NCBI RefSeq assembly: GCF_014637725.1
Contig: NZ_BMFC01000001.1
Span: forward strand, 436,632-500,631
Reading direction: 5' to 3'
DNA length: 64,000 nucleotides
Source of the DNA: Marivita lacus
Lineage (GTDB): Bacteria > Pseudomonadota > Alphaproteobacteria > Rhodobacterales > Rhodobacteraceae
Shown: in pieces, positions 1-64,000 of the stretch
Layout: every line of letters begins with the position of its first letter
How positions within the stretch are numbered: the first letter of the stretch is position 1
Translations under genes and position numbers: made by a program
The notes under the pieces: generated by a model
Told to the model about the DNA's origin: nothing
Database searches by the model: none
What the model saw: the letters and a program-made list of their open reading frames with translations, nothing else

Positions 1-443
1 ACGCCAAGCGTCTTGCCGGTCAGTTCGACCCCCATGAATTTGGACTTTTCCCACTTTCCCGCATGGGTCGAGGCGGACGCCTCGGGGATCTGCCGCGCAC
101 AGGCGAACATCATCGCGATGGCATGTTCGGCGGTGGTGATCATGTTGCCGAAGGGCGTGTTCATGACGATCACGCCTTTCTTGGACGCGGCGTCCTTGTC
201 GACATTGTCAGTGCCGATTCCGGCGCGGCCGATCACCTTGAGGTTGGTTGCATTCTCGAGGATCGCCTGTGTGACCTTGGTGGCCGAACGGATCGCAAGG
301 CCGTCATATTGACCGATCACTTCGGCCAGTTTGTCCTTGTCCTTGCCCAGATCGGGCTGGAAATCCACGTCAATGCCACGGTCACGGAAGATCTGAACGG
401 CAGCATCGGAGAGTTTGTCGGAAATGAGTACACGGGGGGCCAT
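1..443 (-). CDS. serA: D-3-phosphoglycerate dehydrogenase, N-terminal part (3' end outside window)
   Basis: Catalyses the first step of serine synthesis, NAD-dependent oxidation of 3-phosphoglycerate. Only about 147 N-terminal residues lie in the window. Starting at the ATG (complement 441-443) the product begins MAPRVLISDKL and contains RSATKVT and GRAGIGTDNVD, which are typical of the substrate-binding lobe of D-isomer 2-hydroxyacid dehydrogenases of the SerA type. It lies about 100 bases downstream of serC on the same strand, so the two are probably one transcript. The NAD-binding and regulatory domains are not visible, so their state is unknown. Confidence 0.93.
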   Translation of the reverse strand, partial: MAPRVLISDKLSDAAVQIFRDRGIDVDFQPDLGKDKDKLAEVIGQYDGLAIRSATKVTQAILENATNLKVIGRAGIGTDNVDKDAASKKGVIVMNTPFGNMITTAEHAIAMMFACARQIPEASASTHAGKWEKSKFMGVELTGKTLG

Positions 444-547
444 GTCAGTGGTCCTTTGAACAAATGGGAAGGGTGGCGCTCATCAGGGCTTACGCCCTTC
501 TTCGCGAAGAAAGCCGTCAGGCTTGATGAGCGCTGGATTGTGTTCGA

Positions 548-1729
<1,182 letters not shown>

Positions 1730-1743
1730 TTATGCTATCCTTC

Positions 1744-1803
1744 CAGATAAGCGCCCCTCGTTGGGGAGGGGTGTCCCACTGCTGCGTTTATGTGGGCGCC
1801 GCA
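1744..1803 (-). promoter_or_regulatory. Structured serC leader, candidate serC-type cis-regulatory RNA
   Basis: Read on the minus strand, two hairpins lie immediately upstream of the serC ribosome site. The first pairs CCCAC with GTGGG (1792-1796 with 1775-1779). The second pairs CCCCTC with GAGGGG (1766-1771 with 1754-1759). A GGCGCC stretch at the 5' side could also pair with the GGGGCGC that closes the second hairpin. A conserved serC leader RNA is known upstream of serC-serA in alphaproteobacteria (Rfam serC family). Position and two-hairpin layout match what I recall of it. I could not run a covariance search. Confidence 0.5.
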
Positions 1804-2030
1804 TGCCGCGCAAGTCGGAAAATGCGACCATTGTGACGCATTTGGGGGTCGGCGCAGAGCACGTGTTGCGGATCGGAAACTTTGCCAAATGCCGTACGGT
1901 TTGCGATGTCGGATGCCTCCGGCGGGCGATATTTTTGAAAATAAGAAGACCGGACCTGCGCGATTGTTCCATCTGGCCTTCTTGCGCCACCCTCGCTACA
2001 TGGCCGCGACGGTTGAAAAGGACGCGCGCC

Positions 2031-2921
2031 ATGTACACGACAACGTTGATCGCCCGACCCGGAACGCTTGATCCCGCCCTTGCAGAAGCGCTGCGCAATG
2101 CCTGGGGCGGTGGTGATCTTGTCTGGCTCTCGCCCGACGAGGCGGCCGAATTCGACATGCCGGAACAACCGGACACTGCGGACGCAAGCTGGTCCGCGTT
2201 GCAGGATCAGGGCGTCGACCTTGCCGTGCAGCCCAGTGCGGGACGGCGCAAGAAGATGCTGCTCGCAGACATGGACAGCACCATGATCGAGCAGGAATGC
2301 ATCGACGAACTTGCCGAGGTTGCGGGCGTTGGTGCGCATGTCAAGGACATCACGGCGCGGGCGATGAACGGAGAGCTGGATTTCGAAGGCGCGCTGATCG
2401 AGAGGGTTGGCCTGCTCAAGGGATTGTCCGAAAGTGTCATCACCGAGGTGCTGGCCAGCCGGATCACGTTGATGCCGGGCGGCCCCATTCTCCTCGCGAC
2501 GATGAAGGCGCATGGCGCGCATGCGGCACTTGTGTCGGGCGGGTTCACGGCGTTCACCGGGCCCGTGGCCGCAGCGCTGGGATTCGACGAAAATCGCGCC
2601 AACACGCTACTTGTCGAGACCGGCACCCTGACCGGGGATGTGACCCGCCCGATTCTGGGTCGTGAGGCCAAGGTTGCCGCGCTCGAGGAAATCTCGGCGC
2701 GGTTTGGTATAAGAGAGGCGGATGTCATGGCCGTGGGCGACGGGGCCAATGACCTTGGCATGTTGCAACGCGCCGGTGCCGGTGTGGCACTGCACGCCAA
2801 ACCCAGCGTGCAGGCGCAGGCCAAGCTGCGAATCAATCATGGCGATCTGACCGCGCTGCTGTTCCTGCAGGGCTATGGCCGTGATGAGTTCGTCACGCCA
2901 GAAATCCGGGCGCTGGTCTGA
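2031..2921 (+). CDS. serB: Phosphoserine phosphatase
   Basis: HAD-superfamily phosphatase for the last step of serine synthesis, 296 residues from the ATG at 2031. Motif I is DMDST with the nucleophile D80 and the acid/base D82. SGGFT supplies the motif II serine and GDGANDLGM is the Mg-binding motif. The first 75 residues form the short N-terminal domain common in SerB proteins. The frame is open further upstream to 1554, but that part overlaps serC antisense and does not look like SerB. The gene is transcribed away from serC-serA, and its 3' end overlaps the convergent asparaginase gene by 29 bases. Confidence 0.96.
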   Translation: MYTTTLIARPGTLDPALAEALRNAWGGGDLVWLSPDEAAEFDMPEQPDTADASWSALQDQGVDLAVQPSAGRRKKMLLADMDSTMIEQECIDELAEVAGVGAHVKDITARAMNGELDFEGALIERVGLLKGLSESVITEVLASRITLMPGGPILLATMKAHGAHAALVSGGFTAFTGPVAAALGFDENRANTLLVETGTLTGDVTRPILGREAKVAALEEISARFGIREADVMAVGDGANDLGMLQRAGAGVALHAKPSVQAQAKLRINHGDLTALLFLQGYGRDEFVTPEIRALV

Positions 2922-3891
2922 TCTCTCCGGTGACAAGCCCGTCCCAGTTGTGAATGCTCGGGTTCAGGAACGCCTTGACCTCGGGATGGGCCGCATCCAG
3001 CACATCGAGCCGCACGAGGATCGCGGCAATCGCGCATTCGGCGGCTCGTGTCGCGCCATCCGCCGCCTTGATCGCCACGCCAAGACCGCGGGTCGGCAGG
3101 ATGGCGATGAAATAGCCTTCGGCCCCGGTCTTGAGCGCGACAGGTTCCTTGGCCACACGCATCAGCCGGGTGCAGGCCCGGCCTTCACCGGCCACCAGTT
3201 CGGGATGCGTGTGCATCGCCTCGACCAGCCGCGCGGCGGCGGTGCTCATCGTGTCAGACCGCTGACCGGCGGTGGCGAACCACGCCATGGCGCGGGCCAT
3301 CCCGTGCATCGTCGTGGCAAAGTTCGGCGCAGAACAGCCGTCGATTCCGAAACCCGGGCTGGTCAGGTCTGTCACCGTCTCAAACGCGTCGAGGCAGGCG
3401 CGCTGCACCGGATGGTCGGGATCGACATAATCCGGCCCCGCGCCCAGATGCTGTGTCAGCGTCAGGAAGCCTGCATGTTTGCCCGAGCAATTGTTGTGCA
3501 CCCGGCAGGGCGATTCGTCGGCGCGGATCATTGCAAGCTTGAGGTCGGTGTCCCGACTCACCTGCGGCCCACAGCACAGCGCAGCGTCATCGAGGCCCAG
3601 ATCCGCCAGCCAGCGATTCACCCTGTCGACATGAATCGGCGCGCCCTGGTGCGATGCGCAGGCCAAGGCAAGTTGCTCACTGGTCAAGCTGCGGGCATCT
3701 GCGGCACCGGACATGACCAGTGGCAGCGCCTGGATCATCTTGGACGAACTGCGCGGCAGCACGACCGCATCCGGATCGCCCCAGGCCGAAACGATCTGCC
3801 CTGACCCGTCACAGATCACCGCGTGACCACTATGATGGCTCTCCAGAAATGGGCCGCGCCAAACCTCGGCCAACGACACGGGGTGTGCCAT
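2893..3891 (-). CDS. L-asparaginase, Rhizobium etli type (Asparaginase_II family)
   Basis: Hydrolyses asparagine to aspartate and ammonia. The 332-residue protein belongs to the family related to serine beta-lactamases (PF06089), not to the bacterial AnsA/AnsB families. Residues described for the R. etli enzyme ReAV line up at almost the same positions: S48 and K51 in PRSSSK, S80 in ACAS, and the candidate zinc ligands C135 and K138 in NNCSGK plus C186 in GIDGC. No signal peptide is apparent, so it is probably cytosolic. Convergent with serB with a 29-base overlap of the 3' ends. Confidence 0.9.
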   Translation of the reverse strand: MAHPVSLAEVWRGPFLESHHSGHAVICDGSGQIVSAWGDPDAVVLPRSSSKMIQALPLVMSGAADARSLTSEQLALACASHQGAPIHVDRVNRWLADLGLDDAALCCGPQVSRDTDLKLAMIRADESPCRVHNNCSGKHAGFLTLTQHLGAGPDYVDPDHPVQRACLDAFETVTDLTSPGFGIDGCSAPNFATTMHGMARAMAWFATAGQRSDTMSTAAARLVEAMHTHPELVAGEGRACTRLMRVAKEPVALKTGAEGYFIAILPTRGLGVAIKAADGATRAAECAIAAILVRLDVLDAAHPEVKAFLNPSIHNWDGLVTGEIRPAPGFLA

Positions 3892-4064
3892 GGGTTCGCT
3901 CCTTCCTACTTGGGCAAAAAACTGCCAATTGGGCTTTGAAGGCCCCCGTAAATCAGGCTATTCTCACGCCGTCGAGGGCAAAGTTGCAGTGACATAAGGG
4001 GGCCAAACCCCATACTGTGGCGCAGAAACGAGTTGAGGCTAAGGACAGTCTGGAGGCTGGACGC

Positions 4065-4595
4065 ATGAAATCATGGATAGGTGGTACGGTGATCGGTGCT
4101 CTGGCGCTGGTGGCGGCAAGTGCGAGTTTTGCACAAGACACAAGCACGAACCGCGTGAACGCCATCACGGACTGGAGCGTTTTTGAAGGTCAGGAGCCCC
4201 GCGAGTGCTGGGCGGTGACGACCTACAAGGAAAGCGTGAATACGAAGGATGGCCGGGTTGTGGCCGTGACGCGCGGCGAAATCCTGCTGATGGTGTTCTA
4301 CCGTCCCGGAGCCGAAGTGCAGGGGCAGCTGGCCTTTACCGGAGGCTATCCGTTTGCACCGGGGTCGACCGTCAACCTCAATATCAGCGGCACCGAGTTC
4401 GAGCTCTTTACCGAGGGGGATTGGGCATGGCCCGCGACGCCGCAGGACGATTCAAAGATCGTCACCGCGATGAAGCGCGGTGCGGATGCAGTTGTGACGG
4501 CACGGTCGGCACGCGGGACCACGACAAAAGACACATTCTCGCTTCTGGGCTTCACCGCCGCAGTCGAGGATGCCGAGAAACGTTGCGAGTCCTGA
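4065..4595 (+). CDS. Invasion-associated locus B (IalB) family exported protein
   Basis: A 176-residue protein with a clear Sec signal peptide (MKSWIGGTVIGALALVAASASFAQ), then a compact beta-rich domain containing DWSVFEGQEPRECWAVT and a C-terminal cysteine (EKRCES). This layout, with one cysteine near each end, is typical of the IalB family (PF06776), whose biochemical role in free-living bacteria is not known. The start at 4065 is chosen because GGAGG lies about 9 bases upstream and the signal peptide begins there. An in-frame start 48 bases earlier would spoil the signal peptide. Likely periplasmic. It stands alone ahead of rlmN. Confidence 0.75.
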   Translation: MKSWIGGTVIGALALVAASASFAQDTSTNRVNAITDWSVFEGQEPRECWAVTTYKESVNTKDGRVVAVTRGEILLMVFYRPGAEVQGQLAFTGGYPFAPGSTVNLNISGTEFELFTEGDWAWPATPQDDSKIVTAMKRGADAVVTARSARGTTTKDTFSLLGFTAAVEDAEKRCES

Positions 4596-4709
4596 TCTGA
4601 CGTTCGAGACCGGTCCGGCCTGACAGTTTGGTGCTGTCGGGCGATAACCCCTTTGGCAAAGTCCAAAGAATCCTATATGTGGCCTACTCTTCTCGAGAAA
4701 GGCTGACCC

Positions 4710-5897
4710 ATGACCGGCGTTGCACCGATCACGCAAGACGTTCTGACAATCCCCCGCAAGCTGCCGGAGGGAGGCAAGACGAATATCGTCGGGCTGACCC
4801 GCGTCAAACTGCGCGACGCGCTGATCGCGATGGGAACGCCGGAAAAACAGGCCAAGATGCGGGTCAACCAGATCTGGCAATGGGTCTACCAGTGGGGTGT
4901 CCGCGATTTCCACGCCATGACCAACCTTGCCAAAGGGTACCGCGCCCTGCTTGACGATCATTTCGAGATTGCCCTGCCCGAGATCGTGTCCAAGCAGGTC
5001 TCGGCGGATGGCACGCGCAAGTATCTTGTCCGCATCGCGGGCGGGCACGAGGTCGAGGTGGTCTACATCCCCGAAACCGACCGCGGCACGCTGTGCATCT
5101 CGTCTCAGGTCGGCTGCACGCTCACCTGTTCCTTCTGTCACACCGGCACGCAAAAACTCGTGCGCAACCTGACTGCCGGAGAGATCATCGGGCAAGTCAT
5201 GCTGGCGCGCGACGATCTGGGCGAATGGCCCGAGCCGGGCATCGGCACTGGCGAAAATGGCCCGCGCCTGCTGTCGAATATCGTGCTGATGGGCATGGGT
5301 GAGCCGCTTTACAATTTCGACAACGTGCGTGACGCGATGAAGATCGCGATGGATGGCGAGGGCATCGCCCTGTCGCGCCGCCGCATCACGCTGTCCACCT
5401 CCGGTGTCGTGCCAGAGATCGCAAAGACTGCCGAGGAAATCGGCTGTCTTCTGGCCGTCAGCTTTCACGCCACCACCGACGAGGTGCGTGACACGCTGGT
5501 GCCGATCAACAAGCGCTGGAACATCGAAACGCTGCTGAATGCCCTGCGCGAATATCCGAAGAACTCGAACTCCGAGCGCATCACCTTTGAATACGTTATG
5601 CTCAAGGACGTGAACGACAGCGACGCGGACGCCCGGCGCCTGGTCAAGCTGATCGCGGGCATCCCGGCCAAGATCAACCTGATCCCCTTCAACGAATGGC
5701 CCGGCGCGCCGTACGAGCGGTCCGACTGGAGCCGCATCGAATCCTTTGCCGACATCCTCTACAAGGCGGGCTATGCCAGCCCGATCCGCACCCCGCGTGG
5801 CGAAGACATCATGGCAGCCTGCGGTCAGTTGAAATCAGCGACGGAACGCGAACGCAAGAGCCGCGCGCAGATCGCGGCAGAGAGCGGAACGGCCTGA
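4710..5897 (+). CDS. rlmN: Dual-specificity 23S rRNA A2503 / tRNA A37 C2-methyltransferase RlmN
   Basis: Radical-SAM enzyme that methylates C2 of A2503 in 23S rRNA and A37 in some tRNAs. The 395-residue product has the cluster-binding C136-x3-C140-x2-C143 in [12 protein letters not shown]. The methyl-carrying second cysteine is C371 in MAACGQL near the C-terminus. [12 protein letters not shown] and [11 protein letters not shown] are further RlmN signatures. The N-terminus [15 protein letters not shown] is the usual HhH-like RNA-binding region. Length and all catalytic residues are intact. Confidence 0.97.
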
Positions 5898-6082
5898 CCC
5901 GATTTCGCTTTTTTTTCGATCAGCCCCCAGAAAATTCAGCAAGTAAACGCGCTTTTGCGCGCAGGGTCGTATTCTGAGGGTTGAACAGCGGCGGAAATCA
6001 TCGATATCTGTGAATACCTGATTCTTTTTATCGGGCTTAAGGATTCATTCGCACAGGCTCGTCCGCTTTCAAAGGCCCGCAG

Positions 6083-6535
6083 ATGCAACACACGCCGATT
6101 CTATTGCCCGACGATGACCAGCGATCCGCTGAAAAACGTGTGATCTCGCTGTTGCGCGCATGGAACACCGGTGCCGAAGCGCAACAGGACATGTGGGAGG
6201 ATCTGGCCACTTCCATGGGTGATCTGCGGGCCAAATCCTGTCTGCAGGCGTTCGAACAGATGCTCGGCTTGTTGAACCTGCATGGCTGGCAATCGCTGGC
6301 AATCATGCCCATCGGCACAAAGGGCGTATCGCCGGACGAAGCAGCTTTGGCACGGTTCGTGATGGCATCGACAGAACAACGCAGGGACGCCGCATTGGCC
6401 GAGGCGGGCTTCTTCGTGTCGCCGGCAGGGCTTTTGCCCCTGCTCTGCGCTGCCTCCAAGTTCGGGCTTCCGCTCTTGTGCGAAGAATGTCGGTCGCGAA
6501 TCCTGCCGCCATCGGTCAGGACGCCGACCCACTGA
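6083..6535 (+). CDS. Hypothetical protein, 150 residues
   Basis: I do not recognise this family. The ATG at 6083 follows a weak AAAGG. The product is soluble and helix-rich (AEKRVISLLRAWNTGAEAQQ, RAKSCLQAFEQML), with four cysteines, two of them close together in LLCEECRSR near the C-terminus, a possible metal or disulfide site. The stretch PDEAALARFVMA suggests a helical bundle. No signal peptide or membrane segment. The opposite strand is also open here, but its product is arginine/proline-rich without any recognisable feature, so the plus strand is preferred. Its neighbour is the independent copA promoter region. Confidence 0.55.
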   Translation: MQHTPILLPDDDQRSAEKRVISLLRAWNTGAEAQQDMWEDLATSMGDLRAKSCLQAFEQMLGLLNLHGWQSLAIMPIGTKGVSPDEAALARFVMASTEQRRDAALAEAGFFVSPAGLLPLLCAASKFGLPLLCEECRSRILPPSVRTPTH

Positions 6536-6577
6536 TTTCGTGTCCAAAGCGTCGCAGCCATTCTTTGGCCTAGCCTC

Positions 6578-6608
6578 TTGACCTTCCAGTGACTGGAAGC
6601 CCTATGTG
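6578..6608 (+). promoter_or_regulatory. CueR-type (MerR-family) promoter of copA
   Basis: TTGACC at 6578-6583 is the -35 box and TATGTG at 6603-6608 the -10 box. They are separated by 19 bases instead of 17, the hallmark of MerR-family activated promoters. Between them is the perfect dyad CTTCCAGTGACTGGAAG (6583-6599), which agrees with CueR/HmrR operators of alphaproteobacteria. It lies 26 bases before copA, and the matching regulator is the last gene of the copA transcript. Confidence 0.88.
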
Positions 6609-6633
6609 ATCCTTACGCAACAAGGATCTCCCC

Positions 6634-9093
6634 ATGACCACGCTTCGCTTTTCCGTCGACAACATGAGCTGTGCAGGATGCGCGGGACGCGCCGAACGTG
6701 CGCTTGCCGCGGCGCCCGGAGTGACTGAGGCGTCGGTCAACATCGCCAATCATGTCGCACAGGTCACAGGCAAGGCGTCATCCGAAACGCTGCGCGACGC
6801 GCTCAAGACCGCAGGCTACCCGGCCAGGGAAGCCACGCATCGCCTGTCGATTTCGGGCATGACCTGCGCGTCCTGCACCGGACGCGTCGAGCGGGCACTT
6901 GCGGCCCTGCCCGGTGTGCTGTCGTCACAGGTGAACCTTGCCACTCAAACCGCTACGGTGCGCAGCCTTGACGGTGCCGTGTCGGTCGAAACACTGGCAC
7001 AGACCGTGACCGATGCAGGCTACCCGGCCAAGCCGGTCGATACGGATGGCCAGACCGAGCCACCCTCAGAGATCGAACCGCTGCGCCGGGATACGCTGAT
7101 CGCGGCAGCGCTGACGCTGCCGGTGTTCCTGACGGAAATGGGGGGCCACCTCTACCCGCCGATCCATCACGCGATCATGGGCAGCCTCGGGATGCAAAGC
7201 TTCTGGGTGATGCAATTCGTGTTCATCACGCTGGTTCTGGTATGGCCCGGCCTGCGTTTTTTCCGCATCGGTCTGCCCCTGCTGGCCAAGGGCAGCCCCG
7301 ACATGAACAGCCTTGTTGCGCTAGGAACGCTGGCGGCCTGGAGCTATTCCACCATCGCCACCTTTACGCCTGCCCTGCTGCCCGAAGGCACCCGCGCGGT
7401 CTACTTCGAAGCAGCGGGTGTGATCGTCACCCTGATCCTCGCCGGTCGCTGGATGGAGGCGCGCGCCAAAGGGCGTACCGGCGCTGCCATTCGTCACCTG
7501 ATCGGGCTGCGCCCGGACACGGTTCTGCTGGCGCGGGACGGCACGTTCACCGAAGTCCCGTTGGCCGAGATTGCCGTCGGTGACGTCATCAAGGTGCTGC
7601 CCGGTGGCCGCATCGCGGTGGATGGCGTCGTGATCGAAGGCGACGCCTTTGTCGACGAATCCATGATCAGCGGTGAACCGATCCCCGTTGCAAAAACCGT
7701 CGACGACCCGGTCACCGGCGGCACGATCAACGGGCGCAAGGCGCTGATCTACCGGGCGACGGCGGTCGGGTCCGACACGGTGCTGGCGCGGATCATCGAC
7801 ATGGTGCAGACCGCGCAAGGCGCGAAGCTGCCGATCCAGGCCTTGGCCGACAAGGTTGTGCGCATCTTCGTGCCCGTGGTTTTGGGGATCGCCGCGCTGA
7901 CGGTCGCGGTCTGGCTGGTCTTCGGACCACAGCCATCGCTTGGATACGCGCTTGTCGCCGGGGTGGCTGTGCTGATTATCGCCTGTCCCTGTGCCATGGG
8001 TCTGGCCACGCCCACCTCGATCATGGTCGGCACGGGACGTGCTGCCGAACTGGGTGTGCTGTTCCGCAAGGGCGACGCGCTGCAACGGCTCGACAATGCC
8101 AAGGTGGTGGCCTTCGACAAGACCGGCACCCTGACCGAAGGGCGGCCAACGCTGGTCGATCAATACGTGGTGCCGGGTGCCGATCCGACCGAGATGCTGC
8201 GCCTGACCGCTGCGGTGGAACAGGGATCCGATCACCCGATTGCGCGGGCCATTCTGGTGGCGGCCCCGTCCGATCTGCTGCCCAAGGTGACAGGCAGTGA
8301 AACGGTTCCCGGCTATGGCCTGATCGCTGCAGTGAACGGACAGACAGCGCTGGTGGGCTCGGAGTCGCACCTTTCGGAACAGGGTGTGAACACCGCGCCG
8401 CTCAAGGAGGCCATCGGGCAATATGCCGAAAAGGGTCACACGCTGGTGTGCCTTGCCCTTGACGGTCAAGCGGTCGCGGTTTTTGCCGTGGCCGACCGGA
8501 TCAAGCCAAGCGCGAAACCCGCCATCGAAGCACTGCATGCCGCGGGCCTCAAGGTCGCGATGATCTCCGGCGACAACGCTGCCGCTGCAGAGGCCATCGC
8601 GCGTCAACTGGGCATCGACCATGTCACCGCAGGTGTGCGTCCTGATGGCAAGGTCGACGCGATCAAGGCGCTGCGCCACCAGTTTGGCGCGGTGGCCTTT
8701 GTCGGCGACGGGATCAACGATGCGCCCGCGCTGGCAGAGGCCGATATCGGGCTGGCCATCGGCACCGGCACGGATGTCGCCATCGAAGCGGCGGATATCG
8801 TGCTGTCCTCGGGCCGGGTGTCCGGCGTGGTCAACGCGGTGGACGTGTCGAAACACACCATGCGCAACATTCGTCAGAACCTGTTCTGGGCCTTCGCCTA
8901 TAACACGGCGCTCATTCCGGTGGCGGCCGGTGTCCTTTACCCCGCCTTCGGCATCCTGCTGTCCCCGATGCTGGGCGCGGGGGCGATGGCCTTCAGTTCG
9001 GTTTTCGTGCTGACCAACGCGCTGCGCTTGCGCAGGATTGCACCGGTGCAACAGGACGCACCTGCATCCCGCTACACGGAGGCCACGGCATGA
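6634..9093 (+). CDS. copA: Copper-exporting P1B-type ATPase
   Basis: Pumps Cu(I) from the cytosol at the cost of ATP. The 819-residue protein has two N-terminal heavy-metal-binding domains with C13-x2-C16 and C78-x2-C81, followed by about eight membrane helices. The transmembrane CPC motif is C451-P-C453 (ACPCAMG), the phosphorylated aspartate D495 is in DKTGTLTEG, and the hinge is GDGINDAPAL. CPC together with two GMxCxxC domains indicates Cu(I) rather than zinc or cadmium. It is transcribed from a CueR-type promoter and overlaps the regulator gene by four bases. Confidence 0.96.
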   Translation: MTTLRFSVDNMSCAGCAGRAERALAAAPGVTEASVNIANHVAQVTGKASSETLRDALKTAGYPAREATHRLSISGMTCASCTGRVERALAALPGVLSSQVNLATQTATVRSLDGAVSVETLAQTVTDAGYPAKPVDTDGQTEPPSEIEPLRRDTLIAAALTLPVFLTEMGGHLYPPIHHAIMGSLGMQSFWVMQFVFITLVLVWPGLRFFRIGLPLLAKGSPDMNSLVALGTLAAWSYSTIATFTPALLPEGTRAVYFEAAGVIVTLILAGRWMEARAKGRTGAAIRHLIGLRPDTVLLARDGTFTEVPLAEIAVGDVIKVLPGGRIAVDGVVIEGDAFVDESMISGEPIPVAKTVDDPVTGGTINGRKALIYRATAVGSDTVLARIIDMVQTAQGAKLPIQALADKVVRIFVPVVLGIAALTVAVWLVFGPQPSLGYALVAGVAVLIIACPCAMGLATPTSIMVGTGRAAELGVLFRKGDALQRLDNAKVVAFDKTGTLTEGRPTLVDQYVVPGADPTEMLRLTAAVEQGSDHPIARAILVAAPSDLLPKVTGSETVPGYGLIAAVNGQTALVGSESHLSEQGVNTAPLKEAIGQYAEKGHTLVCLALDGQAVAVFAVADRIKPSAKPAIEALHAAGLKVAMISGDNAAAAEAIARQLGIDHVTAGVRPDGKVDAIKALRHQFGAVAFVGDGINDAPALAEADIGLAIGTGTDVAIEAADIVLSSGRVSGVVNAVDVSKHTMRNIRQNLFWAFAYNTALIPVAAGVLYPAFGILLSPMLGAGAMAFSSVFVLTNALRLRRIAPVQQDAPASRYTEATA

Positions 9094-9482
9094 ACATCGG
9101 AGACGTGGCCCAGCGCGCCGGCCTGCCGCCGAAGACAATCCGGTATTACGAGGATATCGGGCTGATCACGCCGCTGCGTGACACCAACGGCTACCGGCTT
9201 TTCCGCGAAAGCGATTTGCACAAGCTGGCCTTTCTGGGCCGGGCGCGCGCGCTTGGCTTCACCATCGAGGATTGCCGCACGCTTCTGGCGCTGTACGAGG
9301 ACAACACCCGCGCCAGTGCCGATGTGAAAGACCTGGCGCAGGCGCATCTGACCAAGATCGAAGACAAGATCGCACAGCTCCAGTCCATGCGCGATACGCT
9401 GTCGGAGCTGGTGCACAGCTGCGCGGGGGACAACCGCCCGAACTGTCCGATCCTGAGCGATCTTGCGACCGGGCAGCATTGA
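9090..9482 (+). CDS. cueR: Cu(I)-responsive MerR-family regulator CueR/HmrR
   Basis: A 130-residue MerR-type activator. The winged helix starts MNIGDVAQRAGLPPKTIRYYEDIGL, then comes a long dimerisation helix. The metal loop has C111 and C119 (HSC...NCPI), the same eight-residue spacing as C112/C120 of E. coli CueR. It overlaps copA by ATGA (9090-9093), so the regulator is co-translated with its target and would amplify its own synthesis on copper. The copA promoter at 6578-6608 is the obvious target. Confidence 0.93.
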   Translation: MNIGDVAQRAGLPPKTIRYYEDIGLITPLRDTNGYRLFRESDLHKLAFLGRARALGFTIEDCRTLLALYEDNTRASADVKDLAQAHLTKIEDKIAQLQSMRDTLSELVHSCAGDNRPNCPILSDLATGQH

Positions 9483-9498
9483 TCGCGACCGGGCTTCT

Positions 9499-9559
9499 CT
9501 TGGCGCGTGGCTTTCCGTCGACGGAAAGCTGCGATGCGTCGACGCATCGTGCGCCCAAG
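9499..9559. repeat. Self-complementary element: two tandem perfect palindromes enclosed by an outer stem
   Basis: Between the convergent ends of cueR and the epimerase gene lie a 20-base perfect palindrome (9510-9529) and an 18-base one (9532-9549), both centred on GTCGAC. The flanks CTTGGCGC (9499-9506) and GCGCCCAAG (9551-9559) also pair with each other apart from one extra C. The transcript of either strand could therefore fold into a three-way junction. It may act as a bidirectional terminator, but no T-run follows. Confidence 0.7.
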
Positions 9560-9560
9560 A

Positions 9561-10493
9561 CTAACCGATCTCGATGGATGTGACCTGTCGATACGGCGCA
9601 TCTGGCGAACACAGGATCGAGCCGAATGCAGGCACGTTCACCGCGTTCGGCATATCCTGCGCTTCGAGGCAAAGACCGGCAAACCTCCCATGGGCCGCGC
9701 CTGGTCCTTCGGGCAACACGTGCTTCAACGTGTTGGCTGTATAGACCTGCATCCCCGGCCTGTCGGTCCAGAGCCGCAATGTCATGCCATCCGGCACGGC
9801 CACTTCGGCAGCAGGATCGGCCCCCTTGGTCAGGATCAGATTCCCGTCCCAGCCCTCCCCGTCACCGAGCCGCACAGGGGTTCTGAAGTCGTATGCCGTG
9901 CCCGCCACCGGGTCGATCCGACCTAGGGGAACAAGGTCCGGACCATTGGGCGTATAGCGATCTGCCACAATCCGCAGGTTGTGATCCGCAACGGTCCCCT
10001 GCCCCGTCAGGTTGAAATAGAGATGTTGCGTCAAATTGATCGGTGTCACACGGTCGGGCACACCCTCCATCTTCCACGTAAGGCGACCGCCCTTTAGCCG
10101 CATGACCACACGAAACGCCACGCGACCAGGGTAGCCCTGATCACCGTCTTCGGACAGCAGCCGGAATTCCACGGCACGCTCACCATCACGCGACATCTGC
10201 CAATTGCGGCGACCGATTCCGCCCGGACCGCCATGCAGATGATGCGGCGACGCGTTGGCGGGCAAACTGTAGGTCACACCGTCCAGGTCGAACTGCGCCC
10301 CGGCGATGCGGTTCGCCACACGCCCGCAGATGACCCCCATCGAGGCCGGGTTCTGTCGGTAATGCTCGGGCGTCCTGTAGCCCAACACGACATGCCGGTC
10401 GCGCACGCGCCAGTCCATCACGGCACAGCCCAGTGACAACACCGTCACCTTAGTGTCACCGTCGCGCAGCACATGCGATGTGATCTGGTCCAT
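9561..10493 (-). CDS. Aldose 1-epimerase (GalM family)
   Basis: Interconverts alpha and beta anomers of hexoses, or acts on a related sugar. 310 residues, close to the family norm. Recognisable GalM features are GVICGRVANRIAGAQF (substrate-binding arginine), LHGGPGGIGRRNW (active-site histidine region), LTQHLYFNLTG (second histidine) and a C-terminal CLEAQDMPNAVN carrying the catalytic glutamate. No signal peptide. Single gene, convergent with cueR, with no sugar-catabolic neighbours, so the physiological sugar is unknown. Confidence 0.9.
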   Translation of the reverse strand: MDQITSHVLRDGDTKVTVLSLGCAVMDWRVRDRHVVLGYRTPEHYRQNPASMGVICGRVANRIAGAQFDLDGVTYSLPANASPHHLHGGPGGIGRRNWQMSRDGERAVEFRLLSEDGDQGYPGRVAFRVVMRLKGGRLTWKMEGVPDRVTPINLTQHLYFNLTGQGTVADHNLRIVADRYTPNGPDLVPLGRIDPVAGTAYDFRTPVRLGDGEGWDGNLILTKGADPAAEVAVPDGMTLRLWTDRPGMQVYTANTLKHVLPEGPGAAHGRFAGLCLEAQDMPNAVNVPAFGSILCSPDAPYRQVTSIEIG

Positions 10494-10556
10494 TCGGCTC
10501 CCCCGATACCACCTGACCGAAGCGGCGGAGCACCGTCAAGCCATGCGCGCTGTGCG

Positions 10557-11162
10557 TCAGCGTTGGCGCAAAACGGGCAGCAAGGCCCAGACGCGACGGT
10601 CTAGAAGAACGCGACCGAGGGCGAGGAGGATTGCAGCGGCCAGAATGCCTTTTGACACGGGCTCCATCGTACCTTGGATCTGCACCGCATGAACCACCGT
10701 TCCCAGCACGATCACCACCGCCAAAGCACTGTGGAGCATGCGCCAAAGGCGCAGCCTTGATCCCATCCTGCGGCGCAGAACTCCAAGCATTGCTGCGGCA
10801 AAGACCGCCCACATGGCGATCACGCCCCATGCCGAAAATGGTGTCGGAGAAAGGAACAGCAGCGCATCCACAACATCCGGCGGGCTGGTGATCCAGAGCC
10901 CGACCACATGCACCACAACGGCCAGGACAAGCGCAGCACCGACAACGCGGTGCGCCAGTCGTCCGCGTTTTCCAGCCAACCCCGGCATGTGATCGCCGAC
11001 CAGCAAGGGCTGAAACAACAGGAGCGCCATGCCGACAACCCCCGCAAATCCGGCCAGGATATAGACCGGATCGCGCCATTGCAGCAGCGGGCTGGTCAGG
11101 GCAAAGGCGGCAGGCACGGCAATCGCGACCAAACTTGCGGCCCAGAGCATGACCCCCTGCAT
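10557..11162 (-). CDS. Ferric-reductase-like transmembrane protein (haem domain only)
   Basis: A 201-residue membrane protein with about six helices. Two helices each carry a histidine pair with 13 residues between (H71/H85 and H144/H158), the classic bis-haem ligand spacing of ferric reductase and NADPH-oxidase membrane domains. There is no FAD or NAD(P)H domain, so like MsrQ/YedZ it would have to take electrons from another protein or from quinol. It lies 17 bases downstream of a Tat-exported intradiol-dioxygenase-like gene and is probably co-transcribed with it. Exact function unknown. Confidence 0.7.
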   Translation of the reverse strand: MQGVMLWAASLVAIAVPAAFALTSPLLQWRDPVYILAGFAGVVGMALLLFQPLLVGDHMPGLAGKRGRLAHRVVGAALVLAVVVHVVGLWITSPPDVVDALLFLSPTPFSAWGVIAMWAVFAAAMLGVLRRRMGSRLRLWRMLHSALAVVIVLGTVVHAVQIQGTMEPVSKGILAAAILLALGRVLLDRRVWALLPVLRQR

Positions 11163-11179
11163 GATGCCTCGCCCGAAGA

Positions 11180-11668
11180 TCAGGCCGGCTGCAACACGAA
11201 ATGCGCGCTCAGGCTGGTGTCGTTTGCACTTGCCATGAGCGGACGCAGGAACACGGTGTCGAACGCATCGCCATCATAGGCCAAATGGCCGTGCGCCTGT
11301 CCAAACGCGGGCACGATCTGCGGCATCTCAAGCCTGAATTCGCCGTTGGCATCGGTCAGGGTCGCGCCGTGGCTGTCCCAGTCGCGTTCATGGCCTTCGG
11401 TCGTGTGGGCCCAGATCTGGATGCGCTGTCCGGGCAGCGGTGCGCCATCCCCGGCGCGGCGGACGGTTCCGGTCATCCAGAACCCGCCGCCCCCGATACG
11501 GTCCACGATGGACGCTCCGGGTCGGTAATTGTTCGATCCGCCACGCATGGACGGAGTGGGGGCCACACCAGCAGCGCGAGCCGGAACAATCAGACCCGAC
11601 GCTGCCGTCAAAAGCGCGGCGCTGCCTGTGGTCATGACCTTCCGACGGGTTATTCCAGAGATCGTCAT
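11180..11668 (-). CDS. Tat-exported intradiol-dioxygenase-like protein
   Basis: A 162-residue protein with a twin-arginine signal (ITRRKVMTTGSAALLTAASGL). It is followed by a small beta-sandwich with GTVRRAGDGAPLPGQRIQIW, TLTDANGEFRLEMP and GHLAYDG, which resemble the core of intradiol ring-cleavage dioxygenases. It is shorter than the usual enzymes, and I cannot place a complete Tyr2-His2 iron site, so catalysis is not assured. The Tat signal suggests that it folds with a cofactor before export. Paired with the haem membrane protein downstream. Confidence 0.65.
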   Translation of the reverse strand: MTISGITRRKVMTTGSAALLTAASGLIVPARAAGVAPTPSMRGGSNNYRPGASIVDRIGGGGFWMTGTVRRAGDGAPLPGQRIQIWAHTTEGHERDWDSHGATLTDANGEFRLEMPQIVPAFGQAHGHLAYDGDAFDTVFLRPLMASANDTSLSAHFVLQPA

Positions 11669-11974
11669 GTCAAACCTCCTTTGCGAAACGGAAGGGCACC
11701 GCCAACAACCGATGTTCGCAGCGCCCTGTGATGCGTCCTTACGGTGTAGCAGAATTTGCAGCGGAGGGTTGGCCCGAACAGGTCAACCCACAGCATCGTG
11801 ATGGCATTCTGCGCGGTCAACCGAGGTCTGGTCGCCCCGCAAATCCGCCGAACGCCTGAAATTGCGCCAGTCTAAATTGTTCTCCACTCAGAAAAACAAC
11901 CTTAAGGCTTGGCGCAGGACCAAGAATGCGATGGTCTGGAAATATTGTTCAAACCCCCATTATGGAGATAGCAC
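11669..11974. other. Divergent intergenic region, about 306 bases
   Basis: Separates the Tat-exported gene (minus) from the unknown gene at 11975 (plus) and must hold both promoters. AAACGGAAGG lies near the minus-strand start, and TATGGAG is the ribosome site of the plus-strand gene. I see no convincing sigma-70 pair, small gene or strong hairpin. Confidence 0.5.
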
Positions 11975-12694
11975 GTGGCCAAATCTGCAATTCTAGACGT
12001 GATGAAGTTCTTCAGCACCTGCCTGCAGACACTCGAGGAAAAAGGAATCACCGTCGAGGATTCCTCGGAATTCGAGGAATGCGAAGACAGGATGCGGGCC
12101 ATCGGGAAGAATTCGATCACCCCGATGATCTCTTCCGAACACAACGACCTGTCAAAGGACCATGCCGGATGGCTGATCTTGCGCAAGGACGGGCAGGATA
12201 TCGGCGGGGTCGCCGCGCGGCATGACATGCTGGTGTCGGAAACCCTGTCGAGCTTCTGGGCGCGCAGCTATGGCAGGCTGTACAAGGGACAGGGGCACCT
12301 CCGCCTTGTCACCGATGCGCCGCGGCCCTGTGACGAGATCGCCGGGAGCGTGATCTACATGGGCGAATTCTTCATCGCCGAAAAGATGCGCGGATCGCGG
12401 CACCTGCTGTCGCTCTATACGCATCTGCTGTTCGCCTATTGCCACATCCGATGGCAGCCCGATTGGCTCTATGCCTTTGTCCGGGCGGATGATGCGCGGT
12501 TGGGCTATGCGACCGAATACGGGTTCACCCGTCAATATCCCGGTGCGCATGTCTGGGGCGTCCTGCCCAAGGGACGGGCGACCGGCGAATACCTCGTGGC
12601 TCTCAAATCAGGCGAAATGGCCGACATGGCGCGGTATTTCAACCATCACCCGTCCTGCCTTCTGGGTGTCGATTCGCTCAAGAGAGTCGAATAA
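11975..12694 (+). CDS. Unknown 239-residue protein, possibly GNAT-like
   Basis: Starts at GTG (11975) behind GGAG. I cannot assign a family. The middle part (WLILRKDGQDIGGVAARHDML, then GEFFIAEKMRGSRHLLSLY) resembles the core strand plus pantetheine-loop region of acyltransferase folds. The C-terminal YGFTRQYPGAHVWG also fits such proteins, but this is inference. No signal peptide or membrane helix. Its 3' end overlaps the convergent HTH regulator gene by 49 bases, so the two transcripts are antisense to each other at their ends. Confidence 0.6.
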   Translation: MAKSAILDVMKFFSTCLQTLEEKGITVEDSSEFEECEDRMRAIGKNSITPMISSEHNDLSKDHAGWLILRKDGQDIGGVAARHDMLVSETLSSFWARSYGRLYKGQGHLRLVTDAPRPCDEIAGSVIYMGEFFIAEKMRGSRHLLSLYTHLLFAYCHIRWQPDWLYAFVRADDARLGYATEYGFTRQYPGAHVWGVLPKGRATGEYLVALKSGEMADMARYFNHHPSCLLGVDSLKRVE

Positions 12695-13440
12695 TTCAAC
12701 ACGAAGAGGGTGCCCGAGGCATCCTTTACCGGGAGCATGAGGCGAACGAAGCTGACTTCGGCGGTTTCGTTCGTCTCGGGGAACGTCACGATCCTCTTGA
12801 GGGGCGTGATCATCCCGACGCCGGAATGCGCGACCGACCTGATCTGCCCGTTGAGTTCGGCCAGATCAGACGTGCTCAGCGTTTCGAGAAAGTTTTCCAG
12901 CCGGGAATGCTCGGCGGATCCAAGTGTGGTTGCGGACAGGCCAAGCGCCCCGACATGGTGAATGCGCGGAACCGAGGTCAGCGCCTCTGCCGCGCTCACA
13001 AGATCGAAATGCGGGGCGATCTGATCGCTTTGGGAGAGATCACCATCGGTTTCCTTCCACCAGGAAATGATCGAATCCAGCGTGGGCCGGTCTCCGATCC
13101 GGTCCAGCGACCGTTCGGTTGCCTTGAACACCGCCGACAACAGACGCGCGGCCTGCCTGTCGACCTCCTGCACCGGAAGCGCCTCGAAATCCTGCTGGAG
13201 ATGGTCATTCCTGTCCCGCAACAGGACATCGACCGGAACACCCAACGCATCGGCCAGTCGCACGGGTGCCGCAATGTTGGGCAGTGCTGCACCGCGCAGA
13301 ATATCCGCCAGAACATGGTCCTGATCGAACCCTGCGCGCACCGAAAGTTCGGACTCGCTGAGGTTTTGTGATTGCATGATGCTTTTCAGATTGAATCTGA
13401 AATTATCCAGAACTTCGCGCTCCGAGAAATGTGTCACCAT
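12646..13440 (-). CDS. HTH (XRE-like) transcriptional regulator with C-terminal sensor-like domain
   Basis: A 264-residue protein. The N-terminal segment NFRFNLKSIMQSQNLSESELSVRAGF...LADALGVPVDVLL is a Cro/C1-type helix-turn-helix. The remaining 180 residues look like a PAS-like sensor part (RIHHVGALGLSATTLG, ETAEVSFVRLMLPVKDASG). The ATG at 13440 is preferred to a TTG four codons earlier. Its target is unknown. It is convergent with, and overlaps, the GNAT-like gene, so direct control of that gene's promoter is not indicated by position. Confidence 0.65.
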   Translation of the reverse strand: MVTHFSEREVLDNFRFNLKSIMQSQNLSESELSVRAGFDQDHVLADILRGAALPNIAAPVRLADALGVPVDVLLRDRNDHLQQDFEALPVQEVDRQAARLLSAVFKATERSLDRIGDRPTLDSIISWWKETDGDLSQSDQIAPHFDLVSAAEALTSVPRIHHVGALGLSATTLGSAEHSRLENFLETLSTSDLAELNGQIRSVAHSGVGMITPLKRIVTFPETNETAEVSFVRLMLPVKDASGTLFVLNYSTLLSESTPRRQDG

Positions 13441-13608
13441 GTTGCGATCCAATTGTTACAGCATTTACCGATACCCCCCCAAAAGGTAACGTCGCGGAAG
13501 TGGTGTGTATAGCAAAAATGCACCCTTAAGGTGATTTATGGCTTGTTCGGATCGCACGCTTGTTTCGTTGCAGGACAGCCAGTCAGAAACGCCGCCCAGC
13601 ACTGGCCC

Positions 13609-15030
13609 TCAACTGGCCAGAACGTTCCGGAACAGCCAGGGATCGCTTTCGTCGATATCTTCGGGAAAATGCTCCCACCGGTCCTGAAGCGGGGTCCAGT
13701 CCGTGTAATGTGCTTCGACCGGGCCAAGATAAGGGCGCTGCACCTCGAGACACCGCGCATGATCCATCTCGTCGGTTTCGACGATCCCGGCCTCCGGGTT
13801 TTCCAGCGCCCAGACCATGCCCGCCAGAACAGCGCTCGTCACCTGCATCCCGGTGGCGTTCTGGAACGGGGCCAGATCGCGGGTTTCCGCGTTCGACAGC
13901 CGCGATCCGTACCAAAGCGCGTTCTTCTCGTGCCCGTAAAGCAGCACGCCCAGTTCATCGATTCCTTCGACAATCTCGTCCTCGGTCAGGATATGATGCA
14001 CCTTCTGTTGCTTGCCCGATCCGAACATCTCGTGGAGCGACAGAACCGCATCGTCACAGGGGTGATAGGCGTAGTGGCAGGTCGGGCGATACTCGGGCGC
14101 ATCGGCCGCACCGACGGTGTAGTAATCCGAGATCGAGATCGCCTCGTTATGGGTCACCAGAAACCCGAATTGCGGACCGGGTGTCGGGCACCATGTATGC
14201 ACCCGCGTGATCGCTCCCGGACGCTCCAGCCAGATCGCCGATTGGCATCCGGTCTTGTACGAATGCCCATTTTCGGGAAACCATGTTTCATGCGTGCCCC
14301 AACCCAGTTCTGCGGGCTGGAATCCCTCGGCAATGAATCCTTCCACAGACCAGGTGTTCACGAACACGTCGCGCGGGCGCGGCTGACGGCGGGCCTGCGT
14401 GTCACGCTCGGCGATATGCACACCCTTGACGCCCAGCGATTGCATCAGCGCGGCCCACCCGCTCCGGTCCTGCAGCACCGCAACGGCGCGCCCGGTGTCC
14501 TTGGCCAGCGTCAGCAGCGCATCCTTGACGAACCAGGACACCATGCCGGGATTGGCCCCGCAGCAACTGACTGCGGTGGGTCCACCCGGATGGGCTGCCT
14601 TCTCGTTTCGCACCGCCTGACGCAGCGCGTAATTCGTCCGTGCAGCGTTGTCGGTCGTGTCGAAATAATAGCCGGCCCAGGGCTCGACCACCGTGTCGAT
14701 ATACAGAACCCCCAGTTCGCGGCACAGCTTCATGAGGTCGAGGGACGACGTGTCGACCGACAGGTTCACACAGAACCCTTTACCCCCGGCAAAGATCCCG
14801 CCAAGGATCTCACGGTAATTGTCCGGCGTCAGAGCGACTTGCAGGTGGTTGATCTTGTGCTGCCGCAGGAAATTCGCCTTGCCCGCGTCCGGTTCGATGA
14901 CGGTAAACGCATCGGCATCATACTCGAAATGCCGCTCAATCAGGGGCCATGTGCCTTTGCCGATGGAACCAAAGCCGATCATCACGATCGGACCCTCGAT
15001 ACGCCCGTAGATTGGATGGTTCTGCGTCAT
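13609..15030 (-). CDS. hss: Homospermidine synthase
   Basis: NAD-dependent enzyme making sym-homospermidine from putrescine or spermidine, a common polyamine in alphaproteobacteria. 473 residues from the ATG at 15028-15030, which follows AAGGAGAGACC. The dinucleotide fold begins GPIVMIGFGSIGKGTWPLIERH. VEPWAGYYFD and SCCGANPGMVSWFVKDALL are typical of the family. The frame stays open 49 codons upstream, but that part is unlike Hss. Monocistronic, with a 371-base upstream gap. Confidence 0.92.
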   Translation of the reverse strand: MTQNHPIYGRIEGPIVMIGFGSIGKGTWPLIERHFEYDADAFTVIEPDAGKANFLRQHKINHLQVALTPDNYREILGGIFAGGKGFCVNLSVDTSSLDLMKLCRELGVLYIDTVVEPWAGYYFDTTDNAARTNYALRQAVRNEKAAHPGGPTAVSCCGANPGMVSWFVKDALLTLAKDTGRAVAVLQDRSGWAALMQSLGVKGVHIAERDTQARRQPRPRDVFVNTWSVEGFIAEGFQPAELGWGTHETWFPENGHSYKTGCQSAIWLERPGAITRVHTWCPTPGPQFGFLVTHNEAISISDYYTVGAADAPEYRPTCHYAYHPCDDAVLSLHEMFGSGKQQKVHHILTEDEIVEGIDELGVLLYGHEKNALWYGSRLSNAETRDLAPFQNATGMQVTSAVLAGMVWALENPEAGIVETDEMDHARCLEVQRPYLGPVEAHYTDWTPLQDRWEHFPEDIDESDPWLFRNVLAS

Positions 15031-15401
15031 GGTCTCTCCTTGTCGGTTCTTCATCAGGATCAGGCGCATTTGTTTGCGCTGACCGGCGGTGGCATGTCTT
15101 TGCGTGTTTATCCTGCAGCACCGCCAGAGTCCAAACCACCTCTTTGCCGCTGCGCAGAGAACCGTCGTCAGACGCATGAGATCAAGCTACCCGGATCGGC
15201 TGATTGCAACAGCGACACCATCGGCCAAATACCGCCGAATCCGGCCAGATGCGGGTTGCAGAGCAGGAATGACATGATACGCGGATGGCCAAAAAAGAAC
15301 ATTGGGCTCTGCAAGACAAACACTTGGCACTGAGCAGCCCTTCGAGAAACGAACCGCTTCGAGGCGGTTTCGCATGAACACCGGGGCCGAGAGGTCCCTG
15401 A
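15031..15401. other. Divergent intergenic region, 371 bases
   Basis: Lies between hss (minus) and the DUF4214 gene (plus). It holds the hss ribosome site and presumably both promoters. Near 15351-15370 GAACCGC can pair with GCGGTTT around a TTCGAG loop, 30 bases before the plus-strand start. No small gene with a good ribosome site was found; the open frame on the minus strand here has no recognisable features. Confidence 0.45.
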
Positions 15402-16973
15402 ATGAGACGGCAGGTTACTGAGAAGGTCATGTCGACAACCACAGGCACCAACCACACACCCAAAGGCCCCGTGACCATCCTTGGCGAGGCCTATGTCGGA
15501 CAAACCCTGATTGCGCGCCCGAACGGCGTCAGCGACGCCGATGGCATCGACACGTCCACGATCAGCTTTCAATGGCTGAGGGACGGTCAGATCATTCAGG
15601 ACGCAACCAACCGCACCTATGATGTGGCCATCGACGACGTCGATGCACGCCTGAGCGTCCGCTATACCTATGTCGATTTCGGCGGAACGCTGGAAATCCT
15701 CACCAGCGATCAAGAGCCGGTCGTTCCCCCGGCCGGCACTCCGATCCCGACCGACACCGGCCCGTATAATCCGTTGATGGTTTTGGGTAACGCGCTTGTC
15801 GGTGAAAATCTGATAGCCCGCCCCAATGCCGTTACCGACGCCAACGGGATCAACCCCAGCACGATCACCTATCAATGGCTTCGCGACGGCACACCAATCT
15901 CGGGAGCCACCGCACAGACCTACGCCGTGAGCGATGCTGACATCGACGCGCAACTGACAGTTCAGTTTTCCTATTCGGACCTGTTCGGCACTGCCAAGAC
16001 ACTCACCAGCAACCCAAGGCCTCCGGTTGCGGAACCCATCGTCGAAGTGCCTCCGCCCGCTCCACTGCCAAGGGAATCCGATGTCCGTAACCTCAACGGA
16101 ACGATGGACGACGATATTCTTCAAGCCTCGTTCGGCCTGACGAACATATACGGGTTTGGTGGCTCGGATACGGTGGCGTTCAACGGAAAGCAGTCGGGCT
16201 ACAAGGTGGTCATTGCCGAAGACAGTGTAACCGTATTCGATCATCGGGCTTTTGGTCTTGGGGCCATCACACTCGACAATGTCGAATTGATCCAATTCGC
16301 GACCACGGAACCGGTGTTTGACGGTCCGCTTGATCTGGACAGCGTCAGCGGCCTTGCAAAACTCGGCCAGCAGGATGCTGCATCCATCATCGAACTCTAC
16401 ATCGCCTATTTCAATCGCGCGCCGGATGCGATTGGCCTCAATTTCTGGGGCACCGCGTTCGCCAATGGCGTTTCCCTGAGCGAGATGGCCGTTCTCTTTG
16501 CGGATCAGAACGAAACCCGCGCCACCTATCCGGATGGCACGACGAATTCTGATTTCGCGACCAGCGTCTACACGAACATTCTTGGCAGAACACCGGACCA
16601 GACAGGGCTAACATTCTGGACCGATGCCTTGGACAAAGGTGCGGTCTCACGAGATGAGCTCATCCTCAGGGTACTCGAAGGTGCGCGGGCGTCATTGCAG
16701 ATCGAACGCGGGCCGGATTTCGTGACGCAACAATTGGCGGACCGAACCTATCTTGAGAACAAGATCGACATCGGTGCGTTTTTCGCGGTTCACCGGGGGA
16801 TGTCCGACGTCGCAAACGCCGAGTTCGTGATGGACCTCTATGACGGCACGTCTGGAAGCATCATCGCAGCTGTAGATAAAATCGACGCCTTCTACCGTGA
16901 GGCCCTCGATCCGAATGATGGCGAGTTTCTTTTACAGGTCGTCGGAGTGATGGACAGCCCCTTCCTCGCCTGA
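15402..16973 (+). CDS. DUF4214 protein with two Ig-like repeats (probable surface/secreted protein)
   Basis: 523 residues. Two repeats of about 90 residues (roughly 20-110 and 120-210) share GEAYVGQTLIARPNGVSDADGI / GNALVGENLIARPNAVTDANGI and STISFQWLRDG / STITYQWLRDG. A segment LNGTMDDDILQASFG...GGSDTV resembles degenerate calcium-binding (RTX-like) repeats. Residues 300-523 are DUF4214 (IIELYIAYFNRAPDAIGLNFW, NILGRTPDQTGLTFW), common in secreted adhesins and S-layer-like proteins. No Sec signal is visible, so type I export is possible but untested. The start at 15402 has GAGAGG 7 bases upstream. Confidence 0.8.
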   Translation: MRRQVTEKVMSTTTGTNHTPKGPVTILGEAYVGQTLIARPNGVSDADGIDTSTISFQWLRDGQIIQDATNRTYDVAIDDVDARLSVRYTYVDFGGTLEILTSDQEPVVPPAGTPIPTDTGPYNPLMVLGNALVGENLIARPNAVTDANGINPSTITYQWLRDGTPISGATAQTYAVSDADIDAQLTVQFSYSDLFGTAKTLTSNPRPPVAEPIVEVPPPAPLPRESDVRNLNGTMDDDILQASFGLTNIYGFGGSDTVAFNGKQSGYKVVIAEDSVTVFDHRAFGLGAITLDNVELIQFATTEPVFDGPLDLDSVSGLAKLGQQDAASIIELYIAYFNRAPDAIGLNFWGTAFANGVSLSEMAVLFADQNETRATYPDGTTNSDFATSVYTNILGRTPDQTGLTFWTDALDKGAVSRDELILRVLEGARASLQIERGPDFVTQQLADRTYLENKIDIGAFFAVHRGMSDVANAEFVMDLYDGTSGSIIAAVDKIDAFYREALDPNDGEFLLQVVGVMDSPFLA

Positions 16974-17086
16974 TCGGGCATGCGGCATTTCCAATGCACC
17001 ACGTCCTGCAGATCGACACCCGATGGCCAAACGCAACACGAGCGGCCCGTCGGACCGCCCGTTTGCTAACCAATTGATGGAACCGT

Positions 17087-18283
17087 CTAGTTTTCGAGGA
17101 TCACGTCGAAATCCACGCGGCGTTCGCTCAGGCTTGGTTGACCAGCCAGAACCTGCGGCTTCGAATGCGCGGCGATGATGATCTGCTCGGGATCGAACCC
17201 GGCGGCGACCAGTGAACTCATCAGGGCCACAGCACGCAGCCGAGCGGTTGCCGGAGTTTCTCCAGACCCCATGTCATCCGAAAACTGACCGACGACTCGC
17301 AGCCGTGCCTCGGGGCAGGCACTGGCCTTGGCGGCAAGATCAACCACGGCAGGCATCCCGTCGGACGGTGCGGTGATCGACCGTGGCGAATAGAACAGCT
17401 TGATCTGCGCCACTTGCGCTTGAAGCTGCGCCGCACAGGCCGAAGTGGCCACAGGCACCGGACGGGTAACTTCGCTCAGCCCCGCGCGCTGTGTGATCTC
17501 ACGAATTTCGAACTCGACACGTCGGTCGTAATAGGCCGCCGACTGGCTGCCCGTGATCCGTGACGGTTCCTGGCTGCCAAGCCCGACCGACCGAAACCGG
17601 GTCACGTCGATCCCCGACGCACCGATCCGCTTGAGCACCTCGTCGGCGCGTTGCTGGCTCAGACGCTGATTGACCGCCGGATCACCGGACGGGTCGGAAT
17701 GACCCTCGACCACGATCTCGACATTTGGACAGTCCTGCGCAACCAGCCCGATGAGACGCGCCTGCGCCATCCCGGCCTCTTCTGCGGTCAGACCACCGCT
17801 TGGAAAGTAGATCCGCGCCTCGCTTGCCAGCACCCGCAGGTCCTCGATGCAGGACTGGCCCTGCGCCAGATTGGCCTGAGCGGCCGCGAAAAAGGCGCTT
17901 GGGTTGGCTGTTGGGCTGACCCTCGGCTCCGGCTCGATCGACACCGTCTGCGGCACGACAGGCGGCTGGGCCGGGGTCACCACGGCTGGCGCGACCGGGG
18001 CCGGGGCCAAACTGACCTCGGGCGGTTGCGGCGCTTGCAGAACTGCGGCCTGCACAGCATCGATGCTGCCCGATCCCTGCGGAACAAGGCCGATCCCCTG
18101 CTCACCCAGCGCGACCGGATTCTGCGTGATGTTGCGCGACACCTCGACCGTGTCGAAATCCGACATGACATCGACAGGTGCCGTGTCCCTTGGTCCGAAA
18201 TTGATGACCCCCGTGGCAGCGAGGACGATCGCCGTGGTTGGTGCAATCCACGGCAAATGTTCTTTCAAAATTCTAAACGACAT
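17087..18283 (-). CDS. OmpA-family protein with two OmpA-like peptidoglycan-binding domains
   Basis: A 398-residue protein that begins MSFRILKEHLPWIAP with one N-terminal membrane anchor (TAIVLAATGVINFG). A proline/valine-rich linker (about 75-125) leads to a first OmpA domain (VEGHSDPSGDPAVNQRLSQ, RVEFEI) and a second, more divergent one at the C-terminus (VVGQFSDDMG, RRVDFDVILEN). The second domain lacks the usual TD-GTD motif, so binding may be weaker. Start chosen for GGGGAAGAG just upstream. Likely links inner membrane and peptidoglycan. Divergent from pheS. Confidence 0.82.
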   Translation of the reverse strand: MSFRILKEHLPWIAPTTAIVLAATGVINFGPRDTAPVDVMSDFDTVEVSRNITQNPVALGEQGIGLVPQGSGSIDAVQAAVLQAPQPPEVSLAPAPVAPAVVTPAQPPVVPQTVSIEPEPRVSPTANPSAFFAAAQANLAQGQSCIEDLRVLASEARIYFPSGGLTAEEAGMAQARLIGLVAQDCPNVEIVVEGHSDPSGDPAVNQRLSQQRADEVLKRIGASGIDVTRFRSVGLGSQEPSRITGSQSAAYYDRRVEFEIREITQRAGLSEVTRPVPVATSACAAQLQAQVAQIKLFYSPRSITAPSDGMPAVVDLAAKASACPEARLRVVGQFSDDMGSGETPATARLRAVALMSSLVAAGFDPEQIIIAAHSKPQVLAGQPSLSERRVDFDVILEN

Positions 18284-18533
18284 GCTCTTCCCCCAGTCTA
18301 AGCAGCATCGTGAGCGTTGTTCCGCCCAACATCTTGACAATGGTATCTAAAGATACTGCTCAATTTGGGGGATGGGTCAACATCTATGTAGCAACCGTGC
18401 GCTGAGACATAGAATTTCTTTTCGCCTGTCGCTTTCGCGCGCCAGACCGAAAGAATCCGGCTTGGCTTTTGGGCCGGCTTGCGTCCCTGTACCGTCACGG
18501 CTAGGGAAAGCACGACACGGGCCGGAGGGTGAC

Positions 18534-19607
18534 ATGGACGATCTGCGCGACAAGTATATTGGGCTGATTGCGGCGGCGGGCGACGAAGCAACGCTCGAAG
18601 ACCTGCGCGTGCAGGCCGTCGGCAAGAAGGGCGAGATCAGCCTCATGATGCGCGAACTGGGCAAGATGAGCCCCGAAGAGCGTCAGACCGCAGGCCCAGC
18701 GCTGAACGCGCTCAAGGACGAGATTAATTCGGCTCTGTCGGCCAAGAAAGCGGCGCTTGAGGATACGGCGCTTGATGAGCGTCTGCGCGGCGAATGGCTG
18801 GACGTGACCCTGCCCGGACGCACCCGCCGCATGGGCACCATTCATCCGATCAGCCAGGTCACCGAAGAGGTCACCGCGATCTTTGCCGATATGGGCTTTG
18901 CCGTTGCCGAAGGGCCGCAGATCGACACCGACTGGTACAATTTCGACGCGCTGAACATCCCCGGCCACCACCCCGCGCGGGCGGAAATGGACACGTTCTA
19001 CATGAACCGCGCGGAAGGCGACAATCGCCCGCCGCATGTGCTGCGCACCCACACCAGCCCGGTGCAGATCCGGTCGATGGAAAAGACCGGCGCGCCCATC
19101 CGCATCATTGCTCCGGGCCGCGTCTACCGTGCGGACTATGACCAGACCCACACGCCGATGTTCCACCAGGTCGAGGGCCTTGCCATCGACCGCGACATCT
19201 CCATGGCGAACCTGAAATGGGTGCTGGAGGAATTCGTAAAGGCCTATTTCGAAGTGGACGATGTCGAACTCCGCTTCCGCGCCTCGCACTTCCCGTTCAC
19301 CGAACCATCGGCCGAGGTGGACATTCGCTGTTCGTGGGAAGGCGGCACGCTGAAAGTGGGCGAGGGCGATGACTGGCTCGAAATCCTCGGCTCCGGCATG
19401 GTGCATCCGAAGGTGCTCCAGAATGCAGGCGTGAACCCCGACGAATGGCAGGGCTTTGCCTTCGGCATGGGCATCGACCGCATCGCGATGCTGAAATACG
19501 GCATCCCCGACCTGCGCGCCTTTTTCGATTCCGACCTGCGCTGGCTGCGCCATTATGGGTTTACATCGCTCGACGTGCCAACGCTGCATGGGGGGCTGAG
19601 TGGGTGA
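18534..19607 (+). CDS. pheS: Phenylalanine-tRNA ligase alpha subunit
   Basis: Catalytic subunit of the alpha2-beta2 enzyme. 357 residues from the ATG at 18534 behind GGAGG. Class II motifs are visible: [10 protein letters not shown], the motif 2 region [36 protein letters not shown], and motif 3 [18 protein letters not shown]. The N-terminal coiled coil ([22 protein letters not shown]) binds tRNA. Its stop overlaps the GTG start of a DUF2513 gene, which in turn overlaps pheT. This is unusual because pheS and pheT are normally adjacent. Confidence 0.97.
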
Positions 19608-19954
19608 AACGAGATGATGATTTAATCAGAAAATTACTGATTGAAACTGAAGCAGCAGAGGAATGGCGTGTTACGGTATTCGAAGGTCTAAACAACCCTC
19701 CCGAAGAGGAGCAGCGAAACTACCATATCAAGTTGCTTTGTGACGCCGGTCTGATGACTTGGGAAACGGGTATTATGTATCGGATGACCAATCAGGGTCA
19801 TGATTATCTGGATGCTGTGAGATCCGACAATATCTGGCAAAAGACCAAAGATGGAGCAGCCCAAGTTGGTGGCATGACACTTGGAATGATGAAAGAACTT
19901 GCGATCGCCTATTTAAAGAAAGAGGCCAAGGATCGTCTAGGAGTTGATCTATGA
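19604..19954 (+). CDS. DUF2513-like protein embedded in the pheS-pheT operon
   Basis: A 116-residue protein. The GTG start at 19604 overlaps the pheS stop (GTGA), and its own stop overlaps the pheT ATG (ATGA), so it is translated in series with both. This start gives [22 protein letters not shown], the characteristic opening of DUF2513 proteins, which are often found on phages and islands. An internal [25 protein letters not shown] is a winged-helix-like segment. The gene is visibly A/T-richer than pheS and pheT, which suggests later arrival. Function unknown. Later residues ([20 protein letters not shown]) are helical. Confidence 0.8.
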
Positions 19955-22347
19955 AATTCACCCTCTCCTGGCTGAAAAAGCACCTCGACACCACGGCGAC
20001 CGTGGACGAGATCACCTATGCCCTGACCGATCTCGGGCTTGAGGTCGAAGGCGTCGAGAATCCGGCGGACAAGCTCAAGACGTTCACGCTGGCCAAGGTC
20101 AAACACGCCGAACAGCACCCCGATGCCGACCGTCTGCGTGTCTGTACGGTCGAGACTGACGAGGGCGACAAGCAGATCGTCTGCGGCGCGCCGAACGCGC
20201 GCGCGGGCATCACCGTCGTTCTGGCGAAACCGGGCGACTACGTGCCGGGCATCGACGTGACGCTCAGCGTCGGCAACATCCGCGGTGTCGAAAGCCATGG
20301 CATGATGGCCTCGGAACGCGAGCTTGAGCTTAGCGACGAACATGACGGCATCATCGAACTGCCCTCGGGCGAGGTGGGTCAGAAATTCATCGACTGGCTG
20401 GCGGAAAACGATCCGTCCAAGGTGGACCCGGTGATCGAGATCGCGATCACCCCCAACCGCCCCGACGCGCTGGGTGTGCAGGGCATCGCCCGCGATCTGG
20501 CCGCGCGTGGTCTGGGCACGCTCAAGCCCCGCGATGTGGATCCGGTGCCCGCCAGCTTTGTCGCTGACACCAAAGTCATCATCGACGAAGACACGGCTGA
20601 CGGCTGCCCGCTGTTCTGTGGCCGCATCATTCGCGGCGTCACCAACGGCCCCAGCCCGCAATGGCTGCAAGACGTGTTGCGGGCCATCGGCTTGCGGCCG
20701 ATCAACTTCCTTGTCGATGTGACCAACTTCTTCACCTACGACCGCAACCGCCCCTTGCACGTCTTCGACATGGCCAAGGTGACGGGCGATCTGCGCATAC
20801 ACCGCGCGACGGGAGGCGAGACACTCTTGGCTCTGGACGGCAAGACCTACACGCTCCAGCCCGGCCAGATGGTGATCTCCGACGCCAAGGGTCCCGAAAG
20901 CATTGCTGGCATCATGGGCGGCGAGGAAACGGGCTGCACTGACGAGACCACCGATGTCTTTGTCGAAAGCGCCTATTGGGACCCGATCCAGATCGCCCAC
21001 ACGGGCCGTGCGCTCAAGATCAACTCCGACGCGCGCTACCGCTTTGAACGCGGGGTTGATCCGGCCTTCACGCCCGAAGGTCTGGAACACGCGGTGCGGA
21101 TGATCGTCGATCACGCAGGCGGTGAGGCGTCCGAGGTCATCATGGCCGGTGCGGTGCCCGATACGTCCCGCGCCTACAAGCTTGAACCTGCACGGGTGAT
21201 CTCGCTCGTTGGCATGGAGATCCCCGAGGCCGAACAGCGTCAGACACTCACAGCCCTTGGTTTCCGTCTCGAAGGCAACATGGCGCATGTGCCATCATGG
21301 CGCCCGGACGTGCTGGGTGAAGCCGATCTGGTGGAAGAGGTGGCGCGCATCGCCTCCCTGACCAAGCTGCAAGGCAAGCCGATGCGCCGCATGGACCCCG
21401 GTGTGCCCAAGCCGATCCTGTCCCCGATGCAGCGCCGCGAACGTGCCGCGCGGCGGACGGCGGCAGCCTTGGGGTACAACGAATGCGTGACCTACAGCTT
21501 CATCGACAAGGCCGCAGCCACGCTGTTCGGCGGCGGTGACGATGCCACGATGCTGGCCAATCCGATCAGCGCCGACATGAGCCACATGCGCCCCGCCCTG
21601 CTGCCCGGTCTGTTGCAGGCCGCTGCCCGCAATCAGGCGCGCGGGTTCATGGACCTTGCGCTGTTCGAGCTTGGCCACGCCTTCCACGGTGGCGAACCCG
21701 AGGAGCAGCATCTGCAACTGTCCGGTGTCCTCATCGGAAAGACCGGACCGAAGGACGTGCACGGCACCGCTCGCGCTGTCGATCTGTTCGACGCCAAGGC
21801 CGATGCCGAGGCGATCCTTGCCGCGATGGGTGCGCCCGCCAAGACGCAAATCCTGCGCGGCGCCAGCGAGTGGTGGCATCCGGGCCGTCACGGCATGATC
21901 TGCCTGGGCCCGAAAAAGGTGCTGGGCGTGTTCGGTGAGCTTCACCCCAGGGTGCTCAAGGCGATGGACGTCAAGGGACCGGCGGTCGCCTTCACCCTCT
22001 GGCCGCAGGAAATTCCCCTGCCGCGCAAGACAGGGGCCACGCGCCCCGCGCTGGTGCTCAACGACCTGCAAGCGGTCGAACGCGACTTTGCGTTTGTCGT
22101 GGATGCACAGGTTGCAGCGCTCGACCTGATGAACGCCGCAGCTGGCGCGGACAAGGTGCTGATTTCAGACGTGCGTCTGTTTGACGAATTCATCGGTGGG
22201 TCGCTCGGTGCGGGAAAGAAATCCCTCGCCATCACCGTCCGGCTTCAGCCGACGGATGCGACGCTCAAGGATACGGATATCGAGGCGGTCGGAAAGAAGA
22301 TCATCGAGAAGGTCGAAAAAGCCACCGGCGGCGTTTTGCGCGGGTAG
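19951..22347 (+). CDS. pheT: Phenylalanine-tRNA ligase beta subunit
   Basis: 798-residue partner of PheS. The order of domains is normal: an N-terminal tRNA-binding OB fold (KVKHAEQHPDADRLRVC), B3/B4 editing region (FCGRIIRGV, AGIMGGEETGC), B5 (RAYKLEPARVISLVG), a catalytic-like domain without class II signatures (NECVTYSFIDKAA), and a C-terminal ferredoxin-like anticodon-binding domain (DVRLFDEFIGGSLGAGKKSLAITVRLQP). It starts inside the stop of the DUF2513 gene, with AGGAG 8 bases upstream. Confidence 0.97.
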   Translation: MKFTLSWLKKHLDTTATVDEITYALTDLGLEVEGVENPADKLKTFTLAKVKHAEQHPDADRLRVCTVETDEGDKQIVCGAPNARAGITVVLAKPGDYVPGIDVTLSVGNIRGVESHGMMASERELELSDEHDGIIELPSGEVGQKFIDWLAENDPSKVDPVIEIAITPNRPDALGVQGIARDLAARGLGTLKPRDVDPVPASFVADTKVIIDEDTADGCPLFCGRIIRGVTNGPSPQWLQDVLRAIGLRPINFLVDVTNFFTYDRNRPLHVFDMAKVTGDLRIHRATGGETLLALDGKTYTLQPGQMVISDAKGPESIAGIMGGEETGCTDETTDVFVESAYWDPIQIAHTGRALKINSDARYRFERGVDPAFTPEGLEHAVRMIVDHAGGEASEVIMAGAVPDTSRAYKLEPARVISLVGMEIPEAEQRQTLTALGFRLEGNMAHVPSWRPDVLGEADLVEEVARIASLTKLQGKPMRRMDPGVPKPILSPMQRRERAARRTAAALGYNECVTYSFIDKAAATLFGGGDDATMLANPISADMSHMRPALLPGLLQAAARNQARGFMDLALFELGHAFHGGEPEEQHLQLSGVLIGKTGPKDVHGTARAVDLFDAKADAEAILAAMGAPAKTQILRGASEWWHPGRHGMICLGPKKVLGVFGELHPRVLKAMDVKGPAVAFTLWPQEIPLPRKTGATRPALVLNDLQAVERDFAFVVDAQVAALDLMNAAAGADKVLISDVRLFDEFIGGSLGAGKKSLAITVRLQPTDATLKDTDIEAVGKKIIEKVEKATGGVLRG

Positions 22348-22370
22348 GACCATAGCGAAGGGGGCGGCAT

Positions 22371-23003
22371 ATGTATCAATCTGCAAAGTTTTGGGACAAG
22401 GTTGCAGACAAATACGCCGCCGCCCCGATTCGCAACGAAGCGGCGTATAACGCGACACTGGACCGGGTGCGCGCGGTTCTGAATGCGTCGGACACGGTGT
22501 TGGAGTTGGGTTGCGGCACCGGGACCACCGCCATCGCCCTTGCGCCCGATGTCAGCCACATCATCGCAACCGACGTGTCCGAGGCGATGCTGGCCAAGGG
22601 TCGGGACAAGGCGCGCGACCAGCACGTGGCCAATATCGACTTCGTTCAGGCGGACGCGAAAGATGCACCTGAAGGCCCGTTCGACGCGGTGCTGGCCTTC
22701 AACCTGCTTCACCTGATCGAGGATATGGACAGCGCATTGGCGGACATCGCCAAACGCACCAAACCGGGCGGTGTGTTCGTCTCCAAGACCTTTTGCATGC
22801 CGGAACGGCGCAATATGATCTGGTGGTTTATTCAACTTGGCCTGCCGGTCATGCAGGCCATCGGCAAGGCGCCCTATTTCGCCAGGTTGTCGATCACTGA
22901 TCTTGATGCAGCGATCACTCGCGCTGGCTTCACAATTGTCGACACGCAGATGGCTCCGGGCAAGGATCCGCGGCGCACGGTGTTTGCCCGCCGGACCGAA
23001 TGA
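22371..23003 (+). CDS. Class I SAM-dependent methyltransferase
   Basis: A 210-residue Rossmann-fold methyltransferase. Motif I is VLELGCGTGTTAIALAP (about 43-59), followed by IIATDVSEAML and FDAVLAFNLLHLI. The insert NMIWWFIQLGLPVMQAIGKAPYFARLS is hydrophobic and might contact the membrane or a lipid-like substrate. Substrate unknown. It follows pheT by 23 bases, so it is probably at the tail of the pheST transcript. Confidence 0.85.
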   Translation: MYQSAKFWDKVADKYAAAPIRNEAAYNATLDRVRAVLNASDTVLELGCGTGTTAIALAPDVSHIIATDVSEAMLAKGRDKARDQHVANIDFVQADAKDAPEGPFDAVLAFNLLHLIEDMDSALADIAKRTKPGGVFVSKTFCMPERRNMIWWFIQLGLPVMQAIGKAPYFARLSITDLDAAITRAGFTIVDTQMAPGKDPRRTVFARRTE

Positions 23004-23057
23004 TTGGCCTTTGCGCCGATCTGGGCTACCCCTTTGGTCAAACAGAAGGAGAGACAC

Positions 23058-23507
23058 ATGGGATTGCGCGTTTACCTGTCCGGAGAGATTCACACCGATT
23101 GGCGTGACCAGATCATCGACGCCTGCGACGGGCTGGATGTCATCTTTGACGGCCCCGTTACCGATCACGCCGCGAGCGATGATTGCGGTGTCGCGATCCT
23201 TGGCGCGGAAGACAACAAGTACTGGCACGACCATAAGGGCGCAATGGTCAACGCGATCCGCACCCGCAAGGGCATCGAGGAGGCGGATGTCGTGGTCGTG
23301 CGCTTTGGCGAGAAGTACAAGCAATGGAACGCGGCCTTTGATGCAGGATTTGCCGCGGCCTTGAACAAGTCCCTGATCATTCTGCAACAGCCCGAACACG
23401 ATCACGCCCTCAAGGAAGTGGATGCCGCCGCCTTGGCAATGACGCGCACTCCGCAAGAGGTGGCGCAGATCCTGCGTTATGTCCTGACCGGCGCCTTGCC
23501 CAAGTAG
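23058..23507 (+). CDS. YtoQ family protein
   Basis: A 149-residue protein of the YtoQ family, conserved but of unknown function. The ATG at 23058 is preceded by AAGGAGAG. The sequence LRVYLSGEIHTDWRDQI and the later FGEKYKQWNAAFDAGFAAALNKSLIIL resemble the fold of nucleoside 2-deoxyribosyltransferases, with an acidic residue in the helix after AAFDAGF. This is a fold-level similarity only. No signal or membrane segment. Sits between the methyltransferase gene and mscL. Confidence 0.8.
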   Translation: MGLRVYLSGEIHTDWRDQIIDACDGLDVIFDGPVTDHAASDDCGVAILGAEDNKYWHDHKGAMVNAIRTRKGIEEADVVVVRFGEKYKQWNAAFDAGFAAALNKSLIILQQPEHDHALKEVDAAALAMTRTPQEVAQILRYVLTGALPK

Positions 23508-23662
23508 GCGACAGCCCCGGCTAGCTGTATTTTTTGCGGCAAGCCCTTGCATTTTCCCCGTGGATTGTTGCCGGACGCGTGACAAAGACCGTGGCAATGG
23601 TATCAAACCGGCGGCGACGGATTTTTTGTCCGGCCTCAAGCCAACACGAGGGGAATTTAGTA

Positions 23663-24088
23663 ATGATTCAAGAATTCAAGGACTTCATCGCCAAGGGCAA
23701 TGTCATGGACATGGCTGTTGGTATCATCGTCGGGGCCGCGTTCACGGCGATCGTGACCTCATTGGTCGGCGACCTGATCAACCCGATCATCGCCCTGTTC
23801 ACCGGCGGGATTGATTTCTCCGGCTGGTTCTACACGCTGGATGGCAGCACGCATGCCTCGCTGGCAGCAGCCCAGGACGCAGGCGCAGCCGTGTTCGCAA
23901 TCGGGAATTTCATCATGGCCGTGATCAATTTCCTGATCATCGCCTTCGTGGTGTTCCTGCTGGTCAAGATGGTCAACCGCATCAAGGCCTCGGCAGAAAA
24001 GCCGGAGGACATTGCCCCCGAAGTCGCAACCGGTCCGAGCGAGCTGGATGTCCTGCTGGAAATTCGGGACGCGCTCAAGAAAGGGTGA
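23663..24088 (+). CDS. mscL: Large-conductance mechanosensitive channel
   Basis: Pore that opens under membrane tension during hypo-osmotic shock. 141 residues. The N-terminal amphipathic helix [35 protein letters not shown] includes the pore-lining first helix. TM2 is [25 protein letters not shown], then a charged linker and a C-terminal helix ([16 protein letters not shown]). The periplasmic loop is longer than in E. coli. GAGGGGAA precedes the ATG at 23663. A strong terminator follows. Confidence 0.95.
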
Positions 24089-24126
24089 CACCTTCGCGCC
24101 ACAGCTTTGCTGATCTGCACGAAATG

Positions 24127-24161
24127 AACCCTGCGCCGAGAGAACCGGCGCAGGGTTTTTT
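24127..24161. terminator. Rho-independent terminator after mscL
   Basis: A 12-base stem (24127-24138 with 24146-24157) with a 7-base loop, followed on the plus strand by six T. It lies between the convergent mscL and sugar dehydrogenase genes. The A-A at the start of the left arm also gives a short T-run on the other strand, so it may work both ways. Confidence 0.9.
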
Positions 24162-24164
24162 ACA

Positions 24165-25451
24165 TCAGTTGGACGGTGTCATCTTGTGAATGGCACCTTC
24201 ATCGGTGGCCGTGTAGAGGCTGCCATCGGGGCCAACCACCACCGAGCGGAAACGTCCCGGCTCCATCGGCAGGGTCATCTCGGTGACATCCTCGACCGTC
24301 AGTTCTTCGGTCAACTGGATCACGTCAATCCGCTGGCCCAGCGGTGTGCCACCAAAGCCGATCCCCATGATGCCGACGACCATGGCACCGTTCCAGTCGC
24401 CCCACTGTTCACCTTCAAGGAACGCTGCAGAGGAGGTTCCCTGCGACCAGCCGTTGTTGTCCCAGATCGGGGACATGGCGTCGGGATAGGTCTCAAGGTC
24501 CGTCATCGGCATGAAGGACGCGCGCTCGTAACGGTCCATGCCATCCATCTGGTTCGGGCTGTAGCCGCAATAATTGTCCGGGCACTCGCCACGTCCACCC
24601 ACGTTCGGGCGCGGATCCCAGCCGGCATTGCCACCATTTTGCAGCACTGTGATCTCGTCCGAATGCCATGGCCCGTGTTCCGCCGTGATCGCGGTGCCGG
24701 TTGCCGGGTGGAACGCGATACCCTGCACGTTGCGGTGACCATAGGTAAAGGTCCGTTTGTCGAACCCTTCGGGCGGCGTGTTCTCGGCAGCGGCATTGCC
24801 GTCGCGGTCGATGCGCAGCACCTTGCTGCCCATAATGGTCGGGCTTTGCGGCACTTCGCCGTTATGCGTATCGCCCGTGGTCAGGTAGATATAGCCATCC
24901 GGCCCGAACCGGACACGCCCGCCATTATGCGCACCAGAGCCACCGAAGGGGTGATCGCTCGGGTTCATCTTGTAAGGCACGTCGGCCACGATATCGGTGC
25001 GGTCCGATACGTTGGTGAAATCTTCGTTCACCACCAGACGCATCAGCCGGTTCGTGTGCGGCGTCACCATGTTGGAGGTCGAATAGACATAGATCTGGCG
25101 ATTTTCGGCAAAATCGGGGTCTACGGCAACGCCCATCATTCCGGCCTGACCGTCACAGAACAGGTCATCTGCTGCACTCGGATAGCCTTCAGCACCGGAC
25201 ATGCCCAGAAGCGCGTTGACTTCGCCGGACGGCAGCATGACGGACAGGCCATCGCATTTTTCGGTGAAGAACATTGTGCCGTCACCGAGGAACGACATGT
25301 CCCACGGCTCGTCCAGATCGTCGAGAACGACGGTATGCTGCAGATTGGTCGTGTTCATGGCCTGTGCCGGAGCCGAAGAAGCGGCAACGAAAGCACCTGT
25401 CACAAATGGCAGAACGGCAAAGATCGCCGTGGTACGCGATAGATAACCCAT
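24165..25451 (-). CDS. PQQ-dependent soluble sugar dehydrogenase (Gdh-B/YliI type)
   Basis: Periplasmic oxidoreductase that would oxidise aldose sugars using pyrroloquinoline quinone. 428 residues with a signal peptide cleaved near SSAPAQA. The six-bladed propeller family (PF07995) is indicated by LDEPWDMSFLGDGTMFFTEK, GGSGAHNGGRVRFGPDGYIYLTTGD (PQQ and calcium region), YGHRNVQGIAFHP and ITAEHGPWHSDEITV. No PQQ synthesis genes occur in this window. It faces mscL across a shared terminator. Confidence 0.87.
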   Translation of the reverse strand: MGYLSRTTAIFAVLPFVTGAFVAASSAPAQAMNTTNLQHTVVLDDLDEPWDMSFLGDGTMFFTEKCDGLSVMLPSGEVNALLGMSGAEGYPSAADDLFCDGQAGMMGVAVDPDFAENRQIYVYSTSNMVTPHTNRLMRLVVNEDFTNVSDRTDIVADVPYKMNPSDHPFGGSGAHNGGRVRFGPDGYIYLTTGDTHNGEVPQSPTIMGSKVLRIDRDGNAAAENTPPEGFDKRTFTYGHRNVQGIAFHPATGTAITAEHGPWHSDEITVLQNGGNAGWDPRPNVGGRGECPDNYCGYSPNQMDGMDRYERASFMPMTDLETYPDAMSPIWDNNGWSQGTSSAAFLEGEQWGDWNGAMVVGIMGIGFGGTPLGQRIDVIQLTEELTVEDVTEMTLPMEPGRFRSVVVGPDGSLYTATDEGAIHKMTPSN

Positions 25452-25632
25452 AATATCCTCCCTGATTTATGGTAGGTCCAGCTTCCTCCGATAACGCGGC
25501 AGACTGACGCAGCGTCGGCTGGACAGGGAGGACATTAGGGTCTTTGTGCGCTTAATCAATATATAAGATGCACCTTTTGAAGCTTGTCAAACAGTGCCTC
25601 TGATTGCTGAGAATCCGGGCGCATCGGCTTGG

Positions 25633-26925
25633 TCAGACCACCACGTCAAGACGCTCCTGATCGCCGACGCCGAACACCCGCTTGTAGCGGTCGATCTGAT
25701 CCTCTGGCCCCATCGCCTTGTTCGGGTTATCGGACAGTTTCACCGTCGCCCGACCATTCGCCTCGACCGCCTTGCACACAAGGCTGAACGGGGCCAGCCG
25801 GTCATCCGGAGTCAGCCCCCGGAAATCATTCGTCAGCAAAGTCCCCCAGCCAAAGGACACCCGCACGCGGCCGGCAAACTGCCGCTGCAGTTCAAGGATC
25901 TTGTCCACGTCCAGCCCATCCGAGAAGATCACCAGCTTCTTGGTCGGATCTTCGCCGCGTTCTTTCCACCAGCGGATCGCCGTTTCGGCCCCAGTTGCAG
26001 GATCGCCTGAATCGATCCGGATGCCCGTCCAGCCCGCAAGCCAATCCGGTGCGTTCTTCAGGAAACCCTCGGTCCCGTAGGTGTCGGGCAGGATCATCCG
26101 CAGGTTGCCTTCGTGCTCCTCGTGCCAATCGGCAAGAACATCATACGGCGCTTTGGCCAACGCGGTGTCATCCTCGGCCAGCGCGGCATAGACCATCGGC
26201 AGTTCATGCGCGTTGGTGCCAATCGCCTCAAGGTCGCGGTTCTTGGCGATCAGGCAGTTCGAGGTGCCGACGAAACTGTTGCCCAGTCCTTCGTACATCG
26301 CCTGAACGCACCAGTCCTGCCAGAGGAACGAATGCCGCCGCCTTGTGCCGAAATCGGCGATGCGCAAAGCCGGGTCTACGCGCAAGAGTTCGATCTTTTC
26401 CCAAAGCTTGGTCATCGCGCGGGCGTAAAGCACCTGCAACTCGAACCGGCCCATGTCGTTCAGAACGGCGCGGCCGCGCAACTCCATCAGAACCGCCAGT
26501 GCCGGAATCTCCCAGAGCATCACCTCGGGCCAAGCCCCTTCGAAGGTCAGCTCGTACTGATCCCCAACACGCTCCAGATGATAGGGCGGCAGGCGCAACT
26601 GCTCGAACCACTCCATGAAGTCCGGGCGGAACATCTGACGCTTGCCGTAAAACGTGTTGCCGCGCAGCCACGTGCTTTCGTTGCGTCGCAGGGACAGCGA
26701 CCGGATATGGTCCAACTGTTCGCGCAGCTCGCCCTCATCGATCAGCTTTGCCAGAGGCACATGGGAGGACCGGTTGATGAGACTGAAGGTCACCTGGGTG
26801 TCGCGCTTGTTGCGGAACACCGATTGGCACATCAGCAGCTTGTAGAAATCCGTATCGATGAGCGACCGAACGATGGGGTCGATCTTCCATTTGTGGTTCC
26901 AGACACGGGTGGCGATATCAACCAT
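25633..26925 (-). CDS. pncB: Nicotinate phosphoribosyltransferase
   Basis: Joins nicotinate and PRPP to nicotinate mononucleotide in NAD salvage. 430 residues from the ATG at 26925, with GGAG upstream; a TTG four codons earlier is less likely. Family features are SLIDTDFYKLLMCQ at the N-terminus, GTSNCLIAKNRDL, RIDSGDPA and SFGWGTLLTND (phosphate-binding loop). Nicotinamidase pncA lies 1.3 kb upstream on the same strand, so both salvage steps from nicotinamide are clustered with terB and a cysteine-cluster gene between. Confidence 0.95.
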   Translation of the reverse strand: MVDIATRVWNHKWKIDPIVRSLIDTDFYKLLMCQSVFRNKRDTQVTFSLINRSSHVPLAKLIDEGELREQLDHIRSLSLRRNESTWLRGNTFYGKRQMFRPDFMEWFEQLRLPPYHLERVGDQYELTFEGAWPEVMLWEIPALAVLMELRGRAVLNDMGRFELQVLYARAMTKLWEKIELLRVDPALRIADFGTRRRHSFLWQDWCVQAMYEGLGNSFVGTSNCLIAKNRDLEAIGTNAHELPMVYAALAEDDTALAKAPYDVLADWHEEHEGNLRMILPDTYGTEGFLKNAPDWLAGWTGIRIDSGDPATGAETAIRWWKERGEDPTKKLVIFSDGLDVDKILELQRQFAGRVRVSFGWGTLLTNDFRGLTPDDRLAPFSLVCKAVEANGRATVKLSDNPNKAMGPEDQIDRYKRVFGVGDQERLDVVV

Positions 26926-26985
26926 TGTGGTCTCCAAAGGCGCAGGCGACTCGCTTAGACCAACCCGGCCCGGCCTTGTCCAGTG

Positions 26986-27441
26986 TCAGTGGGTCTTGCC
27001 CCAATTGGCAAGCTCTTCATCGCGAATACGCTCGCAGGTCGCCTCGTCAACGCCCAGCAGCCCGGCGATTTCACCCAACAGCAGGCCTTCCTTGGCGTGG
27101 CGGTTGCCATCGGCATAGACCACATCCCAGAGAGCGGCCACCGCCGTCTCGCGTTTCTCCTGGCTGATGTTTTCTGTCAGGATGGCGGCCAGATCGGCTG
27201 TCCGCGGCAATTCATGTTCCAGCTTTTCGCATTGCGCACGCATCTTTGCGGCTTCCAGCGGTTTGAGACCGTACATCTTGGCCAGAACGCGGTCGATCTC
27301 CTCAACCTCCTGGAACAGGTAGGTCTTGTCCGCCATGGCCGTGCGCACCATCAGCGCCCCCAGCGCGTATTTCGCATCCGCAGGCGGGAGCGGGGTCGTC
27401 GGCACGGTCGTGTCGAACAGGGCAAGGATACGGTCGAACAT
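26986..27441 (-). CDS. TerB-family (tellurite resistance-like) protein
   Basis: About 151 residues, beginning MFDRILALFD. Helical TerB-like domain with MVRTAMADKTYLFQEVEEIDRVLAKMYGL and LWDVVYADGNRHAKEGLLLGEIAGLLGV. The acidic helix pairs are the usual metal-binding surface of TerB/DjlA N-domains. A start three codons earlier (27450) is also possible. In roseobacters this stand-alone TerB is not part of a ter operon, and its function is unknown. It sits between the cysteine-cluster gene and pncB. Confidence 0.78.
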   Translation of the reverse strand: MFDRILALFDTTVPTTPLPPADAKYALGALMVRTAMADKTYLFQEVEEIDRVLAKMYGLKPLEAAKMRAQCEKLEHELPRTADLAAILTENISQEKRETAVAALWDVVYADGNRHAKEGLLLGEIAGLLGVDEATCERIRDEELANWGKTH

Positions 27442-27529
27442 GGCATGCATTCCAAAAAGCCTTCGGACAAGGAGTGTACTGTAACTTACGCAACTCCGGC
27501 ACGCACTCAAAGGGGGAAAGACACGTTTT

Positions 27530-28231
27530 TCAGGTCCTTAGCAGATCTCGTTTGCTGCGCTTGAGTTCGGCATCCAGTTCAGTCGGCTTGTGACGCGACG
27601 CTGCCAGAGCCTCGTCCAGAGACGCGCCCTCGACCGCCGCTGCGGCAACGCGCGACAGAGCATAGGTCGACACGCGCTTGGTGCCTTTCAACGCCGCACG
27701 GCTCAGGCCGATGGCCGCAAGATACGTGTGATAAGGGCCAAGCGTCCCCGGACCCTGCGCAGCCTGCCCTTCGGACACCGATTTGCACGCCTCCACATCC
27801 GTAGACACATAGGCCCGGCAGATCATCGGACGCGCGGCATAGGCACGGCAACTGCGGGTATTCGGATCGAGCGACGGACAGGCCTTGGGATGCCATGCGC
27901 GGCCGTCCGGCTGCCCTGCCAAGGGGGCAAGCGCCTCGTGCAGCGCGACGGCCTCGGCCTCGGTGATCGTACCGCCATCCTCACCTGACAGGATACAGCA
28001 AAACGCGCAGCCATCGGTGCAGGCCAAGCCCTTGGGTGCCAGCCCCGACAGCGCCACACGCCCGATCCCGGTCGCAGCGGTGCCATCCGCCAGATCAGCT
28101 GCGGCGCGCGCCGCGTCGGATTGCGCGCCCAGATAGGCCAACAATCCCCGCTTGGCACGATCATTCACCTCGGGCGTGCTGACCGCGCGGGCCTTCTGCA
28201 GGCGGTCTGCCAGAGATGGCGCCTTGCTCAT
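27530..28231 (-). CDS. YkgJ-type cysteine-cluster protein
   Basis: 233 residues with conserved cysteines in ACTDGCAFCC (about 70-79), PKACPSLDPNTRSCRAYAARPMICRAY and VEACKS. This is the pattern of the YkgJ/FliB-like cysteine-cluster family (PF03692), thought to bind zinc or an iron-sulfur cluster. Its ATG overlaps the pncA stop (ATGA at 28228-28231), so it is co-translated with nicotinamidase. The role is unknown. Confidence 0.8.
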   Translation of the reverse strand: MSKAPSLADRLQKARAVSTPEVNDRAKRGLLAYLGAQSDAARAAADLADGTAATGIGRVALSGLAPKGLACTDGCAFCCILSGEDGGTITEAEAVALHEALAPLAGQPDGRAWHPKACPSLDPNTRSCRAYAARPMICRAYVSTDVEACKSVSEGQAAQGPGTLGPYHTYLAAIGLSRAALKGTKRVSTYALSRVAAAAVEGASLDEALAASRHKPTELDAELKRSKRDLLRT

Positions 28232-28821
28232 CCGAGGGTCACACCGGCCTGCGCCATGTCCTGCCTGGCGGTGTCCAGAGACCCGTTCAGATCGATCGCG
28301 CGGCACAGGTCAAGCCGCACCGTCACGTCGAAACCGAGCTTCGCCGCATCGATGGCGGAATAGGCGACACAGAAATCCGTGGCGAGGCCCACCATGGTCA
28401 GTGTCGAAATCCCCCGCGTGCGCAAGTAGCCCTCAAGGCCGGTAGGCGTCTTGTGATCATTCTCGAAGAACGCCGAATAGCTGTCGATGCTCCGGCGAAA
28501 CCCCTTGCGGATCACCATCTCTGCGCGATCCGTATCGAGGTCTCGGTGAAACGCCGCGCCGTCCGATCCGATCACGCAATGATCCGGCCAGAGCACCTGA
28601 GGGCCGTACGGCATCTCGATCAGACCGTACGGTTCCTGACTGTCGTGCTGCGAGGCAAAGCTCGAATGATCCGCCGGGTGCCAGTCCTGCGTCAGCACCA
28701 CCGCATCGGCCTTGACCATCAACGCGTTGATCCCCGGCACGATCAGGTCACCTTCGGGCACGGCAAGCGCACCTCCGGGGCAGAAATCGTTTTGCACGTC
28801 GATGACGATCAGCGCGGACAT
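28228..28821 (-). CDS. pncA: Nicotinamidase
   Basis: Deamidates nicotinamide to nicotinate. 197 residues of the isochorismatase fold. The catalytic triad is D8 (LIVIDVQNDF), K106 (VIRKGF) and C151 (GLATDFCVAYS). Metal ligands D46, H48 (TQDWHPADH) and H81 (WPDHCV) are all present. First gene of a minus-strand run pncA, ykgJ-like, terB, pncB. Confidence 0.95.
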   Translation of the reverse strand: MSALIVIDVQNDFCPGGALAVPEGDLIVPGINALMVKADAVVLTQDWHPADHSSFASQHDSQEPYGLIEMPYGPQVLWPDHCVIGSDGAAFHRDLDTDRAEMVIRKGFRRSIDSYSAFFENDHKTPTGLEGYLRTRGISTLTMVGLATDFCVAYSAIDAAKLGFDVTVRLDLCRAIDLNGSLDTARQDMAQAGVTLG

Positions 28822-28934
28822 GGGGCAAGCCTCCTTTTGGATGTCTCTTGGGTAGGAAGACTAAGCAAGAGGGTCAAGGGTTGCGGCATTCAGAAACCTT
28901 GCGCACGCCGCCGCGCGGGCGTAATGCCGCGCCC

Positions 28935-29855
28935 ATGTTTACGGTTTGCGCTCTCTACCACTTTACCCGCTTCGATGATCCCGCTGCTCTGCGAGAGCCA
29001 TTGCTGACGGTCTGCCGCGACAATGCGATCACCGGCACATTGCTTTTGGCACGCGAAGGCATCAACGGCACGGTGGCTGGCCCCGAGAATGGCATTAACG
29101 CTTTGTTAACCCATCTGCGCGCCCTGCCCGGCTGCGCCGATCTGGAGTGGAAGCTGTCGACCGCGCAGGACCGCCCCTTCCACCGAATGAAAGTCCGGCT
29201 GAAGAAAGAGATCGTCACCATGGGCGTGCCCGATGTCGATCCGCGCGCCAAGGTCGGCCACTACGTGCAACCGTCAGAGTGGAACGAATTGATCCAAAGC
29301 CCGGATGTGGCGGTGATCGACACGCGCAACGATTACGAGGTCGCAATCGGCACGTTCGAAGGCGCGGTTGACCCCGGGACCGAGAGCTTCCGCGACTTTC
29401 CTGCATGGTGGGAACAGAACAAGGACCGCTTTCACAACAAGCGCATCGCGATGTTCTGCACGGGGGGCATTCGCTGCGAAAAATCCACGAACTACCTGAT
29501 CAGCCAAGGGGTGGATGACGTCTATCACCTCAAGGGCGGCATCCTGAAATACCTCGAAGAGGTGCCGGAGGAACAAAGCACGTGGCAGGGTGAATGCTTT
29601 GTATTCGACGGTCGCGTGTCGGTCGGACACGGGCTCCGGGAAGGGCCGCACCTGCTGTGCCATGCCTGCCGCCGTCCGATCCTGCCCGAGGATCGTGACC
29701 GGGCCGAGTATGAACACGGCGTGTCCTGTCACCTGTGCTTTGACGAGACCTCCGACGAGGACAAGACGCGGTTTCGCGAACGGCAGAAACAGATCCGGCT
29801 GGCCGAAGCGCGGGGCGAACGGCATCTGCACGCGGATGTGGTTGACGAAGGGTAA
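28935..29855 (+). CDS. trhO: tRNA uridine(34) hydroxylase TrhO (rhodanese-related)
   Basis: Oxygen-dependent hydroxylation of U34 in certain tRNAs, the first step toward methoxy- or carboxymethoxyuridine. 306 residues from the ATG at 28935. The N-terminal acylphosphatase-like part has ALYHFTRFDDPAALREPL and LLLAREGINGTVAGP. The rhodanese domain has VIDTRNDYEVAIGTF and the active loop MFCTGGIRCEKS with cysteines at about 175 and 181. A cysteine-rich C-terminal segment (CHACRRPI, CHLC) probably binds zinc. Confidence 0.95.
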   Translation: MFTVCALYHFTRFDDPAALREPLLTVCRDNAITGTLLLAREGINGTVAGPENGINALLTHLRALPGCADLEWKLSTAQDRPFHRMKVRLKKEIVTMGVPDVDPRAKVGHYVQPSEWNELIQSPDVAVIDTRNDYEVAIGTFEGAVDPGTESFRDFPAWWEQNKDRFHNKRIAMFCTGGIRCEKSTNYLISQGVDDVYHLKGGILKYLEEVPEEQSTWQGECFVFDGRVSVGHGLREGPHLLCHACRRPILPEDRDRAEYEHGVSCHLCFDETSDEDKTRFRERQKQIRLAEARGERHLHADVVDEG

Positions 29856-29876
29856 ATAGGGCCGAAGCGGACCATT

Positions 29877-29894
29877 TGTTTCGCGCGCGAAACA
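29877..29894. repeat. 18-base perfect palindrome between convergent genes
   Basis: TGTTTCGCGCGCGAAACA has perfect two-fold symmetry with no spacer. It lies 22 bases after the trhO stop and 16 before the end of the convergent gene. The CG-rich centre and A/T shoulders look like a protein-binding dyad rather than a terminator, since no T-run follows on either strand. Confidence 0.75.
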
Positions 29895-29909
29895 TTCACT
29901 CAGCCATCA

Positions 29910-30293
29910 TCACCTTTTTTCAACACGCCGAGGCTTGAGAGTCTTCGTACGAAGACTCTCAAGCCGCGGCAGCAGGATGCGGGTCTCCGACCAGCCATCG
30001 ACCGAACATTTCGCCCGAATGTACAGCACCCCAGTCGGCACGTCGCCTACGGTCAGGCTCCGGGTAAAGGGCTGTTCCTCGACATGTGGGTGCAACAACT
30101 CACGTGTGCCGATGATGCTGCCGTCCTCGGCCTCGATCCGCCAGCCATCGGCATAGTGATCCCAACCCGTATCAGGATGTGCAAGGGTGACCGACACGCG
30201 TGATTCGACAATCTCGGCCCCGACGATGTCAGGAGGGTCCGCCCAAAGAGGCGTTGCAAAAAAGCACAGGCAGGTCAGAAAACGGGTCGACAT
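29910..30293 (-). CDS. Small exported protein of unknown function
   Basis: 127 residues with a signal peptide (MSTRFLTCLCFFATPLWADPP) and a short beta-rich domain (GAEIVESRVSVTLAHPDTGWDHYADGWRIEAEDG; GVLYIRAKCSVDGWSETRILLPRLE). I recall such short exported proteins beside DUF599 genes in related bacteria, but know no function. Its last 18 codons include half of a 34-base perfect palindrome (29932-29965), so the C-terminal SLRTKTLKPRR sequence is encoded by one. It follows the DUF599 gene by 35 bases. Confidence 0.7.
   Translation of the reverse strand: MSTRFLTCLCFFATPLWADPPDIVGAEIVESRVSVTLAHPDTGWDHYADGWRIEAEDGSIIGTRELLHPHVEEQPFTRSLTVGDVPTGVLYIRAKCSVDGWSETRILLPRLESLRTKTLKPRRVEKR
29932..29965. 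repeat. 34-base perfect palindrome inside the 3' end of a coding region
   Basis: Every base from 29932 to 29965 pairs with its mirror partner, with centre CGTACG (29946-29951) and outer arms GGCTTGAG / CTCAAGCC. It lies within the last codons of the minus-strand exported-protein gene. On RNA it would form a very stable hairpin with a minimal loop. No T-run follows on either strand, so a simple intrinsic terminator is not obvious. Confidence 0.9.
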
Positions 30294-30328
30294 GAATGGA
30301 CCCTAACAGATCGGTCCTGCCTCCAGAG

Positions 30329-31039
30329 TCACGTTTTCGCGTCCGGCGCCCCGTGCAGCAGAACATGCCGCGACTGCGACGCGAATTCCCGACGCAGGAT
30401 CACCAGCAAGGTTGCCAGCGTGGCCAGGATCAGCGGCCCCGCCCCGAGCAACCAGGCCGAGGACGCGATGCCGAAATAGACGGACCGCAACCCGCGATTG
30501 TAGCCGCGCGCGGCGGTGATGTTGATCTCGCCCGCCTGCAACGCGATGGGCAGCGCCTTTGGGTCTTCGGGATCGTTCGGCACCGCCGCCATGATGACCG
30601 AGCAGTAGCCGAACAACCTGTGCGACCAGACGAATTTCAGAAACGCGTTCGCAGCGAACAGCAACAGGACCAGAAGCTTGACCTCGAGCAGGAAGATCGG
30701 ATCGCTTTCAAGCGTCAGGTCCTGCGCCACGCCGCGCAGGCGTTCGGCATTGCCCAGTAACGCGAAGCCGCCGCCGATGGCGATCATGCTGGCCGACGCA
30801 AAGAACGCCGTACCCTGCCGCAAGCTCGCGATGATCTGGCTGTCGAAGATGCGCGGATCGCGGCCGACGAACTGGCGCATCCAGTCGCGGCGATACCCGG
30901 CCATGATCTGTGATGTGGAAGGATGCGATTTCGGTGCATTCTCGATCAGCAGAGTGCTGCCAACCCAACTGAGGATCAGGAGCCCGAGACCCATCGCGTC
31001 GAGCAGTGTGAACAGGTACAGGCGGTCGAGCCAATCCAT
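30329..31039 (-). CDS. DUF599 family membrane protein
   Basis: 236 residues with about four membrane helices (LGLLILSWVGSTLLI, FFASASMIAIGGGFALL, LLVLLLFAANAFLKFVW, GIASSAWLLGAGPLILATLATLLVI). GYRRDWMRQFVGRDPRI and RGYNRGLRSVYFGIA are features of DUF599 (PF04654). Function unknown. Begins three bases after the HemJ-like gene ends, so the two are one operon with the exported protein downstream. Confidence 0.82.
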   Translation of the reverse strand: MDWLDRLYLFTLLDAMGLGLLILSWVGSTLLIENAPKSHPSTSQIMAGYRRDWMRQFVGRDPRIFDSQIIASLRQGTAFFASASMIAIGGGFALLGNAERLRGVAQDLTLESDPIFLLEVKLLVLLLFAANAFLKFVWSHRLFGYCSVIMAAVPNDPEDPKALPIALQAGEINITAARGYNRGLRSVYFGIASSAWLLGAGPLILATLATLLVILRREFASQSRHVLLHGAPDAKT

Positions 31040-31042
31040 CGG

Positions 31043-31453
31043 TCAGAACGGTTTGACGACGACAACCCAGAGGATCGCGATGACGCCGAAGACGCTTATT
31101 TCGTTGAAGATGCGCAGGTATCGGTCGGATTCGGTGAACACGCCGCGTTTCGCGCGGAGCACCAACCGCCCGGTCCACGTGTAATGCAAAGCCAGCAGCA
31201 AAACGAGGGACAGCTTGACCCAGACCCATGTCGGGAACTGCCAGATCGATCCGAGCCAGAGTCCGGTGATCAAGGCGATCACGCCCAAACCTGCGGAAAA
31301 GCGGTAGAGTCGGATCGTCAAATCGCCCAAAGGGCCGAACTCGCCGATGCGGTCATGTTCGCGCTTCCAATAGATCAGCGCACGCGGCACCGCGAAAATC
31401 GAGGTCATCCACCCCATGACGCACAACAGATGAATGATCTTGACCCAGTCCAT
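31043..31453 (-). CDS. HemJ/CopD-like membrane protein
   Basis: 136 residues with four membrane helices. The first helix VKIIHLLCVMGWMTSIFAVPRALIYW has the early histidine (H8) and the PR near the membrane edge seen in HemJ protoporphyrinogen oxidases. FSAGLGVIALITGLWLG and LALHYTWTGRLV fit the second and third helices. The protein is a little short for HemJ, and CopD-like copper proteins share the fold, so the haem role is likely but not proven. Divergent from the glycolate oxidase operon. Confidence 0.65.
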   Translation of the reverse strand: MDWVKIIHLLCVMGWMTSIFAVPRALIYWKREHDRIGEFGPLGDLTIRLYRFSAGLGVIALITGLWLGSIWQFPTWVWVKLSLVLLLALHYTWTGRLVLRAKRGVFTESDRYLRIFNEISVFGVIAILWVVVVKPF

Positions 31454-31537
31454 AACCGCTTGGTGACCGCGCTTTTGCGCAAAGGCAAGAGGTACAGATG
31501 CCGCGCGCTGCGAAATTTCTCTGGCTTATTTGGCGGG

Positions 31538-31560
31538 ATTGGTTATATCTTCTTACCAAT
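31538..31560 (+). promoter_or_regulatory. Candidate operator in front of glcD
   Basis: ATTGGT (31538-31543) and ACCAAT (31555-31560) form an inverted repeat with an 11-base A/T-rich spacer, extendable to 8-base arms with one mismatch. It ends 2 bases before the GGAGG of glcD. Glycolate operons are often controlled by GntR-family regulators of the GlcC type; no such gene is in the window, so the link is an inference. Confidence 0.35.
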
Positions 31561-31574
31561 TTGGAGGAAACGCC

Positions 31575-33023
31575 ATGCAAATGCCCCAGCCCAACGCCAG
31601 CGTGCTGTCCCGCAAGGCTCAGATCGTCGCCCGCCTGCGCGAGGTGATCCCGCAGGACGCCGTGATCTCGGACGAGATGGAAACCCGCGCGTATGAATGT
31701 GACGCGCTGACCGCCTACAAGTGCCCGCCCCTGGCTGTCGTGCTGCCCTCATCGACGGAGGAGGTCGCGGCTGTCTTGAAGGTCTGTCACCAGATGGGCG
31801 TGCCGGTGGTGCCCCGCGGATCGGGCACGTCACTTGCGGGTGGCGCGCTGCCCACCGCCGATTGCGTGTTGCTGGGCGTGGCGCGGATGAACGACTTGAT
31901 CGAGACCGACTACGACAACCGCTTCATCCGCGTGCAGACCGGGCGCACCAATCTGAGCGTGACTGGCGCTGTCGAGGCAGACGGGTTCTTTTATGCGCCC
32001 GATCCCTCAAGCCAGCTTGCCTGTGCCATCGCGGGCAATATCGCGATGAATTCGGGCGGCGCACATTGTCTGAAATACGGCGTGACGACCAACAACCTGC
32101 TTGGCGTCACCATGGTGCAGATGGATGGCACCATCATGGAGATCGGAGGGGCGCATCTGGATGCGGGTGGGTATGACCTGCTGGGTCTGATCTGCGGTTC
32201 CGAAGGCCAGCTTGGCGTCGTGACCGAAGCCACGCTGCGCATCCTGCCGAAACCCGAAGGCGCGCGCCCGGTATTGATGGGGTTCGATTCCAACGAGGTG
32301 GCAGGCGCATGCGTCGCCGACATCATCAAGGCGGGTGTGTTGCCCGTGGCCATCGAATTCATGGACCGCCCCTGCATCGAGGCGACCGAGGCCTTTGCCA
32401 AGGCGGGTTATCCGATGTGCGAGGCTCTGCTGATCGTGGAGGTCGAGGGCAGCCCGGCCGAGATCGACGAGCAGCTTGCGCTGATCCTCGAAATCGCCCG
32501 TCGGCACAACCCGGTTGAATTGCGCGAGGCGAAGGATGCCGACGAAGCCGGGCGCATCTGGCTGGGCCGCAAATCCGCCTTCGGCGCGATGGGGCAGATC
32601 AACGATTACATGTGCCTCGATGGTACGATCCCGGTGTCGGAACTGCCCTATGTCCTGCGGCGGATCGGCGAGATGTCCAAGGAATACGGGCTGGACGTGG
32701 CCAACGTGTTTCACGCAGGCGACGGCAACATGCACCCGCTGATCCTGTTCGATGCGAACAAGGAGGGCGATCTGGAACTCTGCGAGGCGCTTGGCGCGGA
32801 TATCCTGCGGCTCTGTGTCGAGGTGGGTGGCTGCTTGACCGGCGAACACGGGGTGGGGATCGAGAAACGCGATCTGATGGTGGACCAGTTCGCGCCCGAC
32901 GATCTGGAGGCGCAGATGGCGGTGAAGGACGTGTTCGATCCCGCGTGGCTGTTGAACCCGGCCAAGGTGTTCCCGCTGGCGGCGTCGGAAAGCCGTCGCA
33001 GCATGGCGCTTGCGGCGGAGTGA
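31575..33023 (+). CDS. glcD: Glycolate oxidase subunit GlcD (FAD-binding)
   Basis: Catalytic flavin subunit of glycolate dehydrogenase (glycolate to glyoxylate). 482 residues from the ATG at 31575, with GGAGG upstream. The FAD_binding_4 fold is seen in PPLAVVLPSSTEEVAAVLK, VVPRGSGTSLAGGA and FYAPDPSSQLACAIAGNIAMNSGGAHCLKYG. The C-terminal oxidase domain contains NVFHAGDGNMHPLI and GGCLTGEHGVGIEKRD. First gene of glcDEF. Glycolate is a common phytoplankton product, in line with a marine life style. Confidence 0.96.
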   Translation: MQMPQPNASVLSRKAQIVARLREVIPQDAVISDEMETRAYECDALTAYKCPPLAVVLPSSTEEVAAVLKVCHQMGVPVVPRGSGTSLAGGALPTADCVLLGVARMNDLIETDYDNRFIRVQTGRTNLSVTGAVEADGFFYAPDPSSQLACAIAGNIAMNSGGAHCLKYGVTTNNLLGVTMVQMDGTIMEIGGAHLDAGGYDLLGLICGSEGQLGVVTEATLRILPKPEGARPVLMGFDSNEVAGACVADIIKAGVLPVAIEFMDRPCIEATEAFAKAGYPMCEALLIVEVEGSPAEIDEQLALILEIARRHNPVELREAKDADEAGRIWLGRKSAFGAMGQINDYMCLDGTIPVSELPYVLRRIGEMSKEYGLDVANVFHAGDGNMHPLILFDANKEGDLELCEALGADILRLCVEVGGCLTGEHGVGIEKRDLMVDQFAPDDLEAQMAVKDVFDPAWLLNPAKVFPLAASESRRSMALAAE

Positions 33024-33026
33024 ATA

Positions 33027-33046
33027 TTGGGGGGCCAGCCCCCCAA
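33027..33046. repeat. Hairpin of the Roseobacter-type GGGGGGC spacer
   Basis: TTGGGGGG (33027-33034) pairs with CCCCCCAA (33039-33046) around a CCAG loop. The following bases, CCCCCCGAGATATTTTTG, complete a spacer that I recognise from many rhodobacteral intergenic regions. It lies between glcD and glcE and may tune expression or be a degenerate repeat. Confidence 0.65.
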
Positions 33047-33079
33047 ACCCCCCGAGATATTTTTGAACCAGAGAAGATC

Positions 33080-34183
33080 ATGAAACCTGAAACAGAGGCC
33101 GAACTGGCCGGGATGATCGCATCGGCCTCCTGGCCGATATGTGTGCGCGGTGGGGGAACGCGGGGCGTCAACCTTGATGGTGACGTGCTGGAAACTGGCG
33201 GGCTGTCGGGCATCACGCTCTATGAGCCGGGCTCGCTGACGCTGGTGGCGCAGGCGGGCACACCTTTGGCCGAGATCGAAGCCGCGCTGGAGGCCGAAGG
33301 GCAGCGTTTGGCCTTTGAGCCGATGGATCATCGCGGTCTGATGGGCACCACCGGTGCGCCCACGATCGGAGGTGTGGTCGCCGCCAATGTGAGCGGGCCG
33401 CGCCGGGTCGCAGTGGGGGCCTGCCGCGATTTCATGCTTGGTGTGCGTTACGTCGACGGCACCGGGACCGTGGTCAAGAATGGCGGGCGCGTGATGAAAA
33501 ACGTCACGGGCTATGATCTGGTGAAGCTGATGAGCGGCTCCTGGGGAACCTTGGGCGTTCTGAGCGAGGTCAGCCTGAAGGTGCTGCCGAAACCCGAAAC
33601 CTCGGCTTGCATCCTGATCACCGGCTTGAGCGATGCGGAGGCTGTGCGTGCAATGGCCAAGGCGCTTGGATCACCGTTCGAGGTGTCAGGTGCAGCGCAT
33701 CTGCCCGAAGGTCCCGAGGGACAGGCGGTCACGATGCTGCGGGTCGAGGGCTTTGCCGGGTCCGTCGCCTATCGCGCCGATCAGCTTGCGGGACTGTTCG
33801 GCGATCTGGATGTCCGGGTCGAGGATGATCCGGCGTCCGTTGCCGAGAGTTGGGTCTCGGTGCGCGATGTCGCAGGATTTCACGGGACGGACGGGGATGT
33901 CTGGCGTGTCTCCTGCACGCCGTCTGAGGCTGCCGATCTGGGAGCAAAGATGAACGCCGATGCTCTGGTTTACGATTGGGGTGGCGGGCTGATCTGGGCG
34001 CGTGTGCCAGAGGGTACGGACCTGCGGGCGCGGCTGGGCATTTTCGACGGCCACGCGACACTGGTGCGCGGGACAGGGCAACCGAAATTTCAGCCGGAAC
34101 CGCCAGCCATCGCGGCATTGTCGCGCGGGTTGCGGCAGAAATTCGATCCAAGAGGCATCCTGAACGCCGGGTTGATGGGGTAG
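33080..34183 (+). CDS. glcE: Glycolate oxidase subunit GlcE (FAD-binding)
   Basis: 367 residues, second flavoprotein-like subunit of glycolate dehydrogenase. The FAD-binding half is recognised by ICVRGGGTRGV, TLVAQAGTPLAEIEAALEAEGQ, TIGGVVAANVSGPRRVAVGACRDFMLGV and VMKNVTGYDLVKLMSGSWGTLGVL. The C-terminus is shorter than in GlcD, as usual. The ATG at 33080 follows CAGAGAAG. It ends three bases before glcF, so the subunits are made from one message. Confidence 0.94.
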   Translation: MKPETEAELAGMIASASWPICVRGGGTRGVNLDGDVLETGGLSGITLYEPGSLTLVAQAGTPLAEIEAALEAEGQRLAFEPMDHRGLMGTTGAPTIGGVVAANVSGPRRVAVGACRDFMLGVRYVDGTGTVVKNGGRVMKNVTGYDLVKLMSGSWGTLGVLSEVSLKVLPKPETSACILITGLSDAEAVRAMAKALGSPFEVSGAAHLPEGPEGQAVTMLRVEGFAGSVAYRADQLAGLFGDLDVRVEDDPASVAESWVSVRDVAGFHGTDGDVWRVSCTPSEAADLGAKMNADALVYDWGGGLIWARVPEGTDLRARLGIFDGHATLVRGTGQPKFQPEPPAIAALSRGLRQKFDPRGILNAGLMG

Positions 34184-34186
34184 GAC

Positions 34187-35494
34187 ATGCAGACGACATT
34201 CACCGAAGACCAGCTGCGCGATCCCGAAATCAAGCGCTCGAACGAGATCCTGCGAAGCTGTGTGCATTGCGGCTTCTGTGCGGCGACCTGCCCGACCTAC
34301 CAGGTGCTGGGCGACGAATTGGACAGCCCGCGCGGGCGGATTTACCTAATCAAGGACATGCTGGAGAACGAACGGGTGCCGGACGCAAAGACGGTTACCC
34401 ATATCGACAGGTGTCTGTCGTGTCTGGCCTGCATGACGACCTGCCCCTCGGGCGTGCATTACATGCACCTGGTCGATCACGCGCGGGCCTATATCGAGAA
34501 GAACTATGACCGCCCCTGGCATGAAAAGGCGCTGCGCTGGACCTTGGCGCGCATCCTGCCCTATCCGACGCGGTTCCGCGTGGCGCTGCTTTTGGCCAAG
34601 ATCGGCAAGCCGTTTGCACCGCTGATCCCGGATGCACGTCTGCAGGCGATGCTGGAGATGGCCCCCAAGCGCATCCCGGCGGTGAGCCGCAATGACGATC
34701 CGCAAAGCTTTGCACCCATTCAGCCACGCAAGAAGCGGGTGGCACTGATGACCGGCTGTGCGCAGAAGGCGCTGAACACCGATATCAACGACGCCACAAT
34801 CCGGTTGCTGACGCGTCTGGGCTGCGAAGTCGTCGTGGCGAAGGGCGCAGGCTGTTGTGGGGCGCTGACGCATCACATGGGCAAGGTCGACGAAAGCCAC
34901 GGATCGGCGGCGGCCAATATCAGGGCATGGGCGCGCGAGATGGATGGCGACGGGCTGGACGCCATCGTCATCAACACCAGCGGTTGCGGCACCACGGTCA
35001 AGGATTACGGGCACATGTTCCGCAATGATCCGCTGGCGGCGGATGCGGCGCGGGTGTCGGCGATTGCAAGGGATGTCAGCGAAGTGCTGGTGGAGCTGGT
35101 GGACGAGGCCAGTGTTGCGGATGCGCGTCAGCATCATGGCGGGATGAAAGTGGCCTATCACGCGGCCTGCAGCCTCCAGCATGGACAGCAGATCAAGACG
35201 CACCCCAAGACGCTGCTCAAGGCGGCGGGATTCGAGGTGGTTGAACCCAAGGACAGCCATCTGTGCTGTGGATCAGCCGGCACCTACAACCTGATGCAGC
35301 CCAAGATTTCCAAGCAGTTGAAGGCGCGCAAGGTGCAGACGCTGGAGGCCAAGCAGCCCGATATCATCGCGGCGGGCAATATCGGTTGCATGATGCAGAT
35401 CGGATCGGGTACGCAGATCCCCATTGTGCACACGGTAGAGCTTTTGGATTGGGCGACGGGCGGGCCGAAACCTGCTGCCTTGCAAGAGACATAA
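34187..35494 (+). CDS. glcF: Glycolate oxidase iron-sulfur subunit GlcF
   Basis: 435 residues. Two 4Fe-4S sites are intact: C25-x2-C28-x2-C31-x3-C35 and C76-x2-C79-x2-C82-x3-C86. Two CCG domains follow (AGCCGALTHH and LCCGSAGTYN), which carry electrons on to the quinone pool. It starts just after glcE and closes the glcDEF operon. Confidence 0.96.
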   Translation: MQTTFTEDQLRDPEIKRSNEILRSCVHCGFCAATCPTYQVLGDELDSPRGRIYLIKDMLENERVPDAKTVTHIDRCLSCLACMTTCPSGVHYMHLVDHARAYIEKNYDRPWHEKALRWTLARILPYPTRFRVALLLAKIGKPFAPLIPDARLQAMLEMAPKRIPAVSRNDDPQSFAPIQPRKKRVALMTGCAQKALNTDINDATIRLLTRLGCEVVVAKGAGCCGALTHHMGKVDESHGSAAANIRAWAREMDGDGLDAIVINTSGCGTTVKDYGHMFRNDPLAADAARVSAIARDVSEVLVELVDEASVADARQHHGGMKVAYHAACSLQHGQQIKTHPKTLLKAAGFEVVEPKDSHLCCGSAGTYNLMQPKISKQLKARKVQTLEAKQPDIIAAGNIGCMMQIGSGTQIPIVHTVELLDWATGGPKPAALQET

Positions 35495-35561
35495 ACCTGA
35501 CAATCAGTCATAGTTTTGACGAATTTGGCGCATATTCGGATAGGCCAAACGGAGGTGACTT

Positions 35562-36398
35562 GTGCGCCATATGCTCTGGGGGGCATTGATTTCGTTGCTG
35601 CCGGCCTTGGCTGGTGCGCAAAGCACCGGGCTGTTCTCGATGGAGAGCCGCCAGGATGGTCGCGCGTGGGAAGCGGTCGGGCGGCTTGAGCTGGCCGCGA
35701 CGGCGTTCTGCACGGGATCGCTGATCACCCCTGATCTTGTCCTGACGGCGGCGCATTGCCTCTACAACGACGAAGGCGCGCTGTTGGCACCGGAGGACAT
35801 CCAGTTTCTTGCCGGTTGGCGCAACGGTCGTGCTGCGGCCTATCGCCGGGTGCGCCGGGCCGTGGCGCATCCCGATTACGATTTCAAAGCAAAGCCAAAC
35901 CCCGACCGCGTGTATAACGATATCGCCCTGATCGAATTGCAGCATCCGATCCGCAACACGACGATCATTCCGTTCGTGACCGGGGCGCGCCCGATTGTCG
36001 GTGAAAGCGTCGGTGTCGTGTCATATGCGCACAACCGGTCCGAAGCGCCGTCGATGCAGGACACCTGTCAGGTCATGTCCGCGCAGAAAAACGTTCTGGT
36101 GATGTCATGTTCGGTCGATTTCGGCAGCTCCGGATCGCCGGTCTTTGCCTTTGGTACGGAGGGCACGCGGATCGTGTCGGTCGTGTCCTCCAAGGCGAAA
36201 AGCGGCGATCTACCGGTCTCGCTCGGGGCACCTCTGGAAACGCAGATCGACACGATCCTTGGCATGATGGCCCTTGGTGCGGGATTTCCCGAAGGATCGG
36301 TGTTCCGCCCGCAGCGCGCCGGTCAGGAGATCCGCAAGGATACCGGAGCGAAATTCGTGCGTCCGCAAGACGCGCCGAACGACCTCTTGAAACCCTGA
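35562..36398 (+). CDS. Trypsin-like serine protease, exported
   Basis: 278 residues with a short signal peptide (MLWGALISLLPALAGAQS). The catalytic triad is complete: H65 in LTAAHCL, D120 in NDIALIEL and S190 in GSSGSPVF. Conserved cysteines fit S1-family disulfides. The domain is a single chymotrypsin fold without PDZ, so it is a S1-family periplasmic or secreted protease rather than DegP. It is followed within 120 bases by an Hsp20 gene, a combination suggestive of envelope or heat stress. Confidence 0.85.
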   Translation: MRHMLWGALISLLPALAGAQSTGLFSMESRQDGRAWEAVGRLELAATAFCTGSLITPDLVLTAAHCLYNDEGALLAPEDIQFLAGWRNGRAAAYRRVRRAVAHPDYDFKAKPNPDRVYNDIALIELQHPIRNTTIIPFVTGARPIVGESVGVVSYAHNRSEAPSMQDTCQVMSAQKNVLVMSCSVDFGSSGSPVFAFGTEGTRIVSVVSSKAKSGDLPVSLGAPLETQIDTILGMMALGAGFPEGSVFRPQRAGQEIRKDTGAKFVRPQDAPNDLLKP

Positions 36399-36414
36399 TC
36401 GGAGATTCCCAAAT
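36386..36414 (+). promoter_or_regulatory. Candidate heat-shock (RpoH) promoter of the Hsp20 gene
   Basis: CTTGAA (36386-36391) and CCCAAAT (36408-36414) with 16 bases between resemble the sigma-32 consensus CTTGAA / CCCCATNT. The element straddles the stop of the protease gene and lies about 100 bases before the Hsp20 start. The -10 part departs from consensus, so support is moderate. Confidence 0.4.
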
Positions 36415-36515
36415 CTGGCAGGTCGGGATGCCCGAACGGGGCCTGACACCAATCAACGAGCCTGTCCAAAATGGAAGGCTTTTCACATCTGGTATCGCTC
36501 AATGGAGGATGACCT

Positions 36516-36983
36516 ATGCGAGGATATGATTTCGCACCGCTTTACCGCGCAACTGTCGGCTTTGACCAAATCGCCGACCTGATGGACCGGGTGATGACCA
36601 ACGAGGTCAGTCAACCCACCTACCCGCCCTACAATATCGAAAAGACCGCCGATGATACCTATCGCATCTCGATCGCCGTCGCCGGGTTCTCCGATGACGA
36701 CCTGAACGTCGAGGTCAAGGATGGTGCGCTGCATGTCTCTGCGCGCAAGGGTGACGAGGACGAAGGCCGCACCTTCCTGCACCGTGGCATCGCCACACGG
36801 GCGTTCCAGCGCCGCTTTCACCTGGCCGACCACGTGCGCGTCGTCGGGGCAAGCCACGAGAACGGCATGCTGCATATCGATCTGAAACGCGAGATCCCCG
36901 AAGCGCTGAAACCGCGCCGGATCGAGATCGCGAAGACCGACGCAACCGAGAAAGACGTTCTTGATGCGAAGGCCGTGAACTAG
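36516..36983 (+). CDS. Small heat-shock protein, Hsp20/IbpA family
   Basis: ATP-independent holdase of 155 residues. The alpha-crystallin domain spans about 35-125, with YNIEKTADDTYRISIAVAGFSDDDLNVEV, FLHRGIATRAFQRRFHLADHVRV and NGMLHIDLKREIPE. The C-terminal LKPRRIEI carries the I-x-I type anchor. Strong GGAGG before the ATG. A terminator follows at 37007-37039. A heat-shock promoter is plausible at 36386-36414. Confidence 0.93.
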   Translation: MRGYDFAPLYRATVGFDQIADLMDRVMTNEVSQPTYPPYNIEKTADDTYRISIAVAGFSDDDLNVEVKDGALHVSARKGDEDEGRTFLHRGIATRAFQRRFHLADHVRVVGASHENGMLHIDLKREIPEALKPRRIEIAKTDATEKDVLDAKAVN

Positions 36984-37006
36984 GCACGGGTCCAGTGAAG
37001 ACGACA

Positions 37007-37039
37007 GAAGGCGCGGGTCATCCCGCGCCTTCTTTGTTT
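37007..37039 (+). terminator. Rho-independent terminator after the Hsp20 gene
   Basis: GAAGGCGCGGG (37007-37017) pairs with CCCGCGCCTTC (37022-37032) around TCAT and is followed by TTGTTTT. An 11-base perfect stem plus T-run is strong evidence. Confidence 0.92.
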
Positions 37040-37056
37040 TCGTCGCAATCCAGACA

Positions 37057-37090
37057 AAAGCCCCCGCCCGCGTTGACCAGCAGGGGCTTT
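37057..37090 (-). terminator. Probable terminator of the phytase-like gene
   Basis: AAAGCCCC (37057-37064) and GGGGCTTT (37083-37090) form an 8-base stem with an 18-base interior. On the minus strand it is followed by TTTTG, 10 bases after the stop of the phytase-like gene. Confidence 0.6.
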
Positions 37091-37100
37091 CGCATTTTGA

Positions 37101-39269
37101 TCAGAGCCCGCCCTCGATGGAGAAGAGCATCGTTTCGCCGGAGTGGTCATCGACGCCGTCATTGTCGGTGGACACCCACATCGTGCCGTCTTCGGTGATG
37201 GCAAGACCTTCGACCTTGTCCAGCACGTAGCCGCCTGTGGATGTCAGGTAAGGCAGCAGGTCGACGACCTCTTCCTTGGCCACGACCGGCAGGTCACCAC
37301 CTAAGGCTGCGGGCACCATCTCGGTCAGGGCAACACGATAGACCTTCTTGGTCACGGCCGCGTCACCGATCTGGTTGTCGCGTTCGATGATGTAGACATG
37401 ATCGCCGTGTGCTGTGATTTCCGACAGACCGACCCAACCGGTGGCGGGTTCGGCTTTCTCGTAGCGCACGGCGCCCCATTCCTCGGTCTCGAGGTTGTAA
37501 GCCACCAGTTTCACGTGGTTCTTCGGATCGTCGGCCCATTCACGCTGAACCGCCATCCACAAGGTATTGCCCACCTTGGTGATGCCTTCGAAACCAAAGC
37601 GCGACTCGACCGCGAGGAGTTCTGACGGCACCGGAATGGTGGCTTCGATCTCGCCATCGGCATTGACGTGGTAGAGCGCGTGCAGGATGCCGCGATCCAG
37701 ACGGCCTTCGGAGGCAACCCAGTAGCCACCTTCACCGTCCAGCGTGATGCCTTCCATATCCATCAACTGCGCAGGCTGACCGCCGCGGGTGACAGGGATC
37801 GCCTTGACGATCTGCGCCGGGGTCTGGCTTGGGTCGATGTGGAAGATGGTGGGCTGGAAGCCATAGAAGCTGTCATTGACCGCCCAGATCGTGCCATCGG
37901 CATCCGCCACCATGCCGGAATTGGCGCCCCAGCCTGTCAGGGTGTCCATCCCGGCAGAGGTGATGTGCGGATAGACAGCGGGTGCGTCCTGATATTCGTA
38001 AATCATGACATGCGACCGTGCGCCGCCATCCTCCAGCAGATCAGCCTCGTTTGCCGTCACAAGCAGGTTGCGCGCCGGAATCGCCACAGCCCCTTCGGGT
38101 GCGACACCCGACGGCAGCAATTGCTTGAGCGTCGGGTTGGCCGGGTCGGTCATGTCGTAGACGCCGATGATCGAGGACCGTTCTGCCAGCAGGAAGACGT
38201 AAGGTGTGCCGCCAAAAGTGCCGAATTCCATGCCTTCGGGTTCCACACCCTTGGCGTCTGAGCGACGGTCGGGATAGTGGCCGATCTGCACAATGGCGTG
38301 TTCGAAAGACACACCGCTTTCGTAAACGACGCTGCCATCCTTATTGAACACGGTGAACCCGCGCGAGCCGCCATCCATGTCGCCTTCGTTGGCGGTCACG
38401 AAATGGTCGGTGTCGATCCACTGGATGCCATCGGGTTCACGCGGAACGCTTGCCTGGCTTTCATTGAACAAGAGCGCCGCGCGTTCGTCGGTGGCGTCAA
38501 TGCCTTCGAGGTCAACTGCGCCCGCAGAGAAATGGCTGACCACCTCGCCGGTCGAGGACAGCACGACAATGTGATTGTTTTCCTGAAGCGTCACGACGAT
38601 TTCGCCATTGGCGCTCACATCGACGAACTCGGGCTCGGGGTCTTCGCCTGCAACTTCGGCAAGGCCGGTCACGTTCGCACGGATTTGCGCGTCGCACTGC
38701 ATCGTGCCATCTGCATTCAGCGGGATGATCGAGACATGGCCTGCCGGCATCTGCGGCACGCGACCATCGCCTGCGTCTTCGTCGCGTTCGTTTTCAACGG
38801 CGACAACAACGAAGGACCCATCGGGCGCAACGGCGGTCGAATCCGGCTGACCGCCCAGATCGCAGCGACCGGCTTCGGCGCCTGTCGCCATGTCCAGATG
38901 CATCAGGTAACCCGACGGTGCGGTAAAGCTTTCCGAGGTGTTCACACCGACGAACACCGTGTTGCCCAGCGCGGACACCGCTGTCGGCTCGCCGCCTTCG
39001 AGGGCGACATTGCCCTTGGGCTGCGGATTTGCCGGGTCAGTGATGTCGATCATGCCGACCACGCCCAGAGGGCTGTCGGAATAGACCAGCGTCATGCCGT
39101 CTGCGCTGGCCGAAATGATCTCGGCACTGGATTCGCGGGCGGTGTCTTCGCCCTCGGCCATGTTTGCGACGACAGGGAAGGAAGCGACGCGGTTGAAATT
39201 CATCTCGGCCGCAGCGGCAGAGGCGGTCAGAGCTATGGCCGATGTCAGGCACAGCGCACGATATGTCAT
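37101..39269 (-). CDS. Phytase-like esterase, exported (choice-of-anchor I plus phytase-like domain)
   Basis: 722 residues with a signal peptide (MTYRALCLTSAIALTASAAAAE). Residues up to about 450 are a beta-propeller with LVYSDSPLGVVGMIDITDPANP, ALGNTVFVGVNTS and GIQWIDTDHFVTANEGDMDGGSRGF, as in choice-of-anchor I proteins. The last 250 residues (WAVNDSFYGFQPTIFHID, DMEGITLDGEGGYWVASE, VEGLAITEDGTMWVSTDNDG) match the esterase-like activity of phytase family (PF13449). Probably releases phosphate from organic esters outside the cytoplasm. A Pho box upstream supports control by phosphate. Confidence 0.85.
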   Translation of the reverse strand: MTYRALCLTSAIALTASAAAAEMNFNRVASFPVVANMAEGEDTARESSAEIISASADGMTLVYSDSPLGVVGMIDITDPANPQPKGNVALEGGEPTAVSALGNTVFVGVNTSESFTAPSGYLMHLDMATGAEAGRCDLGGQPDSTAVAPDGSFVVVAVENERDEDAGDGRVPQMPAGHVSIIPLNADGTMQCDAQIRANVTGLAEVAGEDPEPEFVDVSANGEIVVTLQENNHIVVLSSTGEVVSHFSAGAVDLEGIDATDERAALLFNESQASVPREPDGIQWIDTDHFVTANEGDMDGGSRGFTVFNKDGSVVYESGVSFEHAIVQIGHYPDRRSDAKGVEPEGMEFGTFGGTPYVFLLAERSSIIGVYDMTDPANPTLKQLLPSGVAPEGAVAIPARNLLVTANEADLLEDGGARSHVMIYEYQDAPAVYPHITSAGMDTLTGWGANSGMVADADGTIWAVNDSFYGFQPTIFHIDPSQTPAQIVKAIPVTRGGQPAQLMDMEGITLDGEGGYWVASEGRLDRGILHALYHVNADGEIEATIPVPSELLAVESRFGFEGITKVGNTLWMAVQREWADDPKNHVKLVAYNLETEEWGAVRYEKAEPATGWVGLSEITAHGDHVYIIERDNQIGDAAVTKKVYRVALTEMVPAALGGDLPVVAKEEVVDLLPYLTSTGGYVLDKVEGLAITEDGTMWVSTDNDGVDDHSGETMLFSIEGGL

Positions 39270-39313
39270 GGAAATCCCCCTTGGATGGACAAGGAGTGAC
39301 GTGCCGCGCAGGC

Positions 39314-39342
39314 GCGACAGGAGCATGACAGTTTTGATTCAG
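39314..39342 (-). promoter_or_regulatory. Pho box: three 7-base repeats at 11-base spacing
   Basis: On the minus strand CTGAATC-AAAA-CTGTCAT-GCTC-CTGTCGC lies about 45 bases upstream of the phytase-like gene. The second and third units match the PhoB consensus CTGTCAT-N4-CTGTCAT with two changes, and the first is a weaker unit in phase. An 11-base period on one face of DNA is what tandem PhoB dimers need. Confidence 0.7.
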
Positions 39343-39396
39343 TTTTGTGAACTTGTGGCGCGGGGTGTTCAAAGGGTCACTGTCATTGAATCAAAG

Positions 39397-39418
39397 AGGC
39401 CGGGCAGAAGCCCGGCCT
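39397..39418. terminator. Hairpin GGCCGGGC-AGAA-GCCCGGCC downstream of gabD
   Basis: Nine-base stem (39397-39405 with 39410-39418) with a four-base loop, about 43 bases past the gabD stop. The plus strand continues into eight T at about 39421-39430, so it would terminate plus-strand transcripts well and could also end gabD transcripts. The same 8-base arms occur again at 60749-60768. Confidence 0.6.
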
Positions 39419-39460
39419 ACATTTTTTTTGCAGTCGGCCGGACGTCTGCCCGGCTTCCTG

Positions 39461-40936
39461 TCAAACGCTCATGCAGACATATTTCATCTCGAGGAATTCC
39501 TCGATGCCGTGGTGGCTGCCTTCGCGCCCAAGACCCGACTGCTTGACGCCGCCAAAGGGGGCAACCTCGGTCGAGATGATGCCGGTGTTCACGCCGACGA
39601 TGCCGTATTCCAGCGCCTCGGCCACCTTGTAGACGCGGCTCAGATCCTTGGCATAGAAATAGCTGGCCAGACCGAAGATCGTGTCATTCGCCAGCTCGAT
39701 CACATCATCCTCGGTTTCGAACTTGAAGAGCGGAGCAAGCGGGCCAAAGGTTTCCTCGGTCGAGAACGCCATGTCGCGGGTCGCGCCGGTGACGATGGTC
39801 GGCGCAAAGAAATTGCCGCTGAGGTTCTGTTCCCTCTCACCAAGGATCACCTCGGCACCTTTGGATTTTGCGTCCGCGATATGCTCCTGCACCTTTTCCA
39901 GCGCCTCGGCATTGATCAGCGGGCCAAGGTCGGTGCCCTCTTCAAGCCCATCGCCCACCTTCATCTTCGAGACCTTGTCTTTCAGCTTTTCTGCGAAAGC
40001 GTCATAGACACCGGCCTGAACATAAATGCGGTTCGCACAGACGCAGGTCTGACCGTTGTTGCGGAACTTGCACAGGATCGCTCCGTCCACGGCTGCATCC
40101 AGATCGGCGTCGTCGAATACGATGAAGGGTGCGTTGCCGCCCAGCTCCATCGAGCATTTCATCACCTGATCGGCGGCCTGCCGCAACAGGATGCGGCCTA
40201 CCTCGGTCGAGCCGGTAAAGGTGATCTTGCGCACTGCAGGGTTCTCGCACATCTCCTTGCCGATCTCGGAGGACGAGGATGACGGGACGATGTTAAGCAC
40301 GCCCGCCGGGATGCCGGCCCGTTCAGCCAGTACACCCAGCACGAGGGCCGAGAGCGGTGTTTCGGACGCGGGACGCGCGACAAAGCTGCACCCGGCGGCC
40401 AGCGCCGGACCCGCCTTGCGGGTGATCATCGCGTTCGGGAAGTTCCACGGCGTGATTGAGCCGACAACCCCGATGGGCTGCTTGATCACCATGATGCGTT
40501 TGTCGCGCTGATGGCCGGGGATGGTTTCGCCATAGATGCGCTTGGCCTCTTCGGCGAAGAACTCGATGAAGGACGCGCCATAGGCGATCTCGCCCTTGGC
40601 CTCGGACAGCGGCTTGCCCTGTTCGGCAGTGAGGATCGTGGCAAGGTCATCCTGGTGTTCCATCATTAGGTTGAACCATTTGCGCAGCACGCCCGCGCGC
40701 TCCTTGCCGGTCCATTTGGCCCAGTCCTTCTGTGCCTTTTCGGCGGCGGCAATCGCGCCCGCGACTTGTTCGCGCGACAGGTCGGCCACCTCGGCGATGG
40801 TGTCACGGCGCGCCGGGTTGTCGACCGCGAACGTGCCCCTGTCCCCATCGATCCACGCACCGTTGACATAGGCGCGGGTTTCCAAAAGCGATGGGTCGTT
40901 GAGCAGGCTGGCGAGGTTCGTTGTCTGGTCGAGCAT
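39461..40936 (-). CDS. gabD: NAD(P)-dependent succinate-semialdehyde dehydrogenase
   Basis: 491 residues from the ATG at 40934-40936 behind GGAGGGA. Converts succinate semialdehyde to succinate in GABA breakdown. Typical ALDH motifs are ITPWNFPNAMITRKAGPALAAGC, FTGSTEVGRIL, the catalytic-base region MELGGNAPFIV and the nucleophile in NNGQTCVCANRIYV. The pair of cysteines at the active site is common in GabD. Single gene; divergent from the alpha/beta hydrolase. Confidence 0.92.
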   Translation of the reverse strand: MLDQTTNLASLLNDPSLLETRAYVNGAWIDGDRGTFAVDNPARRDTIAEVADLSREQVAGAIAAAEKAQKDWAKWTGKERAGVLRKWFNLMMEHQDDLATILTAEQGKPLSEAKGEIAYGASFIEFFAEEAKRIYGETIPGHQRDKRIMVIKQPIGVVGSITPWNFPNAMITRKAGPALAAGCSFVARPASETPLSALVLGVLAERAGIPAGVLNIVPSSSSSEIGKEMCENPAVRKITFTGSTEVGRILLRQAADQVMKCSMELGGNAPFIVFDDADLDAAVDGAILCKFRNNGQTCVCANRIYVQAGVYDAFAEKLKDKVSKMKVGDGLEEGTDLGPLINAEALEKVQEHIADAKSKGAEVILGEREQNLSGNFFAPTIVTGATRDMAFSTEETFGPLAPLFKFETEDDVIELANDTIFGLASYFYAKDLSRVYKVAEALEYGIVGVNTGIISTEVAPFGGVKQSGLGREGSHHGIEEFLEMKYVCMSV

Positions 40937-41018
40937 GGAGTCCCTCCGGATTTTTTGCTGACAAAGGTGGAACACTTGATACATGCAATGACAAGTGTTG
41001 ATGTTTCGGAGCAGCGCC

Positions 41019-41816
41019 GTGGAACTGGATGACGCCTACGCCAATAGCAAGCATATCCCCAATGGTGACAGCTTCCCTGCCATCTGGCGCGCCGATGCAG
41101 ATGCGTTTCGGCAAAGGATGTCCGTTCTGGGCCGCGCCCGGCTGGGGGTGATGTACGGGCACGGAACGCGCGAGATTGTCGATCTGTTCCTGCCTGACGG
41201 CGTTCCCAAGGGACTTTTCGTGTTCGTGCATGGCGGGTTCTGGCGGCAGACCGACGGATCACTCTGGTCGCATTACGCGCAAGGCGCGCTGGATCATGGA
41301 TGGGCAGTTGCGATTCCGACCTACGATCTTTGTCCTCGCGTGCGCATTGCAGACATCACGCGACAGGTCGCAACTGCCATTTCCGTCATCGCGCGCGATG
41401 TGCCCGGCCCGATCCGCCTTGCCGGGCATTCGGCAGGTGGACATCTCGTGGCGCGGATGCTGGCCCCAGGAATGCTGCCCGAAGACGTTCGCGCACGAAT
41501 TGTCAAATGCGTGCCGATCTCGCCGCTTTCGGATCTGCGCCCGTTGCTCCAAACCTCGATGAATGCCGACTTCCAGCTGGACGAAGCCTCGGCCCTTGCC
41601 GAAAGCCCGATTGCCATGGAGGTGCCGGACATTCCAGTGACCGTCTGGGTGGGCAGCGACGAACGCCCCGCCTTCCTGGATCAGGCACAATGGCTGGCTG
41701 ACGCATGGGGCTGCGATCATGTGATCGAGCCCGGCAGACATCATTTTGATGTCATAAATGGCATGACTCGCGCCGACAGCCCCCTGATGCGGGCAATTCT
41801 CGAAAGCCCGTCTTGA
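41019..41816 (+). CDS. Alpha/beta hydrolase, kynurenine formamidase-like
   Basis: 265 residues starting at GTG 41019, with CGGAG 7 bases upstream. An upstream ATG has no ribosome site, and homologs begin at ELDDAYAN. The oxyanion motif is FVHGGFWRQ, the nucleophile elbow is GHSAGGH, and ERPAFLDQ with HHFDV near the end supply the acid and histidine. HGGxW and overall size resemble bacterial arylformamidases (KynB-like/BNA7 group). No other kynurenine gene is nearby, so the substrate is uncertain. Precedes the dehydrogenase operon by 124 bases. Confidence 0.78.
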   Translation: MELDDAYANSKHIPNGDSFPAIWRADADAFRQRMSVLGRARLGVMYGHGTREIVDLFLPDGVPKGLFVFVHGGFWRQTDGSLWSHYAQGALDHGWAVAIPTYDLCPRVRIADITRQVATAISVIARDVPGPIRLAGHSAGGHLVARMLAPGMLPEDVRARIVKCVPISPLSDLRPLLQTSMNADFQLDEASALAESPIAMEVPDIPVTVWVGSDERPAFLDQAQWLADAWGCDHVIEPGRHHFDVINGMTRADSPLMRAILESPS

Positions 41817-41940
41817 CACTGCGCGGAATTCGGCAAGAGCTTCCGACGCACAATGTCTTTTTCAGACCGTCAGATGACTGAAAGAGGCAGGCTGCACCGC
41901 TTTGCCCCGTGCGAGGGTCGCCGGAAAGGAGTCGACTGAC

Positions 41941-43191
41941 ATGCGATATTCAGGCTTTCGGGTGATCAAGGAAGCGCTCACCGGCCATCGCGGCTGGGGT
42001 CCGGCATGGCGTGATCCCGAACCGAAATCCGACTATGACTTTGTCATCATCGGGGGTGGCGGGCATGGTCTGGCGACGGCCTATTACCTCGCCAAGGAAT
42101 TCAAGCAGTCGCGCATCGCCGTTCTGGAAAAGGGCTGGATCGGCGGCGGCAACGTGGGGCGGAACACCACGATTGTCCGGTCGAACTACATGCTCGACGG
42201 GAACGAGCCGTTCTACGAATTCTCGCTCAAGCTCTGGGAAGGGCTGGAGCAGGAGCTGAACTACAACGCGATGATGAGCCAGCGCGGGATCATCAACCTG
42301 ATGCATTCCGACGCCCAGCGCGACGCCTATATCCGGCGCGGCAACGCGATGATCCTGAACGGCGCGGATGCCGAATTGCTGTCGCAAAAGCAGGTGTTGG
42401 AGAAGTATCCATTCCTCAACGTGCAGAACGCGCGCTTTCCGGTCATGGGCGGACTGTTGCAGGCGCGTGCGGGCACCGCGCGGCACGACGCGGTGGCCTG
42501 GGGCTATGCCCGTGCCGCCGACCAGCGCGGGGTCGACATCATCCAGAATTGCGAAGTCACGGGTTTCCGCATCGAAAACGGCAAGGTTCTCGGCGTCGAA
42601 ACCTCGCGCGGCTTTATCGGTGCGAAAAAGGTCGGCGCTTGCGTGGCCGGGTCGTCATCAAAGGTGATGGCCTATGCCGGGATGCGCCTGCCCATCGAAA
42701 GCCATGTGCTTCAGGCGTTTGTTTCGGAAGGCCTTAAACCCGTTCTCCCCGGTGTCATCACATTCGGCGCCGGGCATTTCTATGTCAGCCAGTCCGACAA
42801 GGGCGGGTTGGTCTTCGGCGGCAATATCGACGGCTACAATTCCTACGCCTCGCGCGGCAACCTGCCCATGGTCGAGGACGTGATGGAAGAGGCCATCGCG
42901 ATGTTCCCGATGATGGGCCGCGCACGGCTGCTGCGATCCTGGGGCGGGATCATGGACATGTCGATGGACGGCTCACCGATCATCGACAAGACCCATATCG
43001 ACGGGCTCTATTTCAACGGCGGCTGGTGTTACGGCGGGTTCAAGGCGACACCTGCCTCGGGTTTTGTCTATGCCCACCTGCTGGCCACCGACACTCCGCA
43101 CAAGACAGCCACAGAGTTCCGTCTGGACCGGTTCCACACCGGGCACATGATCGACGAAAAAGGGATGGGCAATCAGCCCAATCTGCACTGA
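41941..43191 (+). CDS. soxB: Sarcosine oxidase / N-methylglutamate dehydrogenase beta (B) subunit
   Basis: 416-residue FAD-dependent amine oxidase of the DadA/SoxB type. The FAD fold is YDFVIIGGGGHGLATAYYLAKE. Further family marks are GGGNVGRNTTIVRSNY, GGLLQARAGTARHDAVAWGYARAAD and PIESHVLQAFVSEGLKP. Demethylates a secondary amine, passing methylene to tetrahydrofolate with the A subunit. Together with the D subunit described next and the nearby mgs-gmaS genes it may be MgdA rather than SoxB. Its stop overlaps the next start (TGATG). GGAGTCGACTGAC precedes the ATG. Confidence 0.9.
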   Translation: MRYSGFRVIKEALTGHRGWGPAWRDPEPKSDYDFVIIGGGGHGLATAYYLAKEFKQSRIAVLEKGWIGGGNVGRNTTIVRSNYMLDGNEPFYEFSLKLWEGLEQELNYNAMMSQRGIINLMHSDAQRDAYIRRGNAMILNGADAELLSQKQVLEKYPFLNVQNARFPVMGGLLQARAGTARHDAVAWGYARAADQRGVDIIQNCEVTGFRIENGKVLGVETSRGFIGAKKVGACVAGSSSKVMAYAGMRLPIESHVLQAFVSEGLKPVLPGVITFGAGHFYVSQSDKGGLVFGGNIDGYNSYASRGNLPMVEDVMEEAIAMFPMMGRARLLRSWGGIMDMSMDGSPIIDKTHIDGLYFNGGWCYGGFKATPASGFVYAHLLATDTPHKTATEFRLDRFHTGHMIDEKGMGNQPNLH

Positions 43192-43478
43192 TGATTATCA
43201 ACCATCCGCTTCTTGGCCCACGCGACCTCAGCGAATTCGTCTATCTTGGCGATGCCTGCCTCATGAACCGGCCCGACTGGCAGGCGGACGACGCGCTCGA
43301 GCAGTTCATCGACTACGGCTACACCCGCGACAACCGGGCAGGTCTGCACCGCGAGCTATGGTATCACGAACAGGGGGACCGGTCGTGGCTGGTGGTGACG
43401 CGAAACACGGTCACGCACGAGATCACACAGGTGGAACTGGCCCGTGACGTGGCGCGGGCAGAGGGGCGGTCCAAATGA
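43191..43478 (+). CDS. soxD: Sarcosine oxidase delta-like (D) subunit without zinc ligands
   Basis: 95 residues starting in the soxB stop. The sequence MIINHPLLGPRDLSEFVYLGD lines up with the SoxD opening, but classical SoxD has CPYC before GPRD and a further cysteine in HxxGC. Here these read HPLL and HEQGD, so all three zinc cysteines are gone and only the histidine remains. The rest (LWYHEQGDRSWLVVTRNTVTHEI) keeps the SoxD pattern. Loss of the whole site looks like a distinct subfamily, perhaps MgdB. Its stop overlaps the A subunit start by ATGA. Confidence 0.88.
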   Translation: MIINHPLLGPRDLSEFVYLGDACLMNRPDWQADDALEQFIDYGYTRDNRAGLHRELWYHEQGDRSWLVVTRNTVTHEITQVELARDVARAEGRSK

Positions 43479-46429
43479 CCCAGAAGAACCGTTTGGACGG
43501 CGGGCTGATCGACCGGTCCGAGACCTGGTCCTTCCGCTTCGACAGCCAGTACTTCAAGGGGCACAAGGGCGACACGCTGGCCTCCGCGCTGCTGGCCAAT
43601 GGCGTTCGACTCATGGGACGGTCGTTCAAGTACCACCGCCCGCGCGGGCCGATGACCGCCGGGTCGGAAGAACCCAACGCGATTGTCGAACTGCGCGAAG
43701 GCGCACGCAAGGAGCCCAACACCCGCGCCACCACGGCAGAGCTTTATGACGGGTTGCGTGCCAGTTCGCAAAATCGTTGGCCGTCGCTGAAATTCGACGC
43801 GATGCAGGTGAACGACCTGCTGTCGAACTTCTTTGCCGCCGGGTTCTACTACAAGACCTTCATGTGGCCCGCTGCGTTCTGGGAAAAGGTTTATGAGCCC
43901 ATCATCCGCCATGCGGCTGGTCTGGGATCGCTCAGCCTTCAGGACGACCCGGATGGCTACGACAAGGGCTTCCTGCATTGTGATCTGCTGATCATCGGTG
44001 GTGGCCCGGCGGGTCTTGCTGCCGCGCTGACCGCAGGGGAAAGCGGTGCGCGGGTGATCCTGTGTGACGAGGATTTCCTGATCGGCGGCCGCCTGAACCT
44101 TGAGACTTATGCGGTCGGTGGCATGTCGGGCGCGGCTTGGGCGGCGGAAACCGTCGCGCGGTTGCAGGCAATGCCGAATGTTCGCGTCATGTCCCGCACC
44201 ACGGCGATTGGCGTGTTCGATCACGGCGTCTATGGCGCGGTGGAACGGGTGAGCGATCATTTGGCTGTGCCCGAAGACGGCAAGCCAAGGCAAATCCTGT
44301 GGCGCATCACCTCCAAGCGCGCGCTGCTCTGCGCCGGGGCCACGGAACGCCCCATCGTGTTCGAGAACAACGACCGTCCCGGCATCATGCAGGCCAGTGC
44401 GGTGCGAGCTTATGCAAACCGCTGGGCGACAACACCCGCGCAGCAGGTGGCGATCTTCACCAACAATGACGACGGTCATCGCACCGCCTCTGATCTGGTC
44501 GCAAAGGGTGTCGAGGTCGTGTCGGTGATCGACACCCGCGCCGATGCGCCCACGTCGTCGGACTATGACGTCATTGCTGGCGGCGTGATCGACCAGACAT
44601 GGGGGCGGCTTGGCCTGACCCAGATCGAGGTGAAGATGCCCAAGGGTGGCATTCGCCGGATCACATGCGGCGCGCTGGGTGTGTCCGGTGGCTGGAACCC
44701 GAACGTGCATCTGACTTGCCATCAAGGCGGTCGCCCGGTGTGGAACGAAGGGATCGCGGCCTTTGTCCCAAGTGGATCCCTGCCCCCCGGCATGACCGTT
44801 GCCGGAGCCGCACGCGGCATCTTCTCGACCCACGGCGCGCTGCACTCCGGCGCGGATCAGGCCAAGGCGATCCTGAGCGATCTTGGCATGAAGGTCAGCG
44901 CGCCCTCGCTGCCCGAGGCTGAAGACACCCCCACCCGCATCACTCCGTTCTGGCACGTCAAGACCGCCAAGCGCGCATGGGTGGACCAACAGAACGATGT
45001 AACCGCCAAGGACATCAAGCTGGCGCATCAGGAAAACTATGTCTCGGTCGAGCATCTGAAACGCTACACGACGCTGGGCATGGCGACTGATCAGGGCAAG
45101 ACCTCGAACATCGCCGGTCTGGCGATCATGGCCGAAGTCGCGGGCAAGGCGATCCCGGAGGTCGGCACCACCATGTTCCGCCCGCCCTATACGCCGACGG
45201 CGATGGGTGTGTTCGCAGGCCGCGCATGGGGCATGGAAACGCGTCCCACGCGCCTGACCCCTTCGCACAAATGGGCCAAGGAACAGGGTGCCGTGTTCAT
45301 CGAAGCCGGGCTTTGGCTGCGCGCGCAATGGTTCCCGCAGCCGGGTGAAACCCATTGGCGGCAAAGCTGCGACCGCGAGGTCATCCAGACGCGCAAGTCC
45401 GTGGGCATCTGCGACGTCACTTCGCTGGGCAAGATTGACGTACAGGGCGCGGATGCGGCGGCGTTCCTGAACTTTGTCTACTGCAACGGCTTTGCCAAGC
45501 TGCCCGTGGGCAAGGTGCGATATGGCCTGATGCTGCGCGAGGACGGGATCGTCATGGATGACGGCACCGCCGCGCGTCTGGCCGAGGATCATTTCGTCGT
45601 CACCACCACCACCGCCAAGGCTGTTCCGGTCTATCGGCATCTCGAATTCGTGCGCCAGTGCCTTTGCCCGGACATGGATGTGCAACTGATCTCGACCACC
45701 GACGCCTGGGCGCAATTTGCCGTGGCCGGCCCGAACTCCCGCAAGCTGCTGGAAAAGATCGTGGACGAGGGTGTTGACCTGTCGAACGATGCCTTCCCCT
45801 TCATGGCCTGCGGCGAAATCACCATCTGCGGTGGCTTGCGCGCGCGGCTCTTCCGCATCTCGTTCTCGGGCGAACTGGCCTACGAGATTGCCGTTCCGAC
45901 CCGCTACGGCGACGCGCTGGTGCGGCGTTTGATGCAGACGGGTGAGGAATTCGATGTTGTGCCTTACGGGCTTGAAGCACTCAACGTCATGCGCATCGAA
46001 AAGGGCCACGCGACGGCCAACGAACTCAACGGAACAACGACCGCCCTGAACCTCGGGATGGGCAAGATGCTCTCCAAGACCAAGGATTCCATCGGATCGA
46101 AATTGTCCGAACGTCCCGGCCTGAACGAACCCGATGCGCTGAAACTGGTGGGTCTGAAGCCGGTGAAGCCGGATCACACCGTTCCCGCAGGTGCGCATCT
46201 GATGACCAAGGGCGCGAAGGTCACCGCGTCCAACGATCAGGGTTACGTGACCTCGGCCTGTTATTCGCCCAACCTCGGCTGCCACATTGCGCTAGGGTTC
46301 CTGAAATCCGGCGATACGCGCATCGGGGAAATCATCCGCCTTGTCAGCCCGTTGACCGGGGTCGATCACGATGTCGAAGTGGTCAGCCCGCATTTCCTTG
46401 ATCCCGAAGGAGACCGCCTCCGTGCATGA
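43475..46429 (+). CDS. soxA: Sarcosine oxidase / N-methylglutamate dehydrogenase alpha (A) subunit
   Basis: 984 residues, the normal length of the large subunit. The N-terminal 2Fe-2S-like fold (FDSQYFKGHKGDTLASALLANGV...RSFKYHRPRGP) is followed by a dinucleotide domain (CDLLIIGGGPAGLAAALTAGESG), which in this family binds NAD. A C-terminal GcvT-like tetrahydrofolate domain has VCDVTSLGKIDVQG-like DVTSLGKIDVQGADAAAFL and SFSGELAYEIAVP. The folate domain takes the methyl-derived carbon. Overlaps the D subunit (ATGA) and the G subunit (8 bases). Confidence 0.93.
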   Translation: MTQKNRLDGGLIDRSETWSFRFDSQYFKGHKGDTLASALLANGVRLMGRSFKYHRPRGPMTAGSEEPNAIVELREGARKEPNTRATTAELYDGLRASSQNRWPSLKFDAMQVNDLLSNFFAAGFYYKTFMWPAAFWEKVYEPIIRHAAGLGSLSLQDDPDGYDKGFLHCDLLIIGGGPAGLAAALTAGESGARVILCDEDFLIGGRLNLETYAVGGMSGAAWAAETVARLQAMPNVRVMSRTTAIGVFDHGVYGAVERVSDHLAVPEDGKPRQILWRITSKRALLCAGATERPIVFENNDRPGIMQASAVRAYANRWATTPAQQVAIFTNNDDGHRTASDLVAKGVEVVSVIDTRADAPTSSDYDVIAGGVIDQTWGRLGLTQIEVKMPKGGIRRITCGALGVSGGWNPNVHLTCHQGGRPVWNEGIAAFVPSGSLPPGMTVAGAARGIFSTHGALHSGADQAKAILSDLGMKVSAPSLPEAEDTPTRITPFWHVKTAKRAWVDQQNDVTAKDIKLAHQENYVSVEHLKRYTTLGMATDQGKTSNIAGLAIMAEVAGKAIPEVGTTMFRPPYTPTAMGVFAGRAWGMETRPTRLTPSHKWAKEQGAVFIEAGLWLRAQWFPQPGETHWRQSCDREVIQTRKSVGICDVTSLGKIDVQGADAAAFLNFVYCNGFAKLPVGKVRYGLMLREDGIVMDDGTAARLAEDHFVVTTTTAKAVPVYRHLEFVRQCLCPDMDVQLISTTDAWAQFAVAGPNSRKLLEKIVDEGVDLSNDAFPFMACGEITICGGLRARLFRISFSGELAYEIAVPTRYGDALVRRLMQTGEEFDVVPYGLEALNVMRIEKGHATANELNGTTTALNLGMGKMLSKTKDSIGSKLSERPGLNEPDALKLVGLKPVKPDHTVPAGAHLMTKGAKVTASNDQGYVTSACYSPNLGCHIALGFLKSGDTRIGEIIRLVSPLTGVDHDVEVVSPHFLDPEGDRLRA

Positions 46430-46985
46430 TCTGGCTCCCCTCTGCGCCCTTGGCGACAGCAACCCCCGGACAGACAGCGTCGCGGGTGTTGCCCTGACCG
46501 AAAACCCCGGTCATGCCTTTGCGTCCATTGCGGCACGGCTGGGGCAAGAGACCGCGTGCGCCGCACAACTTGCCACGCTTCTGGGCGGGGCTGCTCCGAA
46601 TGTCGGCGCGATGGTCAGCACCAACACCTACATGGCCTTCTGGATCGGCCCGGATCAGTGGATGATCAGCGCCCCCTTCGACACGCACGAGGATCTGGCC
46701 GCGCAGCTCAAAGCGCGCTTCGGCAAGTCCGCGTCGATCACCGACCAGACCGATGCGTGGGTCTGTTTCCACATGCAGGGCGACGGGGTTGAAAGGGTGA
46801 TGCAGCTCTGCGCAAATATCGACATCGAACAGATGCAGGTCGGCGCAGCCACGCGAAGCGTGATCCACTACATGGGGGTCTATGTCATCCGCACCGCACC
46901 GGACGCGCTGACGATCCTTGGCGGTCGATCATCCGCCGGATCATTGCATCATGCTTTGCTGACCGCGATGCGCGCCGCACTCTAG
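46422..46985 (+). CDS. soxG: Sarcosine oxidase / N-methylglutamate dehydrogenase gamma (G) subunit
   Basis: 187 residues from the GTG at 46422, which overlaps the A subunit stop; AAGGAG lies about 10 bases upstream. GcvT-related SoxG fold: MVSTNTYMAFWIGPDQWMI, SITDQTDAWVCFHMQGDGVERVM and YMGVYVIRTAPDALTILGGRSSAGSLHHALL. It completes the B-D-A-G order typical of heterotetrameric sarcosine oxidase and of NMG dehydrogenase. An ATG in frame upstream would extend into the A gene and is less likely. Confidence 0.88.
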   Translation: MHDLAPLCALGDSNPRTDSVAGVALTENPGHAFASIAARLGQETACAAQLATLLGGAAPNVGAMVSTNTYMAFWIGPDQWMISAPFDTHEDLAAQLKARFGKSASITDQTDAWVCFHMQGDGVERVMQLCANIDIEQMQVGAATRSVIHYMGVYVIRTAPDALTILGGRSSAGSLHHALLTAMRAAL

Positions 46986-47058
46986 CGACAGGGGAACCTT
47001 TCCCGAAAGCCCGCGTTTCCGTTGCACATATGAACAACGGTGCCTTCGGGAAAAATTG

Positions 47059-48528
47059 ATGTCCATTCGGCCTGCATCGGCTTTCGCCTCAGGTGCCGAC
47101 AGCCTTGCGCAACGCGCACGCCCTTGGGTGATCGCGCTCACCATCGCTAAACACGCGCCGATCTTCGTGATCCTGTGCGGGCCACCAGCGGTTTGGGCCG
47201 CAACTGAGGAAGCTTGGGCGCTTGCCTTGGCACTGTTCGCGCCCTCAGTCGGTGCGCTCGGCATTTTCGCGCTCAGCACCCGCAAAGCCCTGCCGGACGA
47301 TCTCAGGCGGATCGAAGCCTTGGTCACGGTTGCGCTTGTCATGCTGATCGGGGCGGTCCTGTCGGTGCCCGCGTTTATCGTGCTTGGCATGCCGGCCCAC
47401 GCCGCCCTTTTCGAAGCGATGAGCGGGCTGACCACAACCGGACATTCGGTGGCCACCAATGCGGACAATTGGCCCTTTGCCGCGCATTTCCTGCGCGCTT
47501 GGCTGCAATGGTGCGGTGGGCTTGTCATGGCCACTGCGGTTCTGGCGCTGTTGCTGCCCCCCGGTGTGCCGACGCAAAGACTGGGCCGCGCGGGGATCGA
47601 CCAGGGCGACCGAATTGCGTCGACCCGCGTTCAGGCCCGTCAATTGCTGACCGTGTATGTCGGACTGACCTGTGTGATGGCGGTCGCGACAATGCTCGCC
47701 GTCCCGGACTGGCGCGAAGGTCTGGCTCTCACGCTCTCGGCAGTCTCGACCGGAGGCTTTTCACCGCGCTCTGACAGTCTCGCATCCTACTCTGCTCTGG
47801 GTCAGGGCATCGTGATGCTGACATGCGTTCTGGGATCGGTGTCATTGCTGACATTCGTGCTTCTGGCCCAGCAGAAACCGTTCGAGGCATGGCGGCTCGG
47901 GTCCCTGCGTCGCGTGATGTTGACGCTGCTGCTGCTCTGCGCCGTTTACATCCTGATTTTGGTGAGTTCGGACGTCACGTCGACGGGTGCGATTTACACA
48001 GCCTGTCTCAACCTGATCTCCGGCCTGACAACATCGGGCTTTTCGACCTGCGACATCCCGATCACGGGCCCAGCCATGCTCCTGTTCCTGATCGCCATGG
48101 CCGTGGGCGGCGATGTCGGATCGACCGCCGGTGGGTTCAAGATCGCGCGCTTCGGCCTGCTGGTGCACGCGGCACGGCATGCTCTGGCCGATGTCCGTCT
48201 TCCCCGGCGGGCCGTCAATCCGCTGATGGAGAACCGCAAGAAGATCGAACCGGACACGCTGATCAGCCTTCTGGCGCTGCTTGTGCTCTACGCCGCCACG
48301 ATGGTCCTGCTGTGGCTTCAATGCCTCGTCCATGGCCTGCCCGCGATCCCGGCGCTTTTCGACATCATCTCGACCCTGTCGACCGTCGGCCTGTCGAGCG
48401 GAGTCGTGACTGCCGATCTGCCGCCCGACCTGATCGTGACACTGACCTTCGCGATGTGGCTGGGGCGGCTGGAATTCATCGCCGTGCTGGTTCTGCTGGC
48501 ACCCACAACCTGGCTGCAAAGGAGCTGA
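47059..48528 (+). CDS. trkH: TrkH/KtrB-family potassium uptake channel
   Basis: 489-residue membrane protein made of four M1-P-M2 units. The four filter loops are visible in order: GLTTTGHSVATN, AVSTGGFSPRS, GLTTSGFSTCD and TLSTVGLSSGVV, each with the K+-filter glycine except small changes. Needs a cytoplasmic RCK partner, which is the next gene. The ATG at 47059 is used; its ribosome site is weak. The operon sits inside the methylamine-type gene region. Confidence 0.92.
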   Translation: MSIRPASAFASGADSLAQRARPWVIALTIAKHAPIFVILCGPPAVWAATEEAWALALALFAPSVGALGIFALSTRKALPDDLRRIEALVTVALVMLIGAVLSVPAFIVLGMPAHAALFEAMSGLTTTGHSVATNADNWPFAAHFLRAWLQWCGGLVMATAVLALLLPPGVPTQRLGRAGIDQGDRIASTRVQARQLLTVYVGLTCVMAVATMLAVPDWREGLALTLSAVSTGGFSPRSDSLASYSALGQGIVMLTCVLGSVSLLTFVLLAQQKPFEAWRLGSLRRVMLTLLLLCAVYILILVSSDVTSTGAIYTACLNLISGLTTSGFSTCDIPITGPAMLLFLIAMAVGGDVGSTAGGFKIARFGLLVHAARHALADVRLPRRAVNPLMENRKKIEPDTLISLLALLVLYAATMVLLWLQCLVHGLPAIPALFDIISTLSTVGLSSGVVTADLPPDLIVTLTFAMWLGRLEFIAVLVLLAPTTWLQRS

Positions 48529-48531
48529 CTC

Positions 48532-49188
48532 ATGAGGGTCGTCATTCTGGGTGCGTCGCGTTTTGGCGCGGCCATCGCCAAGAAACTGATCGAGGAAAGC
48601 CACGAGGTCGTACTGATCGACAAGGATCGAGACCGCTTGGAAAACCTGTCCGAAGAACTGGATTGCGGCATGATCGAAGGCGATGGCACCATGCCCTCGG
48701 TTCTCGAGGACACCTACCGGGACGAGGACGATGCCTTTGTCGCCGTCACGAATGCCTCGGAAGACAACATCCTTGCCGCGCTCGTGGCGCGGTCCATCGG
48801 CTTTGGCCGGGTGATCCCGCAGATCGTGTCATCGCAGCTGCTCAATGTCTGCCATCAGCTGGGGCTGGACGACGTGATCAATCCGCACGCCACGGTCGCG
48901 GAAAGCATCGCGGAGGCGCTCGAGGACAAGGCCGCGCTCGACAGTGAGCCGGTCCTACAGCACCAGCTTCGGATGGAGCGCGTGACGGTCCCAGACGGGA
49001 TGGATGGCAAGAAGTTCGGTGATCTCGACCTGCCCGACGGGGTGCGCGGGATTGCCCTGATCGATGATGAGACAGAGCATCTTCTGAACGAGGACGAGAC
49101 CCTGTCAGCCGGGAACTCGATTGTTTTCGCAGCTGACCGCGATCAACTGGACGCCCTGCACGCGCTGTTCGAAATGACAGGATCGTGA
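48532..49188 (+). CDS. trkA: Trk/Ktr potassium uptake regulator (RCK, TrkA_N and TrkA_C)
   Basis: 218 residues. The Rossmann RCK domain begins MRVVILGASRFGAAIAKKLIEESHEVVLIDKDRDRLENL, and a TrkA_C domain follows (RMERVTVPDGMDGKKFGDLDLP). Single-RCK size makes it more like KtrA than the double TrkA of enterics. Gates TrkH by binding nucleotide. Starts three bases after trkH ends, behind AAAGGAG. Confidence 0.92.
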   Translation: MRVVILGASRFGAAIAKKLIEESHEVVLIDKDRDRLENLSEELDCGMIEGDGTMPSVLEDTYRDEDDAFVAVTNASEDNILAALVARSIGFGRVIPQIVSSQLLNVCHQLGLDDVINPHATVAESIAEALEDKAALDSEPVLQHQLRMERVTVPDGMDGKKFGDLDLPDGVRGIALIDDETEHLLNEDETLSAGNSIVFAADRDQLDALHALFEMTGS

Positions 49189-49247
49189 GGCACGGATTGC
49201 GGAACGCAGCGTTTCCCGACGGGTTAATTCGTTGAAAGGAGGCCTAA

Positions 49248-49400
49248 ATGACAATTGAATTTTTCTTACCGCTTCTCGCACTCATGACAATGCTTGCATT
49301 CATCATCTTCGCGTTGGTGAGCAAAAAGCGCACCGAAGAGAAGATCAAGGATCCAGAGGCACAGAAATCGCGTCTGGCGAAGGATGCTCCGAACCACTGA
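49248..49400 (+). CDS. 50-residue single-helix membrane protein in the trkHA operon
   Basis: Too short to be called routinely, but has a very strong ribosome site (AAAGGAGG, 6 bases before the ATG). The product starts MTIEFFLPLLALMTMLAFI, a single hydrophobic helix (about 4-24). A charged tail beginning SKKRTEEKIKDPEAQKSRLA follows. It lies 59 bases after trkA and ahead of a good terminator, so it is the third gene of that operon. By position and shape it could be a small channel subunit, like KdpF for KdpA, but no homology is known to me. Confidence 0.65.
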   Translation: MTIEFFLPLLALMTMLAFIIFALVSKKRTEEKIKDPEAQKSRLAKDAPNH

Positions 49401-49432
49401 GTTCGGGCCTCTACATGCCAACAGTCAAGAAG

Positions 49433-49460
49433 CGCGCTCCATCTTTTTGGAGTGCGTTTT
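49433..49460 (+). terminator. Terminator of the trkHA operon
   Basis: CGCGCTCCA (49433-49441) pairs with TGGAGTGCG (49448-49456, one G-U) around a TCTTTT loop, followed by TTTTATTTT. It ends the plus-strand transcript before the convergent kinase gene. Confidence 0.85.
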
Positions 49461-49483
49461 ATTTTGACCTGCGGCCTGACAGG

Positions 49484-51244
49484 CTATTCGGGCGAGAACG
49501 GCTGGTACTCGAACGTGAGCGTCAGCCCGTGGCAATCCTCTTCGTCGATCTGCGTCAGGTCCGCGTCAAGCTGGCTTGCGAAGGCAAGGATCAGGCGCTT
49601 GCCCAACCCGGTACCAGACGGGGTATGCACCTCTGGGTTCACACTGTTTTCGATGGTCAGACGCACACGTGTCGCATCGCCGTCCTGCATTTCCTTGAGA
49701 TGGACTTTCAGACGGAAAACCCCATCACGCCCCGGCCCCCCGTATTTGAAGGCGTTCGACAGCGCCTCGGTCGTCACCATCGCCAAGGGGCTGGTCTGGT
49801 CGGGCAAGAGCGTCACGGGATCCATATCAAGTTCGATCTCGACAGGCTTCTGATCACCGGCCCCGACCGCATTGACCTGCGCCACCAGATCCCCCAGCAG
49901 CACGTCAAACCGGATGCGCGTCAGCGACGGCTCCTGATACAGCGCCCGGTGCACCGAGGCGAGGCTGGTGACGCGATCCTGGAACTTCCGCAGCGCCGTC
50001 ACCGCTTCGGGGCTGGCCACCTGCCGCACCTGCATGTTGATGATCGACGAGATAAGCTGAAGGTTGTTCTTGACCCGGTGGTGCACCTCTTTCAGCAGCA
50101 CCTCGCGTTCGAACACCGCATTTTCCAGATCCGCCTCATCACGCAAGAGCTGGTCGGCCATCTCTTCGAACGTGGCATTGATGGTCTGGATCTCGCTTGG
50201 CGCATCGTTGATCTTTTCCGAGGACACGACATCGCGATATGTCGCAAAACGGCGCATCCGGCGCCCCAGATCGCTGATATGACGCAGCACCAGCCGGTTC
50301 AGGGAAATCACCGCAACGATGATCCCGACCAGCCACATCAGGAACGGAAACAGGAGCGTGGAGATCGTGAACCAAGTCGCGCTTGTGCGCTGCAACGCCG
50401 TGCGACCCCAGCTTCCCAGCGCATAGACCTCTCCAGGCAGGATCGGGACAACCGAGATCAGTCGCGTGTCCCCCGACCGGGTGGTTGCTGTGAAAAAAGA
50501 ATCCGACTGATTGACGAACCCTTCGAAAGAGAGCCCCTCGGGCAGGTAATCCTCGATGGGTCCTTCGGGTGTCACACTGGACAGGATGTCGCCGTAGGAG
50601 TTGAACGTCACCAGAGCCACTGCCCCGTTCTGTCCGGTGACACTGTCAGGTTGCAGCAGTTTCTCGGTCTCAAAGGAAATCGTCACGAACCCCTTGAGCG
50701 TGTTGTCCGCCGAAAAGCTGGGATAGGCCACGATGATCACCGGCACGTTCGTGGCGGACCCCTGCGGATTAAACCTGATATACGGCTCCGGCGCGGAAAA
50801 AAGGTCGTCCGCCCGAGTGTCGGGCAAGACGTCGAAGGTGCGCCCCATGCTGTTGCACCGCGAGACAGAACCGGTCTCCAGCAGTCCGGCAAAGGAAAGC
50901 TGTGGATTGCTGGCGCGCACGCGCTGCATGATGGCAGTACATTCCTCGATGCTCAGATCCGTCGCGCCCAGCGTGTCTGCAAGCGCGGCCGCGGTTCCCA
51001 TCTTGGTCAAGAGGTCACGGCGTTCGGGTTCGACCAGCGCACTCGTGCGGGCATGGATGGACGCTTCGAGATTGTCATGGGTGATGTTCAGCGCCCGCCA
51101 GCTTTGCCCCATCGCCACAAGACCGATCGGCAGCAGCGCAAGGGACAACAGGAACGCGATCCGCACGACAAGCATCTTGCGGAGCGATGTCACTCCGCTA
51201 TCCTTGCCCTTGGGCATTGACCTATCGGGTTCCGGTGCATCCAT
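49484..51244 (-). CDS. HisKA_2-type sensor histidine kinase
   Basis: 586 residues. Two membrane helices (about 24-46 and 291-313) enclose a large periplasmic sensor domain. A HAMP-like linker leads to the phospho-acceptor HisKA_2 segment EVHHRVKNNLQLISS, with H388/H389 and N of the RVKNN motif, then a HATPase domain (ALSNAFKYG, PSGTGLGKRLI). This is the kinase class often used in the alphaproteobacterial general stress response. No response regulator is in the window, so the partner is unknown. Starts 5 bases after a possible small gene and without its own ribosome site. Confidence 0.9.
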   Translation of the reverse strand: MDAPEPDRSMPKGKDSGVTSLRKMLVVRIAFLLSLALLPIGLVAMGQSWRALNITHDNLEASIHARTSALVEPERRDLLTKMGTAAALADTLGATDLSIEECTAIMQRVRASNPQLSFAGLLETGSVSRCNSMGRTFDVLPDTRADDLFSAPEPYIRFNPQGSATNVPVIIVAYPSFSADNTLKGFVTISFETEKLLQPDSVTGQNGAVALVTFNSYGDILSSVTPEGPIEDYLPEGLSFEGFVNQSDSFFTATTRSGDTRLISVVPILPGEVYALGSWGRTALQRTSATWFTISTLLFPFLMWLVGIIVAVISLNRLVLRHISDLGRRMRRFATYRDVVSSEKINDAPSEIQTINATFEEMADQLLRDEADLENAVFEREVLLKEVHHRVKNNLQLISSIINMQVRQVASPEAVTALRKFQDRVTSLASVHRALYQEPSLTRIRFDVLLGDLVAQVNAVGAGDQKPVEIELDMDPVTLLPDQTSPLAMVTTEALSNAFKYGGPGRDGVFRLKVHLKEMQDGDATRVRLTIENSVNPEVHTPSGTGLGKRLILAFASQLDADLTQIDEEDCHGLTLTFEYQPFSPE

Positions 51245-51249
51245 CGGGT

Positions 51250-51438
51250 CTACATTGCCGCAACGCGGTCCGGCACCGAGCCATGTTGAATCCGGATTGG
51301 CCCGGCCTGTGCTGTGGTCCCCGTTAGGGTCGTCGGTAACATGTCAAATAAACCCGAGCTGTACCTCTGATTGTCAACGCGCAACGCCTCAGCCGGCGAC
51401 GGGTTCCAGTGACTGGAACAATAAAGGGCGGATTTCAT
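51250..51438 (-). CDS. Possible 62-residue protein upstream of the kinase gene
   Basis: ATG at 51438 on the minus strand is preceded by AAGGAGAGG 9 bases away, a better site than that of the kinase gene. The stop lies 5 bases before the kinase ATG, so the kinase could be translated by re-initiation. The product starts MKSALYCSSHWNPSPAEALR and ends SVPDRVAAM. I recognise no family; the ending recalls the PVPDRF of NepR anti-sigma factors, but the rest does not fit. A 27-residue frame on the opposite strand is less likely. Confidence 0.4.
   Translation of the reverse strand: MKSALYCSSHWNPSPAEALRVDNQRYSSGLFDMLPTTLTGTTAQAGPIRIQHGSVPDRVAAM
51403..51419. promoter_or_regulatory. Second copy of the copA operator core (GTTCCAGTGACTGGAAC)
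   Basis: A 17-base perfect dyad whose inner 15 bases are identical to the CueR-type operator in front of copA (6584-6598). The flanks do not form good -35 and -10 boxes in either direction, so it may be a remnant or a decoy or act by another means. It lies inside the possible 62-residue gene. Confidence 0.5.
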
Positions 51439-51528
51439 GAAAAACCTCTCCTTGTGTCGCGGGAGGGTTAAAAATGCCACACACATGGCCACGCTGGCCT
51501 TTCCGGGACTCTGTCTCTAACAAATTAG

Positions 51529-51543
51529 ACGACACCGTGTCGT
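51529..51543 (+). promoter_or_regulatory. Candidate autoregulatory operator of the cupin-type regulator
   Basis: ACGACACCGTGTCGT is a perfect dyad (7-base arms, one-base centre) ending 14 bases before the TTG start of the regulator. A weaker A/T-rich dyad, TCTAA-CAAA-TTAGA, adjoins it at 51516-51529. A dyad overlapping the start region is the usual site for autorepression. Confidence 0.5.
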
Positions 51544-51557
51544 TCAGAGGGTGACCC

Positions 51558-52178
51558 TTGGCCAAACTCACACAGAACCCGCACCGGATTTCGGGCATTC
51601 AGGAGAACGTTCTCGAGGTTGCGATCGGCCGCGAACTGCGCGCCTTCCGCAAGCAGCAGAACCTGACCGTTGCCGATTTGTCGAAACAGACGGACATCTC
51701 GGTGGGGATGCTGTCCAAGATCGAGAACGGCAACACCTCGCCGTCGCTGACGACGTTGCAGACCCTGGCGAATGCGCTGTCCGTGCCCCTGACCGCCTTC
51801 TTTCGCGGCTTCGAGGAAAAGCGCGGTGTCGTGCACACCCCTGCGGGTCAGGGCGTGACCATCGAACGCGAAGGCACCCGCGCCGGGCATCAATACAACC
51901 TGCTGGGCCATATCGGCGCGAACACCAGCGGCGTGATCGTGGAGCCCTACCTGATCGTTCTGAACTCGGAATCGGACACGTTCCAGACGTTCCAGCACGA
52001 CGGGATCGAAACGATCTTCATGCTCGAAGGGGCCATCGACTATCGGCACGGGTCGGGCATCTATCCGCTGCGCCCCGGCGACACGCTGTTTTTCGAAGCC
52101 GATGCACCGCATGGGCCGGAAACCTTGGTCGAGCTGCCAGCCCGGTACCTGTCGATCATCAGCTATGCCCAGAGCTGA
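51558..52178 (+). CDS. HTH-XRE/cupin transcriptional regulator (SutR/PuuR type)
   Basis: 206 residues starting at TTG 51558, with AGAGGGTG upstream. The HTH spans about 26-78 (LRAFRKQQNLTVADLSKQTDISVGMLSKIENGNTSPSLTTLQTLANAL). The cupin effector domain spans about 110-195, with ETIFMLEGAIDYRHG and LRPGDTLFFEADAPHGPE. This class usually controls nitrogen-compound catabolism. It is directly ahead of the mgs-gmaS set and the palindromes at 52194-52224, so it probably governs both itself and them. Confidence 0.87.
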   Translation: MAKLTQNPHRISGIQENVLEVAIGRELRAFRKQQNLTVADLSKQTDISVGMLSKIENGNTSPSLTTLQTLANALSVPLTAFFRGFEEKRGVVHTPAGQGVTIEREGTRAGHQYNLLGHIGANTSGVIVEPYLIVLNSESDTFQTFQHDGIETIFMLEGAIDYRHGSGIYPLRPGDTLFFEADAPHGPETLVELPARYLSIISYAQS

Positions 52179-52193
52179 AAAAAGAGGCAGTAT

Positions 52194-52224
52194 AATTTTC
52201 CTTAGGGGAAAATTTAATTCCCCT
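52194..52224 (+). promoter_or_regulatory. Overlapping palindromic operators before the mgs operon
   Basis: AATTTTCC and GGAAAATT form 8-base arms around TTAGG (52194-52214). AGGGGAA (52204-52210) and TTCCCCT (52218-52224) form a second dyad that shares the middle half-site. The TTTCC...GGAAA pattern resembles what is known for sites of XRE/cupin regulators. It lies about 75 bases before mgsA and 15 after the regulator gene. Confidence 0.6.
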
Positions 52225-52297
52225 TATTGTCGGAGCAATTGGGCGATGCTATCCAATGCCATCGTCTTGAACCCCGACAACGCAAAAGGAACGCGGG

Positions 52298-53227
52298 ATG
52301 TGTGGAATCGTCGGATTATTCCTCAAGGACAGCGCACTTGAACCACGGCTAGGGTCGATGCTGACCGACATGCTGATCACCATGACCGATCGCGGCCCCG
52401 ACAGTGCAGGCATCGCGATATACGGTACGGAAGACCCCGCCATATCCAAGCTTACGGTCCAGTCAGACACACCGGATCAGGCCTTCGCCTCTCTGGAGGC
52501 AGACCTGAGCGCTGAGCTCGGCAGCAAAGTGCACATGCGCCACAAGGACACGCATGCAGTGCTGCACATCCCGCGCGGCCATCTGACTGCCGCCCGCACC
52601 GCACTTGCCGCGATCAATCCGGACATCCGCGTCATGTCCTCGGGCGACACGGTGGAAATCTACAAGGAAGTCGGCCTGCCCAAGGACGTGGCCGACCGGT
52701 TCGACCTGCGCTCCATGTCCGGCACGCACGGCATCGGCCACACCCGCATGGCGACGGAATCGATGGTCACAACGATGGGCGCACACCCGTTCAACACAGG
52801 GCCGGACCAATGCCTTGTCCACAACGGATCGCTGTCCAACCACAACCGCCTGCGCCGCAAGCTGCAACGCGAAGGCATCCACATCGAAACCGAAAACGAC
52901 ACAGAGGTCGGCGCCGCCTATCTCACATGGCGGATGCAGAAAGGTGCGACCTTGGGCGAGGCGCTGGAAAGTTCGCTGAACGATCTGGACGGCTTCTTTA
53001 CCTTCCTCGTCGGCACCAAGGACGGGTTCGGCGTGGTCCGTGACCCCATCGCCTGCAAACCCGCCGTGATGGCCGAAACAGATCAATACGTGGCGTTCGG
53101 ATCGGAATACCGCGCGCTGGTCAATCTGCCGGGCATCGAACAGGCCCGCGTCTGGGAACCGGAACCCGCCACGGTCTATTTCTGGAGCCACGCCAACAGC
53201 TCCGCCCCAACCGAAAAGGCCGCCTGA
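52298..53227 (+). CDS. mgsA: Class II glutamine amidotransferase subunit (MgsA/GlxB)
   Basis: 309 residues with C2 as the N-terminal nucleophile (MCGIVGLF). Other Ntn-amidotransferase marks are TDRGPDSAG, HTRMATES and VHNGSLSNHNRLR, plus the later DLDGFFTFLVGTKDGFGV. It provides ammonia or the glutaminase half to a three-part glutamate-synthase-like enzyme. In methylamine users this is N-methylglutamate synthase subunit A; the Sinorhizobium homolog is GlxB. AAAGGAACGCGGG precedes the ATG. Confidence 0.87.
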   Translation: MCGIVGLFLKDSALEPRLGSMLTDMLITMTDRGPDSAGIAIYGTEDPAISKLTVQSDTPDQAFASLEADLSAELGSKVHMRHKDTHAVLHIPRGHLTAARTALAAINPDIRVMSSGDTVEIYKEVGLPKDVADRFDLRSMSGTHGIGHTRMATESMVTTMGAHPFNTGPDQCLVHNGSLSNHNRLRRKLQREGIHIETENDTEVGAAYLTWRMQKGATLGEALESSLNDLDGFFTFLVGTKDGFGVVRDPIACKPAVMAETDQYVAFGSEYRALVNLPGIEQARVWEPEPATVYFWSHANSSAPTEKAA

Positions 53228-53228
53228 C

Positions 53229-53906
53229 GTGCAGACCATCGACATGGAAACCACCCCCCTGCGCGACCTGAACGCCACGCTTCAGGCGCAGGCCGAGGCA
53301 ACGAACCAGACCGCGTGGGAAATCGTGAACCCCAAGGGCAGCCACGCCATTGCCGTTGGGCTCGATGCAGAGATCGAAGTGACGGTCAAAGGATCAACCG
53401 GCTATTACTGCGGCGGCATGAACAAGCTGGCGACGATCAACGTGCATGGGTCCGTCGGGCCCGGTGTGGCCGAGAACATGATGTCCGGAACGGTCATTAT
53501 CGACGGCGACGCATCGCAATATGCCGGGGCCACCGGCCATGGCGGCACGCTTATCATCAAGGGCAACGCCTCGTCGCGCTGCGGCATCTCGATGAAGGGC
53601 ATCGACATCATCGTGCACGGCAATGTGGGGCACATGTCCGCCTTCATGGCGCAGTCGGGCAATCTGGTCGTTTGCGGCGATGCGGGTGATGCTCTGGGCG
53701 ACTCGATCTACGAGGCGCGACTTTTCGTGCGCGGATCGGTCAAATCTCTGGGTGCCGACTGCATCGAAAAGGAAATGCGCCCCGAACACGTCGCTTTGCT
53801 GACCGATCTTCTCGAACGCGGCGGCTGTGACGCGAAACCCGAAGAGTTCAAGCGCTATGGCTCGGCCCGGCAGCTTTACAACTTCAACATCGACAACGCG
53901 TATTGA
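53229..53906 (+). CDS. mgsB: GltB3-like subunit (MgsB/GlxC)
   Basis: 225 residues from GTG 53229, one base after mgsA ends. An ATG five codons later is an alternative. It forms the right-handed beta-helix of the C-terminal part of glutamate synthase (GXGXG repeats): GMNKLATINVHGSVGPGVAENMMSGTVIIDGD, GNASSRCGISMKGIDIIVHG. Structural partner for mgsA and mgsC in NMG synthase or in the related Glx enzyme. Confidence 0.87.
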   Translation: MQTIDMETTPLRDLNATLQAQAEATNQTAWEIVNPKGSHAIAVGLDAEIEVTVKGSTGYYCGGMNKLATINVHGSVGPGVAENMMSGTVIIDGDASQYAGATGHGGTLIIKGNASSRCGISMKGIDIIVHGNVGHMSAFMAQSGNLVVCGDAGDALGDSIYEARLFVRGSVKSLGADCIEKEMRPEHVALLTDLLERGGCDAKPEEFKRYGSARQLYNFNIDNAY

Positions 53907-53917
53907 GGGCCGGACAG

Positions 53918-55261
53918 ATGAAAGACGACCACACCAGCGCCCCGCGCACGGTTCCGATCCAGTCGGCCACCTTTTCAAATCCGGTGAACGCCGAGATCCG
54001 GCGCGCAGCGGCCACCGGCATCTACGACATTCGCGGTGGCGGTGCGAAGCGCAAGCTTCCGCATTTCGACGACCTGCTGTTTCTCGGCGCATCGATCTCG
54101 CGCTACCCGCTCGAAGGCTACCGGGAAGCGTGCGACACCTCCGTCACCCTTGGGACCCGCTATGCCAAGAACCCAATCACGCTGGACATTCCCATCACCA
54201 TCGCGGGCATGTCCTTTGGCGCGCTGTCAGGTGCCGCGAAAGAGGCTCTGGGCCGGGGCGCGACGCTGGCGGGCACCTCCACCACCACAGGCGACGGCGG
54301 CATGACCCCAGAGGAACGCGGCCACTCGAAAACTCTGGTCTACCAATACCTGCCCTCGCGATACGGCATGAACCCCGACGATCTGCGCAGGGCCGATGCC
54401 ATCGAAGTCGTCGTCGGGCAAGGCGCGAAGCCCGGTGGTGGCGGCATGCTGTTGGGTCAAAAGATCACCGACCGTGTCGCCAATATGCGCAACCTTCCCA
54501 AGGGGATCGATCAGCGCTCTGCCTGCCGTCACCCCGACTGGACCGGGCCGGACGACCTCGAGATCAAGATCCTCGAACTGCGCGAAATCACCGGCTGGCG
54601 AGTCCCGATCTACATCAAGATCGGCGGCGCACGCCCCTATTTCGACACCACGCTGGCGGTCAAGGCCGGCGCGGATGTTGTCGTGCTCGACGGGATGCAG
54701 GGCGGCACGGCAGCGACGCAGGATGTGTTTATCGAACATGTCGGCATGCCGACGCTCGCCTGTATCCGCGAAGCCGTGCGCGCTTTGGAAGATTTGGGGA
54801 TGCACCGCGAGGTGCAGCTGATCGTTTCAGGCGGGATTCGGACTGGCGCGGATGTGGCGAAATGCATGGCGCTTGGTGCCGATGCGGTGTCCATCGGCAC
54901 CGCAGCCCTGATCGCTTTGGGCGACAACGATCCGAAATGGGAAGACGAGTACCAGAAGCTGGGCACCACTGCCGGGGCCTATGACGATTGGCACGAGGGC
55001 AATGACCCCGCGGGCATCAGCACCCAGAACCCGGAACTGGCGACACGGCTGGACTCGGTCGAAGGCGGGCGGCGATTGCGCAACTACCTCAAGGTGATGG
55101 CGCTGGAGGCCCAGACCATCGCGCGAGCCTGCGGCAAGAACAAGCTGCACAACCTCGAGCCGGAGGATCTCTGCGCGCTGACGATGGAGGCCGCCGCGAT
55201 GGCCAAGGTGCCGCTGGCCGGAACCGACTGGTGGCCCGGCAAGCCGGGCACAACATTCTGA
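53918..55261 (+). CDS. mgsC: FMN-binding glutamate-synthase-like subunit (MgsC/GlxD)
   Basis: 447 residues from the ATG at 53918. TIM-barrel FMN domain of the GltB2 type: ITIAGMSFGALSGAAKEALGRGA, TSTTTGDGGMTPEERGHSK, VYIKIGGARPYFDTTLAVKAGADVVVLDGMQGGT (the substrate loop) and VSGGIRTGADVAKCMALGADAVSIG. It carries the synthase chemistry, joining an amine and 2-oxoglutarate. Followed by a terminator and then gmaS. Confidence 0.88.
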   Translation: MKDDHTSAPRTVPIQSATFSNPVNAEIRRAAATGIYDIRGGGAKRKLPHFDDLLFLGASISRYPLEGYREACDTSVTLGTRYAKNPITLDIPITIAGMSFGALSGAAKEALGRGATLAGTSTTTGDGGMTPEERGHSKTLVYQYLPSRYGMNPDDLRRADAIEVVVGQGAKPGGGGMLLGQKITDRVANMRNLPKGIDQRSACRHPDWTGPDDLEIKILELREITGWRVPIYIKIGGARPYFDTTLAVKAGADVVVLDGMQGGTAATQDVFIEHVGMPTLACIREAVRALEDLGMHREVQLIVSGGIRTGADVAKCMALGADAVSIGTAALIALGDNDPKWEDEYQKLGTTAGAYDDWHEGNDPAGISTQNPELATRLDSVEGGRRLRNYLKVMALEAQTIARACGKNKLHNLEPEDLCALTMEAAAMAKVPLAGTDWWPGKPGTTF

Positions 55262-55270
55262 CAAGGACAC

Positions 55271-55300
55271 AAAGGCGCGGCGCACAGGCTGCGCCTTTTT
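55271..55300 (+). terminator. Terminator-like hairpin between mgsC and gmaS
   Basis: AAAGGCGC (55271-55278) pairs with GCGCCTTT (55291-55298), and the run of T extends to 55300. It lies 10 bases after mgsC and 34 before gmaS, so it could reduce gmaS expression from the mgs promoter or act as an attenuator. Confidence 0.8.
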
Positions 55301-55333
55301 CACTGGGTTGACTGACAACGGGGAACTGACTGC

Positions 55334-56662
55334 ATGACCACGGATCTCGCCACATTCGCCTCGGACAAGGGCATCAAGTATTTCATGATTTCGTTTACCG
55401 ATCTGTTCGGTGGGCAACGTGCCAAGCTGGTTCCGGCACAGGCGATTGCCGACATGCAGAAAGATGGCGCGGGCTTTGCGGGCTTTGCAACATGGCTCGA
55501 CATGACGCCGGCGCATCCCGACATGCTGGCGGTACCCGATCCGTCCTCGGTCATTCAATTACCCTGGAAGCCCGAGGTTGCCTGGGTGGCATCCACCTGC
55601 GTCATGGAGGGCGAAGACGTGGCCCAGGCCCCGCGCAACGTGCTGCGGCGGCTGATCAAAGAGGCGGCGGGCGAAGGTCTACACGTCAAAACCGGGGTCG
55701 AGGCCGAGTTCTTCCTGCTCACCCCCGAAGGCGACCAGATCAGCGACCCGTTCGATACGTCCGAGAAGCCCTGTTATGACCAACAGGCCGTCATGCGCCG
55801 CTACGACGTGGTGCGCGAGGTCTGCGATTACATGCTTGATCTGGGTTGGGGACCCTACCAGAACGACCATGAAGACGCGAACGGCCAGTTCGAGATGAAT
55901 TGGGATTTCGACGACGCCTTGCGGACCGCCGACAAACACTCCTTCTTCAAGTTCATGGTCAAATCCGTGGCCGAGAAACACGGCTTTCGCGCCACCTTCA
56001 TGCCCAAGCCTGTCGAGGGGCTGACCGGCAATGGATGCCATGCTCATATTTCCGTTTGGGACGCGCCGGGCGACAAGGCCAAGACCAACGTGTTCGCAGG
56101 CGATGGCGACGGCCAGACCGGCGAGGTGGGTCTTTCGGAGCGCGGCAAGCATTTTCTTGGCGGGATCATGAAACACGCCAGTGCCTTGGCTGCAATCACC
56201 AACCCGACAGTGAACAGCTACAAGCGCATCAACGCACCGCGCACCATCTCGGGGGCGACATGGGCGCCCAACACCGTCACATGGACCGGCAACAACCGCA
56301 CGCACATGGTCCGCGTTCCCGGACCGGGGCGGTTCGAGCTGCGGCTTGCGGATGGGGCGGCGAATCCCTATCTTTTACAAGCGGTTATCATTGCGGCGGG
56401 TCTGTCGGGTATTCGCTCCAAGGCCGATCCGGGCAAGCGTCATGACATTGACATGTACGCAGAGGGACACAAGGTCCGGGGCGCGCCGCAACTGCCGCTC
56501 AACATGCTGGACGCCTTGCGGGCCTATGACAAGGACAAGGAACTGAAGGCTGCAATGGGCGAGGAATTCTCGTCCGCGTTTCTGAACCTCAAGATGCAGG
56601 AGTGGAATTCCTACGTGTCGCACTTCACCCAATGGGAAAAGGACAACACGCTGGACATCTGA
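55334..56662 (+). CDS. gmaS: Type III glutamine synthetase family: gamma-glutamylmethylamide synthetase (GmaS) or GlnT
   Basis: 442 residues. Glutamine-synthetase motifs are ISFTDLFGGQRAKLVP, VEAEFFLLTPEGD, the catalytic NGCHAHISVWD and NRTHMVRVPGPGRFELRLADGAANPYLL. GmaS and GlnT are very close and I cannot tell them apart by sight. The adjoining mgs set and the sox/mgd-like operon favour GmaS, which joins methylamine to glutamate. It has no adenylylation-site tyrosine pattern of GlnA and so is not the housekeeping enzyme. Confidence 0.88.
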   Translation: MTTDLATFASDKGIKYFMISFTDLFGGQRAKLVPAQAIADMQKDGAGFAGFATWLDMTPAHPDMLAVPDPSSVIQLPWKPEVAWVASTCVMEGEDVAQAPRNVLRRLIKEAAGEGLHVKTGVEAEFFLLTPEGDQISDPFDTSEKPCYDQQAVMRRYDVVREVCDYMLDLGWGPYQNDHEDANGQFEMNWDFDDALRTADKHSFFKFMVKSVAEKHGFRATFMPKPVEGLTGNGCHAHISVWDAPGDKAKTNVFAGDGDGQTGEVGLSERGKHFLGGIMKHASALAAITNPTVNSYKRINAPRTISGATWAPNTVTWTGNNRTHMVRVPGPGRFELRLADGAANPYLLQAVIIAAGLSGIRSKADPGKRHDIDMYAEGHKVRGAPQLPLNMLDALRAYDKDKELKAAMGEEFSSAFLNLKMQEWNSYVSHFTQWEKDNTLDI

Positions 56663-56670
56663 GTTTCGGC

Positions 56671-56694
56671 TTGCCGAATTCTGGAATTCGGGCA
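56671..56694. repeat. Inverted repeat CCGAATTC-TG-GAATTCGG behind gmaS
   Basis: Perfect 8-base arms (56674-56681, 56684-56691), extended by TTG and GCA with one extra base. It lies between gmaS and the SnoaL-like gene. The 11-mer TTGCCGAATTC of its left arm also occurs on the minus strand at 41826-41836 ahead of soxB, and near-copies occur at 57776 and 57815. Confidence 0.7.
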
Positions 56695-56733
56695 TGGTGC
56701 GAGGAAATGCACACGATTGCAAAAAGGCCTCTC

Positions 56734-57732
56734 ATGTCCGGTTTCCAACCCGAGAAACAGCTCGTTCGTGATTATTATGCCGCGTTATCAGAGGCTTCAC
56801 CTGAAGACACGGCTGAAGTAATGCAGCGGTTCTGTCACCCTGACCTTATCTGGCGCGGCTATCACCCAGTGGGCCTCTTGACCGGTCCCAAGGCTGTTGC
56901 GACCCAGTTCTGGCACCCCGTCAAGACGGCGTTGACGTCTTTACAACGGCGCACAGACCTGTTCTTTGCGGGGCGCAACCACATGGCCGACGATGGCGCG
57001 GTCTGGGTGGCGTCGATGGGTCACCTGATGGGGCTTTTCGATGCGCCACTGTGGGGTGTGCGGCCAAATCGCAAGATCGGGATGTTGAGATACGGCGCCT
57101 TTCACAAGGTTCTCGACGGGAAAATCATTGAAGAGGCGATGTATTTTGACCTGCCTCACTTGATGACGCAGGCCGGGCAAAACCCGTTTGGGCCTCAAAC
57201 CGGCGCGCATCTGGTGCAACCCGGACCGGTGACGCATGAGGGGCTGTTGTATCATGACGCGCCCGAAGCCGAAGGCGCGGCGACCCTGCACGCGATCAAC
57301 GCGATGGTCGGCGATCTGGGCGACTGGAACCTTGGTTTGCCGCTGGTCGAAGAGCTGCGCCGCACGTGGCACGAAAACATGATCTGGTGGGGACCGGCAG
57401 GTATCGGCGCAACATATACCATTCCGAGATATGCCGAACAGCATTCTGCACCGTTCCGCGCCAGCTTTGCCAACCGGTCAAAAAGTGGCCACCTGTGCCG
57501 AATGGCAGAGGGGGATTTCGGCGGATTCTTTGGCTGGCCCAACTTCACCGCCGAATTCACCGGCGGGTTCATGGGCATGCCCGCGACGGGCAAACGGGTG
57601 GAATTCAGGGTGATCGACTTCTACCGACGCGAGGGGGACAAGCTGGCCGAGAACTGGATCTTCATCGACCTGCTGCACCTCTGGGCACAGCAGGGCGTCG
57701 ATTTGCTGGACCGTACAAATCGTATTGGCTGA
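56734..57732 (+). CDS. Protein with two SnoaL-like (NTF2-fold) domains
   Basis: 332 residues from the ATG at 56734 behind AAGG. The first NTF2-like half is about 10-140 (LVRDYYAALSEASPEDTAEVMQRFCHPDLIWRG, FHKVLDGKIIEEAMYFD). The second is about 190-325 (RRTWHENMIWWGPAGIGATYTIPRY, GFMGMPATGKRVEFRVIDFYRREGDKLAENWIFIDLLHLW). SnoaL-like ester cyclases and related proteins act on small molecules. The position after gmaS suggests a role with that pathway, but no activity can be named. An AT-rich hairpin ends it. Confidence 0.78.
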   Translation: MSGFQPEKQLVRDYYAALSEASPEDTAEVMQRFCHPDLIWRGYHPVGLLTGPKAVATQFWHPVKTALTSLQRRTDLFFAGRNHMADDGAVWVASMGHLMGLFDAPLWGVRPNRKIGMLRYGAFHKVLDGKIIEEAMYFDLPHLMTQAGQNPFGPQTGAHLVQPGPVTHEGLLYHDAPEAEGAATLHAINAMVGDLGDWNLGLPLVEELRRTWHENMIWWGPAGIGATYTIPRYAEQHSAPFRASFANRSKSGHLCRMAEGDFGGFFGWPNFTAEFTGGFMGMPATGKRVEFRVIDFYRREGDKLAENWIFIDLLHLWAQQGVDLLDRTNRIG

Positions 57733-57788
57733 TCGTACGGTTCGGATCGGCAATGCAACTCGCGCGCGGCAAGTCTGCCGAATTCAAG

Positions 57789-57810
57789 AATTTTACTGCT
57801 TGGTAAAATT
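57789..57810. terminator. AT-rich bidirectional hairpin between convergent genes
   Basis: AATTTTAC (57789-57796) and GTAAAATT (57803-57810) pair perfectly around TGCTTG. It ends 2 bases before the stop of the minus-strand gene, and the TTT of the right flank gives a short T-run on the plus strand. Confidence 0.6.
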
Positions 57811-57812
57811 TC

Positions 57813-58376
57813 TCAATTGCCGAAATTCGAGAGTGCATCAAAGTCGATCCGCTCCATCGCTTCCATGAGAACGGCCTCGTCATTGCCGTCGATGGTGATG
57901 AGGATACGGTTGTTGACCATGGCCATCGCCTGACCATCGTTCAGAGCCACCCGCTGACGGCCGACACGTTCGACCTTCATGCCCATGGCGGCAGCATTGG
58001 CCACCATCGCACCCATGCTCGCAACCATCGCGTTGTCGGCCATCATGGTGATCGAATAGCTCTGCGACCGGTCAGGGGCGATATACTCTGCACTTGCCCT
58101 CATGCCGCCACCCATCATGGCCATACCCGCCTGCCCTTCTGTGTCGACCTCGCGGGTCCAGCCATCGGGGGCTTCGGGCAGAAATTGCTGGAATGCCTCG
58201 GTGCGCAGGCCCATCAGTTTCTGGCGTGCGAAATCAAGCTCTTCGAGCGCGTAGGTCACGTCGCCCTCGTTGTAGGCGTCGATGGCTGCCTGAAGCGTGT
58301 CGGTGATTTCATCGGCCTGCGCCGAAAGCGGCAAGGACAGCGCCGCGACAAACGTCAAAGTCGTAAATCTGAACAT
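57813..58376 (-). CDS. Exported protein of unknown function, methionine/alanine-rich
   Basis: 187 residues with a signal peptide (MFRFTTLTFVAALSLPLSAQA). A helical segment follows (AAIDAYNEGDVTYALEELDFARQKLMGL), then a methionine-rich stretch (GQAGMAMMGGGMRA, MVASMGAMVANAAAMGM) and a C-terminal part ILITIDGNDEAVLMEAMERIDF. Methionines could bind copper, but this is speculation. TAAGGAG precedes the ATG. It is divergent from the telA-type operon. Confidence 0.7.
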   Translation of the reverse strand: MFRFTTLTFVAALSLPLSAQADEITDTLQAAIDAYNEGDVTYALEELDFARQKLMGLRTEAFQQFLPEAPDGWTREVDTEGQAGMAMMGGGMRASAEYIAPDRSQSYSITMMADNAMVASMGAMVANAAAMGMKVERVGRQRVALNDGQAMAMVNNRILITIDGNDEAVLMEAMERIDFDALSNFGN

Positions 58377-58554
58377 TTCAAAATCTCCTTATAAAGATGG
58401 TCTACACGTGGTGAAGGGCCAAGCCCGGAACACCTTTAAGCGCGATCTGTGCTTCCCTTTCAACCGGGGTTTTGCGATTGTTTCACCAAGCCCGCCGTGA
58501 CCCGGCGCGGATATCCCATGTTTCAGACCGAACAAATTGACCGGAGAGTTTTAA

Positions 58555-59631
58555 ATGGCTGATTTTGACACGCAGGTCCGCGAAAGCCAGGCGCAGGTGG
58601 CCGAAGCACAGGCCAAGATCGCGGAGCTGACAGGCCGGATCGAAACCGCCCGGAGCAAGATGAAAACGGGCGATGACATCACCTTCGACATCGAGAACGC
58701 AACGCTTGATGACGTGCACGCCCATACGGATGTGATGAACGCGAATATCGCGGAACTGATCATGGGTCTGGATGATGTGACCTCGGCGTTTTCCAAGGAT
58801 TTCGACGAGATGCGATCGAAGACCGGCTGGGAAAGCTTTGTCGGCATCTTTTCCAAGGGCAAATCGGAATCGATGCGGCAGGAGCGGATGAAGACCGCCT
58901 CCATCGACGACAAGCTTCAGGATCTGATCGCCAAGTCCGACGTGATCGTGACGCTGTTGCAGGGGCAATTGAACCTGCTCAACGAACAGAAGGACAAGGT
59001 CGAGGTGAACCTGTCGGAAACGCTGGACGAGCGCGAGGCGACGGTGGGTGAGCTTGAATCCGTGCGGGCCGAGATCCTGACGATGGACCCGAAGATCATC
59101 GAGTTGGAGAACAAGATCAGCGTCGAACAGGACGCCGCCACACGCACCAAGCTGGAGACCGAACTGGCCGAATTGAACGCCGCCTACAACGCGATGGTGC
59201 AGGACGAGCAGGTCAAGCTGGCCAAGTCACAGACGCTTGAGCGGTATATCGAGAAGGGCAAGACCTGGATTGACTCGCTTCAGAACCAGGCGGCGACGCA
59301 GATGGTGCTGATCAACAAGCTTCAGACCGACACGAAGCAGCGGGTTGTTCTGTACGATGCCTTGTCCAAGTCGCTTAAAACGGCGCAGCAGCAGGACGTG
59401 GCGCACCGGATCAACGAGATCGGCGTGAAGACCGATCAGGAGGCGCAATCGGCCATGGCCGGGATCGGCGCCGCGACCAACCAGCGGATGGCCGACATGC
59501 TGGAGAGCCACGAGGACCACATGGTCTTCGCCCGCGAGGTGCTGGAGGCCAAGGCCAAGGCGGATGAACGCTTTGCCCGCAGGTTCCAAGCGATCGTCGA
59601 GAAACATGACAAGAACCAGTATGGGGCATGA
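58555..59631 (+). CDS. Toxic anion resistance protein, TelA family
   Basis: 358 residues, nearly all alpha-helical with long coiled coils (DFDTQVRESQAQVAEAQAKIAEL; EVNLSETLDEREATVGELESVRAEIL). It matches TelA (PF05816) in the region SDVIVTLLQGQLNLLNEQKDKVEVNL and later ENQAA-like QNQAATQMVLINKLQTDTKQRVVLYDALSKSLK. No signal or membrane segment, so cytosolic. TelA is linked to tellurite and colicin resistance and other stresses, but its mechanism is unknown. ATGA overlap with the next gene. Confidence 0.85.
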   Translation: MADFDTQVRESQAQVAEAQAKIAELTGRIETARSKMKTGDDITFDIENATLDDVHAHTDVMNANIAELIMGLDDVTSAFSKDFDEMRSKTGWESFVGIFSKGKSESMRQERMKTASIDDKLQDLIAKSDVIVTLLQGQLNLLNEQKDKVEVNLSETLDEREATVGELESVRAEILTMDPKIIELENKISVEQDAATRTKLETELAELNAAYNAMVQDEQVKLAKSQTLERYIEKGKTWIDSLQNQAATQMVLINKLQTDTKQRVVLYDALSKSLKTAQQQDVAHRINEIGVKTDQEAQSAMAGIGAATNQRMADMLESHEDHMVFAREVLEAKAKADERFARRFQAIVEKHDKNQYGA

Positions 59632-60743
59632 CCACCGCGTCCAGTGATCACCGGGGGCTGCCTGACACCCAGGCCAGCCGTCGGTATTTTGCCAAGTTCG
59701 ACAGAATCCTGACCCATCTGGGCCGGGTGGCCGCGATGCTGCATGTGGAAAAGCGGCTGACCAAGACCGAGGTCGAGGTGCTGAGCCGGTATGTGATCGC
59801 GCTGAACCTGACGTTCCGGGCGCTGTCGATGAAGTACCTGCTGGTCGGGCGCGATACCGGGCAGTTTTTTGGATCGCTCACGATGGACGTGAAGGACAGC
59901 GGGTTTCCGACAACGACCGAATTGCTTGTCATGGCGAACGATGCCGCGCAGGCGGAGCAGCATTTGCGGTCGATGCCTTCGGTCGATGCGCTCAAGGACC
60001 GGATGGTGGCCGAGATCATCGGCGATCAGGCGATCCCGACACGGCTGCAATTCACCCTGAGCCAGCGGCTGTATTACGAGGAACTGGCGCGCGGCAAGCT
60101 GTTCTGGGCGCGCAACGATCCGCAATGCCTGTGGTTGTCGGGGGACGCGCGGCGGCGGTATTTGCTGCACTGGGGGGTCTATGACAGCCAGGTGAACCTG
60201 CCGGTGATCTACCTGATGGAGGTCGAGGACAGCGGGCGGGATGCCTTGCCCAAGGACGACCGGCGCTGGCCCGAAGCGCAGGCGCATCTGATGGCGCAGT
60301 CTCTGGGCGGTTTGAAATTGCTGACCATTGCCCAAGGGTTCGACGAGACCTTCGACGATCTGCACCCCAAGCGGCTGCGGCGGTTTCACATAGGGCCGAT
60401 GTATTCGCAATCCTTCACGCAGCAATCCGGGCCAATCCATGACGTGCTGGAACAGGCGCGCGCGCCCGAGGGGCAGGATTGGGCCTTGGCCTGGACGCTG
60501 GAAGATCTGGAAAGCGAACGGGTGCGGCAGGAGAAATCGGGCTGGTTTTCCAAGGTGGACCGCGAGGTGTTTGCGCTCGATCCGTTTGCCGGGCGCGGTG
60601 CGGAAACGGGTACCACGGCGACCGAGCGCATGGTGATCCTGCCGGAGCGTCCGTTTCAGGCCTTGGCGGAATTGAACCCCCCGGGCTTTGCCACTGTGCG
60701 CAAGTTCGTGGTGAACGATGCGGGGCGGGTGTTGAGTTATTGA
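59628..60743 (+). CDS. Unknown 371-residue protein of the telA-type operon
   Basis: Translationally coupled to telA by ATGA. I recognise no domain. The N-terminus (SRRYFAKFDRILTHLGRVAAML) is helical, and the later LHWGVYDSQVNLPVIYLMEVEDSGRD, RRFHIGPMYSQSF and ERMVILPERPFQALAEL look like a mixed alpha/beta enzyme or scaffold. No signal or membrane segment. The gene lies between TelA and the AAA ATPase and probably works with them. Confidence 0.7.
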   Translation: MTTASSDHRGLPDTQASRRYFAKFDRILTHLGRVAAMLHVEKRLTKTEVEVLSRYVIALNLTFRALSMKYLLVGRDTGQFFGSLTMDVKDSGFPTTTELLVMANDAAQAEQHLRSMPSVDALKDRMVAEIIGDQAIPTRLQFTLSQRLYYEELARGKLFWARNDPQCLWLSGDARRRYLLHWGVYDSQVNLPVIYLMEVEDSGRDALPKDDRRWPEAQAHLMAQSLGGLKLLTIAQGFDETFDDLHPKRLRRFHIGPMYSQSFTQQSGPIHDVLEQARAPEGQDWALAWTLEDLESERVRQEKSGWFSKVDREVFALDPFAGRGAETGTTATERMVILPERPFQALAELNPPGFATVRKFVVNDAGRVLSY

Positions 60744-60748
60744 CGGGG

Positions 60749-60768
60749 GGCCGGGCTGAAGCCCGGCC
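60749..60768. repeat. Hairpin GGCCGGGC-TGAA-GCCCGGCC, copy 2
   Basis: Eight-base arms (60749-60756, 60761-60768), the same as in the hairpin at 39397-39418. It is followed by a GAGTATTTTTGACAAGAAG stretch of the Roseobacter spacer type before the AAA gene. Confidence 0.7.
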
Positions 60769-60847
60769 TTCGCGGTGTTTCGGATGTTGCGAGAACGGCG
60801 AGCGGATTTGTGAGTATTTTTGACAAGAAGAAGCAGGGGATGCGCCC

Positions 60848-62782
60848 ATGTCTGTGACCTCGGATCTGATGGAACTGCGTGAAGACGCCATCCGCAAGCA
60901 TTATGCGGCAGCCAATGCCATGCTGGAGGGGTTCGACCACACGCCACGGGTGGCGTCTGGGGCGGAGCCTGCGACGCAGGAGCGGTCTTCGGGGATCGGA
61001 ACGCGGCGGCGGTTTCGGTCAACGACGCCGGGGCTGGTGACGCGGTCCACTGCGCGACCAGACGGCGTGCACCTGCTCGACCGGATTGCGGAGGCGGATG
61101 GGGATGATCCGCTCGTGTCGCCCGCGCAAGCGGCGGTGATGCATGGGCTGCGGCGGGCCTTGGGGATTGCGCTGGCGATGGGCGAGGCGGTTTCGGATGC
61201 CACGGGCCTTGGTGAGTTGAAGCGCGCGAATTTGCAGGGGTCGTTGGGTGCAGATCGGAAAGCGGAGTTTTCGGCTTTGCTGGAGGGTGAGGCGCTGGCT
61301 GTGGGGTATGTCTTCGCCAATGCGACGGCATTTCTGTTGGCGTCTCAGTCGTCGGAGGTGACGGTCGATGTGGGTGAGGTGCAGGAGGTGTTGACCGACA
61401 ATGCGCAGTTGGCCTTGCATGGGGCGCTTTGGGAGTTGGACCAGAAACTGGCGTTGCATGCGAGTGACGAGCCGCGCATGGTGGCGACCGTGCTCGCCTT
61501 TGCCGAACAGCTGATGGAGCGGATCGCGCTTCGGGCGCAGAACGGCGCGCGGACAGGAGCGTTCACCTCGGCCAATTGGCGGGTGGAGGCGGATGACCTG
61601 ACGCTGCGGGGCTTCACGCCTGCGACCAAGGCCAAAAGCACCACCCTTACCATGCAGTTCAAGAAGCCGAACGAGGTGGTGGGCAACCACATCGCCAAGT
61701 ACCAGGCGATGCGGCTGGCGAAGATGCTGATGGCCTATGACTTTGAACGAAGGCTCAACCCGTTTGCCGAACTCGGTGGGTTCATCTTTACCTTCATGGG
61801 GGATGGCGCGCCGGGGACGGGCAAGACGACGCTGATCCAGATGATGGCAGGGATGATCCATGAGTATTGCCAGAACGCGGGCTACACGTTCAGGTATCAG
61901 AATTTCGGCATCGACAATATCGACAGCTATCAGGGCAAGTCGGGGCAGAACGCGAAGGCGTTCATCAACAATGTGCTCGACCCTTCGGTGATCGGCTTCG
62001 GGACGATTGACGACATCGACCAGATCGCGGGCAAGCGCGGCGACCGGCAGTCCAGCGCGGGCCAGCAAGAGGTCACGGCGGTGTTCATGGAGGCGTTCGC
62101 GGGGGCCAATACGGTGGTGCGGGGGAACTGCACGTTCGGCATGTTCTCGAACTTTCCCGAGAACGTGGATGATGCGTTGCGGCAGCGGGCGGGGGCGCGG
62201 TTTCTTGTGGACGGGCCGCAGACGCGGGAGGATTACATCGACATCCTCGCGCTCTTGATGGGGCGCAAGCACGACATCCCGCTGGGCGATCACGAGCTTT
62301 ATGCGGCGCAAGCCATCCAGAAGGCGGTGGCGGCGTCGTTCGCGTCGCACAATCGGCCCAAGGAGCCGGGGCTTTTGGAGGTGTTCGACCGGGTGTCGTC
62401 GCAGATCGGCGCGCTCGACACGATTGCCAAGATGGGCACCTATCTCAAGGCCATTCAGGAGGCCGACCCGCGCTTTACGGGCCGCGCGATCAAGAACATC
62501 ACCGACGCGGTGAAGGTCCGCGCGATGGATTTCGAGTTGCCGGATGACTGGATGGAGCAGCCGGATCTGTTCCTGTTCAAACCGTATGACGAGAAGGCCG
62601 CGATGATCGAGGAATTGCGGCGGCCGATCACGACTCAAATGGTGATCCAGGAGATCAACCGCTACGCGGATTCCGAGTTCAGGTACGCGGACAAGTCGGA
62701 TGAGGTGGCGATCGAGGGGATGGTGCGGGACTTCGGGCGTCAGGAAGAGGCGAAGAAGAGATGGTTGGAGGGGAAGGGGTGA
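60848..62782 (+). CDS. AAA-family ATPase of the telA-type operon
   Basis: 644 residues. The ATPase core is in the middle: Walker A GAPGTGKTT at about 319-327, Walker B GFGTIDDIDQI at about 380-390, a sensor-like NCTFGMFSNF and an arginine-rich end RQRAGARFLVDGPQTREDY. The first 300 residues are a helical domain without known signature. The overall look is of a AAA ATPase that remodels something for the operon. Its stop overlaps the next gene (GTGA). Confidence 0.82.
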   Translation: MSVTSDLMELREDAIRKHYAAANAMLEGFDHTPRVASGAEPATQERSSGIGTRRRFRSTTPGLVTRSTARPDGVHLLDRIAEADGDDPLVSPAQAAVMHGLRRALGIALAMGEAVSDATGLGELKRANLQGSLGADRKAEFSALLEGEALAVGYVFANATAFLLASQSSEVTVDVGEVQEVLTDNAQLALHGALWELDQKLALHASDEPRMVATVLAFAEQLMERIALRAQNGARTGAFTSANWRVEADDLTLRGFTPATKAKSTTLTMQFKKPNEVVGNHIAKYQAMRLAKMLMAYDFERRLNPFAELGGFIFTFMGDGAPGTGKTTLIQMMAGMIHEYCQNAGYTFRYQNFGIDNIDSYQGKSGQNAKAFINNVLDPSVIGFGTIDDIDQIAGKRGDRQSSAGQQEVTAVFMEAFAGANTVVRGNCTFGMFSNFPENVDDALRQRAGARFLVDGPQTREDYIDILALLMGRKHDIPLGDHELYAAQAIQKAVAASFASHNRPKEPGLLEVFDRVSSQIGALDTIAKMGTYLKAIQEADPRFTGRAIKNITDAVKVRAMDFELPDDWMEQPDLFLFKPYDEKAAMIEELRRPITTQMVIQEINRYADSEFRYADKSDEVAIEGMVRDFGRQEEAKKRWLEGKG

Positions 62783-63099
62783 CGCTGTTTTCCGTCTTCA
62801 CGTTTGCCCTGATACTTGGCCTTTGCTTTGCTCTGCCTTCCGCACTGCCGGTGCGCCGTGACGCAACATGGAAAGGTTTGAAACGCTTTGCTCTCAGCGC
62901 ATTTGGGATTGGGATTATACTCGGACTTGCGAACTGGACGTATTTTCGTATTTCGGGCGACCCGGTTTTGGGACGTAGTTTCTCGTCCAACATGATCTTT
63001 TCTTGGGTGGGATCCGCCATACTTTGGGCACCTCTCCTTGCTATTCGTGTCATTCAGATTGCTGCCCGCGAAAGGCAGAGCTTGGAGGGGAACGGATGA
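62779..63099 (+). CDS. Small three-helix membrane protein
   Basis: 106 residues from GTG 62779, which overlaps the AAA stop (GTGA); GGAGGGGAAGG is upstream. Hydrophobic segments at about 4-22, 33-55 and 73-98 make three membrane helices. No known family. A/T-richer than the AAA gene. Overlaps the next gene by ATGA, so it is made together with it; an effector-and-membrane-partner relation is an inference. Confidence 0.65.
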   Translation: MTLFSVFTFALILGLCFALPSALPVRRDATWKGLKRFALSAFGIGIILGLANWTYFRISGDPVLGRSFSSNMIFSWVGSAILWAPLLAIRVIQIAARERQSLEGNG

Positions 63100-63851
63100 A
63101 TGGTGAACATCCTCTCTGGGCTGCGGGTCCTGCAGAACTATTGCAACATGGTATTTCACTGATTTCCGAGCAGTCAGATGCAAAGCGTCGTATTGCAATG
63201 ATCTTGGTCGATAATGCAGCCGAGCTGACCATGCAGACCTATTTGACACTACCAAAACGGGTCACTGGTTTACAACTTTCTAGACGCGAGCGGGACGAGT
63301 ACTGCAAAAACTTTCCTAGTCTTTTGGATGGTATCGAACAACACGCCAGTGACAAAATCATTGGTTTGAACTTAGGGGAATTTGAGTGGTTTCATAGATT
63401 AAGGAATGAACTTTATCATCAAGGTAATGGCTTAACGATTGAACGAAAAAACGTCGAAGTTTACGCAGAGCTATGCGAAAAGCTCTTCGAAGCGCTCTTT
63501 GGCGTCGAATTGGAAATTGTGTTCCCGGAGAATTCACATGCTGAGCTTATTGGCGAGTTTTTCGATTCTTGGATCAAGATTGAACGCCTACTGGCCCAAT
63601 GGGCACAGAACGGCAGGCACTCTTCATCTTCAATGAATGTCGTATCTTTAAATGAAGAAGGAGAACTTTCAGCGGCAGTTGTGATGACCTTTTCTGAGGT
63701 TCAGAAAATTCGAAATCAATTGATACATGGCGAAGCAGAAGTGGACGAAATGCTCCGAGACACCAACATGACGAAGATAAAACTTGTCGAGCATGCGGTG
63801 TCAGAAATGGCTGCGAGAAAACGTCAAAGATCGCAGAGTGACGAAACATGA
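63096..63851 (+). CDS. Protein with two HEPN-like RNxxxH motifs
   Basis: 251 residues from ATG 63096, with GGAGGGG upstream. Two helical repeats each carry a motif of the HEPN ribonuclease type: R103-N-E-L-Y-H108 in FHRLRNELYHQG and R206-N-Q-L-I-H211 in KIRNQLIHGEAE. R-x4-H with N after R is the classic HEPN catalytic signature. HEPN proteins are common RNases in toxin and defence systems. The gene is clearly A/T-richer than the flanking ones. Overlaps both neighbours by ATGA. Confidence 0.7.
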   Translation: MNGEHPLWAAGPAELLQHGISLISEQSDAKRRIAMILVDNAAELTMQTYLTLPKRVTGLQLSRRERDEYCKNFPSLLDGIEQHASDKIIGLNLGEFEWFHRLRNELYHQGNGLTIERKNVEVYAELCEKLFEALFGVELEIVFPENSHAELIGEFFDSWIKIERLLAQWAQNGRHSSSSMNVVSLNEEGELSAAVVMTFSEVQKIRNQLIHGEAEVDEMLRDTNMTKIKLVEHAVSEMAARKRQRSQSDET

Positions 63852-64000
63852 ACCGCCTCATCCAATCCGGCCTGATGTTCGGCAACCTGATCCATGTCAC
63901 CTCGCCGGCGCTCATCGAACGGTATAACAGGGCGCTCAAGCATCTCACGGGCAAGACCACGACCCAGACCGATTTCCACATCGACATTTCCGGCTTCTCG
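63848..64000 (+). CDS. DUF6638-like protein, N-terminal part (cut by window end)
   Basis: Only 51 residues are visible, starting MNRLIQSGLMFGNLIHVTSP and continuing ALIERYNRALKHLTGK. It overlaps the HEPN-like gene by ATGA. I recall such a start in a roseobacter family (DUF6638) found next to a AAA ATPase and TelA, but cannot verify it. G+C-richer than the gene before, so it looks like part of the older backbone. Confidence 0.6.
   Translation, partial: MNRLIQSGLMFGNLIHVTSPALIERYNRALKHLTGKTTTQTDFHIDISGFS

What the first reader, a model, noticed from the sequence alone, without database searches (positions are those of the whole stretch)
58555..64000. TelA - unknown - AAA ATPase operon with a membrane/HEPN cargo: candidate undescribed stress or defence system
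Six genes in one direction, with overlapping start and stop codons at four of five junctions, link a TelA-family coiled-coil protein, an unknown 371-residue protein, a AAA ATPase, a small membrane protein, a double-HEPN-like protein and a last gene cut by the window. TelA and AAA ATPases are known separately in stress or phage defence contexts, but I know of no description of this set. The membrane and HEPN genes look like a later insertion between backbone genes.
Basis: partly seen in the sequence, partly recalled or inferred. Interest (0 to 1): 0.75.

Follow-up and report, generated by a model that had tools for sequence, protein, structure and literature searches.

The report
ATPase operon with exchangeable toxin-like slot
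A four-gene bacterial operon built around an ATP-driven protein machine keeps its backbone across many marine bacteria but swaps the genes held at one exact junction, often for predicted RNA- or DNA-cutting or membrane proteins, which makes it a strong but untested candidate for an undescribed antiviral or stress system.

Summary
A core (coiled-coil protein, 371-aa protein, AAA ATPase, DUF6638) is colinear in 122 of 129 distinct loci (four cut by contig ends, three real exceptions) and recurs on S. meliloti pSymB and Vibrio jumbo plasmids. AAA and DUF6638 occur in 162 and 163 of 292 genomes, the same ones but one. The AAA-DUF6638 junction is a slot of -4 to 2382 bp (125 loci), filled in 110 of 125 by genes of 65 sequence clusters: a double-HEPN-like protein (this window), membrane/coiled-coil proteins, Mrr, DEDDh-BRCT, AbiJ-like, DUF2971, DUF433-PIN. 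Backbone DNA can match at 95% up to the AAA stop and again from the DUF6638 start while the cargo is unrelated. Thirteen congeneric genomes carry at least six kinds of cargo. Best reading: an ATPase chassis with interchangeable effectors (0.45); main rival: a housekeeping operon serving as landing site for independent genes (0.38). Defence is inferred from cargo identity only. No description was found in the searches made.

The parts
58555..59631 (+).
   Evidence: relatives in 15 of 15 distant loci and 5 of 5 plasmid loci examined
59628..60743 (+). Core gene 2: 371-aa protein without Pfam match (P371)
60848..62782 (+). Core gene 3: 644-aa AAA ATPase; Walker A, Walker-B-like DD, sensor N and arginine-finger region invariant in 9 sequences from Marivita to Vibrio (motif names recalled)
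62783..63847 (.). Exchangeable slot C (1065 bp here); GC 0.47 against 0.63 in AAA
62779..63099 (+). Cargo 1: 106-aa membrane protein, close homologues in congeners G920 and G922
63096..63851 (+). Cargo 2: 251-aa double-HEPN-like protein; R103-x4-H108 (codons 63402-63419) and R206-x4-H211 (codons 63711-63728)
63848..64000 (+). Core gene 4: DUF6638 (444 aa), cut by the window; complete at L002:8480-9814, followed by an 88-aa membrane gene (L002:9818-10084) and DUF1523 (L002:10097-10741)

Best explanation
Shown: a four-gene core (coiled-coil, P371, AAA ATPase, DUF6638) is kept together in nearly all loci seen, and the AAA/DUF6638 junction is a cassette position whose genes are exchanged while the backbone stays, usually on the sense strand and often with overlapping codons on one or both sides. 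Inferred: the core is an ATP-driven sensing and remodelling assembly that holds a cargo effector inactive and releases it when it senses infection or envelope stress. Here the effector would be a double-HEPN RNase, with the small membrane protein perhaps anchoring it, and RNA cleavage would stop growth of the infected cell. In other species the same chassis would drive Mrr or DEDDh nucleases, AbiC-like membrane proteins or a toxin-antitoxin-like pair. Exchange is by recombination in the flanking conserved genes (inferred from the break points).
For: AAA in 162 and DUF6638 in 163 of 292 genomes, the same genomes except G265, whose DUF6638 sits at a contig start; of 148 genomes with printed coordinates for both, 147 have them on one contig and strand within 1.6 kb; both in the same 10 plasmid records. 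Slot -4 to 2382 bp in 125 loci, while the DUF6638-DUF1523 interval holds one conserved 88-aa gene in 118 of 124. 110 of 125 slots hold cargo of at least 60 aa: 166 proteins, 65 clusters. Cargo start overlaps the AAA stop in 81 of 110 and cargo stop overlaps the DUF6638 start in 81 of 110, both in 59. Slot GC below AAA GC in 94 of 109 slots over 200 bp. In 81 pairs with AAA at least 93% identical, DNA homology breaks in slot C in 75 and in DUF6638-DUF1523 in 0. L103/L040: AAA 99.8% identical, about 95% DNA identity up to the AAA stop and from the DUF6638 start, cargo HEPN-like against DEDDh-BRCT. HEPN-like family: 6 of 6 strong matches in 169 genomes lie in this slot. Defence-related cargo: putAbiC, Mrr, AbiJ_NTD4, DUF433-PIN, DEDDh, DUF2971.
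Against: 11 of 122 operons have no cargo of 60 aa or more in any slot; three Vibrio plasmids and seven distant loci have none in slot C, so the core must have a use without it. Three loci break the core in uncut windows: L133 and L165 keep genes 1-3 but have no DUF6638 within 8 kb, and L144 has the AAA alone; in G211 AAA and DUF6638 lie on different contigs. Four of the six strong HEPN hits are training sequences of the profile or the same places; the independent count is 2 in the slot and 1 weak elsewhere. The A10 family also occurs outside the operon in 4 of 8 hits, weak A8 relatives in 8 of 10, and a HEPN-like relative sits on Leptospira plasmids. Mrr, DUF559 and DUF433-PIN are usually self-sufficient (recalled). 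No structure was obtained and no assay exists. Most large cargo proteins have no strong family match.
Confidence: 0.45

Rival explanations
1. The core is a housekeeping or envelope-stress operon, and the slot is only a favoured landing place: independent defence, toxin or membrane genes settle there because an overlapping start codon gives them expression without harming the neighbours. Cargo and core do not work together.
For: Cargo-free operons (11 of 122) and cargo-free distant versions; stand-alone types such as Mrr, DUF433-PIN and DUF559; a second variable slot between genes 1 and 2, broken in 60 of 81 pairs; A10 members elsewhere in 4 of 8 hits; the small 4TM family A9 stays near DUF1523 in 11 of 11 genomes that lack the core and had a strong A9 hit.
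Against: Independent strong HEPN hits lie in the slot in 2 of 2 cases and 11 of 11 strong A8 hits do too, at least two of them training sequences; I see one clear antisense gene (L162) among the 14 of 81 long slots where the antisense ORF was longer; overlap on both sides in 59 of 110, counted with a gene choice that favours overlap.
Confidence: 0.38
2. The variable genes are regulators, inhibitors or membrane adaptors of the core rather than effectors: many are small transmembrane proteins that set where or when the core acts.
For: 79 of 99 small and 39 of 67 large slot-C proteins have a predicted membrane segment (simple hydropathy); A9 persists without the core.
Against: Predicted nucleases (Mrr, DEDDh, HEPN-like, DUF559) are hard to read as adaptors.
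Confidence: 0.12
3. TelA-type tellurite or toxic-anion resistance operon.
Against: No PF05816 match; the genome's genuine TelA is elsewhere; profile-profile probability 0.3%.
Confidence: 0.02

Closest known systems
MoxR-vWA ternary conflict systems (PMC7159879, passages seen)
   Same: AAA ATPase core with a large set of interchangeable effectors
   Different: No vWA or MoxR match in this operon; effectors here are separate genes at one junction, whereas in the passages seen many are fused to vWA
CBASS with TRIP13-like ATPase (recalled)
   Same: Weak PADLOC TRIP13 match of the AAA (E 5e-5); varied effectors (recalled)
   Different: No nucleotidyltransferase match among the operon proteins
HEPN toxins and abortive-infection proteins (PMC3710099, passages seen)
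   Same: Rx4-6H with a polar residue after R, twice per protein, in the window's cargo
   Different: No Pfam HEPN family reaches its cut-off; the passages read do not mention this core
TelA/PF05816
   Same: Helical, coiled-coil-like protein of similar length
   Different: No significant homology found
Defence hotspots at fixed chromosomal sites (recalled)
   Same: Changing defence cargo at a constant site
   Different: Here the site is inside an operon, at a codon-overlap junction, and cargo mostly reads with the operon

Membership tests
TelA (PF05816) | match to the family profile | tested here: not met
DUF6638 (PF20343) | profile match above cut-off | tested here: met
   779 bits against cut-off 27
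AAA ATPase (PF00004) | profile match with conserved Walker A, Walker B, sensor and arginine region | tested here: met
   44.3 bits against cut-off 21.2; motif residues invariant in 9 diverse sequences (motif names recalled)
HEPN superfamily (cargo 63096-63851) | Rx4-6H motif with polar residue after R | tested here: met
   two RNx3H motifs, R, N and H invariant in 4 of 4; definition from PMC3710099
HEPN superfamily (cargo 63096-63851) | profile match to a described HEPN family | tested here: inconclusive
   no Pfam match at E<=0.01 for the window protein and no HEPN family at E<=1; homologue L038 HEPN_RiboL-PSP E 0.059, below cut-off; HEPN toxin chain E 0.6; PADLOC Csx1 E 0.0035
HEPN superfamily (cargo 63096-63851) | HEPN helical fold | not testable with these tools
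MoxR-vWA ternary system | MoxR-type ATPase and vWA partner | tested here: not met
   no such Pfam match among the operon proteins at E<=1
CBASS | CD-NTase in the operon | tested here: not met
   no nucleotidyltransferase match
Polymorphic-effector conflict system (general kind) | constant core with unrelated genes exchanged at one position | tested here: met
Polymorphic-effector conflict system (general kind) | demonstrated protection, or activation of the effector by the core | not testable with these tools
   needs bench work

The most novel reading that the evidence does not exclude
An undescribed family of conflict systems: a conserved AAA/DUF6638/coiled-coil chassis into which effector cassettes (HEPN RNases, Mrr and DEDDh nucleases, AbiC-like membrane proteins, toxin-antitoxin-like pairs) are exchanged at a single codon-overlap junction, so that one activation machine serves many killing outputs.
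Probability: 0.42. Interest if true: 0.87.

Novelty: new variant of a known kind. Interest (0 to 1): 0.72.

Why it matters
About half of the sampled genomes of this order carry the operon (162 of 292), and its slot is a ready-made catalogue of candidate effectors, most without a strong family match. If core and cargo work together, it is a chassis whose swap events are recorded in nature with break points at the flanking stop and start codons, so activation of many effectors by one ATPase becomes directly testable. If they do not, it is still a sharp case of a within-operon landing site for defence-type genes.

Tried and rejected
TelA membership: tested by Pfam scan, whole-genome PF05816 search, hmmsearch both ways and hhalign; rejected. 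A first hhalign used wrongly picked antisense frames and is discarded. Codon-usage scoring of cargo was uninformative, probably because cargo is AT-rich. A tRNA scan of L002 and an Rfam scan of L002:2000-11000 found nothing. The conserved interval after DUF6638 was suspected to be an RNA; it is an 88-aa gene. Solved-structure searches gave nothing at E<=0.001 for AAA and only E 0.1 or worse for the other core profiles; the A10 profile and one GHKL-like cargo gave nothing useful. No AAA or HEPN relative in phage records or, by the pattern scans used, in viral contigs. Promoter and terminator scans were at chance level. Paper searches: DUF6638/PF20343 no paper; in the other eight no listing pointed to this set. 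I read only passages of three papers.

On checking the draft I compared the coordinates printed and looked at the loci without a measurable junction. This turned up three loci and one genome where the core is split, which the draft had described as cut by contig ends; they are now reported. I also scanned the A8 family again: 3 of 14 members match putAbiC.
Full report
What is in the window. The last 5.4 kb hold six genes on the + strand. Their junctions overlap by 4 bases at four of five places; the 371-aa gene and the AAA gene are about 105 bp apart. The whole genome is held; the window is G000:C1:436632-500631, and L002 continues past its end. The cut gene is DUF6638 (PF20343, E 1.7e-234). 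After it come an 88-aa membrane protein, recognisable in 118 of 124 loci, and DUF1523. The nearest named relatives are Marivita, so I take the window's genus to be Marivita.

The TelA label fails. The 358-aa protein has no Pfam match to TelA at E<=1. The only PF05816 match of the genome is on contig C5; 14 of 21 genomes searched, this one included, have a genuine TelA. The operon family and the 14 genuine TelA proteins give hhalign probability 0.3%; the best whole-sequence hmmsearch E-value either way is 0.06, with a best single domain of 0.0019 in helical, coiled-coil-rich proteins. I call it a conserved coiled-coil-like protein of unknown family.

The core is kept together, with few exceptions. 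With the AAA as query, 162 of 292 genomes of the order match, by genus 64 of 112; DUF6638 matches 163 of 292. The matching genomes are the same except for G265, whose DUF6638 sits at the start of a contig. For 148 genomes both calls printed coordinates: in 147 AAA and DUF6638 lie on one contig and strand within 1.6 kb; in G211 they are on different contigs. The main set is 141 fetched loci of 7 to 20 kb, 129 distinct by AAA DNA. The first 61 all showed the five genes in order. In 122 of the 129 the four core genes are colinear. Of the other seven, four are cut by contig ends (L139, L149, L151, L154). Three are real exceptions: L133 and L165 have genes 1-3 but neither DUF6638 nor DUF1523 in the 8 kb downstream, and L144, a metagenome-assembled genome, has the AAA alone.

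Outside the order DUF6638 is rare: of 387 genomes of the class 9 match, 5 of them from the window's own family and one weak; of 299 of the phylum 24 match, 12 from the own family. I fetched 15 such loci, 14 from outside the family: the four core genes are present in 15 of 15, DUF1523 in 6 of 15. AAA and DUF6638 occur in the same 10 of 72,556 plasmid records: four Sinorhizobium, four Vibrio, one Shinella, one Rhizobium. The coiled-coil and P371 proteins are there too in 5 of 5 records examined. ATPase motif residues are invariant in 9 diverse AAA sequences (motif names recalled).

The slot. The AAA-DUF6638 interval ranges from -4 to 2382 bp in 125 loci; P371-AAA is under 150 bp in 111 of 128; coiled-coil to P371 ranges from -4 to 1152 bp in 125 loci and is a second variable slot (slot A); DUF6638-DUF1523 lies between 266 and 324 bp in 116 of 124. 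In slot C, 110 of 125 loci have cargo of at least 60 aa and 13 are shorter than 150 bp. Cargo starts overlap the AAA stop in 81 of 110 and cargo stops overlap the DUF6638 start in 81 of 110, both in 59. These gene choices come from a script that rewards overlap, so the counts lean upward. In slots of 600 bp or more the longest ORF is on the sense strand in 67 of 81; I read most of the 14 exceptions as chance antisense frames, but L162 has a 412-aa antisense gene. Slot GC averages 0.53 against 0.61 for AAA, lower in 94 of 109.

Exchange. In the genus, 13 of 17 genomes have the AAA. Their core proteins are 84-97% identical to the window's, but the slot holds: the HEPN-like gene (window); A8 members (G140, G053, G925); A10 members (G082, G917); a DUF433 plus PIN pair (G923; the same genome as L097, scanned); small membrane genes only (G920, G922); and different 168-, 196- and 202-aa genes (G918, G916, G919); G926, cut by its contig, shows only fragments. 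Over all loci, pairs with AAA at least 97% identical share any slot-C family in 2 of 12 cases, 93-97% in 26 of 66. Pairs are not independent. In eight close pairs chosen because they share no cargo family, DNA alignment stops within about 12 bases of the AAA stop and resumes within 2 bases of the DUF6638 start in seven and 35 bases before it in one. L103 and L040 are 99.8% identical in AAA protein and about 95% in flanking DNA, yet carry a HEPN-like gene and a DEDDh-BRCT gene. As a control, in 81 pairs with AAA at least 93% identical, homology is interrupted in slot C in 75, slot A in 60, slot B (P371-AAA) in 9, DUF6638-DUF1523 in 0, inside backbone genes 4 times, and in the flanks 114 times over 639 kb. 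The flanks are thus not quiet either, but no single flank junction was measured on its own.

What the cargo is. Slot C gave 166 proteins of at least 60 aa in 65 clusters; the 67 of at least 140 aa fall in 22 clusters. Of those 67 in Pfam at E<=0.01: putAbiC 5, DUF2971 3, RNase_T 2, DUF4145 2, HATPase_c_2 2, Mrr_cat 1, AbiJ_NTD4 1, DUF433 1, BRCT 1, Thioredoxin_7 1, and several weak matches to unrelated families that I read as noise. Of the 14 A8 members aligned, 3 match putAbiC. PADLOC at E<=0.01 listed 30 families, 25 shown, among them AbiP 5, PDC-S31 3, PDC-S48 2, DEDDh 2, type IV restriction 1. Of the 187 small slot-C and slot-A proteins I submitted 86; ten families matched, one member each, among them PIN_10, Phd/YefM antitoxin, RHH_1 and DUF4279. 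The window's 251-aa protein has R103-N-x3-H108 and R206-N-x3-H211, with R, N and H invariant in 4 of 4 homologues, as the HEPN review defines the RNase motif (PMC3710099, passages). The A10 family has an invariant R-x5-H in 9 of 9, which I read as HEPN-like without profile support. On S. meliloti pSymB the slot holds a DUF559 endonuclease (E 8.5e-35) and an IS element; five of nine loci of an unnamed alphaproteobacterial family show similar proteins, one of them tested and confirmed by Pfam.

Is cargo tied to this operon? In 169 genomes of the order the HEPN profile gives 7 hits: 6 strong, all in this slot, and 1 weak elsewhere. Three of the strong ones are training sequences (G000, G148, G012) and G015 has the same coordinates as the fourth (L103); the independent ones, G019 and G137, lie in the slot. 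A8: 11 of 11 hits below 1e-30 lie in the slot (at least two are training sequences), but only 2 of 10 weaker ones. A10: 4 of 8 in the slot (two are training sequences), 4 elsewhere. A9, a small 4TM family, matches 55 of 169 genomes and 32 of 125 slots. In all 11 genomes without the core that had a strong A9 hit, A9 lies within about 1.3 kb of DUF1523, with the 88-aa gene in 10 of 11; L256 keeps a 65-aa stretch resembling the coiled-coil gene (E 1.5e-5) next to it. A9 is thus better seen as an old resident of the locus than as cargo.

How it may work. Shown: conserved ATPase core, exchange of unrelated genes at one junction, mostly sense orientation, frequent codon overlap. Inferred: the core senses a threat and uses ATP to free or activate the cargo. 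For the window this means RNA cleavage by the HEPN-like protein. Varied effectors around an AAA core are known in MoxR-vWA systems (PMC7159879, passages), but no vWA or MoxR match is present here. Against this stand the cargo-free operons (11 of 122), the cargo-free Vibrio slot, the split cores, and cargo types that normally work alone. The choice between chassis and landing site needs the bench tests listed. Vertical descent of the backbone was not tested with a tree.

Novelty. DUF6638 or PF20343 appears in no paper of the library searched; the other searches listed no description of the set. The library lacks most subscription papers, so a description there could have been missed.

Noticed in passing
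L002:9818-10084 (beyond the window, between DUF6638 and DUF1523): A conserved 88-aa membrane protein fills an interval that looks intergenic; recognisable in 118 of 124 loci.
   Followed up: yes
L253-L263: Genomes without the core keep the 4TM A9 gene near DUF1523 (11 of 11; 88-aa gene in 10 of 11), one with a short stretch resembling the coiled-coil gene: possibly an eroded operon.
   Followed up: partly
L133, L165, L144; G211: Exceptions to the gene order: genes 1-3 without DUF6638 nearby (L133, L165), AAA alone beside other genes (L144), AAA and DUF6638 on different contigs (G211).
   Followed up: partly
junction of core genes 1 and 2 in relatives (for example L042, L084, L112): Second variable slot, mostly small membrane proteins; L040 and L107 share an 80-aa plus 140-aa pair there, and one protein of the scanned set matches Phd/YefM.
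   Followed up: partly
L265 (S. meliloti pSymB), L264, L266, L269 (Vibrio jumbo plasmids): The same core, annotated mostly as hypothetical proteins and ATP-binding protein, on named replicons.
   Followed up: partly
L173 (G000:C5:48427-49416): The genome's genuine TelA gene, unlinked to this operon.
   Followed up: no
L162, slot C: A 412-aa antisense gene of different composition inside the slot, the one clear exception to sense orientation that I saw.
   Followed up: no
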